DNA of 64,000 nucleotides from contig CANJXQ010000004.1 of NCBI GenBank assembly GCA_947478805.1, positions 1 through 64,000 of the forward strand. The letters are read 5' to 3'. Shown one piece after another: positions 1-64,000 of the stretch. The notes under the pieces were generated by a model. The model was not told the origin of the DNA. It ran no database searches and saw only the letters and a list, made by a program, of their open reading frames with translations. The DNA comes from Betaproteobacteria bacterium (GTDB lineage Bacteria; Pseudomonadota; Gammaproteobacteria; Burkholderiales; SG8-39). A program made the translations under genes and the position numbers. The first letter of the stretch is position 1; the number at the start of each line of letters is the position of its first letter.

Positions 1-962
1 ATCGACTTAACGTTCACGCGGGTATCGGTGTAGGTATTGAAGATCCCGAAGGCGTAGTCCTTGAGCAGCGAAGCGCGACCGCTTTGGCGGTAGCCGAGTT
101 CCATCGCAAATTCGGCGAAACCCAGATCCGCGCTGCCGCCCAGGCTGGCATGCGCGCCATCCCGAGTGGAGTAGTCGTCCGGACGTCCGGTTCCCCGCGG
201 ATCTGCAGCCATCTGCGCGGCAGTGCGCTCGCCAGGCAGGCGCAGGCTCTGATTGTCGAGGCCGAACTTGAAAGAAACCTGTCCTTTGTCTCCGAAGTAG
301 CGCAGGTCGCCTTCGACGTTTTGCTGTTCGACCCGATTGTTCTGGCGGAAATTGTTTGACTCCGAATCGCTGAAACGAAGCGCAAATCCTGAACGGTCGT
401 TCGCAACCGACACGCCCCCGCGCGTTTCTCGCATTCCAAAGCCACCGGTAGTCACCCCAATGTTGGCGGCCCGCGTCCCCGGCAAAGGCGCCTTGGTAAT
501 GATGTTGATCGTGCCCCCCGAAGCCCCGCCTCCATACTGAACCGCCCCGGACCCGCGAAGAATTTCGATGCGCTCGATGCTGTCGAGGGGTATCGATGAC
601 CAGCGGACCGTAGTCAGTTCGATTTCATTCAGACGCTGGCCATTCAAAAGCACCAGCGTGTTCTGGTCGCCTGTCATGCCGAATCCGCGCATGTCAATTT
701 GCCAGTCCGGGCTTCCGGTATTGTCACGCGCCACAATGCCGGCTTCCTGAGACAGCAATTCGGGCAACGTCGATGCGGTGCTTTCCGCTATGCGCGATGC
801 ACTGATCACGGTCATCCCGATGGGGGCATCGAGCGCGCGCTCGGGGAACCGCGTTGCAGTCACAACGACCGCGTCCTCCATGGCAAAAGAAGGGGTGGCC
901 GGATGACCGATACAAGTCAGTACTGCAAGCGTAAATGCGCCTTTAAACGAGGTGATTGACAT
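1..962 (-). CDS. TonB-dependent outer-membrane receptor, BtuB-like (N-terminal part; C-terminus lies beyond the left edge)
   Basis: Reverse-strand reading from 962 gives MSITSFKGAFTLAVLTCIGHPATPSFAMEDAVVVTATRFPERALDAPIGMTVISASRIAE...: signal peptide, TonB-box-like VVVTATR and plug domain. Lies downstream of a cobalamin riboswitch. Confidence 0.88.
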   Translation of the reverse strand, partial: MSITSFKGAFTLAVLTCIGHPATPSFAMEDAVVVTATRFPERALDAPIGMTVISASRIAESTASTLPELLSQEAGIVARDNTGSPDWQIDMRGFGMTGDQNTLVLLNGQRLNEIELTTVRWSSIPLDSIERIEILRGSGAVQYGGGASGGTINIITKAPLPGTRAANIGVTTGGFGMRETRGGVSVANDRSGFALRFSDSESNNFRQNNRVEQQNVEGDLRYFGDKGQVSFKFGLDNQSLRLPGERTAAQMAADPRGTGRPDDYSTRDGAHASLGGSADLGFAEFAMELGYRQSGRASLLKDYAFGIFNTYTDTRVNVKS

Positions 963-1084
963 GACTTCTCCCGCAGCCCGCATCCCCGCGGGCCGGCAAA
1001 GCGTGAAACAACAAATGGAAACAGCGGGAGAAGCATCAGCTTGCGCCAAGTCATACCGCCCGTCCGCAGTATTTCCGTCTATCG

Positions 1085-1298
1085 TTCAGGCCGGTCTCCG
1101 GGCTTGTGGGATCAGGTGCGTCGCCTTCCCGCGAGCGAGCGCTCACAGTGGCTTGGCCATTCTTGGGGAACGACCGATGTTTGACGCACCCGCGCGCACT
1201 TACCGTTGCGGGGGCAGCTCAGGAATGGGCAGGAGGTCATCCTGCTTTCACCTGATTCCCGTTTCACCCCGACGCAAGGATCGCGTGCGGGGCACCAT
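1085..1298 (-). promoter_or_regulatory. Cobalamin (AdoCbl) riboswitch
   Basis: Reverse complement shows GGTGCC..., GGGTGAAACGGGAATCAGGTG, GCTGCCCCCGCAACGGTAAG, GCCACTGTG and CCCGGAGACCGGCCTGA, the conserved cobalamin riboswitch blocks in order, upstream of the TonB receptor. Confidence 0.93.
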
Positions 1299-1429
1299 GA
1301 ACGAGCGGGCCGATTGTATCCCAGGGACCGCGCATCGAACGAATGGCGACCAGGCACGATCACGAATCTACATTGAAAATAATTCCTTACACCTTGACGC
1401 AGCAGGATTTTTCAAACTATAGTGCAGCG

Positions 1430-1621
1430 ATGGATGCTGAATTTGCCACGCTTGAGGACAAGATCCGCCAGGCAGCGAACCTATGCCGCAAATTGCGCGA
1501 CGAGAATCGCGACCTGCGGCAACAACTAGCCACCCTCGAGAACGATCGCCGGCAATTGTCGGAAAAGATCGATGGTGCCCGCAACAGGCTCGAGGGCCTG
1601 CTGCAAAGAATTCCCGAGTAG
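1430..1621 (+). CDS. Small coiled-coil protein upstream of zapA (TIGR02449/ZapB-like)
   Basis: MDAEFATLEDKIRQAANLCRKLRDENRDLRQQLATLENDRRQLSEKIDGARNRLEGLLQRIPE; internal ATG of the 1343 ORF preferred; directly precedes zapA. Confidence 0.75.
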   Translation: MDAEFATLEDKIRQAANLCRKLRDENRDLRQQLATLENDRRQLSEKIDGARNRLEGLLQRIPE

Positions 1622-1675
1622 TTCCATGGGCCTGCATCCATGGCTTCGCGCCATTTCTGAATTGTCCCCCTCTGC

Positions 1676-1999
1676 ATGAGCACAAAGCCAAAAACGCTGG
1701 ACGTCACCATCATGGGGCGTAGCTACAAGGTCGCCTGTGCCGACGATGAGCGTGAAGGCCTGCTGGCCGCCGTCTCACACCTCGATGACAAGATGAATGA
1801 GATCAAGACGAGCGGGAAAGTCGCGAGTGCCGAGCGCATTGCCGTGATGGCGGCGCTGAACATCGCCCATGAATTGCTGCAGCTTCGCGAGAGCAAATCG
1901 AGCGGCGATAGCTTTGACAACGATGGCCTCAAGCGTAGAATGAATTCAATGCAGGCGCTGCTCGATGAGGTGTTGGTTCCGCAGGATCGGTTGCTTTAG
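1676..1999 (+). CDS. zapA: Cell division protein ZapA
   Basis: MSTKPKTLDVTIMGRSYKVACADDEREGLLAAVSHLDDKMNEIK...AERIAVMAALNIAHELL; typical ZapA sequence. Confidence 0.93.
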   Translation: MSTKPKTLDVTIMGRSYKVACADDEREGLLAAVSHLDDKMNEIKTSGKVASAERIAVMAALNIAHELLQLRESKSSGDSFDNDGLKRRMNSMQALLDEVLVPQDRLL

Positions 2000-2043
2000 T
2001 CATCTGCGCATCATCTCGGCAAGCAGTTGCCCGTTGTTTCATT

Positions 2044-2235
2044 GTCCCCTGCGGTGTTTGCCAGGGCCCGGAGATTCTTGAACCAACATTGAGATCCCGG
2101 GTTGCTGCCTGGAGTGCCGCTGTTGCGCGCGTCCCCGTTCCTGGAACGAGCCGGACGTGCCTGATGTGGCCGGAAAGCGACCACCTAGAACCGTTCTTGG
2201 TTCAGGATCAGGGTCCAGCGGCATTGGCGGGGGAC
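2044..2235 (+). ncRNA. ssrS: 6S RNA
   Basis: Located immediately downstream of zapA; closing stem GTCCCC...GGGGGAC; CCTGCGGTGTTTGCCAGGGC 5' segment; no coding ORF; followed by an intrinsic terminator. Confidence 0.85.
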
Positions 2236-2244
2236 ACCCATCGC

Positions 2245-2277
2245 GAAACGCAGGCTCCAACCTGCGTTTCTTTTTTT
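2245..2277 (+). terminator. Rho-independent terminator downstream of 6S RNA
   Basis: GAAACGCAGG-ctccaa-CCTGCGTTTC followed by TTTTTTT. Confidence 0.9.
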
Positions 2278-2336
2278 AGGCGCGCCCGGCGTAATGCGGA
2301 TGCCGCTCGGTAACCAACCTCACCATTGGCAAAGCG

Positions 2337-2801
2337 ATGAGATACTGGCTGATGAAGTCTGAACCCCATGAGTTCAGTTTCGACGACCTCGTGAAGGCTC
2401 CAGGAAAACGTACCCCCTGGTTCGGCGTTCGCAATTACCAGGCGCGCAATTTCATGCGCGACCAGATGCAGCCCGGTGACCCGGTGTTCTTCTATCACTC
2501 AAGCTGCCCGGAGCCAGGCATTGCCGGCATCGCCGAAGTTGCATCACCGCCTTACCCGGACGCAACCCAGTTCGACGCCAAGAGCAAGTACTACGATCCT
2601 GCAGCCACGCCCGAGACTCCCCGCTGGTTTCATGTCGATGTGAAAATGGCAAAGAAGACCCCGTTTGTCAGCCTCGCCGAGCTGCGAGGCCATCGCGAAC
2701 TGGCGGGCATGCGGCTGCTGCAGAAGGGCAATCGCCTGTCGATCACGCCCGTGGACCCGCGCGAGTGGAAATTCATCACGGGAAAATTGCTGAAACTTTG
2801 A
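2337..2801 (+). CDS. EVE domain-containing protein
   Basis: MRYWLMKSEPHEFSFDDLVKAPGKRTPWFGVRNYQARNFMRDQMQPGDPVFFYHSSC...; characteristic EVE/thymocyte nuclear protein-like sequence. Confidence 0.92.
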   Translation: MRYWLMKSEPHEFSFDDLVKAPGKRTPWFGVRNYQARNFMRDQMQPGDPVFFYHSSCPEPGIAGIAEVASPPYPDATQFDAKSKYYDPAATPETPRWFHVDVKMAKKTPFVSLAELRGHRELAGMRLLQKGNRLSITPVDPREWKFITGKLLKL

Positions 2802-2902
2802 TCACGCATGCTCGGGCCTCCCCCGGATCCGTGCAGAGCAAGTGCGCCCAATGCATGGCTACCGAGCTTTCATCGAATTGAACTGACTTCCAGGCCAATT
2901 GA

Positions 2903-3985
2903 ATGCCCGCTCCCCAGAATGACACGTTGATACGCGCGCTGCTGCGGCAACCAACACCGTACACGCCGGTTTGGCTCATGCGGCAGGCCGGGCGCTACCT
3001 GCCGGAATACCGCGCAACGCGCCAACGTGCCGGCAGTTTTCTTGCACTGGCAAAATCGCCGGCGCTCGCAACTGAAGTCACGTTGCAGCCTCTTGAGCGC
3101 TATCGCCTCGACGCCGCCATCCTTTTTTCCGACATCCTCACCGTTCCCGATGCCATGGGACTCGGACTGTACTTCGCCGACGGCGAAGGGCCTCGCTTCC
3201 ACAATCCGGTTCGCGACGCCGCTGCCGTTGCAAAACTGTTTACGCCCGACCCCTCGCGCGAACTTCGCTATGTCATCGACGCCGTCTCGGAGATTCGCCG
3301 GGCGCTGAACAATCGCGTGCCCTTGATCGGGTTTTCGGGCAGTCCGTATACGCTGGCCTGCTACATGGTCGAGGGCGGGGGCAGCGACGATTTTCGCACC
3401 ATCAAGACCATGCTCTACAGCGAACCCGCGCTTTTGCATCGGATACTGGAAGTCAACGTCCGTGCAGTCACTGATTACCTGAATGCCCAGATCGAAGCGG
3501 GCGCGCAGGCCGTGATGATCTTCGACACCTGGGGCGGCAACCTGTCACATGCCGCGTTTCGCGAATTTTCGCTGGCTTATACGCGCCGTGTGCTCGCCGG
3601 ACTGAAACGCGAGCACGACGGCGTTCGCATCCCCAGCATTGTGTTCACCAAAGGCGGCGGCCTGTGGCTGGCGGACATCGCTGCGAGCGGCAGCGACGCG
3701 GTCGGACTGGACTGGACCATGAGCCTTGGCGACGCGCGCAAGCTGGTGAAGGATCGCGTGGCACTGCAAGGCAACATGGATCCCATGGCCCTGTTCGCCT
3801 CCACCGATGCCGTGCGCGCCGAGGTTGCGCGCGTGCTCGCCGATTTCGGGGCAGGCCCCGGCCATGTTTTCAACCTCGGGCATGGCATATCGCAATTCAC
3901 GCCACCCGATACCGTGACAGCACTGGTCGATGCGGTACACACGCTCAGCCCCGCATATCATGACGGTGACAGCGTCCCGCGCTAG
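2903..3985 (+). CDS. hemE: Uroporphyrinogen decarboxylase
   Basis: [30 protein letters not shown]...; UROD signature; full length 360 aa. Confidence 0.97.
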
Positions 3986-4121
3986 AAGTTTGTTGAAAAA
4001 GGTGCGCACGGTCCCCCTTGACCCCCTACTTCAGGGGCTGTTGAAAGCCGCGTCCCTCTGTCACGAACGCAAGTCGTTGTTCATTGGGTTCGTCGGGAAG
4101 CGATTATCAACAACCCGCTGA
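3986..4121 (+). repeat. Copy A of a ~130-bp interspersed element with TGTTGAAAAA/TTaTCAACA ends
   Basis: Aligns end to end with the reverse complement of 26059-26194; C-rich core CACGGTCCCCCTTGACCCCCTACTTC identical between copies. Confidence 0.88.
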
Positions 4122-4382
4122 GGCAAAAACCGGCGGGCCGAATCAAGGATGAGCGCGATATCGAAGGCGTGTGCCCGATTGCGCGCACGCCACGAAGGCG
4201 TGCGGTTATGCACAGACCTCCCCGAAGCGCCACGACTGGCGCGGGTTTCCAAGGGTCTCCCTCGGGGATCTATGTAACATATTGATAGTTAAAGATTATT
4301 TTTCAGGCTGCGAAAGTGTGCAGTGGAAAAAACTCCTTTTGCGAAGCCTAGTTACCGTTTGATTACAGTGAAATACACAGAT

Positions 4383-4406
4383 TTATCCACAGATATTGTG
4401 CACAAC
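4383..4406 (+). promoter_or_regulatory. DnaA-box-like motifs (TTATCCACA and TGTGCACAA) in an AT-rich region upstream of priA
   Basis: TTATCCACA at 4383-4391 matches the DnaA box; degenerate inverted box TGTGCACAA at 4398-4406. Confidence 0.5.
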
Positions 4407-4487
4407 CAAAAAAACGATAATGCAGGCAATCGCTTACCGGATTTTGCTATCACGAACACTCAGCTCGAATAGCATGCGTTTCTCCAC

Positions 4488-6686
4488 ATGATCATCGCGA
4501 AAGTCGCGCTTGACGTACCGCTGCCGCGATTGTTCGACTATCGCGCGGAGGGTCTGGATACCAGCGCAATCGGATTGCGCGTTGTCGTGCCGTTCGGCCA
4601 GATGGGCGCACGAGCTGCAGCACGCAGTGCGGTCGGCGTCATCGTCGCGCTCGCAAGCGACTCCACCATCGCCCCTGAGAAATTGAAATCGATCGAGCGC
4701 GTCCTGCGGGATGCACCGCCCCTGCCATCTGATTGGCTCGCATTGATGGCATTTTGCGCCGGCTACTACCAGAAACCGATCGGCGAAGTGTTGTTGTCGG
4801 CGCTGCCACCGCGCCTGCGCACCGCTAACGCACTGCCCCCTGCCGAACGACAGTACCGTCTGACCCGTCCAGCAAGTGAACTTGTCGAGGCGCTGCCGTC
4901 GCGCGCGCAACGTCGCCGTGCGCTGATTGCGGCGCTCGCGGCAGGCCCCATGGACCATGTGGCCGCCACCCAACTCGATCGTGGCGGACGCGCTGCTCTC
5001 AACGCAATGCTCGCCGAAGGGAGCGTCGCCATCGAGGACGCCCTTCCCGGTCGGCCCGATTTCGTTGCCCCGCATGCGCTCATGGCCGAGCAGCAATCGG
5101 TGATCAGCGCCATTGGAAGCGAGATGCATCGCTTTGCCGTGCACCTGCTCTTTGGCATCACCGGGAGCGGGAAGACCGAGGTGTACCTCCACTTGGTCGC
5201 GAGCGCCCTCGCTTCCGGCCGCCAGGCACTGGTGCTGGTGCCGGAAATCGCGCTGACCCCTTCACTCCAGGCCGCATTCAGGGCCCGCTTTCCCGGTGCC
5301 GTGATCACCATGCAGCACAGCGGCATGCCGGCGCTCGAGCGCGTGCGAGGCTGGCTGGATGCGCAGCGCGGGCGCGCCGACATCGTACTGGGCACACGAC
5401 TGGCCGCGTGGGTCCCGCTGGCACGTCCCGGCATCATCGTCGTCGACGAGGAACAGGACGCATCCTTCAAGCAACAGGACGGGCTGCGATACAACGCCCG
5501 CAACGTCGCCATCTACCGCGCGCGTGAAGCCGGCATCCCTATCGTGTTGTCGTCGGCGACGCCGTCCCTGGAGAGCTACCAGCATGCGCTGAGCGGTCGC
5601 TATCGCCTGCACCGGCTGGCGGCGCGCGCGCATGCCGAAGCGGCGCTGCCTGCCGTGCGCCTTGTCGATACGCGTCGTCACGCAGCCAAGCACGGCCTGA
5701 CGGAACCGCTCGCCGACGCCATCGACAAGCGCCTGGCACGGGGCGAGCAGGTGCTGGTGTTCCTCAACCGGCGCGGCTACGCGCCAGTGTTGGCATGCAA
5801 TGCCTGTGGCTGGATTTCCAATTGCCCGGACTGTGCCGCGCATCTGGTCGTGCACCTGTCCGAAGGCCGCCTACGATGCCACCATTGCGGGCATGCCGAT
5901 GCCCTGCCGCGCGCATGCCCCGATTGCGGCAACCTGGATCTGCATCCGCTCGGACGCGGTACGCAGCGACTGGAAGTCAGCCTGGCCGAGCGTTTCCCCG
6001 AGGCGCGCATCCTGCGCATCGATGGCGACAGCACGCGCAATCGCGGCAGCCTGGAGTCCATGCTCGAGGAAGTACATGCCGGTCGCGCCAACCTGCTCAT
6101 TGGCACCCAGATCCTGGCCAAGGGCCACCATTTCGAGAACCTGACACTGGTCGCCGTCCTCAATGCCGATGCCGGCCTGTTTGCCGCGGACTATCGGGCC
6201 AGTGAACGCCTGTTCTCGCAACTGGAGCAGGTCGCAGGTCGAGCCGGGCGCGCGCACCTGCCTGGTGAAGTATGGATACAGACCCGGTTCCCCGATCACC
6301 CGCTTTACCAGGCCCTGGCGCGCCACGACTACGCGGGGTTCGCGGCCTCCGTGCTTGAAGAGCGCGAGCAGGCGGGGTTCCCGCCGTTCGTGTTCGAGGC
6401 CGCATTGCGCGCCGAGGCCGAAACGCAAGCGCTTGCCCAGACCTTCCTGCAACAGGCCCTGCTTGTCGCACCGCCTGGGCGCGAGGGCATCACGCTGTTT
6501 CGTCCGGTCCCCATGGCCATGCCGAGGCTCGCGCGGCTCGAGCGCGTGCAACTGGTGTTGCAGGCGTCATCGAGGCCGCGCCTCCAGGCCTGGCTGCAGC
6601 AATGGTCGCAGGCCCTTTACGCATTGCGCGGCAACGTTACCAAGGGCGTGCGCTGGCACCTCGACATCGACCCGACCGAGTTCTAG
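4488..6686 (+). CDS. priA: Primosomal protein N' (replication restart helicase PriA)
   Basis: GITGSGKTEVYLHL Walker A; eight-Cys zinc-binding region CNACGW..CPDC..CHHCGH..CPDCG; 732 aa. Confidence 0.96.
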   Translation: MIIAKVALDVPLPRLFDYRAEGLDTSAIGLRVVVPFGQMGARAAARSAVGVIVALASDSTIAPEKLKSIERVLRDAPPLPSDWLALMAFCAGYYQKPIGEVLLSALPPRLRTANALPPAERQYRLTRPASELVEALPSRAQRRRALIAALAAGPMDHVAATQLDRGGRAALNAMLAEGSVAIEDALPGRPDFVAPHALMAEQQSVISAIGSEMHRFAVHLLFGITGSGKTEVYLHLVASALASGRQALVLVPEIALTPSLQAAFRARFPGAVITMQHSGMPALERVRGWLDAQRGRADIVLGTRLAAWVPLARPGIIVVDEEQDASFKQQDGLRYNARNVAIYRAREAGIPIVLSSATPSLESYQHALSGRYRLHRLAARAHAEAALPAVRLVDTRRHAAKHGLTEPLADAIDKRLARGEQVLVFLNRRGYAPVLACNACGWISNCPDCAAHLVVHLSEGRLRCHHCGHADALPRACPDCGNLDLHPLGRGTQRLEVSLAERFPEARILRIDGDSTRNRGSLESMLEEVHAGRANLLIGTQILAKGHHFENLTLVAVLNADAGLFAADYRASERLFSQLEQVAGRAGRAHLPGEVWIQTRFPDHPLYQALARHDYAGFAASVLEEREQAGFPPFVFEAALRAEAETQALAQTFLQQALLVAPPGREGITLFRPVPMAMPRLARLERVQLVLQASSRPRLQAWLQQWSQALYALRGNVTKGVRWHLDIDPTEF

Positions 6687-6777
6687 CGCGGCACGCCACT
6701 GCAGGAAGCTATAATGGGCGCCCTCCCAAGCGTGGGCGCCCCATCAACTGCCGCTCGCGCGCCACTGTCCCCCGATC

Positions 6778-8493
6778 ATGTCTTCCGAAATCAAGTCCCA
6801 CCTGAGTGAACTCCTGGCGCAGGCGCTGGCCAAAGTTGCGCCCGGACAGCCCGCATCGCTGATCACGCTGGAGCGGCCGAAGCAGGCACAACACGGCGAC
6901 TATTCGTGCCCGGTCGCGATGCAACTGGCGCGGCTGTTGCGCCGCAACCCGCGCGAAGTCGCGAACGAATTGCTGGCGGCAATGCCAGCCTCCGAATGGC
7001 TGGAAAAAGCCGAAATTGCCGGCGCCGGATTCATCAACCTTCGCTTGCACGCGAAAGCCAAGCAAGCCGTCGTGCACAGTGTGCTGACCGCCGGCGCCGG
7101 CTACGGCCGCAGCAAGGAAGCCAACAACCAGCCGGTCCTGGTGGAATTTGTCTCCGCCAACCCGACCGGCCCCCTGCATGTCGGACATGGCCGCCAGGCC
7201 GCATTGGGAGATGCGATCTCGTCCCTGCTGGATGCCCGGGGCTACAAGGTGTCGCGCGAGTTCTACTACAACGATGCCGGGGCGCAGATCGACAACCTGG
7301 CGCTGTCGGTGCAGGCGCGCATCCGCGGCATCGAGCCGGACGCCCCCGAATGGCCGGCCGACGGCTATCGCGGCGATTACATCCGTGACATCGCGACCGA
7401 CTATGTTGCCGGCAAGTCCGTAGGTGCCGGAAGGGTCCCGCCCATCACGGCAGCAGGTAACCCTGACGACCTCGACGCGATCCGCCGCTTCGCCGTTGCC
7501 TACCTGCGCTGCGAGCAGGACGCCGACCTGGAAGCTTTCGGCGTGCATTTCGACAATTACTACCTCGAATCGTCGCTCTACACCGAAGGCCGCGTGGAAC
7601 GCGCCGTCCAGTCCATGGTTGCCGCCGGCAAGAGCTACGAGCAGGATGGCGCGCTGTGGCTGAAAACCACCGATTACGGCGACGACAAGGACCGCGTGAT
7701 GCGCAAGTCCGACGGCAGCTACACCTATTTCGTGCCCGATGTCGCCTACCATGTGACGAAATGGGAGCGCGGATTTCCCCGCGCCATCAACGTCCAGGGG
7801 TCGGACCACCACAGCACGATCACGCGCGTGCGCGCGGGCCTGCAGGCGGTCTCGGGCGCGGCGGGACTGAACATTGCGCCCGGCTATCCCGATTACGTGC
7901 TGCACAAGATGGTGACGGTCATGAAATCGGGCGAGGAAGTGCGGATCAGCAAGCGCGCGGGCTCCTATGTGACGCTGCGCGACCTGATTGATGACGTCGG
8001 GCGCGATGCCACGCGGTTCTTTCTGGTATCGCGCAAGGCCGACAGCGAATTCACCTTCGACGTCGACCTCGCCAAGTCGCAATCCGAAGAGAATCCCGTG
8101 TATTACGTGCAATACGCCCACGCCAGGGTCTGTTCGGTGCTGGAACAATGGCGCACCCAAAGCCCGGAGGAAGCGCGTGGACGCGAGGCCGATGCCGATT
8201 TCGCTGCCATCGACCTTTCACCGCTCAGCGGCGCGCGCGAACTGGCGTTGTTGCAGCGGCTGGGCGAATACCCAGAAGCGCTGGAGGCCGCAGCGCGCGA
8301 ACTCGCGCCCCACCAGGTGGCTTTTTACCTGCGTGAACTGGCAGGTGAGTTCCACAGTTACTATAATGCGGAGCGTGTTCTCGTTCCTGAATTGCCCGTC
8401 AAGCTCGCGCGAATCGCACTGATTGTCGCGGTGCGCCGCGTGCTGGCGAATGGGCTTGCGCTCATCGGTGTTGGCGCGCCGCAAAAGATGTAG
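6778..8493 (+). CDS. argS: Arginyl-tRNA synthetase
   Basis: [29 protein letters not shown]-like and DALR C-terminal regions; 571 aa. Confidence 0.97.
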
Positions 8494-8562
8494 CGCCCGC
8501 TTCAACTGGAATGTGACCTGAAGGATAAAGCGCCGCCGGCCTCGACCGGATCGCAAATGACC

Positions 8563-9162
8563 ATGGCCAAGGATTTCAAGACACGACATCCGGAAAAAAA
8601 GGGCAGCGGCCTCTTGCTGGGCCTGTTCATCGGCTTTCTGCTGGGCCTTGGAGTCGCCGCCGGCATCGCGATCTATGTCTTCAAGACACCGATGCCCTTT
8701 GCCAACAAGACTGCCGCCCCGGCCAAGGCGGGCGACAAGGGCGCGCCCGGAGGGCTGACTGAATCGGGCAAGGCCGCCAAGGGCGAAGAGGGCAAGCCGC
8801 GATTCGACTTCTACCGCATCCTTCCAGGCCAGGAAGAGCCGGTCACCGACAAGCAACTCAAGGATGCCGCCAAGCAACCCGCCGCGCCGGGCGCGGTCGA
8901 AGCCTCCAAGGACATCTATTTCATCCAGGCGGGCGCCTTCCAGAATCCTGCCGATGCGGACAACCGCAAGGCGCAACTTGCGTTACTGGGATTGGAGGCG
9001 AGCGTCGAGCCCACCACCGTTCCGGAAAAAGGGACCTGGTACCGCGTGCGCCTGGGGCCGTTCTCGCGTCTGGAAGAGATCAATCGGGTCCGCTCCCAGC
9101 TGGCGCAAAACGGCATCGACGGCTCGCTGGTCAGGGTCAAGGATCCAACGCAGAAGAATTAG
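8563..9162 (+). CDS. SPOR domain-containing inner-membrane protein (FtsN-like)
   Basis: Single TM GLLLGLFIGFLLGLGVAAGIAIYVF and C-terminal SPOR domain IYFIQAGAFQNPADADNRKAQLALLGLEASVE...WYRVRLGPF. Confidence 0.88.
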   Translation: MAKDFKTRHPEKKGSGLLLGLFIGFLLGLGVAAGIAIYVFKTPMPFANKTAAPAKAGDKGAPGGLTESGKAAKGEEGKPRFDFYRILPGQEEPVTDKQLKDAAKQPAAPGAVEASKDIYFIQAGAFQNPADADNRKAQLALLGLEASVEPTTVPEKGTWYRVRLGPFSRLEEINRVRSQLAQNGIDGSLVRVKDPTQKN

Positions 9163-9209
9163 GCGGGGAAAGCGGACCAACCCGCCTTCTCGCACATCAA
9201 GGAGCAGCC

Positions 9210-9866
9210 ATGTTGAATCGCACCAACGCCTCTTTCGCCGCCCTGTTGTTCGCAACCCTGCTCGGCTTCGCCGCCGCGGGCAGCGCGGTTGCGCAAGCCC
9301 CCGTCCGCGGCACCAACTATGTCGAGCTGAGCCCGCCGCAGCCGACAGAAGCATCCGGCAAGATCGAAGTGATCGAATTTTTCTGGTACGGCTGTCCGCA
9401 CTGCTATGCGCTGGAGCCCCTGATCGACCCGTGGATGAAAAAGCTGCCCAAGGACGCCGTATTCAAGCGCGTGCCGGCGATATTCAACGACCAGTGGGGG
9501 GTGGCAGCCCGCGTGTATTACGCGCTGGACGCCATTGGCGAGGAGGAGCGCGTGCGCGCGGCGCTGTTCGATGCCATCCATAAGGAAAACCTGCGCATCA
9601 CCAGCGAGTCAGCCGTAGAGGAATGGCTGGGGAAAAAAGGCGTGAGCATCGAAAAATACAAGGCGGCCTACAAGTCGTTCGGCGTGGAGTCGCGGCTTCG
9701 CCGAGCGGCCCAGATGACGCAGTCCTACAAGATCGACGGCGTGCCCACCTTTGCCGTGCAGGGACGATTCGTCATCAGCGCCACGCTGAACAATGACCGC
9801 CAGCAGTTGTTGTCGGTGACCGACTACCTCATCGGCGAAGCGCGCCGCGGCACCGCCAAGAAGTAG
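9210..9866 (+). CDS. dsbA: Thiol:disulfide interchange protein DsbA, CPHC active site
   Basis: Signal peptide plus EVIEFFWYGCPHCYALEPLIDPW...GVPTFAVQGRFV (cis-Pro). Confidence 0.94.
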   Translation: MLNRTNASFAALLFATLLGFAAAGSAVAQAPVRGTNYVELSPPQPTEASGKIEVIEFFWYGCPHCYALEPLIDPWMKKLPKDAVFKRVPAIFNDQWGVAARVYYALDAIGEEERVRAALFDAIHKENLRITSESAVEEWLGKKGVSIEKYKAAYKSFGVESRLRRAAQMTQSYKIDGVPTFAVQGRFVISATLNNDRQQLLSVTDYLIGEARRGTAKK

Positions 9867-9918
9867 CCAACGCCTGCGCGGCGCTGATCCTAGCCAGCGC
9901 CGTTGCAAGCGCGCTTCG

Positions 9919-10485
9919 TTACGGTCCCGCGGCCGGCGTGATCGTCGCGAGGGGCAAGCCCGCGTCACGCCAGGAAGCGATCCCCCCGCGGTACCAGGAA
10001 ACCCGGGTATATCCGGCGGCAACCGCGCGCAACGCGGCGTTGTAGGACAGCCAGCATTGCACATTGACGCAGAAAAACACCACGGCACGCGACTTGTCCC
10101 CGCCCGTGATCTTGGACATCAGGTCGATGAATTGGGCCTGCAACGGATCGACGAAACTCGTTCCGCGCCCCGCACCCGGAATCCAGATGGCACCGGGCAA
10201 GGTGGCATGCCCTTCGCCAGACGCCACATCGACCAGCACCGGCCTGTCGTTTGGCCCACTCCCAGCGGCAGCCTCGAGCAATGAACGCAGTTCGCGCGTG
10301 GCGATGACTTTCGCCCCGGGTATGCCCGTCGGCGTGGGCGCGGTGTATGGCGCTGCCCGAATGCGTTCCTGGGGAACGACGCCCCAATCGCGATCCTCTT
10401 CGGCGAAGCTTTGCGCAAGCCCCGGGGTGGCGTGGGTCGACACCCATGCTGCCAACAGGAACGCCTTGATCAACGGGGATCGCAT
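9919..10485 (-). CDS. Rhodanese-like protein with CXXCW motif (PQQ-dependent catabolism-associated CXXCW family, TIGR03865-like)
   Basis: Signal peptide; ...AVVFFCVNVQCWLSYNAALRAVAAGYTRVSWYRGGIASWRDAGLPL. Confidence 0.8.
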   Translation of the reverse strand: MRSPLIKAFLLAAWVSTHATPGLAQSFAEEDRDWGVVPQERIRAAPYTAPTPTGIPGAKVIATRELRSLLEAAAGSGPNDRPVLVDVASGEGHATLPGAIWIPGAGRGTSFVDPLQAQFIDLMSKITGGDKSRAVVFFCVNVQCWLSYNAALRAVAAGYTRVSWYRGGIASWRDAGLPLATITPAAGP

Positions 10486-10637
10486 AGCCTAGTTTCACCA
10501 GAGATCCATGAAAAATCAATCGATAGCGACGAATTGCGGTTGATGCCGATGTACTTTGGCAAATCACGCGCGCTGGCCTATCATCAACGCTGTTTCTCAC
10601 TCTCCGCTTGCGGCTCGTCCTTACCCCCCAACAACTC

Positions 10638-11309
10638 ATGGCACCTCCGATGCCCTCCCTGTTCCTGAACCGCACGCTGCTCGCGATCCGCTGGCTGGCG
10701 ATAGCGGTATTGTGCTGCGCGGCTACGCTGGCCGAGGCCCAACAATTCCAGGCTGGGCGCGAATACCTGCGCCTCGACCCGCCCCGCCCTGTCGCCACCG
10801 GCTCGCGTATCGAGGTGCTGGAATTCTTCTACTACGGCTGCCCGATCTGCTACGAATTCCAGCCGCACATGTCGCGCTGGATCTACCAGGCGCCGGACTA
10901 TGTGTCGCTGCAGCGCATCCCGGTGCTGTCCTCCGAGAACTGGGAGCCCTTCGCCAAGCTGTATTACACGCTCGACATCCTGGGTGAAGTGGGACGCCTG
11001 CACTGGCCCGTCTACGACAACTTCCATTTCGACGGCGTCAAGCTGAACGAAGTGAAGGTGATGATCGACTGGGTGTCGCGCAACGGCGTGGATCGCGACA
11101 AGTTCATCAGCACGCTCGAATCGGATGAAGTGAAGTCGCGGCTCGAGCAATCGCGCGAGCTGGTCAAGACCTACGAAGTCCGCGGTGTCCCCACCCTCGT
11201 GGTCGACGGCAAGTACCTGACGTCGGCGCGCCTTGCGGGAGGCACGCGCCAGCTGGCACAGGTGCTCGACTTTCTCGTCAAGATGGCCCGAACACAGCGT
11301 CCGAACTGA
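10638..11309 (+). CDS. Second DsbA-type thioredoxin-fold protein, CPIC active site
   Basis: IEVLEFFYYGCPICYEFQPHMSRW...VRGVPTLVVDGKYL; DsbA family with His replaced by Ile in the CXXC. Confidence 0.88.
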   Translation: MAPPMPSLFLNRTLLAIRWLAIAVLCCAATLAEAQQFQAGREYLRLDPPRPVATGSRIEVLEFFYYGCPICYEFQPHMSRWIYQAPDYVSLQRIPVLSSENWEPFAKLYYTLDILGEVGRLHWPVYDNFHFDGVKLNEVKVMIDWVSRNGVDRDKFISTLESDEVKSRLEQSRELVKTYEVRGVPTLVVDGKYLTSARLAGGTRQLAQVLDFLVKMARTQRPN

Positions 11310-11429
11310 TTCCTGGCCGAGGCTTGCCCCGCAGGCGCGCGCATTCTTGGGCATCCGTGAAACCCCGCGCGCGGAACCCGCCGTCGCTTGCAAGCCCGAC
11401 CCGCACCAAGGCATGAAGAAACCGACACC

Positions 11430-12206
11430 ATGATCATCTTCATCACCGGCGCATCGTCGGGCCTGGGAGCAGCTCTTGCGCGCCACTATGCCGCGACCCT
11501 GGGGACCGATGCGGTGATCGGGCTGGCCGGACGCGACGCCGAGCGCCTCGAGGCGGTCGCCCGCAGCCTCTCCCCCGCCAGCGGCGCCATCTACCCGTTC
11601 GACATCCGCGATCGCAAAGCACTGGAAACAGCGGCCCATGATTTCGTGTCCCGCTTCGGAGCGCCGGATCTGGTCATCGCCAATGCCGGCATCTCGGCCG
11701 GCACGCGCGGCGACGACGGCAATGACCTTGCGATTCTCGACGACGTCCTGGCGGCCAATGTCATCGGCCTTGCTGCCACGCTGCAGGTTTTCATCCCGTC
11801 CATGCGCGCGCGCGGCGGCGTGCTGGCAGGCATCGCCAGCGTGGCAGGCATCCGCGGCATTCCCGGCTCGGGCGCCTACAGCGCCTCGAAGGCGGCCGCC
11901 ATTGCGTGGCTGGAAGCGCTGCGCGTCGAGCTGCGGGGCAGCGGCCTTCGCGTGGTCACGGTCTGCCCGGGGTACATCGACACCCCCATGACCCGGCGCA
12001 ACGGTTTTGCCATGCCATTCCTGCTGCGGGCCGATATCGCGGCACTGCGCGTCGCCCGCGCCATTGCGTCCGGCCGCGCACTGGTCGTGGTGCCGTGGCA
12101 AATGCTTCTCGTGTCCTGGATGCTGCGCCTGTTGCCTGCATTCGTCTTCGACCGGGCATTCCAGCGCGCACCGCGAAAGCCACGCGGGAACTCGACGCCA
12201 ACTTGA
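11430..12206 (+). CDS. Short-chain dehydrogenase/reductase
   Basis: MIIFITGASSGLGAALARHYA...NAGIS...YSASKAA; SDR motifs. Confidence 0.92.
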   Translation: MIIFITGASSGLGAALARHYAATLGTDAVIGLAGRDAERLEAVARSLSPASGAIYPFDIRDRKALETAAHDFVSRFGAPDLVIANAGISAGTRGDDGNDLAILDDVLAANVIGLAATLQVFIPSMRARGGVLAGIASVAGIRGIPGSGAYSASKAAAIAWLEALRVELRGSGLRVVTVCPGYIDTPMTRRNGFAMPFLLRADIAALRVARAIASGRALVVVPWQMLLVSWMLRLLPAFVFDRAFQRAPRKPRGNSTPT

Positions 12207-12334
12207 ACACGCATCGCTCAACGCCATAATTTATATATGTTTCGATATAACAAATTTCTATTTAAGCAAGACAGTCGGATGTCTTCGCAAAACAAAGTTA
12301 TAGAATTTTGCCTTTCTAGCAGGCCGACACTGCA

Positions 12335-13144
12335 GTGAGCCCCATCGTCGACGCCCTCGGAACCCGTCACCAGCGCGCCGGCGCCGATGCGCGCATCGTA
12401 TCGCTGGTGCCCTCGATCACTGAACTGGTGTGCGACCTCGGCCTCACGGGGCAGCTGGTCGGACGAACGGGTTTTTGCATCCATCCCCGCGAGGCCCTGC
12501 GCGCCATCCCGAAGGTGGGCGGGACCAAGGACGTGGACCTCGATCATGTGCGGCGCCTCGCGCCCACCCACGTGATCCTGAACCTGGACGAGAACCGCAA
12601 GGAGACGGCCGACGCACTGGCCGCCTTCGTGCCCCACCTGGTGGTCACGCATCCGCTCGCGCCGCAGGACAATCCGCCGCTCTATCGCCTGATTGGCGGC
12701 GTATTCGGGCGCGAGCCAGAGGCCGAGGCGCTGTGCCGCCGGTTCGATGCGGCACTCGCCGCAACCACCGCGGCACTGGCCGGCGTGGCGCGCCAACGCG
12801 TGCTCTACCTCATCTGGAAGAAGCCCTGGATGACGGTCTCGCCCGACACCTACATCGCGCGTACCTTGGCACTGGCCGGGCTGGACTGCGTTGCCGCAGG
12901 TACCGGCGAGCGCTACCCCACGGTCGAGCTCGATGCCGACCTGCTTGGACACACGCAGGTCGTCCTGCTGTCGTCAGAACCCTACAGTTTTCGCCAGCGC
13001 GACGTCGATGCAATGCGCACCCTGCCGGAGATGGCTGGAATCAAGGTGGCACTGGTGGACGGGGAGATGACCTCCTGGTACGGCAGCCGCGCCATCGAGG
13101 GCATCGCGTCGTTGCCGCGACTGCGGGCCGCCCTGGACGCATGA
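12335..13144 (+). CDS. Helical-backbone metal receptor / cobalamin-binding periplasmic-type protein (BtuF-like); GTG start
   Basis: RIVSLVPSITELVCDLGLTGQLVGRTGFCIHPREALRAIPKVGGTKDVDLDHVRRLAPTHVI. Confidence 0.82.
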   Translation: MSPIVDALGTRHQRAGADARIVSLVPSITELVCDLGLTGQLVGRTGFCIHPREALRAIPKVGGTKDVDLDHVRRLAPTHVILNLDENRKETADALAAFVPHLVVTHPLAPQDNPPLYRLIGGVFGREPEAEALCRRFDAALAATTAALAGVARQRVLYLIWKKPWMTVSPDTYIARTLALAGLDCVAAGTGERYPTVELDADLLGHTQVVLLSSEPYSFRQRDVDAMRTLPEMAGIKVALVDGEMTSWYGSRAIEGIASLPRLRAALDA

Positions 13145-13172
13145 TTGCTGCGCGAGCGCCTCTCGAGGCGCG

Positions 13173-15056
13173 TTATTTCTTTCTCGCAGCCCCCAGCCTC
13201 ACTGTGGCGTAGCTCCCCGGCGCATCCTCGATGATCTTCAATTTGCCGTCGCCAGGCTTACGCGCCGGCACGCGCTCCTCACCATTCAGAGCGCCAATCC
13301 ACGCCTGCCAGTCCGGCCACCAGGAGCCCTTGTGCCATTCCGCCTTCTCCTGCCACTCCTCCGGCGTCGGCGCCAGTTCGGGATTGGTCCAGTAGCCATA
13401 CTTCTCGGCCACCGGCGGGTTCACCACCCCCGCGATGTGCCCGGATCCACCCAGCACGAAGCGCGTCTTGTCACCCTTGCCGAGCACCTTGGCGCCCTTG
13501 TAGCTGGATTTCCAGGGTGCAATGTGGTCTTCCACCGTGCTGATGAAATACGCCGGGACATCGGCGCGCGCAAGGTCGATCGGCACGCCGGCGAGCGTGA
13601 TGCCGCCCGGATCCTTCAGCGCGTTCTTCATGTACATGTTGCGCAGGTAGAAGCTGTGCATGCGCGCCGGCATGCGCGTGGAGTCGGAGTTCCAGTACAA
13701 GAGGTCGAACGGGAACGGCTCCTTGCCGAGCAGGTAATTGTTGATGACGAACGACCAGATCAGGTCGTTGGCGCGCAGCATGTTGAACGTGGTGGCCATC
13801 TCCGAGCCCTCCAGGAAGCCGCGCTCGTTCATGCGTTTTTCCAGGCCCGCGATCTGCTGCTCGTCGATGAACACACCCAGCTCGCCGGGCGACGAGAAAT
13901 CGAGCAGCGACACGAAGAAAGTGGCGCTGGCGATGCGCTTGTCACCCTTGGCCGCCATGTAGGCGAGCGTGGAAGCAAGCAGCGTGCCCCCCAGGCAGTA
14001 GCCGATGACGTTGACTTCCTTTTCGCCCGTGGCGCGTTCGATGGCGTCCAGCATGGCCAGCGGCCCCTCGAGCATGTAATCCTCGAAGCTCTTTTGTGCG
14101 TGCTTCTTGTCCGGGTTGACCCAGGACACCACGAACACGGTGTGGCCCTGCTCCACCGCCCAGCGGATGAAGGAGTTCTTCTCGCGCAGGTCGAGGATGT
14201 AGTACTTGTTGATCCACGGGGGCATGATCAGCAGCGGCCGCCGGAACACATCTTTCGTCATCGGCTCGTACTGGATCAGCTGCGCGAGATCATCCTGGAA
14301 CACCACCTTGCCAGGGGTGGTCGCCACGTTCACGCCGAGCTTGAAGGCATTCTCGTCGGTCATGCTGATGCGCAGCTCGCCCTCGCCGCGCTCCATGTCG
14401 GCGAGCAGGTTGTTCAGGCCCTTGACCAGGTTCTGGCCGCCCGACTGCGCCGTCTCGCGCAGCACATTGGGGTTGGTCAGCGCAAAGTTGGAGGGCGACA
14501 GCGCATCGATGTACTGGCGGGTGTAGAAATCCACCTTGCGGCGCGTGTCCTCGGGCAGCCCCTCGGCGTTCGACACTGCAGCGTGGATGTGGCGCCCTGC
14601 GATCAGGTACGACTGTTTCAGGTAATCGAAGAGGAAATGGTTCTGCCTATCGTCGTCACGAAACCGGTTGTCGCCCTTGCGAGGGGCTGCCACCGGCTCG
14701 ACCGGCTGCCCCAGCATGCGCATCCAGGTGTTGCCCCACAGCGCCGTGTAATCCCAGAACATCTTGGCCTGGGTTTCGGCCACGCTCCAGGGGTTCGCCG
14801 GCAGGTTCGCCCACAGGTCCATGAACGCCTTGGCGACGCCAAGCTCATCGCCGGGTGCGCCGGAGCCCCCGGTCCCGACGCCGGCGGTGTGTTTCTTCAT
14901 GTATTCCTCGAGCAGCGCACCCGATCGGCGCGCGACTTCGGAAAAGACTTTCGCCATCTCGGCAGGATCCGCAGCACCCGTTGCGCTGGCCAAACCCGCA
15001 GCCTTCGTGCCCGTACCGGAGACCGTCTTGTCGCTCGCGCCCGCTTTTTCTCTCAT
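13173..15056 (-). CDS. phaC: Class I poly(R)-hydroxyalkanoic acid synthase
   Basis: PLLIMPPWINKYYILDL...VNVIGYCLGGTLLAS (lipase-like box)...LGGSGHIAGVVNPP. Confidence 0.94.
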   Translation of the reverse strand: MREKAGASDKTVSGTGTKAAGLASATGAADPAEMAKVFSEVARRSGALLEEYMKKHTAGVGTGGSGAPGDELGVAKAFMDLWANLPANPWSVAETQAKMFWDYTALWGNTWMRMLGQPVEPVAAPRKGDNRFRDDDRQNHFLFDYLKQSYLIAGRHIHAAVSNAEGLPEDTRRKVDFYTRQYIDALSPSNFALTNPNVLRETAQSGGQNLVKGLNNLLADMERGEGELRISMTDENAFKLGVNVATTPGKVVFQDDLAQLIQYEPMTKDVFRRPLLIMPPWINKYYILDLREKNSFIRWAVEQGHTVFVVSWVNPDKKHAQKSFEDYMLEGPLAMLDAIERATGEKEVNVIGYCLGGTLLASTLAYMAAKGDKRIASATFFVSLLDFSSPGELGVFIDEQQIAGLEKRMNERGFLEGSEMATTFNMLRANDLIWSFVINNYLLGKEPFPFDLLYWNSDSTRMPARMHSFYLRNMYMKNALKDPGGITLAGVPIDLARADVPAYFISTVEDHIAPWKSSYKGAKVLGKGDKTRFVLGGSGHIAGVVNPPVAEKYGYWTNPELAPTPEEWQEKAEWHKGSWWPDWQAWIGALNGEERVPARKPGDGKLKIIEDAPGSYATVRLGAARKK

Positions 15057-15119
15057 GCTCACCCCCCTCCCTCGATCATTGCGCTCTCGGCGCATGGATC
15101 GGCTTCAAGCCCGCACCCG

Positions 15120-16214
15120 TCACTGCACTCGTCTGGCCACAAAGCGGATGACCCCGTCAGCAGCGTCCGCGCGCTCGACCCGCCCCGCCTCGAACAGGTA
15201 GTGCAGGTGCGCCATGGCCTCTCCCATCGCGATTCCCACGGTATGCGTATCGAGCTTACGCCTGAAAAGCACCGGCAATATGTCAGCGGCCGATTTCGGC
15301 TCTGCGCAGGCCAACACCAGCTCGCCCAAACGCTCCTGATGATGCGCCTGGAGGAAAGCCATGCGTCCGTGCAGGCCGCGAAAAGGCAGGCCGTGCGCCG
15401 GCAGAATCAGCGTATCGGCGGGAAAGCGGGCGTGCCGCGCCAGTGAATCGATGAACAGCTTGAGCGGGTTGCCGGTCGGCTCGGTGGCCTGGACACTCAC
15501 ATTGGTGGTGATGCGCGGCAGCACCATGTCGCCGGCAATCATCACCCCAAGCTCCGCGCAATAGAGGGTCGAATGCTCGGGCGAATGACCGTAGCCGGAC
15601 ACCACCTCCCAGCGCCGCCCGCCGATGCTCACCTCGTCACCGTCGAGCATGCGCCGATAGCTGGGCGGGAAACCGACCACGGTGCGGCGGTAATTGTTGC
15701 GCATCTCGAGCAAGTCGTCGGCGACGGCCTTGCCCAGGCCGTTCTGCAGGTACATCCGGTACATGTGCTCGGGCTCATGACTGGCCACCTCGCCATGCAC
15801 CGAATGCGCGGCATAGAACTCGCCGTTCGACATCCACAGCTCGCAGCCAAAGCGGGCGGTCAGCCATCCGGCAAGGCTCGCGTGGTCGCTGTGGTAATGC
15901 GTGCAGATCACCCGACTGGCAGTCCTCCCGGCAAATGAGCTGGCGAAAATCTGCGTCCACAGCCCGCGCGTGGCGTCGTCGGCAAACCCCGTGTCCACGA
16001 ATGCAAAGTCCTTGCCGTCGTCGAGCAGCCACAGGTTGATGTGATCCAGGATCGGGAACGGCAGCGGCATGCGCAGCCAGTGCACACCGGGCGCAACCTC
16101 CAATGTGGTGCCGGAGGCAACCGCATTGGCCCAGGGATAGACCGGCGAGGGATCGCTGGGGGGGCGCTGCAGGTGCGGATCGGACTGCAGCGGTTCGGCT
16201 TGTGGATTGGTCAT
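15120..16214 (-). CDS. MBL-fold metallohydrolase
   Basis: ICTHYHSDHASLAGWL (HXHXDH-like), downstream HSPEHSTLY and ILPAHGLPF; start MTNPQAEPL. Confidence 0.9.
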   Translation of the reverse strand: MTNPQAEPLQSDPHLQRPPSDPSPVYPWANAVASGTTLEVAPGVHWLRMPLPFPILDHINLWLLDDGKDFAFVDTGFADDATRGLWTQIFASSFAGRTASRVICTHYHSDHASLAGWLTARFGCELWMSNGEFYAAHSVHGEVASHEPEHMYRMYLQNGLGKAVADDLLEMRNNYRRTVVGFPPSYRRMLDGDEVSIGGRRWEVVSGYGHSPEHSTLYCAELGVMIAGDMVLPRITTNVSVQATEPTGNPLKLFIDSLARHARFPADTLILPAHGLPFRGLHGRMAFLQAHHQERLGELVLACAEPKSAADILPVLFRRKLDTHTVGIAMGEAMAHLHYLFEAGRVERADAADGVIRFVARRVQ

Positions 16215-16473
16215 CTGGCGGTGTCCCTGTGGGCGCGGGGCTGACGTCCCGCGCGTAAAAATACTCGTGCCCGCAGCGTGGCATGCCCGTCGATTTTCCC
16301 ACTTTGCCCGTCCCGGCGCACCTGACTGCACGCGATGGCACTCAGATCAACCACTGGCGGCCAACGGCGAGTGACAAACCGCGGCCCATGCGCCATTATC
16401 CGCGCTGCCCCATGCACTGCCCGAGCCCTCAAACTGCGGCCCCCAACAGCGGCGCTACCAGACAAGGAAAAAC

Positions 16474-17280
16474 ATGCCCCTGCTTTCGCTCGCTCACATG
16501 TGCGTGCTGGAACTGACGCCGCCCGAGATGGTTACCGCCGCGGCCGAGGCCGGGTTTTCCGGCATCAATCTGAGGCTCAGCCCGGCCCGTGAAACCGATC
16601 CCATCTATCCGATGATCGGCGACACGCCGATGATGCGCGAGACGCTCAAGCGCCTGGATGACACCGGGATCAAGGTCCTAGACATCGAAGTGCTGTGGCT
16701 GCGCCCCGACACCAAGCCCGGCGCCTACAAGGGCGTACTGGAAGCTGCCGCCCAGCTGGGGACACGCCAGGTTCTGGCCGCAGGCCTCGACCCGGACCTC
16801 GCGCGCGCCGCCGACACCTTTGCCCAGTTCTGCCTTGAGGCCCAGCCCTTCGGCCTGAACATCAACCTCGAATACATGGTGATCTCGGAAGTCAAGTCGC
16901 TCGCGCAAGCGCGCAAACTGGTTGCCGATGCCGGCCAGCCCAACAGCGGCATCCTCATCGACGCCCTGCACATCAATCGCGCCGGGACCCTGCTCGAGGA
17001 CATCGCCCGCATCGATCCCTCGCTGCTGCGCTACATGCAGTTGTGCGACGCGCCGGCCCAGGCCCCCGACAGCATGGACGGTTTGCGCTTCGAGGCGCGC
17101 CACAACCGGCTGCCGGCCGGTGAGGGCGGCCTGCCCTTGCGCGCCCTCATGGCCACGCTGCCGCAGGCCATCGACATCAGCGTCGAGACGCCGCTGGGCG
17201 GGGAGCGCGGCAAGCTGCCGGCAGCCGAGCGAGCCGAGATCCTGTTCGACACGGCGCATCGCTTCCTCGCCGGCGATTGA
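16474..17280 (+). CDS. Sugar phosphate isomerase/epimerase family (xylose isomerase-like TIM barrel), copy 1
   Basis: AAAEAGFSGINLRL...NINLEYMVISEVKSLAQARKLV...LIDALHINRAG. Confidence 0.85.
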   Translation: MPLLSLAHMCVLELTPPEMVTAAAEAGFSGINLRLSPARETDPIYPMIGDTPMMRETLKRLDDTGIKVLDIEVLWLRPDTKPGAYKGVLEAAAQLGTRQVLAAGLDPDLARAADTFAQFCLEAQPFGLNINLEYMVISEVKSLAQARKLVADAGQPNSGILIDALHINRAGTLLEDIARIDPSLLRYMQLCDAPAQAPDSMDGLRFEARHNRLPAGEGGLPLRALMATLPQAIDISVETPLGGERGKLPAAERAEILFDTAHRFLAGD

Positions 17281-17304
17281 CCAAGCGCCGCGACGCCCGT
17301 CGAC

Positions 17305-18108
17305 ATGCATCCGCGCGGTCACCCCCTGTGCCTGGAGTTCCTCACCGCCGTGGACCTGGACGCGCCCTCCTTCATTACCCTTGCCGCGAAGCACGGGTTC
17401 CAGCGCGTCAGCCTGCTGGTCAACCCCATGCCGCCCTATCAGGACTTTGACCTGCTGGGAGACACCGCGGCGCGCCGCGAAACGCGCCGGCGCTGCGACG
17501 ATCTGGGCGTGACCGTCGACATGATCGAAGCCTTCAACATCCAGGCCGACACCGTGGCGGCGAGCTTCATTCCGGCCATGGAATCCGGGAAGGTGCTCGG
17601 CAACGGCATCATCAACCTCTTGCCGCGCGACGAGGACGAGGCACGCGTCGAGGACTGTTTCGCGCGCGCCTGTGAACTGGCGGACACATTCGGGTTTCGC
17701 GTCGTGACGGAAATATCCCGACGCGCCACGCTGAAGACCCCGTCGCAAGCCGTGCGGTTTTTTCAGCGCATCGGCCGGCCGGATGTGCGCATCCTGCTCG
17801 ATACGCTGCATTTCTTTCGTTATGGCGGCACGCTCGAGGATGTGCGCGCGCATCGCGACTGGATCGGCCGCGTGCAGCTCTCGGACGGCCCGGCCGACAT
17901 GCCGCTGGCCGACCAGCTCACCGAAGCGCGCCAGCACCGGCTCGTTCCCGGTGACGGTGGCCTGCCATTGCGCAGCCTGCTGGCCGAGCTGCCGGCCGGC
18001 ATCAGCATCGGCATCGAGGTGCCGAACCGCGATTTCAGCACCGACGAGCGGGTGCGCAGGTCGCGCGAGGCCACCCTCGCGCTGCTCTCGCCCGGTACCG
18101 CTCGCTGA
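17305..18108 (+). CDS. Sugar phosphate isomerase/epimerase family, copy 2
   Basis: LAAKHGFQRVSLLVNPMPPYQDFDLLGD...RILLDTLHFFRYGG...LPLRSLLAELP; similar architecture to the preceding gene. Confidence 0.85.
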   Translation: MHPRGHPLCLEFLTAVDLDAPSFITLAAKHGFQRVSLLVNPMPPYQDFDLLGDTAARRETRRRCDDLGVTVDMIEAFNIQADTVAASFIPAMESGKVLGNGIINLLPRDEDEARVEDCFARACELADTFGFRVVTEISRRATLKTPSQAVRFFQRIGRPDVRILLDTLHFFRYGGTLEDVRAHRDWIGRVQLSDGPADMPLADQLTEARQHRLVPGDGGLPLRSLLAELPAGISIGIEVPNRDFSTDERVRRSREATLALLSPGTAR

Positions 18109-18264
18109 CAGAACCCTACAACCCCTGGGGCCAACCATGAGAAAGCAGATTTGGCCGGCTCGGGATCCGTTTTTCAGCAGCCCGATAGGCAATAATACCG
18201 GCCGTCTGCGCGCCTCGACTCTCGTGGCGGGGCGCGCGACCGCCTCACCAGCCTCCAGCAAGGA

Positions 18265-19470
18265 ATGAACATGGCTAACAACACCGCCGTCGTGCCCCAG
18301 ATCGACCTGCCCGGGCTGCGCTTTGCGCTGGGCGAGGACATCGACATGCTGCGCGAGAGCGTCCGCAGCTTCGCGCAGTCGGAGATCGCGCCACGCGCAT
18401 CCGACATCGACCGCAGCAACCAGTTCCCCATGGACTTGTGGAAGAAGGTCGGCGCGCTCGGCCTGCTCGGCATCACCGTGGAGGAAGAACTGGGCGGCAC
18501 CGCCATGGGTTACCTTGCCCACATCGTCGCCATGGAGGAGATCAGCCGCGCCTCGGCATCGGTGGGCCTGTCCTACGGCGCGCACTCCAACCTGTGCGTC
18601 AACCAGATCCGCAGGAATGGCAACGACGCGCAGCGGCGCAAGTACCTGCCGAAGCTGATCTCGGGTGAACATGTGGGCGCGCTGGCCATGTCGGAGCCGG
18701 GCGCCGGCTCCGACGTGGTGTCGATGAAGCTGCGCGCCGAGTATCGCAACGGGCGCTTCTACCTCACCGGCACCAAGATGTGGATCACCAACGGTCCCGA
18801 TGCCGATGTGCTGGTGGTGTATGCCAAAACCGACGGCGGGCCGGCGCATGCCAAGTCAGGCATGACCGCCTTCCTGATCGAAAAAGGCATGCGCGGCTTC
18901 TCCACCTCGCCCAAGCTGGACAAGCTCGGGATGCGCGGCTCCAACACCTGCGAGCTGGTGTTCCAGGACTGCGAAGTGCCGGAAGACAACGTGCTCTCCA
19001 CGGTGGGCAGCGGAGTGAAGGTCCTCATGTCCGGGCTCGATTACGAACGTGCCGTGCTATCGGGCGGACCGCTCGGTGTCATGCAAGCCTGCATGGACGT
19101 CGTCATTCCCTATGTGCATGAGCGAAAGCAGTTCGGGCAATCGATCGGCGAGTTCCAGCTCATGCAGGGCAAGCTGGCCGACATGTACACCACCCTGAAT
19201 GCCTGCCGCGCCTACGTGTATGCGGTGGGACAGGCCTGCGACCGCGGAGAAACGACACGCAAGGACGCCGCCGGCGCCATCCTCTATGCGGCAGAGAAAG
19301 CCACCTGGATGGCGGGCGAAGCCATCCAGTGCCTGGGCGGCAACGGCTACATCAACGACTACCCCACCGGCCGGTTGTGGCGCGACGCCAAGCTCTACGA
19401 GATCGGCGCCGGCACCTCCGAGATCCGGCGCTGGCTGATCGGTCGCGAACTGTTCGCGGAAACCGCCTGA
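18265..19470 (+). CDS. ivd: Isovaleryl-CoA dehydrogenase (acyl-CoA dehydrogenase)
   Basis: Acyl-CoA dehydrogenase signatures ([65 protein letters not shown]); adjacent methylcrotonyl-CoA carboxylase-type genes. Confidence 0.93.
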
Positions 19471-19522
19471 TGCACGATCTGCACCGCACCTCCTCTCCAC
19501 CGACGCTCTCGATGTTGCGACG

Positions 19523-20215
19523 ATGCCCAGCGTCCTGATCGCCGGCGCCAGCCGCGGCATCGGCCTGGAACTGGCGCGCCAGTACGCCGCCGAGGGCTGG
19601 CGTGTGATCGGCACCTGCCGCGATGCCAGGGCCGAGGCGCGCCTGCGCGCGATGGGGGTGGAGCCGCGCCAACTCGATGTCAGCAACGCGGGGCAATTCG
19701 AGGCATTGGCGGCATCGCTGGCCGCCACGGCGATCGACGTGTTCATTCATTCGGCCGGTGTGTATGGCGGCGACAACAATTCGCTCGCCGCCCCCGATGA
19801 ACAGGATTTCGAGGAAGTCATGCGCGTCAACGTGCTCGCACCCATGCGCTCCATGGCCGTCATCGGCCCGTTGGTGGCACGCGCCAGCGGGCGCCTGGTG
19901 TACCTGTCGAGCAGCATGGGATCGATCACGCAGATGAGTGGCAGCCATGGGATGAGAGACACAAGCGGCTGGCTGTATCGCGCGAGCAAAGCAGCACTGA
20001 ATGCCGCGCTCAAGTGCGCAAGCGGCGAGCTGGGCGCCAAGGGCGTGATCTGCCTCACAATGCATCCGGGCTGGGTGCGCACCGACATGGGCGGGCCCGG
20101 CGCACCGCTCGACGTCGTCACCAGCGCCAGCGGACTGCGCCAGGTCATCGCCCGTGCCACCCTGAAAGACAACGGCCGGTTCCTCGATTACACCGGGGCA
20201 CCGATTCCCTGGTAA
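19523..20215 (+). CDS. Short-chain dehydrogenase/reductase
   Basis: MPSVLIAGASRGIGLELARQYAAEGWRVIGTCRD; YRASKAALN. Confidence 0.92.
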   Translation: MPSVLIAGASRGIGLELARQYAAEGWRVIGTCRDARAEARLRAMGVEPRQLDVSNAGQFEALAASLAATAIDVFIHSAGVYGGDNNSLAAPDEQDFEEVMRVNVLAPMRSMAVIGPLVARASGRLVYLSSSMGSITQMSGSHGMRDTSGWLYRASKAALNAALKCASGELGAKGVICLTMHPGWVRTDMGGPGAPLDVVTSASGLRQVIARATLKDNGRFLDYTGAPIPW

Positions 20216-20246
20216 CTCGCTTCCTCCAACGCTTCCATTCAAAGAC

Positions 20247-20627
20247 ATGACCAGAAAACTGATTTCTTCAGGTTCGAGCTTCGAGGCCGTCGCCGGATAC
20301 AGTCGCGCCGTTGTCGATGGCGACTGGGTGTTCGTGTCCGGGACCACCGGATTCGACTACGCCAGGATGAGCATCGAAGAAGATGTGGTGGCACAGGCCG
20401 AGCAATGCTTTCGCAACATCGCCGCGGCGCTGACCGAGGCGGGCGGCAGCCTCGATGACGTGGTGCGGGTGCGCGCATTCCTTGCTGCCCGGGCCGATTT
20501 CGAGCGCGTGGCACCCGTGTTCGGCAAGCACCTGGGCCGCGCGCGTCCTGCCAACACCACCGTGATCGCCGAACTGATCGACCCGCGCATGAAAATAGAA
20601 ATCGAAGTGACGGCGCGCCTGCGCTGA
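20247..20627 (+). CDS. RidA/YjgF family protein
   Basis: GYSRAVVDGDWVFVSGTTGFD...QAEQCFRNIAAALTEAGGSLDDVVRVRAFL. Confidence 0.9.
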   Translation: MTRKLISSGSSFEAVAGYSRAVVDGDWVFVSGTTGFDYARMSIEEDVVAQAEQCFRNIAAALTEAGGSLDDVVRVRAFLAARADFERVAPVFGKHLGRARPANTTVIAELIDPRMKIEIEVTARLR

Positions 20628-20664
20628 TACCGAGAATCTCCCCAGAAACCCAAAGGAAACCGGG

Positions 20665-21042
20665 ATGCCCACCCTCTCCACGACAGTTCTGCTCCACATC
20701 TTTACAGCCGTTCCCTCCATGATCCTCGGCGGGATCGTCCTCGCGCGTCCCAAGGGCACCTTCGTTCACAAGCTCATGGGACGCCTGTGGATCGCGCTCA
20801 TGCTGGTGACGGCGGTGGGATCGTTCGGCATCAAGTCCAGTGGACAGTTCAGCTGGATCCATATCCTCAGCGTGTTGACCATCGTGTCGATCGTCGCAGG
20901 GATCATCGCCATCCGCAATGGCAAGCGCGAAACGCACCAGCGCTGCATGCGCGGCGCCTATGTCGGCCTGATGATTGCCTTCGTCTTTACCATGACACCG
21001 GGACGCCTGGTCGGCCAGTGGGTTCGCCAGTTGTTCACGTGA
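20665..21042 (+). CDS. DUF2306-like membrane protein
   Basis: Four hydrophobic segments; HKLMGRLWIALMLVTAVGSF...IHILSVLTI...HQRCMRGAYVGL. Confidence 0.7.
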   Translation: MPTLSTTVLLHIFTAVPSMILGGIVLARPKGTFVHKLMGRLWIALMLVTAVGSFGIKSSGQFSWIHILSVLTIVSIVAGIIAIRNGKRETHQRCMRGAYVGLMIAFVFTMTPGRLVGQWVRQLFT

Positions 21043-21092
21043 GCGCCGCACCACCTGTCTTGGTCCCCGCCCCCTTAACGAGGAGTTGACGC

Positions 21093-21695
21093 ATGGCCGC
21101 ACCCATCGAGTTCTATTTCGATTTCTCCTCGCCTTATGGATACATCGCCGCCGAAAAAATCGATGCCATTGCCGCAGGGCACGGGCGCGAGGTGTCGTGG
21201 CACCCCATCCTGCTGGGGGTCGTGTTCAAGACCACCGGCATGCAGGCCTTGCCGGGGATCCCCTTGAAGGGGCAGTATGCCTTGCAGGATATCCCCCGTA
21301 GTGCCAGGTACCACGGGCTACCCTATCGTCATCCGTCAGTATTTCCGACATCGACCACGGCCGCGGTGCGCGCCTACTACTGGCTGGAGGCGCACGACCC
21401 GAAAGCGGCGCGCGACCTCGCGCTTGCCCTGTATCGCGCCTATTTTGTCGAGGCGATCGACATCTCGTCGCCGGATGCCGTGGCCGGCGTCGCCGCGAAA
21501 CAGGGATTGGCTGCGTCCGAGGTCCTGGCGGGCCTCAACGACACTGCCACCAAGGACCGGACCAAGCTCGAGGTGGAGAAGGCCATGGCCAAGGGCGTGT
21601 TCGGCTCGCCCTACATCCTCATCGACGGAGAGCCCTTCTGGGGCGCCGACCGGCTCGAGCAAGTCGAGAAGTGGCTCGCCACCGGGGGCTGGTAA
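21093..21695 (+). CDS. 2-hydroxychromene-2-carboxylate isomerase (DsbA/GST-kappa fold)
   Basis: IEFYFDFSSPYGYIAAEKIDAIAAGHGREVSWHPILLGVVFKTTG...FGSPYILIDGEPFWGADRLEQVEKWL. Confidence 0.93.
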   Translation: MAAPIEFYFDFSSPYGYIAAEKIDAIAAGHGREVSWHPILLGVVFKTTGMQALPGIPLKGQYALQDIPRSARYHGLPYRHPSVFPTSTTAAVRAYYWLEAHDPKAARDLALALYRAYFVEAIDISSPDAVAGVAAKQGLAASEVLAGLNDTATKDRTKLEVEKAMAKGVFGSPYILIDGEPFWGADRLEQVEKWLATGGW

Positions 21696-21698
21696 CTG

Positions 21699-22316
21699 AT
21701 GACGGATTCCACTCCAGCGTTTCGCGCGCTGGCCGTTTTCTGCGGCTCGCGCGCCGGCCACCGCCCGGAGTACGCTGCGGCGGCGCGTACCCTCGGCACC
21801 TTGCTGGCGGCGCGCGGCATCGAACTCGTCTACGGCGGCGGCAGCGTGGGCATGATGGGCATCCTCGCCCGCGCTACGCTGGAGGCGGGCGGCTCGGTGA
21901 CCGGTGTCATCCCCGACAGCCTGGTGCAACGCGAGGTCGGGCAGGCGGGCCTCACGCGTCTGCACGTGGTGGACTCCATGCACGAGCGCAAGGCCATGAT
22001 GGCGGAACTGTCGGACGGCTTTGTCGCTCTGCCCGGTGGCTACGGCACGCTGGAGGAATACTTCGAAGTGCTGACCTGGGCGCAGCTGCGATTCCATGCC
22101 AAGCCGGTGGGGTTGCTCGATGTCGCGGGCTTTTTCCAGCCGATGATCGGGCTGTTCGATCACATGGTGACCGAGGGCTTCGTCAGCGACACGCACCGGG
22201 CGCTGGCGCTGGCGGACGCGGACCCGGTGGCACTGCTGCACAAGATGGCGCAATATCGGGCGCAGGCCGCAGGCGAATCTGCGCCCCTGAGCGCGGGCCT
22301 GCGGGACAAAACCTGA
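21699..22316 (+). CDS. LOG family protein (Rossman fold, TIGR00730-like)
   Basis: [16 protein letters not shown]...[12 protein letters not shown]...[22 protein letters not shown] (PGGxGTxxE). Confidence 0.93.
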
Positions 22317-22368
22317 CACCGGACTCTTGGGCGGGGAGCCCAATGACGGAACCATTGAGGAACGATCG

Positions 22369-23976
22369 ATGACGGTCATCAAGACCAGTGCAAACGTCCA
22401 CGGCGACGAGTTCCGCCGCAATGCCGAGGCCATGGCGGCGCTCGAGGCCGACCTGCGCGACAAGATCGCCACCATCGCAGCGGGCGGCGGCGAGACGGCG
22501 CGCGCCCGGCACCTCGCGCGCGACAAGCTCTTGCCGCGAGACCGCGTGCGCGCCCTGCTCGACCCGGGCGCGCCCTTCCTCGAATTCTCGCAATTGGCCG
22601 CCTGGGACATGTACGGCAACGACGCGCCGGGCGCCGGCATCATCACCGGCATCGGGCGCGTGTCCGGACGCGAGTGCGTGATCATCGCCAACGATGCCAC
22701 GGTCAAGGGCGGCACCTACTACCCGATCACGGTGAAGAAACACCTGCGCGCGCAGGAGATTGCGCGCGAGAACCGACTGCCCTGCATCTACCTCGTGGAT
22801 TCAGGCGGCGCCTTCCTGCCCGAGCAGGACAACGTGTTTCCCGACCGCGAGCATTTCGGCCGCATCTTCTACAACCAGGCCACGCTGTCATCCATGGGCA
22901 TCGCACAGGTGGCCGTGGTCATGGGTTCCTGCACCGCGGGCGGCGCCTATGTGCCAGCCATGTCGGACGAGACCATCATCGTCAAGGAACAGGGCACCAT
23001 CTTCCTCGGCGGCCCCCCGCTGGTGAAGGCCGCCACCGGCGAAGTGGTGACGCCGGAAGAACTCGGCGGCGCCGATGTGCACGCACGCCAGTCGGGCGTG
23101 GCCGACCACTATGCGCTGGACGATGCCCACGCGTTGGCCATCGCGCGGCGCATCGTCTCGCATCTCAACACAACGAAGGACGTGAAGCTCGACCTCGCCG
23201 CGCCGCGCGAACCGCTGCTGCCCGCCGACGAACTCGGCGGCATCATTCCCGCCGATGCAAGGAAGCCCTACGACGTGCGCGAGGTGATTGGGCGCATCGT
23301 CGATGGCAGCGAGCTCGACGAATTCAAGGCGCAGTACGGCACCACGCTCGTCACCGGCTTCGCGCGCATCTGGGGCTACCCGGTGGGCATCGTGGCCAAC
23401 AACGGCATCCTGTTCTCCGAATCGGCGCTCAAGGGCGCGCACTTCATCGAGCTGTGCTGCCAGCGCAAGATCCCGCTCGTCTTCCTGCAGAACATCAGCG
23501 GCTTCATGGTGGGCAGGAAGTACGAGGCGGCCGGCATCGCCAAGGACGGCGCCAAGCTGGTGACTGCGGTGTCCTGCGCGCAGGTGCCGAAATTCACCGT
23601 GGTCATCGGCGGGTCCTTCGGCGCCGGCAACTACGGCATGTGCGGCCACGCCTTCTCGCCGCGCTTCCTGTGGATGTGGCCCAACGCGCGCATCTCGGTC
23701 ATGGGCGGCACGCAGGCCGCGGCGGTGCTGGCGACGGTCAAGCGCGACGGCATGGAGGCACGCGGCGAACAATGGCCGGCGGAGGCCGAGGCCAAATTCA
23801 AGCAGCCCATCCTCGACCAGTATGAGCGCCAGGGGCACCCGTACTTTGCCAGCGCGCGCTTGTGGGACGACGGCATCATCGCCCCTGCCGACACGCGCCG
23901 CGTGCTGGCGCTTGCCCTCTCCGCATCGCTCAACGCGCCCATCCCGGACACCCGCTTCGGCGTGTTCAGGATGTAA
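22369..23976 (+). CDS. Carboxyltransferase subunit, methylcrotonoyl-CoA carboxylase beta type
   Basis: Carboxyltransferase motifs ([52 protein letters not shown]); between ivd and biotin carboxylase genes. Confidence 0.92.
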
Positions 23977-24022
23977 TCAATTCTGACATACAGTCCCCGT
24001 CTTACGGAGATGAATCAATAAA

Positions 24023-26058
<2,036 letters not shown>

Positions 26059-26062
<4 letters not shown>

Positions 26063-26194
26063 CAGGCTGTTGAAAAACGCTTCCCGAATGCGAAACTCAC
26101 CAATTCACATGCTTCGCTTCAGAGGGAAGGGTTTTTCAACAGCCCCCGAAGTAGGGGGTCAAGGGGGACCGTGTCCCCCTTTTTCAACACCCTA
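26059..26194 (-). repeat. Copy B of the ~130-bp interspersed element (inverted relative to copy A)
   Basis: Reverse complement GGTGTTGAAAAAGGGGGACACGGTCCCCCTTGACCCCCTACTTCGGGGGCTGTTGAAAAACCCTTCCC...GGGAAGCGTTTTTCAACAGCCTG aligns with 3986-4121; CTAG at both edges. Confidence 0.9.
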
Positions 26195-26208
26195 GCTAGC
26201 GCGCGTGG

Positions 26209-27924
26209 CTAACCGCCTGTCTTCTCCGCCAGTAGCGCCTTGCCCGCGAGGTGGTGGGCCGCCAGATAGCCGAAGGTGAACGCCGGACCTAGGGTGATGC
26301 CGGGACCCGGGTAATAACCACCGAACACGCTGGCGCTGTCGTTGCCGGCCGCGTAGAGGCCGGGGATGGGCTTGCCGCTGCCGTCGAGCACGCGCGCGTT
26401 GCGGTCGGTGGAGATGCCCACATAGGTGCCGATGGTGCCCATGCGAATCCGCACGGCATAGAAGGGGCCTTCCTCGAGCGGGGCGACGCAGGGGTTCGGC
26501 TTGTGTTCCACATCGCCTAAGAACCGGTTGTAGGCCGTGCTGCCGCGGCCGAACTCGGGGTCTTGCCCGTTGCGGGCGCCTTCGTTGTACTTGGCGACTG
26601 TGTTCTCCAGGGCGTCGGGCGGCACGCCGATGGCGCCGGCGAGTTCGCGCAGCGTACTGCCGCGCTTCAGGTAGCCGCTGCGCAATTGCGAGCCGTACGG
26701 GATCGGGAAGGGCTTGACGAACCCGAGGCCGTATTTGCGCATGGCGCGGTGATCGCACACCATGTACACGCCGGGGTCCGAGCCTTCGTTCAGCGCCGTC
26801 ATGGCGATGACGAAGTCGTGATACGAGTTTGACTCGTTGCAAAAGCGCACGCCGTGGCGGGTCACGGCGATGAAGCCGGGCTTGTAGCGGTCCACAAGGT
26901 GCGGGAAGGTGCCCTTGCGGCCGCCTTCGAGGATGGGCTCGGAGACCGGCATCAACGCGCCCGGCTGATAGACGTGGGAGTTGATCGCCCCACCCGCCGA
27001 GGTGGCAAGGTTCAACCCGTCGCCCGTGTTGCCTTCGGCCGCGGGTGAGCGCGTCTGCGTGCCGTCGGGGTCGCGCGGGAAGAATTGCGAGCGCAGCTTC
27101 GGGTCGTGCGGAAAGCCGCCCGCCGCAAGCACCACGCCTTTCTTGGCCATGATCCTCTCTCGTCCCTTCGGCCCGTCAATGACCACGCCGCGCACCGCGC
27201 CGTCCTCTATGACGAGTTCCTTCGCCGGCGATGACAGGCGAATCTCGATGCCGAGCTCGAACGAGGTCTTCGCCAGCCGCGCGATCAGCGCGTTGCCGCC
27301 CTTCAACTGCACGGTGCGCCCGTAGCGCAGGACCTGCCACACGGCGCGCAGGAACATTCGCGTCACGTACATGAAGGACGTGAGCGACCGGGTGAAGTTG
27401 TAGAAGTGCTTCAGCTCCTCCTGGCTGCCGCTGAACATCATGCCGGCGAAAGTGATCTCGCGAAGCGGCGGGCGCAGGTTGCGAAGGTGCTTGCCGAGGT
27501 TGCGGCCATCGTAGGGGTGGCACACCAGCGGCCGCCCGCCCTGCCCGGCGCCGTCGAAGTCGGAGTGATAGTCCGGCAGCCCGTACGGAAAGAACTTCAC
27601 CTCGGTTTCGTCTTCCAGGAACTTCGCCATCTTCGGGCCGATCTTCAGGTAGGCCTCGATGCGGTCGGCATCCAGGTAATCGCCCACCTCCTCGCGAAGG
27701 TAGAGGCTCGCCGCCTCGACCGAATCCTTGTACCCCGCACCCGGTTCATGGTGATTGGCCGGAATCCACAGCGCGCCGCCCGAGCGGGCCGTCGTGCCGC
27801 CGAAGACCGCATCCTTCTCGACGATGCACACGCGCAGGCCGAGCTTGGCGGCCGTCACCGCCGCACCGAACCCGCCGCCGCCGGAACCGACGACGACGAC
27901 GTCGTATGTACTTTGTTGTTCCAT
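26209..27924 (-). CDS. FAD-dependent oxidoreductase (3-ketosteroid dehydrogenase/fumarate reductase flavoprotein-like)
   Basis: YDVVVVGSGGGGFGAAVTAAKLGLRVCIVEKDAVFGGTTARSGGALWIP...; GLYAAGNDSASVFGGYYPGPGITLGPAFTFGYLAA. Confidence 0.93.
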   Translation of the reverse strand: MEQQSTYDVVVVGSGGGGFGAAVTAAKLGLRVCIVEKDAVFGGTTARSGGALWIPANHHEPGAGYKDSVEAASLYLREEVGDYLDADRIEAYLKIGPKMAKFLEDETEVKFFPYGLPDYHSDFDGAGQGGRPLVCHPYDGRNLGKHLRNLRPPLREITFAGMMFSGSQEELKHFYNFTRSLTSFMYVTRMFLRAVWQVLRYGRTVQLKGGNALIARLAKTSFELGIEIRLSSPAKELVIEDGAVRGVVIDGPKGRERIMAKKGVVLAAGGFPHDPKLRSQFFPRDPDGTQTRSPAAEGNTGDGLNLATSAGGAINSHVYQPGALMPVSEPILEGGRKGTFPHLVDRYKPGFIAVTRHGVRFCNESNSYHDFVIAMTALNEGSDPGVYMVCDHRAMRKYGLGFVKPFPIPYGSQLRSGYLKRGSTLRELAGAIGVPPDALENTVAKYNEGARNGQDPEFGRGSTAYNRFLGDVEHKPNPCVAPLEEGPFYAVRIRMGTIGTYVGISTDRNARVLDGSGKPIPGLYAAGNDSASVFGGYYPGPGITLGPAFTFGYLAAHHLAGKALLAEKTGG

Positions 27925-28030
27925 TGCCCCGCCCCCCCATTTATTTGGCGTTGACCTTGCCTACAGTTCCAAGGTTAAACCACAACAATCCGGATCGCTT
28001 TTGAGAGTCAGTGTGGCTAAAGGGGCTGGC

Positions 28031-28062
28031 TAAAGCTAAAGGGGCCAAGCCCCTTTTTCCCG
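28031..28062. terminator. Intrinsic terminator-like hairpin between the M23 gene and the FAD-oxidoreductase gene
   Basis: AAAGGGGCcaaGCCCCTTTTT. Confidence 0.55.
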
Positions 28063-28083
28063 CCGCGGGGTCGCAGGAAGACC

Positions 28084-28956
28084 TTACGTGCGCCGACAGG
28101 CGTACGGCCAGACGATCTTCTGTTTTGCGGGCAACGTTTCGCCGTCTTCAAACATGACGGCGACAGGCACCTGCTTTTCGGCATCAGGCAGGGATTTCAT
28201 GGCGGCAGAATCCAACGGAAGCTTCATGCGATAAAGCGCGATGGGGTCCATCCAATGACCGTCAGCCGGAACGATGGCCTCGAAGGGCACGCGAATTTCG
28301 GCGTACTGCCCGCCGGTGCTGTAATACACCCCGAAATGCACTGCAGGCCGGGCGCCTTTCTTGCCCTGCGCCTGCGCGGCACTCGTTCCGGTCCCGGAAT
28401 TTCCCGTAAGACCGATTTTGTCGCCCATGCGCACGCGCTGGCCCAATTCCAGCTTCGGCATCTCCGACAAGTGGGTGTACTGGGTATAGACCCACATCGG
28501 CAGTCCGGTGTCTTCCGGTGAATGACGGATTACGATTTCAATTCCGCGAATGGAATTCTCGGCACCGTACATGGCCACAATCGAGCCGGCTGCCGCCGCG
28601 ATGATCGGGGTGCCAAACGGTGCCGGGATATCGATGCCCCCGTGGTGGGTCTCCCCGACGCGGGGCCCCCTACCCGACAAATCCTTGGCAAACCCCTCAT
28701 CGACTTTGTCGAAACATTTCGCATTTTCCGGCAATCGCGGGCTCAGCCCCGTCTCGAAGAACCCCCGATCAGCGGAGAACTTCTTGTCGCATTTCGGAAA
28801 CCGCAAGATGCCACATCGGGTCGCCTGATCGAGAGCCGTCGGCGATATTCGGCCGGTGTCTGATTCGACCCGTTGCTCCGGTGCACTTTGAGCAAAAGCC
28901 GGCATCGCGAAGATCATTGCGAAAAAAACGAGCGTGAACGTCCAAAGTCGATTCAT
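28084..28956 (-). CDS. Exported M23-family (LytM-like) peptidase
   Basis: Signal peptide MNRLWTFTLVFFAMIFAMPAFAQS; HHGGIDIPAPFGTPIIAAAAGSIV...VYTQYTHLSEM...RMGDKIGLTGNSG...PAVHFGVYY. Confidence 0.85.
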   Translation of the reverse strand: MNRLWTFTLVFFAMIFAMPAFAQSAPEQRVESDTGRISPTALDQATRCGILRFPKCDKKFSADRGFFETGLSPRLPENAKCFDKVDEGFAKDLSGRGPRVGETHHGGIDIPAPFGTPIIAAAAGSIVAMYGAENSIRGIEIVIRHSPEDTGLPMWVYTQYTHLSEMPKLELGQRVRMGDKIGLTGNSGTGTSAAQAQGKKGARPAVHFGVYYSTGGQYAEIRVPFEAIVPADGHWMDPIALYRMKLPLDSAAMKSLPDAEKQVPVAVMFEDGETLPAKQKIVWPYACRRT

Positions 28957-29301
28957 TATTTTTCCTAAATTCAAGGCCAACGTGGACGTTGAATGAACGA
29001 GCGCCGCAGGCGCAAGGTCCACTCGAATATGAATAAAAACGGTGATTAAAAATGGGGCCAGACCCCACCCCACATCCCACGCTTGATTTGCTACCGGCCG
29101 CCTTGGTCGGCAAATGCGACTTAATAGGATGAGGCTTTGCGGAAAATGGGCCAGCTTGCCTCTCGGCGGGGCTAGCTATGCAAACAAGCGAAATGTAACA
29201 CTGACCCTATTTGCTTTACTGCCCCCCCCTTTTTATTGACATGCCCCGCCCGCATCCGACCCCACCGCCCTGCTTGACCAGCGGCCAATCCCGATTTATA
29301 T

Positions 29302-29317
29302 TTAACCAATCGGTTAA
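29302..29317. promoter_or_regulatory. ArsR-type operator palindrome TTAACC-AATC-GGTTAA
   Basis: Perfect 6-4-6 inverted repeat 22 bp upstream of the ArsR-family start codon. Confidence 0.7.
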
Positions 29318-29338
29318 TTACAGATTCCTCAGATCCGG

Positions 29339-29695
29339 ATGCAAGATCAACTCAACCTCGTCTTTGCCGCCCTCGCCGACCCCACCCGGCGGGCGATGCT
29401 GGCGCGCCTCTCGGAGGGCGAGGCCAACGTATCGGATCTTGCGCAGCCGTTCCTGAAGACCATGAGCCTGCCCGCGGTAACCAAGCACCTGAAGGTGCTG
29501 GAGAACGCCGGCCTCGTCAGCAAGGGCCGCAACGCCCAGTGGCGGCCCTGCACGCTGAATGTCGAACCGCTGCGCGATGCCGTCGACTGGATGGAGCAGT
29601 ACCGCATCGCCTGGGAAGACAAACTCGATCGCCTGGACGCCTACCTGAAATCGAAGACGCAAGGAACCCACCATGGCCGAAAAAAGCAAAACTAA
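29339..29695 (+). CDS. ArsR-family winged-helix transcriptional regulator
   Basis: MQDQLNLVFAALADPTRRAMLARLSEGEANVSDLAQPFLKTMSLPAVTKHLKVLENAGLVSKGRNAQWRPCTL. Confidence 0.95.
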   Translation: MQDQLNLVFAALADPTRRAMLARLSEGEANVSDLAQPFLKTMSLPAVTKHLKVLENAGLVSKGRNAQWRPCTLNVEPLRDAVDWMEQYRIAWEDKLDRLDAYLKSKTQGTHHGRKKQN

Positions 29696-30620
29696 CGTCA
29701 TCTCCCTCACCCGTGTGTACGACGCCCCGTTGCAGGCGGTGTGGGATGCCTGGACGATCCCGGAAGAAGTGGCGCAGTGGTGGGGCCCGCGCGGGTTCAC
29801 CCTGACCACCCACAGCCGCGACCTGCGCACGGGCGGCCACTGGCACTACACCATGCACGGCCCCGACGGCACCGACTATGAAAACACCACGAAGTACCTC
29901 GAGGTGGTGCCGATGCAACGCATGGTGTACGACCACGGCGGCCACGCGGACCGCCCACCCCTTTTCAGAGTGAATGCCCTTTTCACCGAACGCGACGGGC
30001 GAACGCAGCTCGACATGAGCATGTCGTTCGCGACGCCTGAAATCGCCGAGGAGATGAGCAGCTTCATCAAGAAAGCCGGCGGCGAATCGACGTGGGACCG
30101 GCTCGCCGAATACCTCGGCAAGCACCACGCGGGCAAGGAGCAGTTCTTCATCGCGCGCAGCTTCGACGTGGGCATCGAGCGCATGTACGACATGTGGACC
30201 GACCCCGAGCACATGGCCCAATGGCTGCCGCCCACCGGCGCCACCATGAGTTTCATGCGGGCCGAGCCGCGGGTCGGCGCCACGTCGTTCTATGCGATGA
30301 AATTCGGAGACGGCCCCGCCATCTACGGCCTGATCCGTTACCTCGAACTCAACAAGCCCACCCGCCTCGTCTATACGCAACAGTTCTGCGACGAAAGCGA
30401 GAAGCCCACCCGCCCGCCCTTCTTCCAGGATTGGCCCTTGTGCATGTTATCGACGGTGGAACTCGCGGCCGAAGGCCCGGACCGCACGCGTGTGACCGTG
30501 CGCTGGGAACCGCAGGAAGCCAACACCGCGGACCTTGCCGAATTCATCACGCAGCGTTCCGGCATGACGATGGGCTGGACTGGCAGCTTTGACAAGCTGG
30601 AGGCTGTGCTGGGGGGTTGA
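29673..30620 (+). CDS. SRPBCC (AHSA1-like) protein with two tandem domains
   Basis: First domain ISLTRVYDAPLQAVWDAWTIPEEVAQWWGPRGF; second domain FFIARSFDVGIERMYDMWTDPEHMAQWLPPTGA; start overlaps the ArsR gene. Confidence 0.9.
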   Translation: MAEKSKTNVISLTRVYDAPLQAVWDAWTIPEEVAQWWGPRGFTLTTHSRDLRTGGHWHYTMHGPDGTDYENTTKYLEVVPMQRMVYDHGGHADRPPLFRVNALFTERDGRTQLDMSMSFATPEIAEEMSSFIKKAGGESTWDRLAEYLGKHHAGKEQFFIARSFDVGIERMYDMWTDPEHMAQWLPPTGATMSFMRAEPRVGATSFYAMKFGDGPAIYGLIRYLELNKPTRLVYTQQFCDESEKPTRPPFFQDWPLCMLSTVELAAEGPDRTRVTVRWEPQEANTADLAEFITQRSGMTMGWTGSFDKLEAVLGG

Positions 30621-30721
30621 GCCCGACCGGGAATGATTTCAGTCAGTTGGGCACGTATCCCGCGACTTACCCCTACTTGACCATGAATGGCGGAGTCCGA
30701 CATGCTCGTCTCCTTGGGTCT

Positions 30722-31030
30722 CTAGGAAGAATTCCTGTTCAGCAGCGTGAAGGATAGCCCGGCAGCCGCCGCCCCGAGCAGCGCACCCAGCACAAGACAC
30801 GCGAGCGACGCCCAGGCCGGCCAGTTGTACAAGGGCACGACCCCGAACCCGAAGGCGAGCGCCAGCGACAGGATCGCCGCCCCCACGCCGCAGGCCGCGC
30901 CCAGGATGGCGAGTGTCGCCACGCGCAGGGCTGGGCCCGACTTGAGAAAGAACTTCGCCACGAACCAGGACGCGAGCATCGCAACGCCAAGGGCAAGGCC
31001 GGCCAGCAGGGTGAAAGTCACCGAGTTCAT
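30722..31030 (-). CDS. Small integral membrane protein, unknown function
   Basis: Three hydrophobic segments in 102 aa (MNSVTFTLLAGLALGVAMLASWFVAKFFL...). Confidence 0.6.
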   Translation of the reverse strand: MNSVTFTLLAGLALGVAMLASWFVAKFFLKSGPALRVATLAILGAACGVGAAILSLALAFGFGVVPLYNWPAWASLACLVLGALLGAAAAGLSFTLLNRNSS

Positions 31031-31072
31031 GCGGCGGGCGTCAGTTCATGGCGCGTCAATGGTCGGCCGGGA

Positions 31073-31516
31073 CTAGGACAGGTAATCCGCAAGGATCGCC
31101 TCCCCGCGCCGCACCTGCCCGATGACCTTCTGGCTGATCTTGCGATTGTCCTTGCGGATGAGTTCCGTCAGGCGCCCGATGCGCTTCGCCTCCGAGCGGC
31201 TGTCGTGCTTCGCGCTCCACAACACCATCTCGAACAGCAGCGGAACGAGGTCAAGGCCCTGCCCGGTGAGCGAATAGACGTCCTTGCGGCCGTCGGCTTC
31301 ATCGCCCTTTCCCTCGAGGATGCCCTCATCGACAAGGTGCGCGAGGCGCGTGGCGAGGATGTTGGTCGCGAACCCCTCCTCCGACTTGAGGAACTCCCCG
31401 TACGTGTGCTTCCCGCGAAAGACGATGTCCCGCAGGATCAGCAACGCCCAGCGATCGCCGAAGGCCTCCAGCCCGTAGTTGATGGGGCAATGCGACCGCA
31501 ACCCACCCCTGGTTTT
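31073..31516 (-). CDS. HxlR-family transcriptional regulator
   Basis: CPINYGLEAFGDRWALLILRDIVFRGKHTYGEFLKSEEGFATNILATRLAHLVDEGILE. Confidence 0.92.
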   Translation of the reverse strand, partial: KTRGGLRSHCPINYGLEAFGDRWALLILRDIVFRGKHTYGEFLKSEEGFATNILATRLAHLVDEGILEGKGDEADGRKDVYSLTGQGLDLVPLLFEMVLWSAKHDSRSEAKRIGRLTELIRKDNRKISQKVIGQVRRGEAILADYLS

Positions 31517-31840
31517 CTTCATGCGCGTGATCCCTTCATGTGCCACCCGTCATTTTGACCTGCCGCCCCGCCGCCCGCCTTCGCGCCCATCCTGGCGCCC
31601 CGAATCCGGCCACGATAGTTTACTTGCAGCCTGCGCGAGTACGTGGAAACCGGCACGGGCCGCCCCGCGCCGAACGACCTGAAGACCGACAACTGGAACT
31701 AGCGTTGCCGGCGTTCGCGGACGCCGCCCTGCTCTTGCCTGCGAAGTGCCTGGCGCGCGTGGGTGCGGCACCGCACGGAATCGGCACGGGCAGCCATCGG
31801 ACAATGAGGCACACGGGGCCCTGCCCTGCGCAACCCCACA

Positions 31841-32566
31841 ATGGCCAACCGAAAGGGCCTGAATGTGTCCACGATTCCTCGAGCAATTCGTCGAAGCCTG
31901 TGGTTGGCGGCCATTGCGGCAATGGGATGCATTCCTTACGGAGCAGCAATGGCCATAGAAGAACCCGCATTCGAGAAGCTGGAGACAGTCGATAACATCG
32001 AGATCCGGCAGTATCGACCGACCATCGTGGCGGAGACCTTTGTCCCGGGCAGCATGGACTCGGCCTCGAGCGACGGATTCCGGCTGATTGCCGACTACAT
32101 CTTCGGCAACAACCTCTCGGTGAACAAGGCCGCGGGCAAACCCTCCGAGAAAATCGCCATGACGGCGCCGGTGCTGGTCGAGCCTGCCGCCCGCCCCGAA
32201 AAGATCGCCATGACCGCCCCCGTGAGCGTCGAACCCCTGGGCGATGCCGCCAACGGGCTGATGCACAGCAAGCGCTGGCGCATTCAATTCTCGATGCCCC
32301 GCGAATATTCCATGGCAACGCTGCCCAAGCCGCGCAATCCCGCCGTCTCGCTGAGGGAGGTGCCGGGCAAACGCTACGTGGTGCTGGTGTTCTCCGGGTT
32401 CGCGGGCGAAGAAAAGGTGCAGAAGAAAACCGACGAACTCCTCGCCTGGCTCAAGGCCAATGGCAGGACCGCCATCGCCACACCCCAACTGGCGCGCTAC
32501 AACCCGCCCTGGTCACTGCCCTTCCTGCGGCGAAACGAAATCCTTGTGGAGATTGCGGCGCCTTGA
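31841..32566 (+). CDS. SOUL heme-binding family protein (exported)
   Basis: EEPAFEKLETVDNIEIRQYRPTIVAETFVPG...KPSEKIAMTAPVLVEP...AMTAPV; C-terminal RYNPPWSLPFLRRNEILVEI. Confidence 0.93.
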   Translation: MANRKGLNVSTIPRAIRRSLWLAAIAAMGCIPYGAAMAIEEPAFEKLETVDNIEIRQYRPTIVAETFVPGSMDSASSDGFRLIADYIFGNNLSVNKAAGKPSEKIAMTAPVLVEPAARPEKIAMTAPVSVEPLGDAANGLMHSKRWRIQFSMPREYSMATLPKPRNPAVSLREVPGKRYVVLVFSGFAGEEKVQKKTDELLAWLKANGRTAIATPQLARYNPPWSLPFLRRNEILVEIAAP

Positions 32567-32587
32567 CGCCGGGCCGCGGGGAATGCG

Positions 32588-32672
32588 CGCCTCACAACCC
32601 TCGCTTCACTACCCGCGCTTCACATCCCGCATTTCATAGCGCCCGCTTCACAATCCCCGCTTCACAATCCAA
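32588..32672. repeat. Degenerate tandem repeat, ~14-15 bp unit (CGCTTCACAATCCC-like), about six units
   Basis: cgcctcacaaccct|cgcttcactacccg|cgcttcacatcccg|catttcatagcgcc|cgcttcacaatcccc|gcttcacaatccaag. Confidence 0.8.
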
Positions 32673-33462
32673 GCTCTTCGTCCGTCGCGCTATGCCCGTA
32701 CTTGTTCCGCGGCGGCCAGGGCCGCGAGCGCCAGTCCGGCTCGAACGTAAAGGACGACTTGCTGCGCCCGGGCAGCAGCGCGCCGTTGCCGGCACCCCTG
32801 GCGTAGTCGTAGTAGAGCTTGACGATCTCCTCGCGCGTGACCTGCTGCGCGGCCGGATGCGCAAGGCACGCATCGCGCCACCTGCGTACACGCGCGTAGG
32901 CCTCCTCCATCGGCAGCTCGAAATCCTCGTAGTACTCGAGGAACCAGAAGCGCATGAAGAACGGGGTGAACACGGTCTCGGCCCAGCCGAACTCCTCGAA
33001 AAGGAAAGTGCCGGACGGGGAATGCTCCATGAGGAAGTCGTTCAGCTTCGCGTACTGCTTCAGCATGCCTTCGCGCAGCGCGTCGCGCCGGCCGGCGTCC
33101 TGATTCATCACGAACACGTAGCCCTGCGTGCAGAACTCGCCCTCCAGCTTCGAGAGCATGTTCTCCACCGCGCGCCGGTACGGATCGCGCTGCGCAACGG
33201 GCCGCTCGGGGTAGAGGTCCTCGAGGTACTGCATGATCACGAGACTCTCCTTCAGGATGCGCCCGTCGGCGGTCTCGAGGATGGGCAGCGCCGTGGTGCC
33301 GCGGGTCTTCTGCAGCAGCCAGTCGGGGCGCGGCCGGGTGATGTCCACCACGCCGAAGGCCACGTCGTCGCGGCGCCCTTTCAGCGCCAGCAGGATCTCC
33401 AGCCGCTGGCAGAAGGGGCAGACGGGGATGTGGTGCACGGTCATTCGGCCGGGGGCGGTCAT
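32662..33462 (-). CDS. Glutathione S-transferase family protein
   Basis: VHHIPVCPFCQRLEILLALKGRRDDVAFGVVDITRPRPDWLLQKTRGTTALPILETADGRILKESLVIMQYLEDLYPE. Confidence 0.9.
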   Translation of the reverse strand: MTAPGRMTVHHIPVCPFCQRLEILLALKGRRDDVAFGVVDITRPRPDWLLQKTRGTTALPILETADGRILKESLVIMQYLEDLYPERPVAQRDPYRRAVENMLSKLEGEFCTQGYVFVMNQDAGRRDALREGMLKQYAKLNDFLMEHSPSGTFLFEEFGWAETVFTPFFMRFWFLEYYEDFELPMEEAYARVRRWRDACLAHPAAQQVTREEIVKLYYDYARGAGNGALLPGRSKSSFTFEPDWRSRPWPPRNKYGHSATDEELGL

Positions 33463-33658
33463 GGGTGTGGCAAGTCCTGAGGATTGCGGCATCGTGAGAT
33501 TGCGAGCCTGGATGCTACCCCACCGGATCGGACGTCCGAGCATAACGAGCGGGGATGAATCAGGCCGGGCGCTTCCACATCGGCGGCACGATCTTTACGC
33601 CTCCCCAGCAGGGACAGACCACGCTTTCGAGATCTCCAAAGTCTGGCGGGCCCGTCGC

Positions 33659-34414
33659 TCAGGGGGTGAAGCGCCGCCCGCGCAGCTCGAAGCGCACCGA
33701 CAGGCGATCCTGCACCTGGATGATGCCGCCCAGTAGCGCGAACGGCATGATGCCGAAATCGCTTTGCAGCACGCTGAATGCGCCGCGCGCGACGATGGCA
33801 TCCCGCTCGACCTCCAGCTGCACGGGAAGCTGCTGCTTGCGCGTGACCCCGTGCAGGGTGATGGCGATCTCCATGTCATCCCCCGCGCGTGCGGCAGCGT
33901 CCACAGCCTGCCGCACCTGCACCACGAGGCGCGGATAGCGCTCCGCCTGCAATACACGCTCGAGCATGTTGATGCGCGTGCCTTCGATGTCGGCTGTCGA
34001 GGGCTGGGTGTCGAATCCGGCCGCCTTGCGCAACTCGGCATCGTCGACAATCAGGCGATCGAGCGGCACGGTGAGATCGGCGCGGCGCTGTCCGAGCGTG
34101 ACATAGCCTTGCACGCCGCGGCTGGACACGACATGGTCGTGTCCCAGTCGCGCCAGCGGGCCGCCGCGGCGCACTTCAATCGCCACCAGCGAGCGCTCGG
34201 GCTCGATGCGATAGACGGCTTCGCCACGCGCAGCCGCCTGCCGGTAGTCGACATCCGGGAATCCGGGCGGCGCCTCCTGCGCCACCGGCGCCCCCGCAGG
34301 CCGCGGGCCCTGCGGTGCGCAGGATGCCAACAGCAGGACCGAACCCAAGGCCAGCGCCAGGCCGAAAGGACGGCGGCGATTGCTGCCGCGCCCCACGCCG
34401 GGACGCTCAGCCAT
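33659..34414 (-). CDS. YceI-family lipoprotein
   Basis: Lipobox VLLLASC; YRIEPERSLVAIEVRRGGPLARLGHDHVV; 251 aa. Confidence 0.82.
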   Translation of the reverse strand: MAERPGVGRGSNRRRPFGLALALGSVLLLASCAPQGPRPAGAPVAQEAPPGFPDVDYRQAAARGEAVYRIEPERSLVAIEVRRGGPLARLGHDHVVSSRGVQGYVTLGQRRADLTVPLDRLIVDDAELRKAAGFDTQPSTADIEGTRINMLERVLQAERYPRLVVQVRQAVDAAARAGDDMEIAITLHGVTRKQQLPVQLEVERDAIVARGAFSVLQSDFGIMPFALLGGIIQVQDRLSVRFELRGRRFTP

Positions 34415-35000
34415 CGCTGCGCAGTCGCACGCGGAACTTCACGCGCACCTCCGCGCCGATCACATTGGTTGCTGCCCACTCCCCGCTGCCAATGCCGAAT
34501 GCACTGCGGCGCAGGGCGAATTCGCCCTCCATGCCGGCAAATGTGCCCCTGGCCCCGGCCGGTGCCGGCACAGCGCTCCAAGTAAAGGGCACCTCCACCG
34601 CCTGCTGCACGCCCTTGAGGGTGAGTGCTCCGCGCGCGACATAGCGGTTGGCCTCGATACGACGAATGTCGGTGGCGCGGAATTCCGCCTGCGGGAAGCG
34701 CCCGAAGTCGAACCACTCCGCGCCGCGAATGGCGTTGTTGATATCCGTGCTGTTCATGTCGGCGCTGCTGATCTTGATATTGACTTCGAGACGGCTGTCG
34801 GCGGGCTTGTCGGGATCGAACCGCAGGCGCGTGTCGAATTCGCGGAACACCCCCGGTGCAGACGTCTTCTCGAACAAGGCGGTGAACTCAAGGCGGCTGC
34901 CCGCGGCCTCCATGCGCCAGTCGGCGGCCCGCGCCGGCGCTGCTGCCGCTGCCAACAACAAGGCGAGACAGTGAACCGCAGTGAGCGCTCGGCGAATCAT
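34407..35000 (-). CDS. YceI-family periplasmic protein
   Basis: MIRRALTAVHCLALLLAAAAAPARAADWRMEAAGSRLEFTALFEKTSAPGVFREFDTRLRFDPD...; internal start of a longer ORF. Confidence 0.9.
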   Translation of the reverse strand: MIRRALTAVHCLALLLAAAAAPARAADWRMEAAGSRLEFTALFEKTSAPGVFREFDTRLRFDPDKPADSRLEVNIKISSADMNSTDINNAIRGAEWFDFGRFPQAEFRATDIRRIEANRYVARGALTLKGVQQAVEVPFTWSAVPAPAGARGTFAGMEGEFALRRSAFGIGSGEWAATNVIGAEVRVKFRVRLRSDG

Positions 35001-35557
35001 GTTCGCGGTGGCCCGAACAGCATGCGAGACAGCACCTCGTCGCGCTTGACGAAGTGGTGGCGGAGAGCCGCGCCCGCATGCACCACCACGAGCAACGAGA
35101 GCAGAGAGAACAACACGAAATGGGCATTCTCGGCGGTGCCGGCAAGCGCGGGACTGGGCGCGACGATCGCCGGTAGCGGCAACAGCCAGAAAATGCTGAA
35201 CGGCACGTTGGCGGCCGAATTGATGACCCAGCCATTGACGGGCAACAGGATCAGTAACACGTAGAAGAGCCCGTGGCTTGCTCGCGCACCCAGGCGCTCG
35301 ATGCCGGACATGCCCGCGGACAATGCAGGCGTCGGGTTCACCATGCGCCAGATGAGCCGTAGCAGCACGAGCAGCAGGATGACAAAGCCCAGCGACTTGT
35401 GCCACACGAAGAGATCCAGCTTCATCGGCGAGAGTCGCCAGGCCGATGCCGCAAGGCCCAACGCCACCTGAACGAGCACCAGCGCAGCCACAGCCCAGTG
35501 GAAGAACCGCGCCAGGCTGCCCCACGACTCCCTGGAGTTGCGCAGCATCGGGGGCAT
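34997..35557 (-). CDS. Cytochrome b561
   Basis: LARFFHWAVAALVLVQVALGL...LFVWHKSLGFVILLLVLLRLIWR...ASHGLFYVLLILLPVNGWV...HAGAALRHHFVKRDEVLSRML. Confidence 0.93.
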   Translation of the reverse strand: MPPMLRNSRESWGSLARFFHWAVAALVLVQVALGLAASAWRLSPMKLDLFVWHKSLGFVILLLVLLRLIWRMVNPTPALSAGMSGIERLGARASHGLFYVLLILLPVNGWVINSAANVPFSIFWLLPLPAIVAPSPALAGTAENAHFVLFSLLSLLVVVHAGAALRHHFVKRDEVLSRMLFGPPRT

Positions 35558-36420
35558 CAGCCCGGGGTTGGGCCGACCTTCAGCGCGCGCCAGCGCGAAT
35601 TGCTATCGCCGCGGATCTGTTGCCCGGCGATGCGGCCATTGGTGACATGGCCCTGGAACAGCAGCGTCTCATTGCCCGTGTCGACGCGAAAGGACAGGTA
35701 ATTCGATTTCAGGAACGGCCGCTCGATGGGCAGCACCTTGTCGCGCAGCTTCAAGGTTCCGTCGAAACGCTGGTTGTGCTGCGACAGGGCGAATTCCACT
35801 TCCGTACTGCCGCGCGCGGTGCGCACCTGCGAACGCCAGCGTCCTTCCACGCGCGCCGGCACCACCCACGCGTAGATGGTGCTCTCCTTGACCGCGCCCA
35901 CCGGCTTCTCGGGCACCGGGATGGTTTCCTGCGCATCGGCTTCCCAGTCGCCGATGCCATAGTCGTGCGACACGATGCGCGTGCCCGGCCGCAGTGCCAG
36001 CAGGCGCGATTTCAGCGCCGCGTTGTATTCCGGCAGAAGGTAAATCGTCACCACGGAGGCCTGGCCGAGGTCGGTCTTGAAAATGTCCTGCTGGTAAAAG
36101 GCCGTGCTGCCCGACACGCCTTCGCGCGCCGCATTGTCCGTTGCAAGCTTCACCAACCGCGGGTCGTAATCGACGCCGAAGCCGCGCGCATGCAATTCCT
36201 TTGCGGCAGTGATGATGATGCGCCCGTCACCGGAGCCCAGGTCGATCAGGAAATCCTTGGACTGCACGCCGGCCATGCGCAGCATGGTATCGACCACGAT
36301 GCGCGGGGAAGGGACATAGGGCGTTTCTTCGGTGATCCGGGGCTCGGCTTCGGCTGCGCATGCCGGCGTTGCAAGCAACGCGCCCAGTGCCATCAGACAG
36401 GCTGCAAAAAGTCGGTTCAA
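35557..36420 (-). CDS. Signal-peptide-bearing class I SAM-dependent methyltransferase-like protein (probable TTG start)
   Basis: (L)NRLFAACLMALGALLATPACAAEAEPR signal-like; methyltransferase motif I FLIDLGSGDGRIIITAAKELHARGFGVDYDPRLV. Confidence 0.78.
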   Translation of the reverse strand: MNRLFAACLMALGALLATPACAAEAEPRITEETPYVPSPRIVVDTMLRMAGVQSKDFLIDLGSGDGRIIITAAKELHARGFGVDYDPRLVKLATDNAAREGVSGSTAFYQQDIFKTDLGQASVVTIYLLPEYNAALKSRLLALRPGTRIVSHDYGIGDWEADAQETIPVPEKPVGAVKESTIYAWVVPARVEGRWRSQVRTARGSTEVEFALSQHNQRFDGTLKLRDKVLPIERPFLKSNYLSFRVDTGNETLLFQGHVTNGRIAGQQIRGDSNSRWRALKVGPTPG

Positions 36421-36452
36421 CGATGCGTCCTCATCGAGTGGGGGAAAGCGGC

Positions 36453-37502
36453 CTAGTAGCCCGCCTTGGCATACGGCGTATCGGCATCGCGCCGGTACAC
36501 CAGCAAGCGGCGGCGATACGACAGCACCAGTTCGCGATCCTGATTGTACGCCCGGGTATCCACGGTCAGGATGCCCTCGTTGGGACGCGATTTGGATTCG
36601 CGCTTGTCGATGATGGTGGATTCCGCCTCCAGCGTATCGCCTTCGAACACCGGCACCGGCAGCTGGATGTCGGTCCAGCCCAGGTTGGCGACCACGCGCC
36701 CGAAGGTGCGCGTGCTGAGCGCCGTCACCGCGCCGATCACCCACGGCTCGCCGATGCGATAACGCCCGCCCTGGTGCGCGTCGATCCACGACGCATCGTG
36801 GAACTGCGGCGTCCAGTCGAAGGATCGGCGGGAGCGCTCGATGGCCTCGCTGCGGGTGAAGGTGCGACGCGGAAAGTGAATGAAGGTTTCATCGGCCTGG
36901 GCGTCCTCGAAGAACAGGCCGTACTGCTCGAGCAGGGCGCCATCCGGCTGCTCGCGGTAGGAAGAAAAACGCGGCTCGGCCACCGGCTCGGCCGATGTCG
37001 ACACGCCGGGAAACCGCCCGCGCCGGTAGATCTCGATGTCGTAGGTAAGGCTGGCCACCCGCGTGCCGTCGGCACGCGTCATGCCGGTCTTCACCTTGAG
37101 CGTGCCGCCGTCGGGGTGTTCGCCCGGCTCCACGGCGAGGATCTCGGAATCCGCATACAGCGTGTCGCCGCCGAACACCGGCGCGGTCATGGCGATTTCG
37201 TGGAACACCGGGATGCAGCGCTTGCGCCCGAAGGTCACGGCGGCCATGCCGATGGCACGCTGCAGCGTGATGGTGCTCACCATCAGCGGCTTGCCCCATG
37301 CCGTCTTGCCGGCGTAGTTGGCGTCGTAGTGCAGCATCGCCGAATTCATGGTGTCCAGCGACTCGTCGAGGTTGTCCTGCTGCGTCAGCGTCACGCCCGG
37401 CCGGTGCATGAAGCGCTGCCCGGCCTTGAAGTCCTCGAAATCCGCGCCGTAGCGCTCCTGGTAGCGCGCGGCGCCCACGCGATCGAAGTTGTAAAAGCTC
37501 AT
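36453..37502 (-). CDS. MaoC-family dehydratase (two hot-dog domains)
   Basis: YGADFEDFKAGQRFMHRPGVTLTQQDNLDESLDTMNSAMLHYDANYA and a second similar C-terminal half. Confidence 0.85.
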   Translation of the reverse strand: MSFYNFDRVGAARYQERYGADFEDFKAGQRFMHRPGVTLTQQDNLDESLDTMNSAMLHYDANYAGKTAWGKPLMVSTITLQRAIGMAAVTFGRKRCIPVFHEIAMTAPVFGGDTLYADSEILAVEPGEHPDGGTLKVKTGMTRADGTRVASLTYDIEIYRRGRFPGVSTSAEPVAEPRFSSYREQPDGALLEQYGLFFEDAQADETFIHFPRRTFTRSEAIERSRRSFDWTPQFHDASWIDAHQGGRYRIGEPWVIGAVTALSTRTFGRVVANLGWTDIQLPVPVFEGDTLEAESTIIDKRESKSRPNEGILTVDTRAYNQDRELVLSYRRRLLVYRRDADTPYAKAGY

Positions 37503-38275
37503 GCCTTCCCCCTGGTTTGTCCCGCTTTCTCACCGACGGGCGCCACGCCCGCCCTGCGGCTGCGAAAATCGTAGATTGCCCGTCCCTTCGGGAACAGGCT
37601 GCGCGAATATAGCAACAGTCGCGATCCCGCGACGTAATACCAGCGCGATGTCACCAGCGCCGCATCGTTCGCCCTGGCACGCAGCAGCCGCGCCTGCCCC
37701 GATTTCAGGTTCACGGCATCGAAAGTCTGGCGGAACTCGGCGACCTCGTCGCCGGCGGCGGTTGCGATGTGCGATGCCAGAGAGCCGCTGCGGCCGTTCA
37801 TTTTCAGCGCGGCCCGGGCATGGCCCTCGGGCACATGATGGTAGGAAAGGCACACCGGTTCCCCGCTCGCGTGCACGCGCAACGCTTCCATCCTCAGCAG
37901 CCGCTCGCCGGCGGCGCAGCCGATCTCTTGCGCGAGGTCTTTGTTGGCCACGATCATCCGTTGCCGCAGCGGGCGGAAGCTAAGGTGCATCATGCCCTGG
38001 AGAAACTCCTCCACCGAACTGGCCGTGTGCACGAAGGGATCGACCGCCTGTGCGGACTCGACGCGCGTGCCGATGCCGGCGCGGCGCGACACCAGGCCGC
38101 GCGCCTGCAACTCCCGCATGGCCGCCCGCACCGTGATGCGCGACATGCCGCTGTCGCGGCACAGGTCCATCTCCGTGGGCAGAAGCGACCCGACCGGATA
38201 ACGCCCGGCCTCAATCGCGACGATCAATTCGCGCGCGAGGGCCGCGTACTGCGGGCCGCCGGCCCGGCGCGGCAT
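37499..38275 (-). CDS. GntR-family (HutC-like, UTRA) regulator
   Basis: YAALARELIVAIEAGRYPVGSLLPTEMDLCRDSGMSRITVRAAMRELQARGLVSRRAGIGTRV plus UTRA-like C-terminus. Confidence 0.92.
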   Translation of the reverse strand: MPRRAGGPQYAALARELIVAIEAGRYPVGSLLPTEMDLCRDSGMSRITVRAAMRELQARGLVSRRAGIGTRVESAQAVDPFVHTASSVEEFLQGMMHLSFRPLRQRMIVANKDLAQEIGCAAGERLLRMEALRVHASGEPVCLSYHHVPEGHARAALKMNGRSGSLASHIATAAGDEVAEFRQTFDAVNLKSGQARLLRARANDAALVTSRWYYVAGSRLLLYSRSLFPKGRAIYDFRSRRAGVAPVGEKAGQTRGKA

Positions 38276-38288
38276 CAGGCGACTACCT

Positions 38289-39485
38289 TCACACAACACC
38301 CTTGGCGCGAAGTGCCGCGAGCGCGCCGCCCGTGATGCCGATTTCGGCAAGGAGTTCCTCGGTATGCGCGCCCAGGGCCGGAGCCGGCTCCACTGTGGTC
38401 GGCGGCTCGCCGGTGCGAATGGGGTTGCGAAGCATGCGCAGCGGATCGCCGCCGGGCACGGGGATGCTCTCGATGCGATCGCCTTCGTTGGCCCAGGGAT
38501 TGTCGAGCGCCTGCTTCACATCCAGAATGGGCGCCGCCGGCACGCTGCCGGCGAAATCCACCAGCCACTCGGCCGTGGTCTTCGCCGACAGGGCCTCGTC
38601 GAGCAGTTGCGTGACGAGGTCGCGATTAGCCAGTCGCTCCTTGAAGGTGAGGAAGCGCGGGTCTTTCGCCAGTTCGGCGTGCCCGACCTTGCCGCACAGG
38701 ATGCCCCAGAACTTTTCCTTGTTGCACATCAGGTAGATCCAGCCATCCTTCGTTCGGTAGGTTTGGCAGGGCGTGAGCGAAGGATGGGCCGAGCGCGTGA
38801 TGCGCGTGGTCACCGCGCCGGCGTTGAGGTACCAATTGCCGATGTAATTCAGGTTGTAGAGCGCGAGATCGAACAGGCTGACGTCCACATCGCGGCCGCG
38901 GCCGGTCCGCTCGGCCTCGCGGATGCCGGCCACGAGCGCGTAGCCCATGACGACACCGGTCATGAGATCGATCATGGACAAGCCAAACCGCGCCGGCGGC
39001 GCTTCCGGCTCGCCGGTGAGGTGGAAGTAGCCGGCTTCGGCCTGCATCAGGTAGTCGTAGCCGGGCCATTTGGCGCGCGCGTTATCGCGCCCGTAACCGG
39101 TGAGGTGGGAGCAGACGATGCGCGGGTTGACATCAGCGAGGTGGCGATAGGTGATGCCGATCTTTTCCGGCACATCACCGCGCAGGTTGCTGGCCACGCC
39201 CTGAGCCCCCGCCACGAGCTTGCGGAATATCTCCCGCCCTTCGGGCTTGGTGATGTCGAGGGTGAGGCTTTTCTTGCCGCGGTTGAGTCCCTGGTAGAAG
39301 ACGCTGCGCGCGGTATCGGGCAGCTCATCCCTGAAATAGGGCCCGACGCTGCGCGACATGTCACCGCCGTCATTGGGGTTTTCGATCTTGATGACTTCGG
39401 CGCCGAGGTCGGACATGAACTGGGTCCCGAACGGCCCGGCGCCGTACTGTTCCACCGCGAGGATGCGCAGGCCCTGAAGTAGCAT
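38289..39485 (-). CDS. CaiB/BaiF-family CoA-transferase
   Basis: LQGLRILAVEQYGAGPFGTQFMSDLGAEVIKIENPNDGGDMSR...; GRGRDVDVSLFDLAL. Confidence 0.95.
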   Translation of the reverse strand: MLLQGLRILAVEQYGAGPFGTQFMSDLGAEVIKIENPNDGGDMSRSVGPYFRDELPDTARSVFYQGLNRGKKSLTLDITKPEGREIFRKLVAGAQGVASNLRGDVPEKIGITYRHLADVNPRIVCSHLTGYGRDNARAKWPGYDYLMQAEAGYFHLTGEPEAPPARFGLSMIDLMTGVVMGYALVAGIREAERTGRGRDVDVSLFDLALYNLNYIGNWYLNAGAVTTRITRSAHPSLTPCQTYRTKDGWIYLMCNKEKFWGILCGKVGHAELAKDPRFLTFKERLANRDLVTQLLDEALSAKTTAEWLVDFAGSVPAAPILDVKQALDNPWANEGDRIESIPVPGGDPLRMLRNPIRTGEPPTTVEPAPALGAHTEELLAEIGITGGALAALRAKGVV

Positions 39486-39601
39486 GATGGCTCCGGAGTC
39501 GGTTGACGTTCGAATAGGGGCGCCGCAGGCTGGCCAGTCGGCCCCGTTTGACTTTGTTATATCATATCAACCTACCGTAGCCAGTCCGATCAGGGGGCCT
39601 C

Positions 39602-40633
39602 ATGGAACAACCCGTCGCGCGCGAACCCGTTTCAACCAAGCCGCCAAGCAAGCCGGCGCGCATCATGAGCATCGTCATCGGCATCGGATGCCTGGCTGTC
39701 GCCGCACCAGCAGCCCCGCAGGCCTGGCCGTCCAAGCCGGTCAGGATCATCGTGCCCTTTCCCGCAGGCAACGCCGGCGATGTAACGGCGCGAACCCTCA
39801 CCGAACCGCTTGGCCAGCGCCTTGGCCAGGCCATCATCGTCGACAACCGGCCCGGCGCCGCCGGCAACATCGGCATGGAGGCGGTCAAGAAATCGGCACC
39901 CGACGGCTATACGCTGCTGGTCACGTCGCTGTCGCCGCTGGTGGTCAATCCCGTGGTCATGAAATCGCTGCCCTACGACCCGATCAGGGACTTCCAGCCG
40001 GTAGCGCGCATTGGCTGGACCGGCCTCATGCTGGTGGCCAACGCCAACTTTCCGGCCAACTCGGTGCAGGAGCTGGTGAACATGGCAAAAGCCGCGCCGG
40101 GCAAATACAACTATGCCCATATCGGCGCCGGCACGCTGTCGCACCTGACCATGGAGCTGTTCCTGCAAGCGGCCGGCATCGATGTGGTCGGCATTCCCTA
40201 CAAGGGCAGCTCGCAGGCGCTCACCGACGTGGTCGGCGGGCAGGTGCCGCTGATGTTCGACGGCATGACCTCGGCCAACGTGCAGGTCAAATCGGGCAAG
40301 CTGAAGGGGCTTGCGGTGTCGTCACCGCGCCGCTCGGTGTTCGCGCCGACGGTGCCGACGCTGGGGGAGTCCGGCGTGGCCGCGCTGAAGGACGTCGACG
40401 TCCTCGGCTGGACCGGCATGTTCGGGCCGGCTGGGATGCCGCGCGAGATCGTGACCCGGCTGAATGCCGAAGTGAACGCCATCGTCCAGACGCAGGACAT
40501 CAAGGATCGCTACGCCGGGCAGAACCTCGAAGTGTTCCCGCCCGGCTCAGCCGACGACTTCACCGCCTACATCCGCATCGAGTCGGAGAAGTGGAAGAAA
40601 GTCGGTCGCGACGCCAACGTGCAGCCGCAGTAA
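39602..40633 (+). CDS. Tripartite tricarboxylate transporter (Bug/TctC) substrate-binding protein
   Basis: AWPSKPVRIIVPFPAGNAGDVTARTLTEPLGQRLGQAIIVDNRPGAAGNIGMEAVKKSAPDGYTLL. Confidence 0.95.
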   Translation: MEQPVAREPVSTKPPSKPARIMSIVIGIGCLAVAAPAAPQAWPSKPVRIIVPFPAGNAGDVTARTLTEPLGQRLGQAIIVDNRPGAAGNIGMEAVKKSAPDGYTLLVTSLSPLVVNPVVMKSLPYDPIRDFQPVARIGWTGLMLVANANFPANSVQELVNMAKAAPGKYNYAHIGAGTLSHLTMELFLQAAGIDVVGIPYKGSSQALTDVVGGQVPLMFDGMTSANVQVKSGKLKGLAVSSPRRSVFAPTVPTLGESGVAALKDVDVLGWTGMFGPAGMPREIVTRLNAEVNAIVQTQDIKDRYAGQNLEVFPPGSADDFTAYIRIESEKWKKVGRDANVQPQ

Positions 40634-40667
40634 GCCGCTGCCGACCGCAGCGAACTTCGCCGCCGGC

Positions 40668-41525
40668 CTATTTCTTCTCGTAGCTGTAGAACCCGCGCCC
40701 GGTCTTGCGACCGAGGTAACCCGCCTCGACCATTTCCACCAGCAGCGGCGCGGGGCGGTACTTGGAATCCTTGAACGACTCGTAGAACACATTCATCACG
40801 TCGAGCATCACGTCGAGTCCGATCATGTCGCACAACGCCAGCGGGCCGATCGGATGGTTGCAGCCGAGCTTCATGCCCTCGTCGATATCTTCCGGCGTGG
40901 CCACGCCCTCGCCCAGCGCAAAGCAGGCCTCGTTGAGCATCGGCACGAGGATGCGGTTGACGGCGAAGCCGGGCGAATTGCGAACCACGATGGGTGCCTT
41001 GCCGATCTTCACGACCACCGCGCGCACCGCGGCCAGGGTGTCGTCGGAGGTCTGCATGCCGCGGATCAACTCGACCAGCGCCATCACCGGCACCGGATTG
41101 AAGAAGTGCATGCCGATGAACTGCGACGGGCGCTTGGTCGCCGCGGCCAGCTTGGAGATGGAAATCGACGAGGTGTTGCTCGCGATCAGGGCATCGGCCT
41201 TCACCACGGCATCGATGGAGGAAAAGATCTTCTGTTTCAGGCCGATGTTCTCGGTGGCCGCCTCGATCACGAGGTCGCAGTCGGCCAGCGCCTTCATTTC
41301 AGTGGAGGTTGTCAGTCGAGCCAGCGTCGCCGCCTTGTCTGCTGCCGTCATTTTCTGCTTGTTGACCATGCGATCCAGGCTGGTTTCGATGGTCTTCATG
41401 GCGCGGTCGAGCGCCGCCTGCGCAATGTCCGTGATCACGACCGGAAAGCCCGCCGTCGCGCAAACCTGCGCAATGCCATTCCCCATGGTGCCGGCGCCGA
41501 TCACGCCAATCGTCCTGATGTCCAT
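40668..41525 (-). CDS. 3-hydroxybutyryl-CoA dehydrogenase
   Basis: IGVIGAGTMGNGIAQVCATAGFPVVITDI...GMHFFNPVPVMALVELI...GRKTGRGFYSY. Confidence 0.95.
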   Translation of the reverse strand: MDIRTIGVIGAGTMGNGIAQVCATAGFPVVITDIAQAALDRAMKTIETSLDRMVNKQKMTAADKAATLARLTTSTEMKALADCDLVIEAATENIGLKQKIFSSIDAVVKADALIASNTSSISISKLAAATKRPSQFIGMHFFNPVPVMALVELIRGMQTSDDTLAAVRAVVVKIGKAPIVVRNSPGFAVNRILVPMLNEACFALGEGVATPEDIDEGMKLGCNHPIGPLALCDMIGLDVMLDVMNVFYESFKDSKYRPAPLLVEMVEAGYLGRKTGRGFYSYEKK

Positions 41526-41909
41526 ACCGAGTCCCTCAAAAAGTCACAAATAAGCGCGCCGCAGCAGTCGCTCGTTTCATCGACGCCCCCGCTGGCGCGC
41601 CCCGGAGTCTAGCACCGGGCAGGGTGGAATTCAGCCCGCCCGGCCGTGCTCAATGTTGCCGGTATTGTGTCGTTATGCCTTAAAGGGTTGCAACGTCGCC
41701 CACCCTCAACCACGAAGGAATACGCATTTTCATGGCACGGCGCGCCGATTTGCACCCTCAATGATCCAGGCGGCTGCATTTACTCGTTGCAAAGGACGCA
41801 TAAACCCAGCGTCATTGTTACCATAAGACATTACTCATGCATGTCGCCCACGCCACGCGCGTTGCTTTCAGGATTCCAAAATGGGCCACATCGCCACATC
41901 TGACACGCC

Positions 41910-43241
41910 ATGACCCCCCCCTACGCCACCGCGGCTGATCCACTCATGCGTTTCGTTGCCGAACAGGCCGGCGACGTCGAGCATCGCTTCATCGGTTTGC
42001 GCCGGCTCCTGGAGGCCACCGACCGCATCGATCCCAGCGTGCTGCTCGATGAAGTCATGCGCCAGACCCATGAAACCTTTCGCAATGTCCTGCCCTGCGA
42101 TCGCACCGGCTTCGCATTGATGGCGGAGAACAGCGACCTGCTGCAGTTGCGCTGGGTCAGGACCTCGGCACCCGAAGCGCGGCTCGCCGTCGGCTTCAGC
42201 GCGGCCTTGTCGGGAAGCTCCCTCGAAGGCGTGATGGCCTCCGGCGAGCCGCGCATCATCGCCGACCTGGCGACCTATTTCGCAGCTCACCCGGAATCGA
42301 AATCCGTCCCCTTGCTGCTTGCCGAAGGCATGCGCTCGAGCCTCACCTGTCCGCTTGCGGCCTCGGGCAAACCGATCGGCTTCCTGTTCTTCTCCAGCGC
42401 GCAGAGCAACGCCTACACCCAGGAGCACGCCGAGGCCATGCGGGCAATCCTGCCCGCCTTGTCCGCAGTCGTGGTCAAGGGTCGCCTGTATGAATTGGTC
42501 ATTCGCGCGCAACTCGAATCGGAGCGGCTGCTGCGCAACGTGCTGCCGGAGGCCATCGTCAAGCGCCTGAAGGCCGGCGAGGAGACCATCGCCGACGGGT
42601 TTCCCGAGGCAACCGTGGTGTTCGTGGACCTCGTGAATTTCGTCAAACTCTCCTCGACCATGTCGCCGGCGGCCGTGGTGATCGTGCTCAACCGCATCTT
42701 CTCGGCCTTCGATGCGCTGTGCGAGAAATACGGCGTGGAAAAAATCAAGACCATCGGCGACGCCTACATGCTCGCCACCGGCGTGCCGAGGCCCCTGAAG
42801 GACCATGTGTCGGTTGCCGCCAAGATCGCCCTCGACATGCAGGAGCTGGGCAAGCGCCTGGCCACGCGCGAGGACCGCACCCTCAGCTTTCGCATCGGCA
42901 TCCACACCGGCCCGGTCGTCGCCGGCATCATCGGCACGCGAAAGTTCAGCTACGACCTGTGGGGCGACACCGTCAACATCGCCAGCCGCATGGAAACCAA
43001 CGGTGCGCCCGGCCGCATCCATGTCACGCGGGCGGTCTACGACAAGCTCAAAGGTGAATTCGAGTTCGAAGCGCGCGGCATGACACACCTCAAGGGCATA
43101 GGCGACATGGAAACCTACTTCCTCAATGCCCCGAAACCGGGCAGCGAATACCGCGCAACGCCGTTGACCCCGTTGGACGGGGCGAGCGGCGCCAGTGACC
43201 CCACACCGCCAGAACACGAACGCCGTCACAACCGGAACTAA
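41910..43241 (+). CDS. GAF domain-containing class III adenylate/guanylate cyclase
   Basis: Cyclase catalytic core ATVVFVDLVNFVKLSS...VEKIKTIGDAYMLATG...RIGIHTGPVVAGIIGTRKFSYDLWGDTVNIASRM; N-terminal GAF-like region. Confidence 0.92.
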   Translation: MTPPYATAADPLMRFVAEQAGDVEHRFIGLRRLLEATDRIDPSVLLDEVMRQTHETFRNVLPCDRTGFALMAENSDLLQLRWVRTSAPEARLAVGFSAALSGSSLEGVMASGEPRIIADLATYFAAHPESKSVPLLLAEGMRSSLTCPLAASGKPIGFLFFSSAQSNAYTQEHAEAMRAILPALSAVVVKGRLYELVIRAQLESERLLRNVLPEAIVKRLKAGEETIADGFPEATVVFVDLVNFVKLSSTMSPAAVVIVLNRIFSAFDALCEKYGVEKIKTIGDAYMLATGVPRPLKDHVSVAAKIALDMQELGKRLATREDRTLSFRIGIHTGPVVAGIIGTRKFSYDLWGDTVNIASRMETNGAPGRIHVTRAVYDKLKGEFEFEARGMTHLKGIGDMETYFLNAPKPGSEYRATPLTPLDGASGASDPTPPEHERRHNRN

Positions 43242-43452
43242 GCCCCGAACAGCCCCCTCCAGGCCCAGCGGGGCGTGCATTTCGGGTATAAACATCGCAG
43301 CAATGCGCACGCTGCATCGGCAACAGAACGGGTAGACGGAAAAGCTGATCCACGCCCGGCCGGAGCAACGGGAACGGCCCGTGCAGACTGTGTTCGCAAC
43401 CGGATTTCTTCCCCCGGCCCAAAGGCCGGCAGCAGGCACATCGACCCCAGGC

Positions 43453-44331
43453 ATGCACTCCCGGCTCAAGTATTCACCCGCTCGCGCGATCTTCTTCATT
43501 TCGATCGGCACCGGCTTCATGGCGGCCGCCGACATCTGCATGAAGTACTTGGCCGGGAGCCATTCGCTGCCGTCCATCTTGTGGCTGCGCAACCTGATGA
43601 TCCTCGCCGTCATCATCACGATCCTGCGCCGCTCCGGCCAATGGAACAATGCCTGGAGCACGATTTCGCCCATCCAGTTCCTGCGCGGAACCTGCATGGG
43701 CGTCGCGCCGCTGCTCTTCTACTACGCACTGACCACCATGCCCGTGGCCGAGACCACCGCCATCTTCCTGCTCATCCCGGTCATCGTCGCCTTGCTCGCG
43801 GTGCCCGTGCTCAAGGAGAGCGCCGATCCCAGGCGACTGGTGGCCGCCGCCCTCGGCTTCACCGGCACGCTGATCATCGTGCGCCCGGGCACGGACGCGT
43901 TCACGCCGGTTGCGCTCGTGGCGCTGGGCGCGGCCATCATCGCCGCCACCTACCAGCTGCTCACACGGTTGCTCGCCGGGCGCCAGAGCGCGCTCGCATC
44001 GCTCTTCTATCCCTGGGTGATCGGCACGGTGCTGTGTTCTCCGTTCGCTTTCCTGCAATGGACGCCGCCGGTCTCGCCCTTCGAGTGGTTCATGGTAGTG
44101 CTCACCGCGACCCTCTCGTTGTCCGGCAATTTCTGTCTCGTGAGCGCCTACGAACACGGTCACGCCGGGCTCATCGCGCCCTTCGTCTACCTGCAGCTGG
44201 TCTGGGCCATCGTGCTTGCGTGGCTGTTCCTCGGCGATTTCCCTGATGCATGGTCGATCGCCGGGATGATCACAATCGTCTTTGCCGGCCTCATCCTCGT
44301 GCGGCGCAGCGGACTTGCCCGGCAAAGTTGA
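43453..44331 (+). CDS. EamA/DMT-family transporter, copy 1
   Basis: Ten hydrophobic segments; ILWLRNLMILAVI...PVAETTAIFLLIPVIVALLAVPVLKE; start MHSRLKYS. Confidence 0.9.
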   Translation: MHSRLKYSPARAIFFISIGTGFMAAADICMKYLAGSHSLPSILWLRNLMILAVIITILRRSGQWNNAWSTISPIQFLRGTCMGVAPLLFYYALTTMPVAETTAIFLLIPVIVALLAVPVLKESADPRRLVAAALGFTGTLIIVRPGTDAFTPVALVALGAAIIAATYQLLTRLLAGRQSALASLFYPWVIGTVLCSPFAFLQWTPPVSPFEWFMVVLTATLSLSGNFCLVSAYEHGHAGLIAPFVYLQLVWAIVLAWLFLGDFPDAWSIAGMITIVFAGLILVRRSGLARQS

Positions 44332-44345
44332 GCGCGCGACCCGCA

Positions 44346-45224
44346 ATGACAGGAAAGATGCAGCAGTCCCCGTTACGCGCCGTGCTCTCCATGAGCGCAG
44401 GCACCGCATTCATCGCGGGTACCGACATCGTGATGAAACACCTGGCCGCCGACCACTCGCTGCCGGCCATCCTGTGGGTGCGCAACCTGATGATCATGGC
44501 GGTGATGTATGGCCTGCTGCGCCGCGCAGGCGAATGGAGCGATACGCGCACATCCTGGTCGCGCATGCACTTGCTGCGCGGCCTCACCATGGGCATCGCA
44601 CCGATACTGTATTTCATCGCATTGATGGACATGCCGGTGGCCGAACTTACCGCCCTGAACCTCACCATGCCCGTCATCATGGCGCTGCTGGCGGTACCGA
44701 TGCTCAGGGAGCCGCTGGAGGGCCGGCGCATTGCCGCAGTGCTGCTCGGATTCGCCGGCGTGCTCGCCATCATCCGCCCGGGTACCGACGCGTTCACACC
44801 GACCATGCTGCTCGGACTCGCTGCAGCCCTTGGCGGCGCAATCTTCCAGCTGCTCACACGCCGGGTGGCTGGCCGGCAAAGTGCCATGGCCTCGCTGTTC
44901 TATCCCTGGGCCATTGCCACTGTCCTGTGCACGCCTTTCGCCTTCTACCGATGGACGCCGCCAGTGACTGCCGTCGAGTGGCTGCTGGTCGGGCTAACCA
45001 CCGTGCTCTCTCTCACCGGCAATACCTTGTTGGTGCGTTCCTACCAGTACGGCCCGGCCAGTCTGATCGCGCCATTCATCTACATGCAGCTGATCTGGGC
45101 GGCGCTCTTCGGCTGGCTGATATTCAGCGCCTTCCCGGATGGCTGGTCGCTTGCCGGCATGATCACCATCGTCGCAGCCGGCCTGTTGCTGGTGCCCAGA
45201 CAGACGCTGCGCCCGGACGACTGA
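44346..45224 (+). CDS. EamA/DMT-family transporter, copy 2
   Basis: MTGKMQQSPLRAVLSMSAGTAFIAGTDIVMKHLAADHSLPAILWVRNLMIM...; clear paralogue of the preceding gene. Confidence 0.9.
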   Translation: MTGKMQQSPLRAVLSMSAGTAFIAGTDIVMKHLAADHSLPAILWVRNLMIMAVMYGLLRRAGEWSDTRTSWSRMHLLRGLTMGIAPILYFIALMDMPVAELTALNLTMPVIMALLAVPMLREPLEGRRIAAVLLGFAGVLAIIRPGTDAFTPTMLLGLAAALGGAIFQLLTRRVAGRQSAMASLFYPWAIATVLCTPFAFYRWTPPVTAVEWLLVGLTTVLSLTGNTLLVRSYQYGPASLIAPFIYMQLIWAALFGWLIFSAFPDGWSLAGMITIVAAGLLLVPRQTLRPDD

Positions 45225-45225
45225 A

Positions 45226-45705
45226 TCAACCCGGCAGCGCGAAGGCGCGTGGCGCAACGATGGCGCAGCTGCTCCACTGCGGTGTGCCTGCGAAACGTCG
45301 CGCAAGCCTCAGCACCGCCTTGTCCTTGCTGATGAGGAATCTCGCCCGGCAACGCAAGGCGAGGTCAATGAACTTCTGGTCGTCGGCGTCGGAGCAGCGG
45401 GGCGAGCTTACCGGTCGCGCGTCGCACGAGTCCGCAACGTGCGCCCATGCGGCATAGCCTGCCTGCACGGCGCTGCGCTTGGCTTCATCGAGGCCAAACT
45501 CAGGGTACTCGAGCACCCGACGCAACTCTTCGAGACATGCTGTATCCGTCATCACCTGCACCCGCCCGGATCGGATGGCCGCATCAATGGCAGCCACGCC
45601 CGGATCGTGAAAGTGCAGCAAGTCGAGCACCACATTGGTGTCAAGCACGACGCGCGGCTGGCGCGCGACGGAATCAAAGCCTGGCACCACGCAACCGCAG
45701 TGCAT
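45226..45705 (-). CDS. PIN-domain protein (COG1569-like putative toxin)
   Basis: [54 protein letters not shown]...[27 protein letters not shown]. Confidence 0.86.
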
Positions 45706-48433
45706 TGGTAATGACCGACACCGAGGAAAGGCTCATCGCGGCGGCCGCGATCATCGGGTTGAGCAGCAGGCCGGTGAGCGGGAACAGCACGCCGGCGGCG
45801 ATGGGCACGCCCGCTGCGTTGTAGACGAAGGCCAGGAACAGGTTCTGGCGGATATTGCCCATCACGGCGCGAGAGAGCTTCCTCGCGCGCACGATGCCGC
45901 GCAGGTCGCCCTTGACCAGGGTGATGCCGGCACTCTGGATGGCGACATCCGCGCCGGTGCCCATGGCAATCCCGACCTCGGCCTCGGCCAGCGCCGGCGC
46001 GTCGTTCACGCCATCACCGGCCATGGCCACCGACCGCCCCTCGGCCCTGAGGGCACGCACGATCTCGCCCTTTTGCTGCGGCAGCACGTCGGCGCGCACA
46101 TCGGTGATGCCCAGCCGATCGGCCACCGCGCGCGCCGTCACCGCGTTGTCGCCCGTGAGCATCACCACGCTGATGCCCTCGGCCGCAAGTTCGCGCAAGG
46201 CCTCCGCAGCCGATGCCTTCACCGGGTCGTTGACGCCAAGGATGCCGGCAACACGGCGAACGCCTCGATGCTCATCGACCAGGAACACCACGGTTTCGCC
46301 GGTACTGCGCAGAAACCCGGCCTTCTCCTTCAGTGCCGCAGGCAGGGGCGCCAGCGCAGCCGCGTAAGCCTCGTTGCCCAGCGCCACCGCGCGCCCGTCG
46401 AGCCGGCCCTCCACGCCCTTTCCCGAGACCGCGACGAAATCCTCCACCGGCGCCGGCTCCACGCCGCGCGCCTTCGCGCCCTCGAGAATGGCTGCTGCCA
46501 GCGGATGCTCGCTACCGCGTTCGAGGCTCGCCGCCATGCGCAGCAATGCCGCCTCCGTGACGCCCTCCGTCCGCGCAATCGAGGACAGCACCGGCCGGCC
46601 TTCGGTGAGCGTGCCGGTCTTGTCCACCACGAGGGTGTCGATTTTTTCCATTCGCTCCAGTGCCTCGGCATTGCGGATCAGTACACCGGCCTGGGCGCCG
46701 CGCCCGGTGCCGACCATGATGGACATCGGTGTCGCCAATCCCAGCGCGCAGGGGCAGGCAATGATCAGCACCGAAACCGCGCTCACCAGCGCGAACACCA
46801 TGGCCGGCGGCGGTCCGAAGATCGCCCACACGATGAAGGCGACGATGGCCACGCCCACCACCGCAGGCACGAAATAGCCGGACACGCGATCGGCGAGCGC
46901 CTGGATGGGCGCGCGTGTGCGCTGCGCCTCGGCCACCATGTGCACGATTTGAGCAAGCAAGGTTTCCGCACCGACGCGCTCGGCACGCATCACGAAGGAA
47001 CCGTTGCCGTTGACCGTCCCGCCGGTCACCTTGGCCCCCACCGACTTTTCGACCGGAATGGGCTCGCCCGTAACGAGCGATTCATCGATGCTGGAATGAC
47101 CTTCCAGCACCACGCCGTCCACAGGCACTTTCTCTCCGGGACGCACGCGCAGGTGGTCGTCTTTCACGACAGCCTCCAGCGGCACTTCCTCGTCACCGCC
47201 GTCGGCGCGGACACGCAATGCCGTATTGGGCGCGAGCTTGAGCAGCGCGCGGATCGCGCCGCCTGTGCTGTCGCGCGCGCGCAACTGCAGCACTTCGCCG
47301 AGCAGCACCAGCACCGAGATGACAGCGGCTGATTCGAAGTAGAGGCTCACCGCCCCATGCATGTCGCGGAATTCCGCGGGGAAAGCGCCGGGCGCGAGCA
47401 AGGCCACGACGCTGTAGGCAAACGCCACGCCGGTGCCGATGGCAATCAGCGTGTACATGTTGAGGTTGCGCGACACCAGTGAATTCCAGCCGCGCACGAA
47501 GAACGGCCAGGCCGCCCATAGCACCACCGGCAGCGAAAACACGAACTGCACCCAGCCCGACACGCGCGGATCGATGATCGCGTGCATCGACAGCCCCGGC
47601 ACATGCTCTCCCATGGCCAGCACGAACACCGGCAACGTCAGCACGAGGCCGATCCAGAGCCGCCGCGTCATGTCGATCAGTTCGAGGTTGGGCCCCTCTT
47701 CGCCGGTGGATACCAGTGGCTCGAGCGCCATGCCGCACTTCGGACACGGTCCCGGCCCCACCTGCCGGATCTCCGGATGCATCGGACAGGTGTAGATCGC
47801 ACCCGGGGCGGTCGCGCCCGATCGAACATGCTTGCCGGGCGCATGCGTCACGCCAGGGCCGCAGGCCGGACACGCTTCAGCCCCGCCATCCTTGGCAACA
47901 TAGGCCGATGGATCGAGCTTGAATTTCGCCAGACAGTGTGTGGAGCAGAACCAGTAGGCCTTGCCCTCGTGGGTATGCGTGCCGGCGGCCGTCGCAGGGT
48001 CCACGCTCATGCCGCACACCGGGTCGATCGCTTGCGCCGCGGCTTTAGCCAGCGCGGCTTGCGGCGCAGGCGCTGTAGACATCGACCGTGGAACCGCCGG
48101 CGGCGAGCCCTTCACCTTGATTGCCGCGAGCGCCGCACTGTGCCTGGGCTTGCGCGCAGGAGAATCGCCGGGCGGCACAACTTGAACAACACTGGGCGCC
48201 ACGGCGGGCGTTGAGCTGATCGCGACAGCGGGCGCGACCTTCTTGTTCAGGAAGCGCTCGGGCTCCTTGGCAAACACGTCATGGCAATACGTTGAGCAGA
48301 AGTAATAGGTCTTCCCGCCGAAGGGATGCGACCCGGCTGCAGTGGCGGGTTCCACGGTCATATCGCAGACTGGGTCGATGTGCGGGCCATCGGCGCCGTC
48401 GGCGTGCAAATGTTCAGCGTGTTTTTCCATCAT
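45674..48433 (-). CDS. Heavy-metal (copper)-translocating P1B-type ATPase with two YHS domains and a heavy-metal-binding domain
   Basis: [86 protein letters not shown]. Confidence 0.95.
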
Positions 48434-48504
48434 GCCCCCATTATTCACCTGTTCCCGACCCAATCACCGCCAAGGTGGCAAATGGCTGAAATAAGCACTT
48501 CACC

Positions 48505-48852
48505 CTAATTGCGTAACTCCACGTAGGTCACGACAAAATTGGCGCCGACCTTTTCCGCGGCAAAGCGCACGCGGTCACCCACTTTCAGATTGGCGAGCAG
48601 TGCCGGGTCTGCCGCCCGGAACACCATGGTCATGGGCGGCATGTCGATGTTGCGAATCTCGCCGTGCCGCAGGGTCACCCGCCCGGTGGCCGGGTCTATA
48701 CGCCTGACCTCGCCTTCGGCCAGCACACGCTCGGCCGGCACGGGCGACTCCGTGCCTTGCGCGGGCGCGCTCATCGGTCCCTGCAACGTTGTCTGCGCCA
48801 TCGCCACGGGCATCGTCCCGGCCAGCAACATCAACAGGCAGAAACGCCTCAC
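48505..48852 (-). CDS. CusF-like copper-binding periplasmic protein (GTG start overlapping the upstream stop)
   Basis: VRRFCLLMLLAGTMPVAMAQ signal; GEVRRIDPATGRVTLRHGEIRNIDMPPMTMVFRAADPALLANLKVGDRVRF. Confidence 0.9.
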   Translation of the reverse strand: MRRFCLLMLLAGTMPVAMAQTTLQGPMSAPAQGTESPVPAERVLAEGEVRRIDPATGRVTLRHGEIRNIDMPPMTMVFRAADPALLANLKVGDRVRFAAEKVGANFVVTYVELRN

Positions 48853-49634
48853 TTGACGATCACCTTGCCAACCATGCCGGCATCGAAATGGCCCGGAATG
48901 AGGCAGGCGAAGTCGAACTCTCCCGCTTTGCTGAACTGCCACACCAGTGTGCCTCGCCGACCGGCCTTCACTTCAACAGCCTCATCGTGTTCGTCATGTT
49001 CCATGTCCGGGTTCTTCTTCATGGCCTCGGCATGTTTCTTCAGTTCTTCGAGGGTGCCGATCACCATCTCGTGCTTCTGCTTGCCGTCGTTGCGCACCAC
49101 GAAGCGGATGGTCTCGCCGCGCTTGACGTTGATCACCGAGGGCGTGAAGCGCATGGCGTCGCTCATGCGGATGGTCACGCTGCGATTCACCTTCTTCGCG
49201 TCGCCGGGCTTCCCATAAGGACGCTCGTCGGCACTGGCGGCGCCGTGTTCATGGGCCGCCTTGCCATCTGCCTTGGAATCCGCAGAACCATGGGAATGCC
49301 TGTCTTTGCTGGCTGTTGAAGAGTGCGTGTGCTCACCTTTGGCGTCGGACCCCTTGGCAGCCATGCGCTTTTTCATGTCCGCTTTCATGGCTTCGTGGTC
49401 CATCCCGCCGGCCTCCATCTTCTTCTTCATCTCGGCCTTCATCGCCTCGTGGTTCATGCCGGAGGCCTCCATCTTCCTTTTTATCTCCGCTTTCATGGCC
49501 TCGTGGTCATGGCCGCTGGCGGGGGCTGGCGCCTGGGCGGGTGTCGGGGCCGATGTCTGGGAAGCGGCTTGGCCACTGGCCAGCGCAACGCTCAAGGCGG
49601 CAACAAGCGACGCTGCAATCAAGTGCTTTTTCAT
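48849..49634 (-). CDS. Cupredoxin-domain protein with Met/His-rich N-terminal repeats
   Basis: Signal peptide; 3x18-aa repeats; cupredoxin domain NVKRGETIRFVVRNDGKQKHEMVIGT...GTLVWQFSKAGEFDFACLIPGHFDAGMVGKVIV. Confidence 0.9.
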   Translation of the reverse strand: MKKHLIAASLVAALSVALASGQAASQTSAPTPAQAPAPASGHDHEAMKAEIKRKMEASGMNHEAMKAEMKKKMEAGGMDHEAMKADMKKRMAAKGSDAKGEHTHSSTASKDRHSHGSADSKADGKAAHEHGAASADERPYGKPGDAKKVNRSVTIRMSDAMRFTPSVINVKRGETIRFVVRNDGKQKHEMVIGTLEELKKHAEAMKKNPDMEHDEHDEAVEVKAGRRGTLVWQFSKAGEFDFACLIPGHFDAGMVGKVIVK

Positions 49635-49686
49635 GGTCTGTCTCCTGGTCAGTCTGTCTATGTATGTTCTGGCGGAATCAACGAAA

Positions 49687-51114
49687 TCAATGCTGCGAAT
49701 GCCCGCCGCCCCGGCGAACGTTGAGCGGCTTCGAATGGCCTTGGGTAGGCGACGGTCCGGGCATTGCGGCCGGCGCGGAAGACGGTGCCGACGAAGCGGC
49801 AGGCGGCTCGCCCTTCCACTCGTACGCCACCGTGCCTGCCGGGTGTGCGTACCAGCCCGGGTCGGCGTAATCGTTCTTCGCCAATCCCTCGCGCACCTTG
49901 AGCTCGGAGAACATGCCGCCCATCTCGAGTGCCCCGAACGGCCCGGAGCCCGTCATCATGGGCAGGGTGTTGTCGGGCAGCGGCATTTCCATGGTGCCCA
50001 TGTCGGCCATGCCCTTGTCACCCATCACCATGTAATCGGGAATCAGGCGGGTGATGCGCTCGGCAATTCCGCGATGGTCCACGCCGATCATGGTCGGGAC
50101 GCCATGGCCCATGGCGTTCATGGTGTGGTGCGACTTGTGGCAATGAATGGCCCAGTCACCCGGCTCGTCGGCCACGAACTCGATGGCGCGCATCTGTCCC
50201 ACCGCAATGTCGGTGGTCACCTCGGGCCAGCGTGCCGTCTTCGGCACCCAACCCCCGTCGGTGCAGGTGACTTCGAAATCGTAACCGTGCAGGTGGATGG
50301 GGTGGTTGGTCATGGTGAGGTTGCCGACGCGGATGCGCACCCGGTCGCCCTTGCGCGCCACCAGCGGCGCGATGCCCGGGAATACCCGGCTGTTCCACGC
50401 CCACAGGTTGAAGTCGAGCATGGTATTGACGCGCGGCGTGGCACTGCCGGGCTCGATGTCATATGCATTGAGCAGGAACACGAAATCGCGGTCCACGCGC
50501 ATGAATCCGGGGTCCTTCGGATGCACGACCAGAAAGCCGTGCATGCCCATCGCCATCTGCACCATCTCGTCGGCATGCGGGTGGTACATGAAAGTGCCGG
50601 ACTTCTTCATCGTGAATTCATAGACGAAGGTCTTGCCCGGTTCGATCTGCGGCTGCGTGAGCCCGCCGACGCCATCCATGCCGTTTGGCAGCAGGATGCC
50701 GTGCCAGTGCACGGTGGTGTGCTCAGGCAGGCGGTTGGTGACGAAAATGCGCACACGATCGCCTTCAACGCACTCGATGGTCGGTCCCGGGCTCTGTCCG
50801 TTGTAGCCCCACAGGTTGGCCTTCATCCCGGGCGCCATCTCGCGCACCACGGGTTCTGCCACCAAATGGAACTCCTTCACGCCGTCTTTCATGCGAAAAG
50901 GAAGGGTCCAGCCATTCAATGTCACCACCGGGTTGTATGGACGACCCGCAACGGGGGCGAGCGGTGGCTGCGTGTCTGCGTTCGTCTGCAGCGCAAGCTC
51001 GGGCAAGGCGGCCAGCGCGCTGCGCGAAACGGCCGTTGCACCCAGGATGCCTGCCGCAGTCGCCAATGAAGTGCCGGCGAAAGTGGATCCGAGAAACTGT
51101 CTTCTGTTGGTCAT
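49687..51114 (-). CDS. Multicopper oxidase (Tat signal)
   Basis: MTNRRQFLGSTFAGT Tat-like; HWHG, HPHAD, HPIHLHGYDFE and HCHKSHHTMNAM copper motifs. Confidence 0.94.
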   Translation of the reverse strand: MTNRRQFLGSTFAGTSLATAAGILGATAVSRSALAALPELALQTNADTQPPLAPVAGRPYNPVVTLNGWTLPFRMKDGVKEFHLVAEPVVREMAPGMKANLWGYNGQSPGPTIECVEGDRVRIFVTNRLPEHTTVHWHGILLPNGMDGVGGLTQPQIEPGKTFVYEFTMKKSGTFMYHPHADEMVQMAMGMHGFLVVHPKDPGFMRVDRDFVFLLNAYDIEPGSATPRVNTMLDFNLWAWNSRVFPGIAPLVARKGDRVRIRVGNLTMTNHPIHLHGYDFEVTCTDGGWVPKTARWPEVTTDIAVGQMRAIEFVADEPGDWAIHCHKSHHTMNAMGHGVPTMIGVDHRGIAERITRLIPDYMVMGDKGMADMGTMEMPLPDNTLPMMTGSGPFGALEMGGMFSELKVREGLAKNDYADPGWYAHPAGTVAYEWKGEPPAASSAPSSAPAAMPGPSPTQGHSKPLNVRRGGGHSQH

Positions 51115-51124
51115 GATCGATCCC

Positions 51125-52645
51125 TTAATGGCCGCCCGCGGCCATGGCCGCGGGTGTCACAGCAGCAGTTGAGGCGCCAGGCGGTTGCGCGCCCGGGGAC
51201 TGCGACGTCAGTGCCAGCTGGAAGTCCGACTCTGCCAGCCAGTAGTCGCGCTGCGCTTCCATCGCCGCACTCACGCTGGCGGCCTGCCCACGCGCGTCGG
51301 CAAGCAGGTCGAACACCGAACTGAGCATGCCGTTGTATCGCAGCAGCACCTCCTCGGAAATGAACTTGCGCAGCGGCAGCACTTCATCGCGATAGTGGCG
51401 CGCGAGCTCGAAGCGCTCGCGCAGCGTGCCATGAGTCTCGCGCACCTCCGAGCGCGCCCGCACTGCGACTTCCCGGGCGCGGCTCACCGCCTGCATGTAG
51501 AGGAACTCGGCGCGCGCGGTCTTCGCACCGCCGAAATCGAAGATCGGCAACCGCAGGTCGAGCTCCCAGCCACGCTGAGGCAGTGCCGGGGCGCTGGTCT
51601 TGCGCACGAAACCGAGCTCGACCAGATCCACGTAACGCGTGGCCTTGGTCAGCCCGAGCGATTGGGCCAGCGACTCGGCGTCGCGCCGCGCCGCCTGCAC
51701 GTCGAGCCGCTGGGCGAGCGCACGCGCTTCGAGTTCAGCCGGATCGTCGGCCCCGGGAAATGCCGCCGGCAACAGCTTGGGCAGGTCGGGCAGGCGCTCA
51801 GGCAGCCGCAGCTCGCGCGCGGAGGCGACCCCCAGCGCACGCGCGAGGCGCTCAGTTGCAGCCAGCGCCCCCTGTCGCGCCCGCGCCTGCTGCGCGACCG
51901 CCTCAACGAGGAAAGCCTGCTCGCGCGCCTCGGCAAGCTTCGACCAGTTGCCGGCCGCGGCCATGCGCCGTCCCAGCTCCGCACCGGCATCAGCGGCTTC
52001 CTTCACCTGCCCCGCGTACGCCAGGCTTTGCTGCGCCGCCACGGCAGAAATCCACGCCTTGCGCGCTTCCTGCGCCACGCGCAATGCGGCGCCAGCAGCG
52101 CGCAACTTGGCCGCCTCGAAGCGCTCGCCCTGCACCTTGGTGGAGAGCGGGATGGCCAGCAGTCCGAGCACATCGAAGAACACGCCGCGCTCGATCTCCA
52201 GTTCATCGCCGCGCACCAGGCGCGCAAACGAGATGCGCGGGCCGCGCCAGCGGCTGGCCTGCACCAGTTCACTTTCGGCGATACCGAGTTCGGCGTAGTC
52301 GGCCTGCAGGCCAGGATGGTTGAGCAGCGCGATCTGCACTGCGACATCCGCCGTGAGCGCCTGCGCCGATGAGGGCGCCAGCAATTCGGCGACGCGCGCG
52401 CGCACCGAATCGGCATCGCGTTCGGACCGCACCCACTGCACCGACACAGCCTCGCGCGAGGATCCCTGCTGCGCGGTGCTTTCGGCCATGCGTGCAGTCA
52501 CGGCCTGCTGCACGCTGCCAAACCCGCCGTCTGGAGAAAATGAAGCGCAGCCGCCGAGCAGCGCTACGCCCGCCGCAATGGCAGCAATGCCGCCGCCAGC
52601 ACCCGCGCACGCGTGTCGCGCGCGGGAAAAACCTGATTGAAACAT
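51125..52645 (-). CDS. TolC-family outer-membrane efflux lipoprotein
   Basis: Lipobox LLGGCAS; long coiled-coil repeats; two OEP halves (VQIALLNHPGLQADYAELGIAESELVQA...). Confidence 0.9.
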   Translation of the reverse strand: MFQSGFSRARHACAGAGGGIAAIAAGVALLGGCASFSPDGGFGSVQQAVTARMAESTAQQGSSREAVSVQWVRSERDADSVRARVAELLAPSSAQALTADVAVQIALLNHPGLQADYAELGIAESELVQASRWRGPRISFARLVRGDELEIERGVFFDVLGLLAIPLSTKVQGERFEAAKLRAAGAALRVAQEARKAWISAVAAQQSLAYAGQVKEAADAGAELGRRMAAAGNWSKLAEAREQAFLVEAVAQQARARQGALAATERLARALGVASARELRLPERLPDLPKLLPAAFPGADDPAELEARALAQRLDVQAARRDAESLAQSLGLTKATRYVDLVELGFVRKTSAPALPQRGWELDLRLPIFDFGGAKTARAEFLYMQAVSRAREVAVRARSEVRETHGTLRERFELARHYRDEVLPLRKFISEEVLLRYNGMLSSVFDLLADARGQAASVSAAMEAQRDYWLAESDFQLALTSQSPGAQPPGASTAAVTPAAMAAGGH

Positions 52646-52814
52646 GGCCTGACTCCTGAGAACGCCTGAAATGCGAGGGGGACACATCCCTTCGCGTCGC
52701 CCTCGACGAGGGTCCCGCACGACAAGTGCCTGGACTCTCCGGGGATGAGCGTTGCCCGGTGCATCAACGCAGCAGGCAACAGCGGCCACACCCATTTGGG
52801 GTGGCCCGACGGCG

Positions 52815-53315
52815 TCAGGTGGCTAGCGGAGGTCGCTGCAGGAGCGACGGGGTGATGCTCAGGAAGGACACGGACACCATCTCGACGAAGGCGCCAGGGG
52901 ATGTGATGAAGAACGACTTGTTGGTGGACAGCAGGACTGACGCGCAGGCCAGCTGGCACAGTCCGCATTCATTGCAGCCGGCATCGTGGCTGTCAGCGGT
53001 CATGTCGGTGGTGCCCGCAGCCAACGGGACAGACGCAGATTCACCAGTGGCGGGGGACTCGTGATGGCCCGCGCCCGAATGGTCATGCTTGGTACCGTGG
53101 CCCCCGGCATCATGATGATGAACGGCCGCAGGGCCATCTTCCAGCTCATGCACCGGAGCATACGCAAGGTCGGTGCCCGCCGCCTGCGTCACTCCGGGCC
53201 CGGTATCGCCGTTCAGCATATGAACGCACATCGGCATGGCCAATGCCGTGGCGCCCTGCAGCGGCAGCCACAGCACCAGGAAGGCAATCAACGCGAACTT
53301 GAGATGGGCTTGCAT
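52815..53315 (-). CDS. Exported His/Cys-rich protein, unknown function (first gene of the copper cluster)
   Basis: Signal peptide MQAHLKFALIAFLVLWLPLQGATALAMP; HHHDAGGHGTKHDHSGAGHH; DSHDAGCNECGLCQLAC. Confidence 0.72.
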   Translation of the reverse strand: MQAHLKFALIAFLVLWLPLQGATALAMPMCVHMLNGDTGPGVTQAAGTDLAYAPVHELEDGPAAVHHHDAGGHGTKHDHSGAGHHESPATGESASVPLAAGTTDMTADSHDAGCNECGLCQLACASVLLSTNKSFFITSPGAFVEMVSVSFLSITPSLLQRPPLAT

Positions 53316-53438
53316 GATCTGTGGAAAGCTTAGCACGCCGTAACGGCCAATGCCGGCCGCGGCACGCCTCTGACACCGATTGACGCCTCGATTGATATGA
53401 TCATTTTCCGTATAGAAAATCCAACTTACTTGGCTGAA

Positions 53439-53454
53439 TTACATAATTGTAATC
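53439..53454. promoter_or_regulatory. Candidate regulator box ATTACATAATTGTAAT in a divergent intergenic region
   Basis: Near-palindrome in an AT-rich patch between the His/Cys-rich gene (-) and the His-tailed EamA gene (+). Confidence 0.4.
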
Positions 53455-53604
53455 ATTTGTAAGCGCTGAACAATCGTACGCAGGGCATGCCATCAAAGGC
53501 CAGCCACCCGGGGCACGCCGGCAGAACCGGCAAAACCTGCTACAAAGGCACCACATATCGGGGGCTGCCGGCAACGCCACGGCAGCCTGATCCAGGAATG
53601 CGAC

Positions 53605-54720
53605 ATGTCCCGGCAAGCCAAGGAACCACGACCAACCAAGACACTGGCTACACCCGGCGTGCTCGCTGCGCTCGGCGCCGCAGCGCTCTTCGGCGCCGGC
53701 ACGCCGCTGGCGAAGCTGCTGCTCGGCCAGGTCGATCCGTGGCTCATGGCCGGCTTGCTGTACCTGGGCGCAGGCGCCGGACTGACCCTTACGCGCCGCC
53801 TCCTGCGCTCACCGCCCGGACACCCGGCGCGCGGCGACTGGCCCTGGCTCGCCGCGGCCATCCTGTGCGGCGGGGTAGCTGGACCGGTGCTGCTGATGTA
53901 TGGCCTGTCGGCCATGACGGCATCAGCGGCATCGCTCCTCCTGAATGCGGAAGGGGTGTTGACCGCGCTGCTGGCCTGGTTCGTGTTCCGCGAAAACTTC
54001 GATCGCCGCATCGCACTCGGGATGCTGGCCATCATCGCGGGCGCGCTGGTCCTGTCCTGGCCGGCGGACATTCCATCCGGCGGACAGGCTGTTGCACTGT
54101 GGCCCGCGCTCGCCGTCCTCGGCGCCTGCCTGGCCTGGGCGCTGGACAACAACTTCACACGCAAGGTCTCGCTAGGCGATGCCACCTGGATCGCCGCCTG
54201 CAAGGGCTGGGTGGCAGGCATCGTCAACATTGGGATTGCAATGACCGCGATGTCCGCGACGGGTACAGCAACGACGGCCTGGCCGACCTTGTGGACGGGG
54301 CTTGCCGCCTGCCTTATCGGCTGGTTTGCCTATGGCGTAAGCCTGGCGCTGTTCGTGGTGGGTCTGCGCCATCTCGGCACCGCGCGCACCGCGGCGTATT
54401 TCTCCATCGCGCCGTTCGCGGGCGCGGTCATGTCACTCCCGCTGCTGGATGAACCGGTCACGCTGCGGCTGGCCGGCGCCGGGATCCTGATGGGCATCGG
54501 TGTCTGGCTACACCTCACCGAGCGACACGAGCACCCACATCGCCACGATCGTCTCGCGCACAGCCACGAACACCAACATGATGGACGCGACCCGCATCAC
54601 GCCCATATGCACGACGGTGACGCAGCTCCGGGGGTGCCGCACACGCACGTGCACGTTCACGCGCCGTTGCAGCATGCGCATCCGCACTTCCCGGACGCAC
54701 ACCACCGCCACGACCACTGA
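53605..54720 (+). CDS. EamA/DMT-family transporter with a His-rich C-terminal tail
   Basis: Ten-TM EamA core; C-terminus HEHPHRHDRLAHSHEHQHDGRDPHHAHMHDGDAAPGVPHTHVHVHAPLQHAHPHFPDAHHRHDH. Confidence 0.92.
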   Translation: MSRQAKEPRPTKTLATPGVLAALGAAALFGAGTPLAKLLLGQVDPWLMAGLLYLGAGAGLTLTRRLLRSPPGHPARGDWPWLAAAILCGGVAGPVLLMYGLSAMTASAASLLLNAEGVLTALLAWFVFRENFDRRIALGMLAIIAGALVLSWPADIPSGGQAVALWPALAVLGACLAWALDNNFTRKVSLGDATWIAACKGWVAGIVNIGIAMTAMSATGTATTAWPTLWTGLAACLIGWFAYGVSLALFVVGLRHLGTARTAAYFSIAPFAGAVMSLPLLDEPVTLRLAGAGILMGIGVWLHLTERHEHPHRHDRLAHSHEHQHDGRDPHHAHMHDGDAAPGVPHTHVHVHAPLQHAHPHFPDAHHRHDH

Positions 54721-54786
54721 AGCCCGCCGGGTACTCGTCTCGCGTGTGACCAACCGGTTACTGCGGATACCTCAGCGTACGCCGCA

Positions 54787-55650
54787 TCAGCTGTCGTCGT
54801 CTTGCGATTCTGGCGCGCTGCCAATCGCATAGTCGCTGCCCGCCCCCACGAAGGGAAGCAACAGCATGCCGACAAGCTTCACGGCTCCGTCGCTGCCGGT
54901 GAGCCCCTTCACGCCGATGGCCATGCGCTCCTGCGGCAGGCGGGCACGCTCGCGATAGGTGCCGCACAGCCGATCCCACCAGGGCAGGTTGAAGCCGAAG
55001 TTGCTGTTCGTTTCGTCCACCGCCATCGAGTGGTGGATGCGGTGCATCTCGGGCGTCACCAACAGCCAGCGCAGCCATCGGTCAACCGCCTCGCTCATCC
55101 GGAGATTGGCGTGATTGAACATTGCCGTGGCATTCAAGAGCACCTCGAACACCAGCACTGCGGCCGCCGGCGCCCCGAGCAACGCAATGGCCGCGAACTT
55201 GAGCAGCAGCGACAGCAGGATTTCGATCGGATGAAAGCGCAGGCCGGTGGTCACATCGAAGTCCGCGTCGGCGTGATGAACCCGATGGAAGCGCCACAAC
55301 AGCGGCACCGCATGGAACATGACATGCTGCAAATAGATTGCAAAATCGAGTGCGATCACCGACAAAACGAAGGCCCACCAGAACGGGATGTCGAAAGCAT
55401 TCAGCAATCCCCAGCCTCGCTCGGCGCACAGCAGCGCGAACCCGACCGCCGCCATCGGAAACAGCAGGCGCACGATCACGTTGTTCAACACCACCAGCGC
55501 CAGGTTATGCAGCCAGCGCACCGGTCGCGCCAGTAACCGTACCCGCCGCGGCGCCGCCGCCTCCCAGAGCGCCATCAACGCAAACACGCCGAAAAATGCG
55601 GCCAGACGAACGGACAGCTCGTGCGCAAGCGCCCATTCGTTGAAGGTCAT
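54787..55650 (-). CDS. Sterol desaturase / fatty acid hydroxylase family protein
   Basis: DFAIYLQHVMFHAVPLLWRFHRVHHADADFDVTTGLRFHPIE...NHANLR...EMHRIHHS (His clusters). Confidence 0.93.
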   Translation of the reverse strand: MTFNEWALAHELSVRLAAFFGVFALMALWEAAAPRRVRLLARPVRWLHNLALVVLNNVIVRLLFPMAAVGFALLCAERGWGLLNAFDIPFWWAFVLSVIALDFAIYLQHVMFHAVPLLWRFHRVHHADADFDVTTGLRFHPIEILLSLLLKFAAIALLGAPAAAVLVFEVLLNATAMFNHANLRMSEAVDRWLRWLLVTPEMHRIHHSMAVDETNSNFGFNLPWWDRLCGTYRERARLPQERMAIGVKGLTGSDGAVKLVGMLLLPFVGAGSDYAIGSAPESQDDDS

Positions 55651-55655
55651 GCTCG

Positions 55656-57311
55656 TTACGCGTGCTCCATCCGCTGCCCATGCTCGCGGATGGCATGAAA
55701 GCTCACGTTCGGCCAGCGCTCCATGGTGAGCTGCAGGTTGACGCGGTTGGGTGCGAGGTACACCGGGTTGTCATCGATGTCCTTCGCCATGCGCGAGGCC
55801 TCGTCGTTCTCGAACTTGCGCCGCGTGTTGTCGTCGGGGAAGGTCAGCCAGCGCGCGGCGTAGAGGTTGGCGGCGTCGTACACGGCGTCCACCTTGTATT
55901 CGCTTTGCAGGCGCTGGGCGACGATTTCGAACTGCAGCGGCCCCACCGCACCGAGCAGGATGCTGTTGCCCGTGCCCGGATCGAACACCTGCACCGCGCC
56001 CTCTTCGCCCAGCTCCTTCAAGCCCTTCTGCAATTGCTTGGCCTTGAATGGGTCCTTGGGGCGCGCCAGGTTGAACAGCTCCGGCGCGAAATACGGGATG
56101 CCCTTGAAGCGCAGCGACTCGCCTTCGGTCAGCGTGTCGCCGATCTGCAACTGGCCGTGGTTGTGGATGCCGATGATGTCGCCCGCCACCGCGTCGTCGC
56201 TGGCGACCCGCTCATTGGCCATGAAGGTGATGGCGTTGGCCAGCTTCATCTCGCGACCCAGGCGCACATGGTGCACCTTCATGCCGGACTGGTAGCGCCC
56301 GGAGCACACGCGCAGGAAGGCGATACGGTCGCGATGCCTCGGGTCCATGTTGGCCTGGATCTTGAACACGAAGCCGGTGAACGGCGGCTCGGTGGCCTCG
56401 ACCATGCGCGTACCCGCGTCCTCCCGCGTGGCTTCCCGGGGCTGCGGCGGCGGCGCCCAGTCCAGCAACGCCTGCAGGATCTCCTGCACACCGAAGTTGT
56501 TGATGCCGGAGCCGAAAAAAACCGGCGACTGCGTGCCGGCAAGAAAGCGCGTGAGGTCGAACGGCACGCTCGCGCCCCGGATCAGTTCGACGTTCTCGCG
56601 CAGGTGCTTCACTTCGTCAGGGAAGAGCTCATCCAGACGCGGATTGTCCAGGCCCTCGATCAGCTCGCCGTCGGCGCTGCGCTTTTCCTCACCCGGGGTA
56701 AAACGCTGCAGGCGGTCGGTCAGGAGGTGGTATACGCCGCGAAAGGCCTTGCCCATGCCGATGGGCCAGGTCACCGGCGCGCAGTCGATCTTCAGCACCG
56801 ACTCGATTTCCTCCAGGATGTCCACCGGCTCGCGCACTTCGCGGTCCATCTTGTTCACGAAAGTGATGATCGGTGTGTTGCGCAGGCGGCACACTTCCAG
56901 CAGTTTGATGGTCTGCGCCTCCACGCCCTTGGCGGCGTCGATCACCATCACTGCAGCATCCACCGCGGTCAGCACGCGATAGGTATCCTCGGAAAAATCC
57001 TCGTGGCCGGGCGTATCGAGCAGGTTGATGGTCTGGCCGGCAGGGCCCGGCGGATAGGCAAACTGCATCACCGAGCTGGTCACCGAAATGCCGCGCTGTT
57101 TTTCGACCTCCATCCAGTCGGAGGTGGCGTGGCGGGAGCTCTTCCTCGCCTTCACCGTGCCCGCCATCTGGATGGCGCCGCCGAAGAGAAGCAGCTTCTC
57201 GGTCAGCGTGGTCTTGCCCGCGTCGGGGTGGGAAATGATGGCGAAGGTGCGCCGCCGGGAGACATCCCTGGCAAGGGCATTGGAGGTCGTCGTTGCAGCG
57301 GGTGAATTCAT
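55656..57311 (-). CDS. prfC: Peptide chain release factor 3
   Basis: [80 protein letters not shown]. Confidence 0.97.
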
Positions 57312-57430
57312 GGTCTTTGCAGTGACAATACCGCCAGCCGCCGGGCGCTCGCCCGGCAAGGACGCGTGAGGGGATTGGAGTGTGAAACAGGCGGAACTCG
57401 CTGCGAATTATAACAACTGCTTACACCTGT

Positions 57431-57479
57431 AATCCCACTTTAGGCGGAAGATCCGCCCTTCGAGCAATAAGATGGGATT
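57431..57479. repeat. Nested inverted repeat / hairpin in the prfC–mlaC divergent intergenic region
   Basis: AATCCCA ... GGCGGA-aga-TCCGCC ... TGGGATT. Confidence 0.65.
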
Positions 57480-57608
57480 GCTGCGTAAATCGCCGCTCCG
57501 ACGCGTCCTGGCCGAGTAATTCCCAGCCCACAGTCATCCGCGCCACCCCGAGGTACGTTTACCCGTCATTACGGCAATTCCTGCTCACCTCAACCTATCG
57601 GATCGTCC

Positions 57609-58232
57609 ATGCTTCGCTTTATCGCCTTCGCTTTATTTTCGGCAGTTGTCCTGCTGTCGCCTCTTTCGTACGCTGCCGACCTCGGCCCCGACGAGATCGT
57701 GCGCCAGGTCACGGCCGACGTCCTCGAATCAGTGCAGAAGGACAAGCAGCTGCAGTCCGGCGACCGTCGCAAGGCGCTGGCACTGGCCGAGGAGAAGATC
57801 CTGCCGCTGATCGATTTCGACCAGGCCACGCAGTTGGCGGTCGGACGGGCCTGGCGCCAGGCCACGCCGGAACAGCGCACGCGTTTGGTCACCGAGTTTC
57901 GCAGCATGCTGGTGCGCATCTATTCCAATGCGCTCGCCACCTACAAGGGACAGACCATGCGCGTGCAGCCGGTGCGCATGGCCAAGGACGCCACCGACGT
58001 CACCGTGCGCAACCAGTACATCAGCCCCGGCAAGCCGCCGCTGGCCGTGGACTATTCCATGCGCAAGACGGACGGCACATGGAAAATCTACGACATCGTG
58101 GCCGAAGGCATCAGCCTGGTGCTGACCTACCGCGGCGAGTTCGAGCAGGCAGTGCAGCAGGGCGGCGTCGAAGGGCTGATCAAACAGCTGGCGGAAAAAA
58201 ACACGCCGCCGCGCGAGCGCAGTGCCGGCTAG
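57609..58232 (+). CDS. mlaC: MlaC/Ttg2D-family phospholipid-binding protein
   Basis: Signal peptide; QATQLAVGRAWRQATPEQRTRLVTEFRSMLVRIYSNALATYKGQTM...YDIVAEGISLVLTYRGEF. Confidence 0.92.
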   Translation: MLRFIAFALFSAVVLLSPLSYAADLGPDEIVRQVTADVLESVQKDKQLQSGDRRKALALAEEKILPLIDFDQATQLAVGRAWRQATPEQRTRLVTEFRSMLVRIYSNALATYKGQTMRVQPVRMAKDATDVTVRNQYISPGKPPLAVDYSMRKTDGTWKIYDIVAEGISLVLTYRGEFEQAVQQGGVEGLIKQLAEKNTPPRERSAG

Positions 58233-58252
58233 CGTTCCCGGTCAGCGGTGCC

Positions 58253-58849
58253 TCAGGGCGCCGCTTCCACCAGGTTTTTCATCTCGGCCACCGTGCGCGC
58301 GAGTTCACCCCACAGCCGGGTGTGCCCGACACGCTGCTCGTAGGCCTCCACCATTGCCGCGTAGTACCAGAGGTTGCCCTCGCGCCCGGTGGTGAAACGG
58401 CCCCATAGCGTCTCGCCCTCGGTGCGATAGTCCTCCAGCATCGAGCGCGCGTTGTAGAGCTTGTCCGCCATCGACACCATCAGCGCGCCGTCGGACTTGT
58501 GCGCGATCTCGGCGATGTACTTCTTCTTGCGCGCGAACCAGCGATCGTGGCTGCGGTCCCGCTGCTCTTCGGGCGTGCCGTCGGAACACTCAACGACGAT
58601 CCGCTCCACCGCATCGCCAAAGCGCGCGCGAATTTCGCCCTCGGTCATCTTGTGCGCCTGGTCCTCCAGCGCATCGTGCAGCAGCGCCGCAATGGCCACG
58701 TCCTCGCTGCCGCCATGCTCCAGCACGATAGCCGCCACCCCCAGCAGGTGCGCGACATACGGCACGTCGCCGCCCTTGCGATCCTGGTCCTCATGAAGCT
58801 CCGCCGCCCAGACCAGGGCGTCGCGAAAGCGTTTGCCGACTGCTGCCAT
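58253..58849 (-). CDS. Small HD-domain phosphohydrolase (SpoT/MESH1-like)
   Basis: AAELHEDQDRKGGDVPYVAHLLGVAAIVLEHGGSEDVAIAALLHDALEDQAHKMTEGEIRARFGDAVERIVVECSDG. Confidence 0.85.
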   Translation of the reverse strand: MAAVGKRFRDALVWAAELHEDQDRKGGDVPYVAHLLGVAAIVLEHGGSEDVAIAALLHDALEDQAHKMTEGEIRARFGDAVERIVVECSDGTPEEQRDRSHDRWFARKKKYIAEIAHKSDGALMVSMADKLYNARSMLEDYRTEGETLWGRFTTGREGNLWYYAAMVEAYEQRVGHTRLWGELARTVAEMKNLVEAAP

Positions 58850-59051
58850 GTGGATTCCTCACTCGGTTATCGCGGGCACATTACACCATTGAATACCGGA
58901 TGCGCGGGGCTGCGAGCAGGTGAAATGCCGTAGCCCAGGCCATGCTCCCGGAGTAAAATTGGCGCTTCGCAGCGCCCTTCCAGAATGCCCGAGACGGCAT
59001 CACACCAGCCGATCGCAATTCCAAGACCGTGTGGCCATTCATCAGGGATCC

Positions 59052-59798
59052 ATGAGCACCAAAGCCTCAAAACGCGTCACCGCAACACCCGGATCCGAGC
59101 GCGCCATTCGCAAGGCGCTGCAGTCGGCCGTAGACCGCGGGGAGCTTTCGCTTGGAGACATGAAGCAGGCCCTGGCGCGGATGGCCGGTGCACAGAACGG
59201 ACACAAGCCACCGCGAGTGGAGTCCACTGCGCGCCGCGACGACATCCTGCAGTCCGCGGTCCGCCTGTTCGTCACCAAGGGCTACCACGCCGCAACGCTG
59301 CAGGATATTGCCGACGAGCTCGGCCTGACGCGGCCGGCGTTCTACTACTACTTCAAGAGCAAGCAGGAAATCCTCGAGGCGATCTGCCGTGCATCGGTGG
59401 ACAGGGCCGACACAGTAGTCAACGATGCCCTCAAGCTGCCGGCGGCCAACCATGCCCAGGCCGTGCGCCAGACGCTGCAAGCCTATGCCACCTACATCGC
59501 CTCGGACGTCACAACCGCGATCATGATGCGCAACTATGAGGAAATGTCACCCGCCGAAAAACTGCAGCTCACCACGCGGCGGCGTGCGCGGCAGGCCAAG
59601 GTGCTGGCGCTGGTGCAAAAAGGCATCAAGGCCGGCGAGTTCATGGCGGCCGAGCCGAAGATCGCCGTGCTCACGGCCTTCGAGGCTATTCACTCGGTGC
59701 ACAGCTGGTTCGACAATGATGGGCGGTTGTCCCGCGAGAACGTCAGCAAGGTGCTGGTCGAGCAGGTACTCAACGGCATCCTGCGCCGGGGCGGCTAA
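59052..59798 (+). CDS. TetR-family transcriptional regulator with an N-terminal extension
   Basis: RRDDILQSAVRLFVTKGYHAATLQDIADELGLTRPAFYYYFKSKQEILEAI (HTH). Confidence 0.92.
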   Translation: MSTKASKRVTATPGSERAIRKALQSAVDRGELSLGDMKQALARMAGAQNGHKPPRVESTARRDDILQSAVRLFVTKGYHAATLQDIADELGLTRPAFYYYFKSKQEILEAICRASVDRADTVVNDALKLPAANHAQAVRQTLQAYATYIASDVTTAIMMRNYEEMSPAEKLQLTTRRRARQAKVLALVQKGIKAGEFMAAEPKIAVLTAFEAIHSVHSWFDNDGRLSRENVSKVLVEQVLNGILRRGG

Positions 59799-59819
59799 CC
59801 GACCGAGACGCAGCCTGGA

Positions 59820-60527
59820 TCAGGCGCGACGGCGCGGCTGCTGGTCCACCCACTCCCAGCGGTCTTCCAGCACATCATCGAGAGTGATCCCGGGCACCGG
59901 CTTTTCGTACCCAGGGCCGGGCTGCACCAGTTGCACGAGGCAGCCGTGGGCCGTGCGCGGGCTCACGTAGGCTTCGCGCCAGGTCGGCGACGCGAGGTCT
60001 TCGTCCACAATGCGATAGCCCGCGGCCTTCAGCGGCGCGAGCGTGGCGGCGAGGTCGTGCACCAGGAAGGTCATGTGATGGATGCCTTCCCCACGCTTGG
60101 CAAGGTGTGCTTTCATCGGGTTGTCGCCGGTGGGCTGCAGCAGTTCCAGCTTGCCGCCCCCGGGATATTGCACGAACACCGACCGCAGCTTTGCCGTCTC
60201 GTTGATGCCGCCGGCAACCAGCCTGCCTCCCAGCATATTGATGAAGAAGTTCGCGGCCTTGCCGAGGTCTTCCACGGCGATGCCGTGATGGTCGATCACG
60301 GGCGTGTCGGCCAGCGCCGCGGTGTCGGAGACGGCCATGCCCAGCGAACGCGCGGCATCATCGATCAGGCTCCCGACATCGGCGGCTAGCCTTGCCAACA
60401 GATCGGTCGAGGTTTTCGAAGCCCCGGCACCAGTTGCCCCCGCGCTCATGCCCGCTGCCGCCTGCCGGAGCTTCGCCAGCCGTTCGGCAATGGCCGCATC
60501 CGCGATGGCCTTTTCGTTGCTGCTCAT
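59820..60527 (-). CDS. VOC/glyoxalase-family protein
   Basis: VIDHHGIAVEDLGKAANFFINMLGGRLVAGG...VQYPGGGKLELLQP...EGIHHMTFLVHDL. Confidence 0.88.
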   Translation of the reverse strand: MSSNEKAIADAAIAERLAKLRQAAAGMSAGATGAGASKTSTDLLARLAADVGSLIDDAARSLGMAVSDTAALADTPVIDHHGIAVEDLGKAANFFINMLGGRLVAGGINETAKLRSVFVQYPGGGKLELLQPTGDNPMKAHLAKRGEGIHHMTFLVHDLAATLAPLKAAGYRIVDEDLASPTWREAYVSPRTAHGCLVQLVQPGPGYEKPVPGITLDDVLEDRWEWVDQQPRRRA

Positions 60528-60565
60528 GCTGGTGCTCCTGCGTGAATATTGAAATGTCTCGGTGC

Positions 60566-61315
60566 TCAGGCGAGGCGCGCGCTCCAGCCGCCATCCACCG
60601 GGATGATGGCGCCGGACACGTAGGATGCGCGGTCGGAGGCGAGGAAGGCCGCCACCTGCGCAATCTCCTCCGGCTCGCCCGAGCGGCCGAGCGGCGCTTT
60701 CTGGAACAGCGCCTGGTCGGGATAGAGCTCGGCGGCTTCCTTGCCGAGTCCCTCGGTCAGCACGAATCCCGGGCAGATCGCATTGGCGCGAATCCCCGCG
60801 GCGCCGTAATCGATGGCCGCCACCTTGGTCGCGGCAATGATGCCGGCCTTCGACGAGGCGTACGCCACGGTGCCGCGCGTGCTGGCGTTGAGCCCGCCCA
60901 CCGAGGACCAGTTGACGATCGAACCCCCGCCCTGCTTCACCATGACCGGGATGACGTGCTTCATGCCGAGGTACACGCTCCTCAGGTTTACCGCGATCAC
61001 CTTGTCGAAGGTCTCCAGCGGCATGTCGGCAACCTTCGCGTACAGCCCGATGCCGACCACATTGCACAGCGCGTCGATGCGACCGAATTCTTCAACCGCC
61101 TTCCGGATCATCGCGGCGACCTGGTCCTCCTTCGACACATCGACGCGGAACGGGATGGCGTTCGGCCCGGCCTGCTTTGCGATTTTCTCTTCGTTGCCGC
61201 TGATGTCCGCGGCCAGCACGCGAGCGCCTTCTTTGGCGAATAACAACGCCGTCGCGCGTCCCATGCCGGATCCCGCGCCTGTCACGATGGTGCACTTGCC
61301 GTCGAGCAGTCCCAT
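60566..61315 (-). CDS. Short-chain dehydrogenase/reductase
   Basis: MGLLDGKCTIVTGAGSGMGRATALLFAKEGARVLAADISG...YASSKAGIIAATKVAAIDYGAAGIRANAICPGFV. Confidence 0.94.
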   Translation of the reverse strand: MGLLDGKCTIVTGAGSGMGRATALLFAKEGARVLAADISGNEEKIAKQAGPNAIPFRVDVSKEDQVAAMIRKAVEEFGRIDALCNVVGIGLYAKVADMPLETFDKVIAVNLRSVYLGMKHVIPVMVKQGGGSIVNWSSVGGLNASTRGTVAYASSKAGIIAATKVAAIDYGAAGIRANAICPGFVLTEGLGKEAAELYPDQALFQKAPLGRSGEPEEIAQVAAFLASDRASYVSGAIIPVDGGWSARLA

Positions 61316-61373
61316 TTCCTTCTCCTGTTGTGGCGCCGGACAAGGATTCGTCCTGTTGGCGCTGAATGTCCAG

Positions 61374-62111
61374 CTACGTATCAGCCAGGCCCGCGCTGCT
61401 TCCTGAGTCCGTACCAAAGTAATGGCTCGCCAGTTCGTCCGGCGAACCGAGGCTCCGCGGCGTGCCGCGCGCGATGATGCTGCCCAGGCGCATAACGCAG
61501 ACTTCATCGGCAACGGCAAACACGCGCCCGGCGTTCTGGTCGCCGAGCAACACCGCCGCGCCGCGATCGGCGATGGTGCGCAGTGTTGCGAACAGGGTTT
61601 TCGACACCGCCGGCGCGAGGCCCATGCTGGGTTCGTCGCAGATCAGCACGGCTGGGTCGGACATCAGCGCGCGCCCCACGGCCAGCATCTGCTGCTCGCC
61701 ACCGCTCAGCGAACTGGCGTGCTGCTCGAAGCGCCGGCCCAGCACCGGGAACAGCTCGCAGATGACGTCGAGGCGCTTGGTGTGCAGCTTGGAATCGATG
61801 CAGTAGCCGCCCAGCAACAGGTTCTCGCGCACCGAGAGCGGGCCGAACACGCCGCGGCCTTCAGGCACGAAGCCGACGCCCAAGCTTGCGCGCATGGAGG
61901 TGGGATGCCCCAACACCTCCCGTCCGGAAATGCTCACGGCACCGGTCGCGGGTTCAAGTCCCATGATGGCGCGCGCCGTGCTCGACTTGCCGGCCCCGTT
62001 GGGGCCGACGATGGCGACCACTTGGCCCTTGCGCGCTTCCAAGTTCACGCCGCGCACGGCGCGGATGCCGCCGTAGTGCACGGACAGGTCGCGAACGATG
62101 AGGTCAGACAT
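61374..62111 (-). CDS. livF: Branched-chain amino acid-type ABC transporter ATP-binding protein LivF
   Basis: IVGPNGAGKSSTARAIMG; LSGGEQQMLAVGRALMSDPAVLICDEPSMGLAP. Confidence 0.93.
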   Translation of the reverse strand: MSDLIVRDLSVHYGGIRAVRGVNLEARKGQVVAIVGPNGAGKSSTARAIMGLEPATGAVSISGREVLGHPTSMRASLGVGFVPEGRGVFGPLSVRENLLLGGYCIDSKLHTKRLDVICELFPVLGRRFEQHASSLSGGEQQMLAVGRALMSDPAVLICDEPSMGLAPAVSKTLFATLRTIADRGAAVLLGDQNAGRVFAVADEVCVMRLGSIIARGTPRSLGSPDELASHYFGTDSGSSAGLADT

Positions 62112-62838
62112 CGGTGCCCACGTAGGACCGGACGACGGCGGGATCGGACAGCACGGCCGCCGCCGCGCCCTCGGCGATCACGCGGCCCTCGGCCAGGGCG
62201 ATGAGCCGCTCGGCCACGCTCACGAGCACCTCGACGTTGTGGTCCACGATCACCAGCGCCATGCCGCTGGACTCACGCACGTCGAGCAGGAGTTTCGACA
62301 GCATGCGCGCCTCGTCGCTCGACATGCCTGCGAAGGGTTCGTCGAGAAAAACCAGCCGCGGCGAGGACGCCAGCGCCCGCGCGATTTCCACCACGCGCTG
62401 CGTGCCGTACGGCAGCGAGGCCGGCAACACGCCCGCATGGACGCGGATGCCGCCCATGTCGAGCAGCTCGTGCACGCGCGCCCAGATGGCGCGCTCCCTG
62501 CGGGGCGTGCCTTTCGCCTGCATCCCTGCCTGCACGCCCAGGGCGACGTTTTCCGCCACGCTCAGATCCTTGAACAGGCGCAGGTTCTGGAAGGTGCGGC
62601 TGATGCCCAGCGCCACCAGCCGGTCGGGCGCGAGGGCCGTGTAGTCCTGCCCGTCGAGCATCATGGCGCCGCGTCCCGGAGCAATCAGCCGAGTCAACAT
62701 GTTGAGGCAGGTGGTCTTGCCGGAACCATTGGCACCCACCATGCCGAGGATTTCGCCGGCCTTCACCGTGAACGACACTTCATCCACGGCAATGACGCCG
62801 CCAAACGCGATATGCAGGCCGCGTGCCTCCAGCAGCAT
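62104..62838 (-). CDS. livG: Branched-chain amino acid-type ABC transporter ATP-binding protein LivG
   Basis: LLEARGLHIAFGGVIAVDEVSFTVKAGEILGMVGANGSGKTTCLNMLTRLI; SRTFQNLRLF. Confidence 0.93.
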   Translation of the reverse strand: MLLEARGLHIAFGGVIAVDEVSFTVKAGEILGMVGANGSGKTTCLNMLTRLIAPGRGAMMLDGQDYTALAPDRLVALGISRTFQNLRLFKDLSVAENVALGVQAGMQAKGTPRRERAIWARVHELLDMGGIRVHAGVLPASLPYGTQRVVEIARALASSPRLVFLDEPFAGMSSDEARMLSKLLLDVRESSGMALVIVDHNVEVLVSVAERLIALAEGRVIAEGAAAAVLSDPAVVRSYVGTDV

Positions 62839-62839
62839 G

Positions 62840-63700
62840 TCAGTGTCCAGCCTTCGCCTCAGCAGGGTCCACCGGCCCGGCGCGGCGACGGAATAGCCCG
62901 AACACGCCAAAAATGCCGGCCGGCAGCAACACTGCCACGACGATGAGGAGGGCGCCGTTCACCACGTCGCGCCATTCGGCCAGCGGCCGCAGGATCAGTG
63001 GCAGCGAGGTGATCAGGAAGGCGCCGATGATGGCGCCCATCCAATGCCCGCGGCCGCCGATGATCACCATGGTGATGACCTGCACCACCATGGCAAACCC
63101 GTACTGCGTTGGATCGACATAGCCGACGTAATGCGCGTAGAGGAATCCGGCGACCACGCCGATCACCGCACTGATCGCGCCAACCACGAGTTGCAGGTTG
63201 GCCACGTTGACGCCCATGGAGTAGGCCACCTTGGGGTCCTGTCCCGCCGCGCGAAGCGCGCGCCCGCGCCAGCCACCGGTCATGAAGGCCGCGACGCCGC
63301 ATACGAGCACCAGCGCAATGCCGACGTGCCACAGATTGGTGAGCAGCGGGACGCCAAAGATACCCAGCGCGCGACCGGTGTAGTCCATGTGCGACACCAC
63401 CGACTGGATCACCAGCACGAAGGCCAGCGACACTAGCGCGAAGTACAGGCCCGAGATGCGGCGTACCGGCAGCATGACCAGCGGACCGAACACCACCGCC
63501 ACCAGCACGCCGATGGCGAGGCCGGTTGCCCCGCCCACCTGCCACTTGGTCGCAGCGAGCGCCGCCGCATAGGCGCCGACCGACATCCAGCCGATGGGGG
63601 CGAGCGAGAACGCGCCGCAGATGATGCCCAGCTGCGTCGCGATGGCCACCAGCGAATAGATGCCGCAGAGCAGCAGCGTTGCCGACCACTCGCCGTCCAT
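62840..63700 (-). CDS. livM: Branched-chain amino acid-type ABC transporter permease LivM
   Basis: Multi-TM permease; SLAFVLVIQSVVSHMDYTGRALGIFGVPL; GWRGRALRAAGQDPKVAYSMGVNVANLQLV. Confidence 0.9.
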   Translation of the reverse strand: MDGEWSATLLLCGIYSLVAIATQLGIICGAFSLAPIGWMSVGAYAAALAATKWQVGGATGLAIGVLVAVVFGPLVMLPVRRISGLYFALVSLAFVLVIQSVVSHMDYTGRALGIFGVPLLTNLWHVGIALVLVCGVAAFMTGGWRGRALRAAGQDPKVAYSMGVNVANLQLVVGAISAVIGVVAGFLYAHYVGYVDPTQYGFAMVVQVITMVIIGGRGHWMGAIIGAFLITSLPLILRPLAEWRDVVNGALLIVVAVLLPAGIFGVFGLFRRRAGPVDPAEAKAGH

Positions 63701-63703
63701 GGC

Positions 63704-64000
63704 CTAGGTCCTCACGCTTTCCGATTCGCCGAACAGGCCGTGCGGACGGATCAGCAGCACCACGAGGATCACCAGGAAGGGCAGCGAGCTTTCGATCACG
63801 CTGGGCAGGAAGAGCGAGCCCACCGTCTCGCCAAAGCCGAGGATAAACGCGCCGAGCAGCAGGCCGAGGATCGATCCGCTGCCCGCCAGCACGATGATGG
63901 CGATGCCCTTGAGCATGAGGTTGGCACCTGAGTAGGCGTCCATGGTCGCGAGCAGGATGGTGAGGAGTAGGCCCGCGATCGCCGCGAGCGCGCCGCAGGC
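63704..64000 (-). CDS. livH: Branched-chain amino acid-type ABC transporter permease LivH (partial, runs off the right edge)
   Basis: ...DAYSGANLMLKGIAIIVLAGSGSILGLLLGAFILGFGETVGSLFLPS...VLLIRPHGLFGESESVRT*. Confidence 0.85.
   Translation of the reverse strand, partial: ACGALAAIAGLLLTILLATMDAYSGANLMLKGIAIIVLAGSGSILGLLLGAFILGFGETVGSLFLPSVIESSLPFLVILVVLLIRPHGLFGESESVRT

Follow-up and report, generated by a model that had tools for sequence, protein, structure and literature searches.

A repeat of about 130 bp lies directly behind hemE in the window (by which we mean the whole 64,000-nucleotide stretch of DNA that was analysed), and recurs in inverted orientation between two other genes. What kind of element is this, and what places it at the ends of genes? 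The first-pass annotation, made from the letters of the window alone, had reported the pair at these two places with 52 of the first 56 bases identical, which we could reproduce, and since one copy (copy A) matches the other (copy B) within the genome with E = 6.9e-22, their likeness is not due to chance. It had, however, described a two-copy element. A DNA search of the genome to which the window belongs (G000; 4.42 Mb in 263 contigs) gave 10 matches to the repeat, the weakest at 4.9e-8, and the covariance model and copy count that the annotation had proposed (model R1, built from 58 copies) recovered exactly 8 full-length copies, the remaining two matches (C241 and C18) being truncated. By this model the element is 132 bp long, far below the ~600 bp up to which an element counts as a MITE, and both copies in the window are full length: copy A occupies 3986-4117 on the + strand (model positions 1-132; 103 bits) and copy B 26063-26194 on the - strand (134.6 bits). 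We collected 74 family copies from relatives, mostly 131-133 bp in length, and related copies occur in other genera of the window organism's family. The same boundaries recur in relatives, and the segment does not belong to an insertion sequence (IS). Neither copy contains an ORF of 80 amino acids or more or, as had been noted, a transposase gene. The element is a MITE, that is, a non-autonomous mobile element, on every testable point of the definition, and we verified that it represents a new MITE family. Neither its end sequence nor IS5-derived MITEs of Burkholderiales are described in the open-access literature that we searched, and plasmid records matched the element and its core at chance level only.

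Copy A is flanked by hemE (2903-3985) and, on its other side, by a priA-like gene (4488-6686, + strand); the gene names used here are taken from protein sequences and gene order alone. Its first base lies directly 3' of the hemE stop codon, so the start of the span originally proposed (3986-4121) was right, whereas its end had to be moved to 4117, the last four bases being a target copy, CTGA. The parts of copy A are as follows:

3982-3985, + strand: left target copy of copy A, CTAG, in which 3983-3985 is the hemE stop codon TAG (sequence)
3986-4117, + strand: MITE copy A, full length, 132 bp (model R1)
3986-4000, + strand: left terminal inverted repeat AAGTTTGTTGAAAAA, family form CAGGGTGTTGAAAAA (alignment)
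4001-4017, + strand: hairpin 1 region GGTGCGCACGGTCCCCC, decayed in copy A; family form GGGGG-loop-CCCCC (alignment, fold)
4022-4037, + strand: conserved-core segment with the second C block and TCAGGGG (alignment)
4036-4056, + strand: internal (third) inverted-repeat copy, which is the 5' arm of hairpin 3 (alignment, covariation)
4095-4115, + strand: 3' arm of hairpin 3, overlapping the right terminal inverted repeat at 4103-4117 (alignment, covariation)
4118-4121, + strand: right target copy of copy A, decayed to CTGA; CTGG in the orthologous copy of the closest relative, G005 (sequence)

Copy A is common to G000 and G005 and is missing from six other relatives. Because it is shared with G005 and its flanks have decayed, copy A is older than the other copies. 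The hemE copy (L001, G000:C4; L022, G005:C10) is the only full copy seen in common with G005 and also the most decayed one, as expected of the oldest. The empty relatives give no base-by-base alignment beside the insertion point at hemE, and the precise empty sites described below belong to other copies.

Copy B lies inverted between the convergent genes 24023-26062 (+ strand), which from its own sequence alone we take to be biotin-carboxylase-like, and 26209-27924 (- strand). Its features are:

26059-26062, + strand: target copy of copy B, CTAG, in which 26060-26062 is the stop codon of ORF 24023-26062
26063-26194, - strand: MITE copy B, full length, 132 bp, at a site that is empty in G005 (model R1)
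26065-26085, - strand: right-end arm of hairpin 3 (sequence, alignment, fold)
26124-26144, - strand: internal-repeat arm of hairpin 3 (sequence, alignment, fold)
26163-26178, + strand: hairpin 1 followed by CTTTTT, intrinsic-terminator-like and reading in the same direction as the upstream gene (1 found against 0.5 expected in shuffles; fold)
26196-26199, + strand: second target copy, CTAG, one base beyond the modelled end

The junctions of copy B in G000 read ...AAAACCTAG-(element)-CTAGCGCGCG, with one extra G preceding the second CTAG, and the empty site in G005 reads ...AAAGCCTAGCCGCGCG.

The motif YTAR, which makes up 0.17% of positions, stands to the left of 44 and to the right of 48 of the 74 family copies. 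Where it is present at both flanks (29 copies), the two are identical in 23 cases against 9.7 expected, and none of 20,000 permutations gave as high a number. This shows that the element makes 4-bp YTAR target duplications, which were read from the better-preserved copies, half or more of the copies having decayed flanks. Seven G000 sites besides hemE were then compared with G005 after removal of the element and one target copy, and six of them, including that of copy B, align unbroken at 90-96% identity. Single YTAG sites are also present in G005 for copies C26, C197, and C174; no YTAR is seen where copy C142 (L005) is missing, and copy C30 (L007) aligns as two separate pieces with no clean empty site. 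The comparison shows that most G000 copies were gained more recently than the divergence of G000 from G005. The first-pass annotation had left the class at "MITE/REP-type", and a REP/BIME element, of the kind that a Y1 (RAYT) transposase mobilises, would indeed be intergenic, palindromic, and present in many copies, as is the element here. REPs, however, have no target duplication and no long terminal inverted repeats. Given the 4-bp duplications, the empty sites with a single target copy, and 15-bp terminal inverted repeats in common with DDE-type ISs, we retained the first half of that label and consider the second extremely improbable.

The outer inverted repeats of the MITE are CAGG(G/C)TGTTGAAAAA, and the 15-bp terminal inverted repeats are nearly invariant among 58 aligned copies. 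Read 5' to 3', the family layout opens with YTAR and the left repeat CAGGGTGTTGAAAAA; hairpin 1 (GGGGG-loop-CCCCC) comes next, ahead of the second C block and TCAGGGG or TCAGAGG. The internal repeat GGCTGTTGAAAAACGCTTCCC follows, separated by a variable loop from GGGAAGCGTTTTTCAACAGCC, after which TG and YTAR close the series. The motif TGTTGAAA, which had been said to occur twice direct and once inverted in each element, does so exactly in copy B, whereas the inverted occurrence in copy A has decayed to TTATCAACA. The internal repeat, which is the third copy, pairs with the right end as a 21-bp stem (hairpin 3) in which 89.3% of cells are paired and 45 cells carry two-sided changes, against 17.2 in shuffles (0 of 500 shuffles as high); since related copies have one AA-TT swap in common, which accounts for most of the two-sided changes and is found in 18 sequences, these cells are not independent events. 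The outer repeat was considered as pairing partner of the right arm and rejected: it is the internal arm that changes together with the AA to TT swap, whereas the left end stays unpaired with the swap in 22 and 28 sequences at the two positions. As the left repeat does not follow the swap, the conserved feature is hairpin 3, and not the outer pair. Four copies (L144, L150, L180, and L181) represent a variant in which an extra hairpin-forming insert of ~25 bp separates hairpin 1 from the second C block.

Might the element instead be a structured RNA gene, or a cis-regulatory RNA, that is not mobile? The fold of intact copies is much stronger than that of shuffled sequences (z -6.5 to -8.3), and the compensatory changes in hairpin 3 would suit such an RNA. 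Yet hairpin 3 shows no conservation in its loop, the + strand of copy A (z -1.1) folds little better than its shuffles, and no Rfam family matches at the element. Mobility is indicated by polymorphic insertion, by the target duplications, and by host genes unrelated to one another, so that we regard a stationary RNA as very unlikely. Elsewhere in the window, Rfam places a cobalamin riboswitch and 6S RNA upstream of hemE, at 1072-1315 (- strand) and 2043-2237 (+ strand).

The comparison with IS5 elements that had been suggested at the outset was rewarded, in that IS5-family elements with the same ends and YTAR duplication were found. A search for the terminal-repeat pattern across 398 members of the window organism's order, Burkholderiales, gave inverted end pairs ~1.34 kb apart in two genomes, G308 and G136. 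G308 carries four copies of a 1340-bp IS and G136 a 1335-bp IS, every one with identical YTAR duplications (TTAG, CTAA, CTAG, CTAG, and CTAA); their transposases score 289 and 291 bits with NCBIfam NF033581 (IS5_4; cut-off 140), and the IS transposase exceeds the Pfam cut-offs for DUF772 and DDE_Tnp_1. A scan of public genomes yielded 80 loci, mostly in Burkholderiales, with both ends present in 53, mostly 1.33-1.37 kb. Among the IS copies with YTAR at both flanks, those of G308 and G136 included, the duplication is identical in 41 of 48. The window organism's own family has a complete IS flanked by TTAA/TTAA in G019, a MITE carrier of genus g14; its transposase scores 298 bits with NF033581 (cut-off 140), and the right end of the g14-type MITE, CAGGCTGTTGAAATTCGC, is identical to an IS end over 18 bases. 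These findings show that autonomous ISs having the MITE's ends and YTAR duplication are present in Burkholderiales, one of them in a MITE-carrying genus.

The Burkholderiales ISs of this group (NF033581/IS5_4) resemble the MITE in their terminal repeat, CAGGCTGTTGAAA(TTCGC), and in their 4-bp YTAR duplication; unlike it, they are 1.33-1.35 kb long, carry a transposase gene, and have neither a C-rich core nor a third copy of the repeat. The MITE's C-rich left half is absent from all 53 IS copies that have both ends. Neither in G000 nor elsewhere in its genus, whose genomes are incomplete MAGs, did we find an intact IS5_4 transposase, and the transposase fragments present at G000:C86 and G005:C3 lack matching ends. 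Our reading is that an IS5-family transposase (NCBIfam IS5_4, DUF772 + DDE) very probably acts in trans to move the MITE. Such an enzyme would bind CAGGSTGTTGAAA at both element ends, cut, and insert at YTAR, and the G000 copies may have been moved by an IS since lost or located within unassembled sequence. Several genera of the order also hold different elements of 140-206 bp (L096, L097, L098, L102, L111, and L115) that share the MITE's terminal repeat, CAGGCTGTTGAAAAA, and mostly have YTAR flanks, which are probably other MITE families of the same transposase group. A 151-bp element in the window's own genus (L120; G004:C44:10132-10884) also shares these ends and is flanked by CTAA/CTAG, with an interior unrelated to that of the present MITE.

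What, then, places the copies at gene ends? Of the 68 MITE copies with enough flank, 38 stand exactly on a TAA or TAG that closes an ORF of at least 150 codons; among 108 control YTAR sites from the same loci, 22 do so (p = 1.8e-6), ORF ends having been called mechanically, without gene annotation. Both window copies lie on stop codons (the hemE TAG at 3983-3985 and the TAG at 26060-26062), and an ORF of at least 150 codons ends at most 80 bp from an element end in 61 of the 70 oriented copies. YTAR contains TAA/TAG and is its own reverse complement; because it is self-complementary, insertion at a stop is possible for genes on either strand. It follows from the sequence that an insertion at the stop codon should leave the protein unchanged: with TAA/TAG in the target and both strands alike, the stop and the protein would stay intact. 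Such stop-sparing insertion, together with the loss of harmful insertions, would leave copies at gene ends, and selection may keep the stop-codon copies.

The same placement would also be seen if the element were kept for ending transcription, partly in both directions, or for stabilising mRNA 3' ends wherever it is carried, with transposition merely its supplier. The proximity of so many copies to ORF ends agrees with this, as do the paired changes that keep the long hairpin and the greater frequency of the MITE than of the ISs on such stop codons (38 of 68 against 12 of 35; p = 0.06). A stretch with at least 5 T among 8 bases follows hairpin 1 on the reverse strand in 49 of 58 copies and on the forward strand in 25 of 58, and the terminator-like site of copy B is directed away from the upstream gene. 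Hairpin 1 may act as a terminator. The orientation bias is weak, though, with 26 genes reading into the hairpin-1 end and 13 into the other (p = 0.053), and the better T run lies in the direction opposite to the one that this bias would call for. In addition, hairpin 1 of copy A has decayed and forms no terminator-like site, and much of the position bias is explained by target choice and purging. We consider retention as a terminator or stabiliser rather doubtful as the main explanation, and continue with the trans-mobilised MITE.

The conserved core, AAGGGGGC-loop-GCCCCCTTnT-nnATCCCCCAnnTCAG followed by the long hairpin, is accompanied by different ends: TGTTGAAA in several genera and TGATGCAAAA in genus g9. 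Copies in the g9 genome G083 that match the model (L320, L328, L334, and L339 carry the TGATGCAAAA ends) have the same layout, 132 bp long, with TGATGCAAAA at all three repeat positions. Another g9 genome, G085, holds an IS5-like IS of 1312 bp (L396:1340-2651) with ends CAGC(C/G)TGATGCAAAA, CTAG/CTAG flanks, and a related transposase. Weaker model matches in g17 and other families of the order consist of core and hairpin alone, without IS5-type ends. The matches in g9, g17, and other families are near threshold and come from one model, and they are the basis of the end-changing reading, not of the main claim. The element may thus be a chassis that changes its ends, with a core that has a function of its own (e.g., transcript ending at stop codons) and that recruits whichever IS5 transposase is present by converting the three repeats together, an idea that we put forward tentatively and with somewhat less than even confidence. 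Copies L322, L330, and L336 (G022), L325 (G462), L326 (G163), and L357 (G004) have the core as AAGGGGGC-loop-GCCCCCTTGT-nnATCCCCCAnnTCAG without IS5-type ends, and in the G022 copies and L325 the core is followed by a hairpin with different arms.

Short, palindromic, intergenic MITEs of 100-160 bp at gene borders include Correia/NEMIS of Neisseria, RUP of pneumococcus, and ERIC, for which a founder IS is known or suspected and effects on transcripts are possible. These duplicate TA and belong to other IS groups, and we know of none among them that targets stop codons or contains a third repeat copy inside. Within the order, the MITEs of the 141-142-bp CAGGCTGTTGAAAAACTACTGC... type and the 151-bp element of G004 have the same terminal repeat and YTAR flanks as ours, but their interiors are unrelated and without the C-rich core. 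As for the target, IS711 (IS6501) of Brucella is placed in the IS5 family. A YTAR target consensus and a preference for palindromic repeats are reported for it (PMC2266754). It differs from the MITE in its reported TA-only duplication, in being an IS with its own transposase, and in its host group. What sets the present family apart from the MITEs known to us is the third repeat in a covarying hairpin, the stop-codon target, and ends that change jointly with those of the IS between genera.

An anonymous repeat is now tied to a defined transposase family, with ends, a target, and empty sites that can be tested. With a target that is a stop codon on either strand, so that insertion at a gene end would cost nothing, the transposon would have a simple way into a gene-dense genome. 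The three-repeat layout and the joint change of MITE and IS ends permit tests both of how a MITE may adapt to a new transposase and of whether its copies may be retained as gene-end signals.
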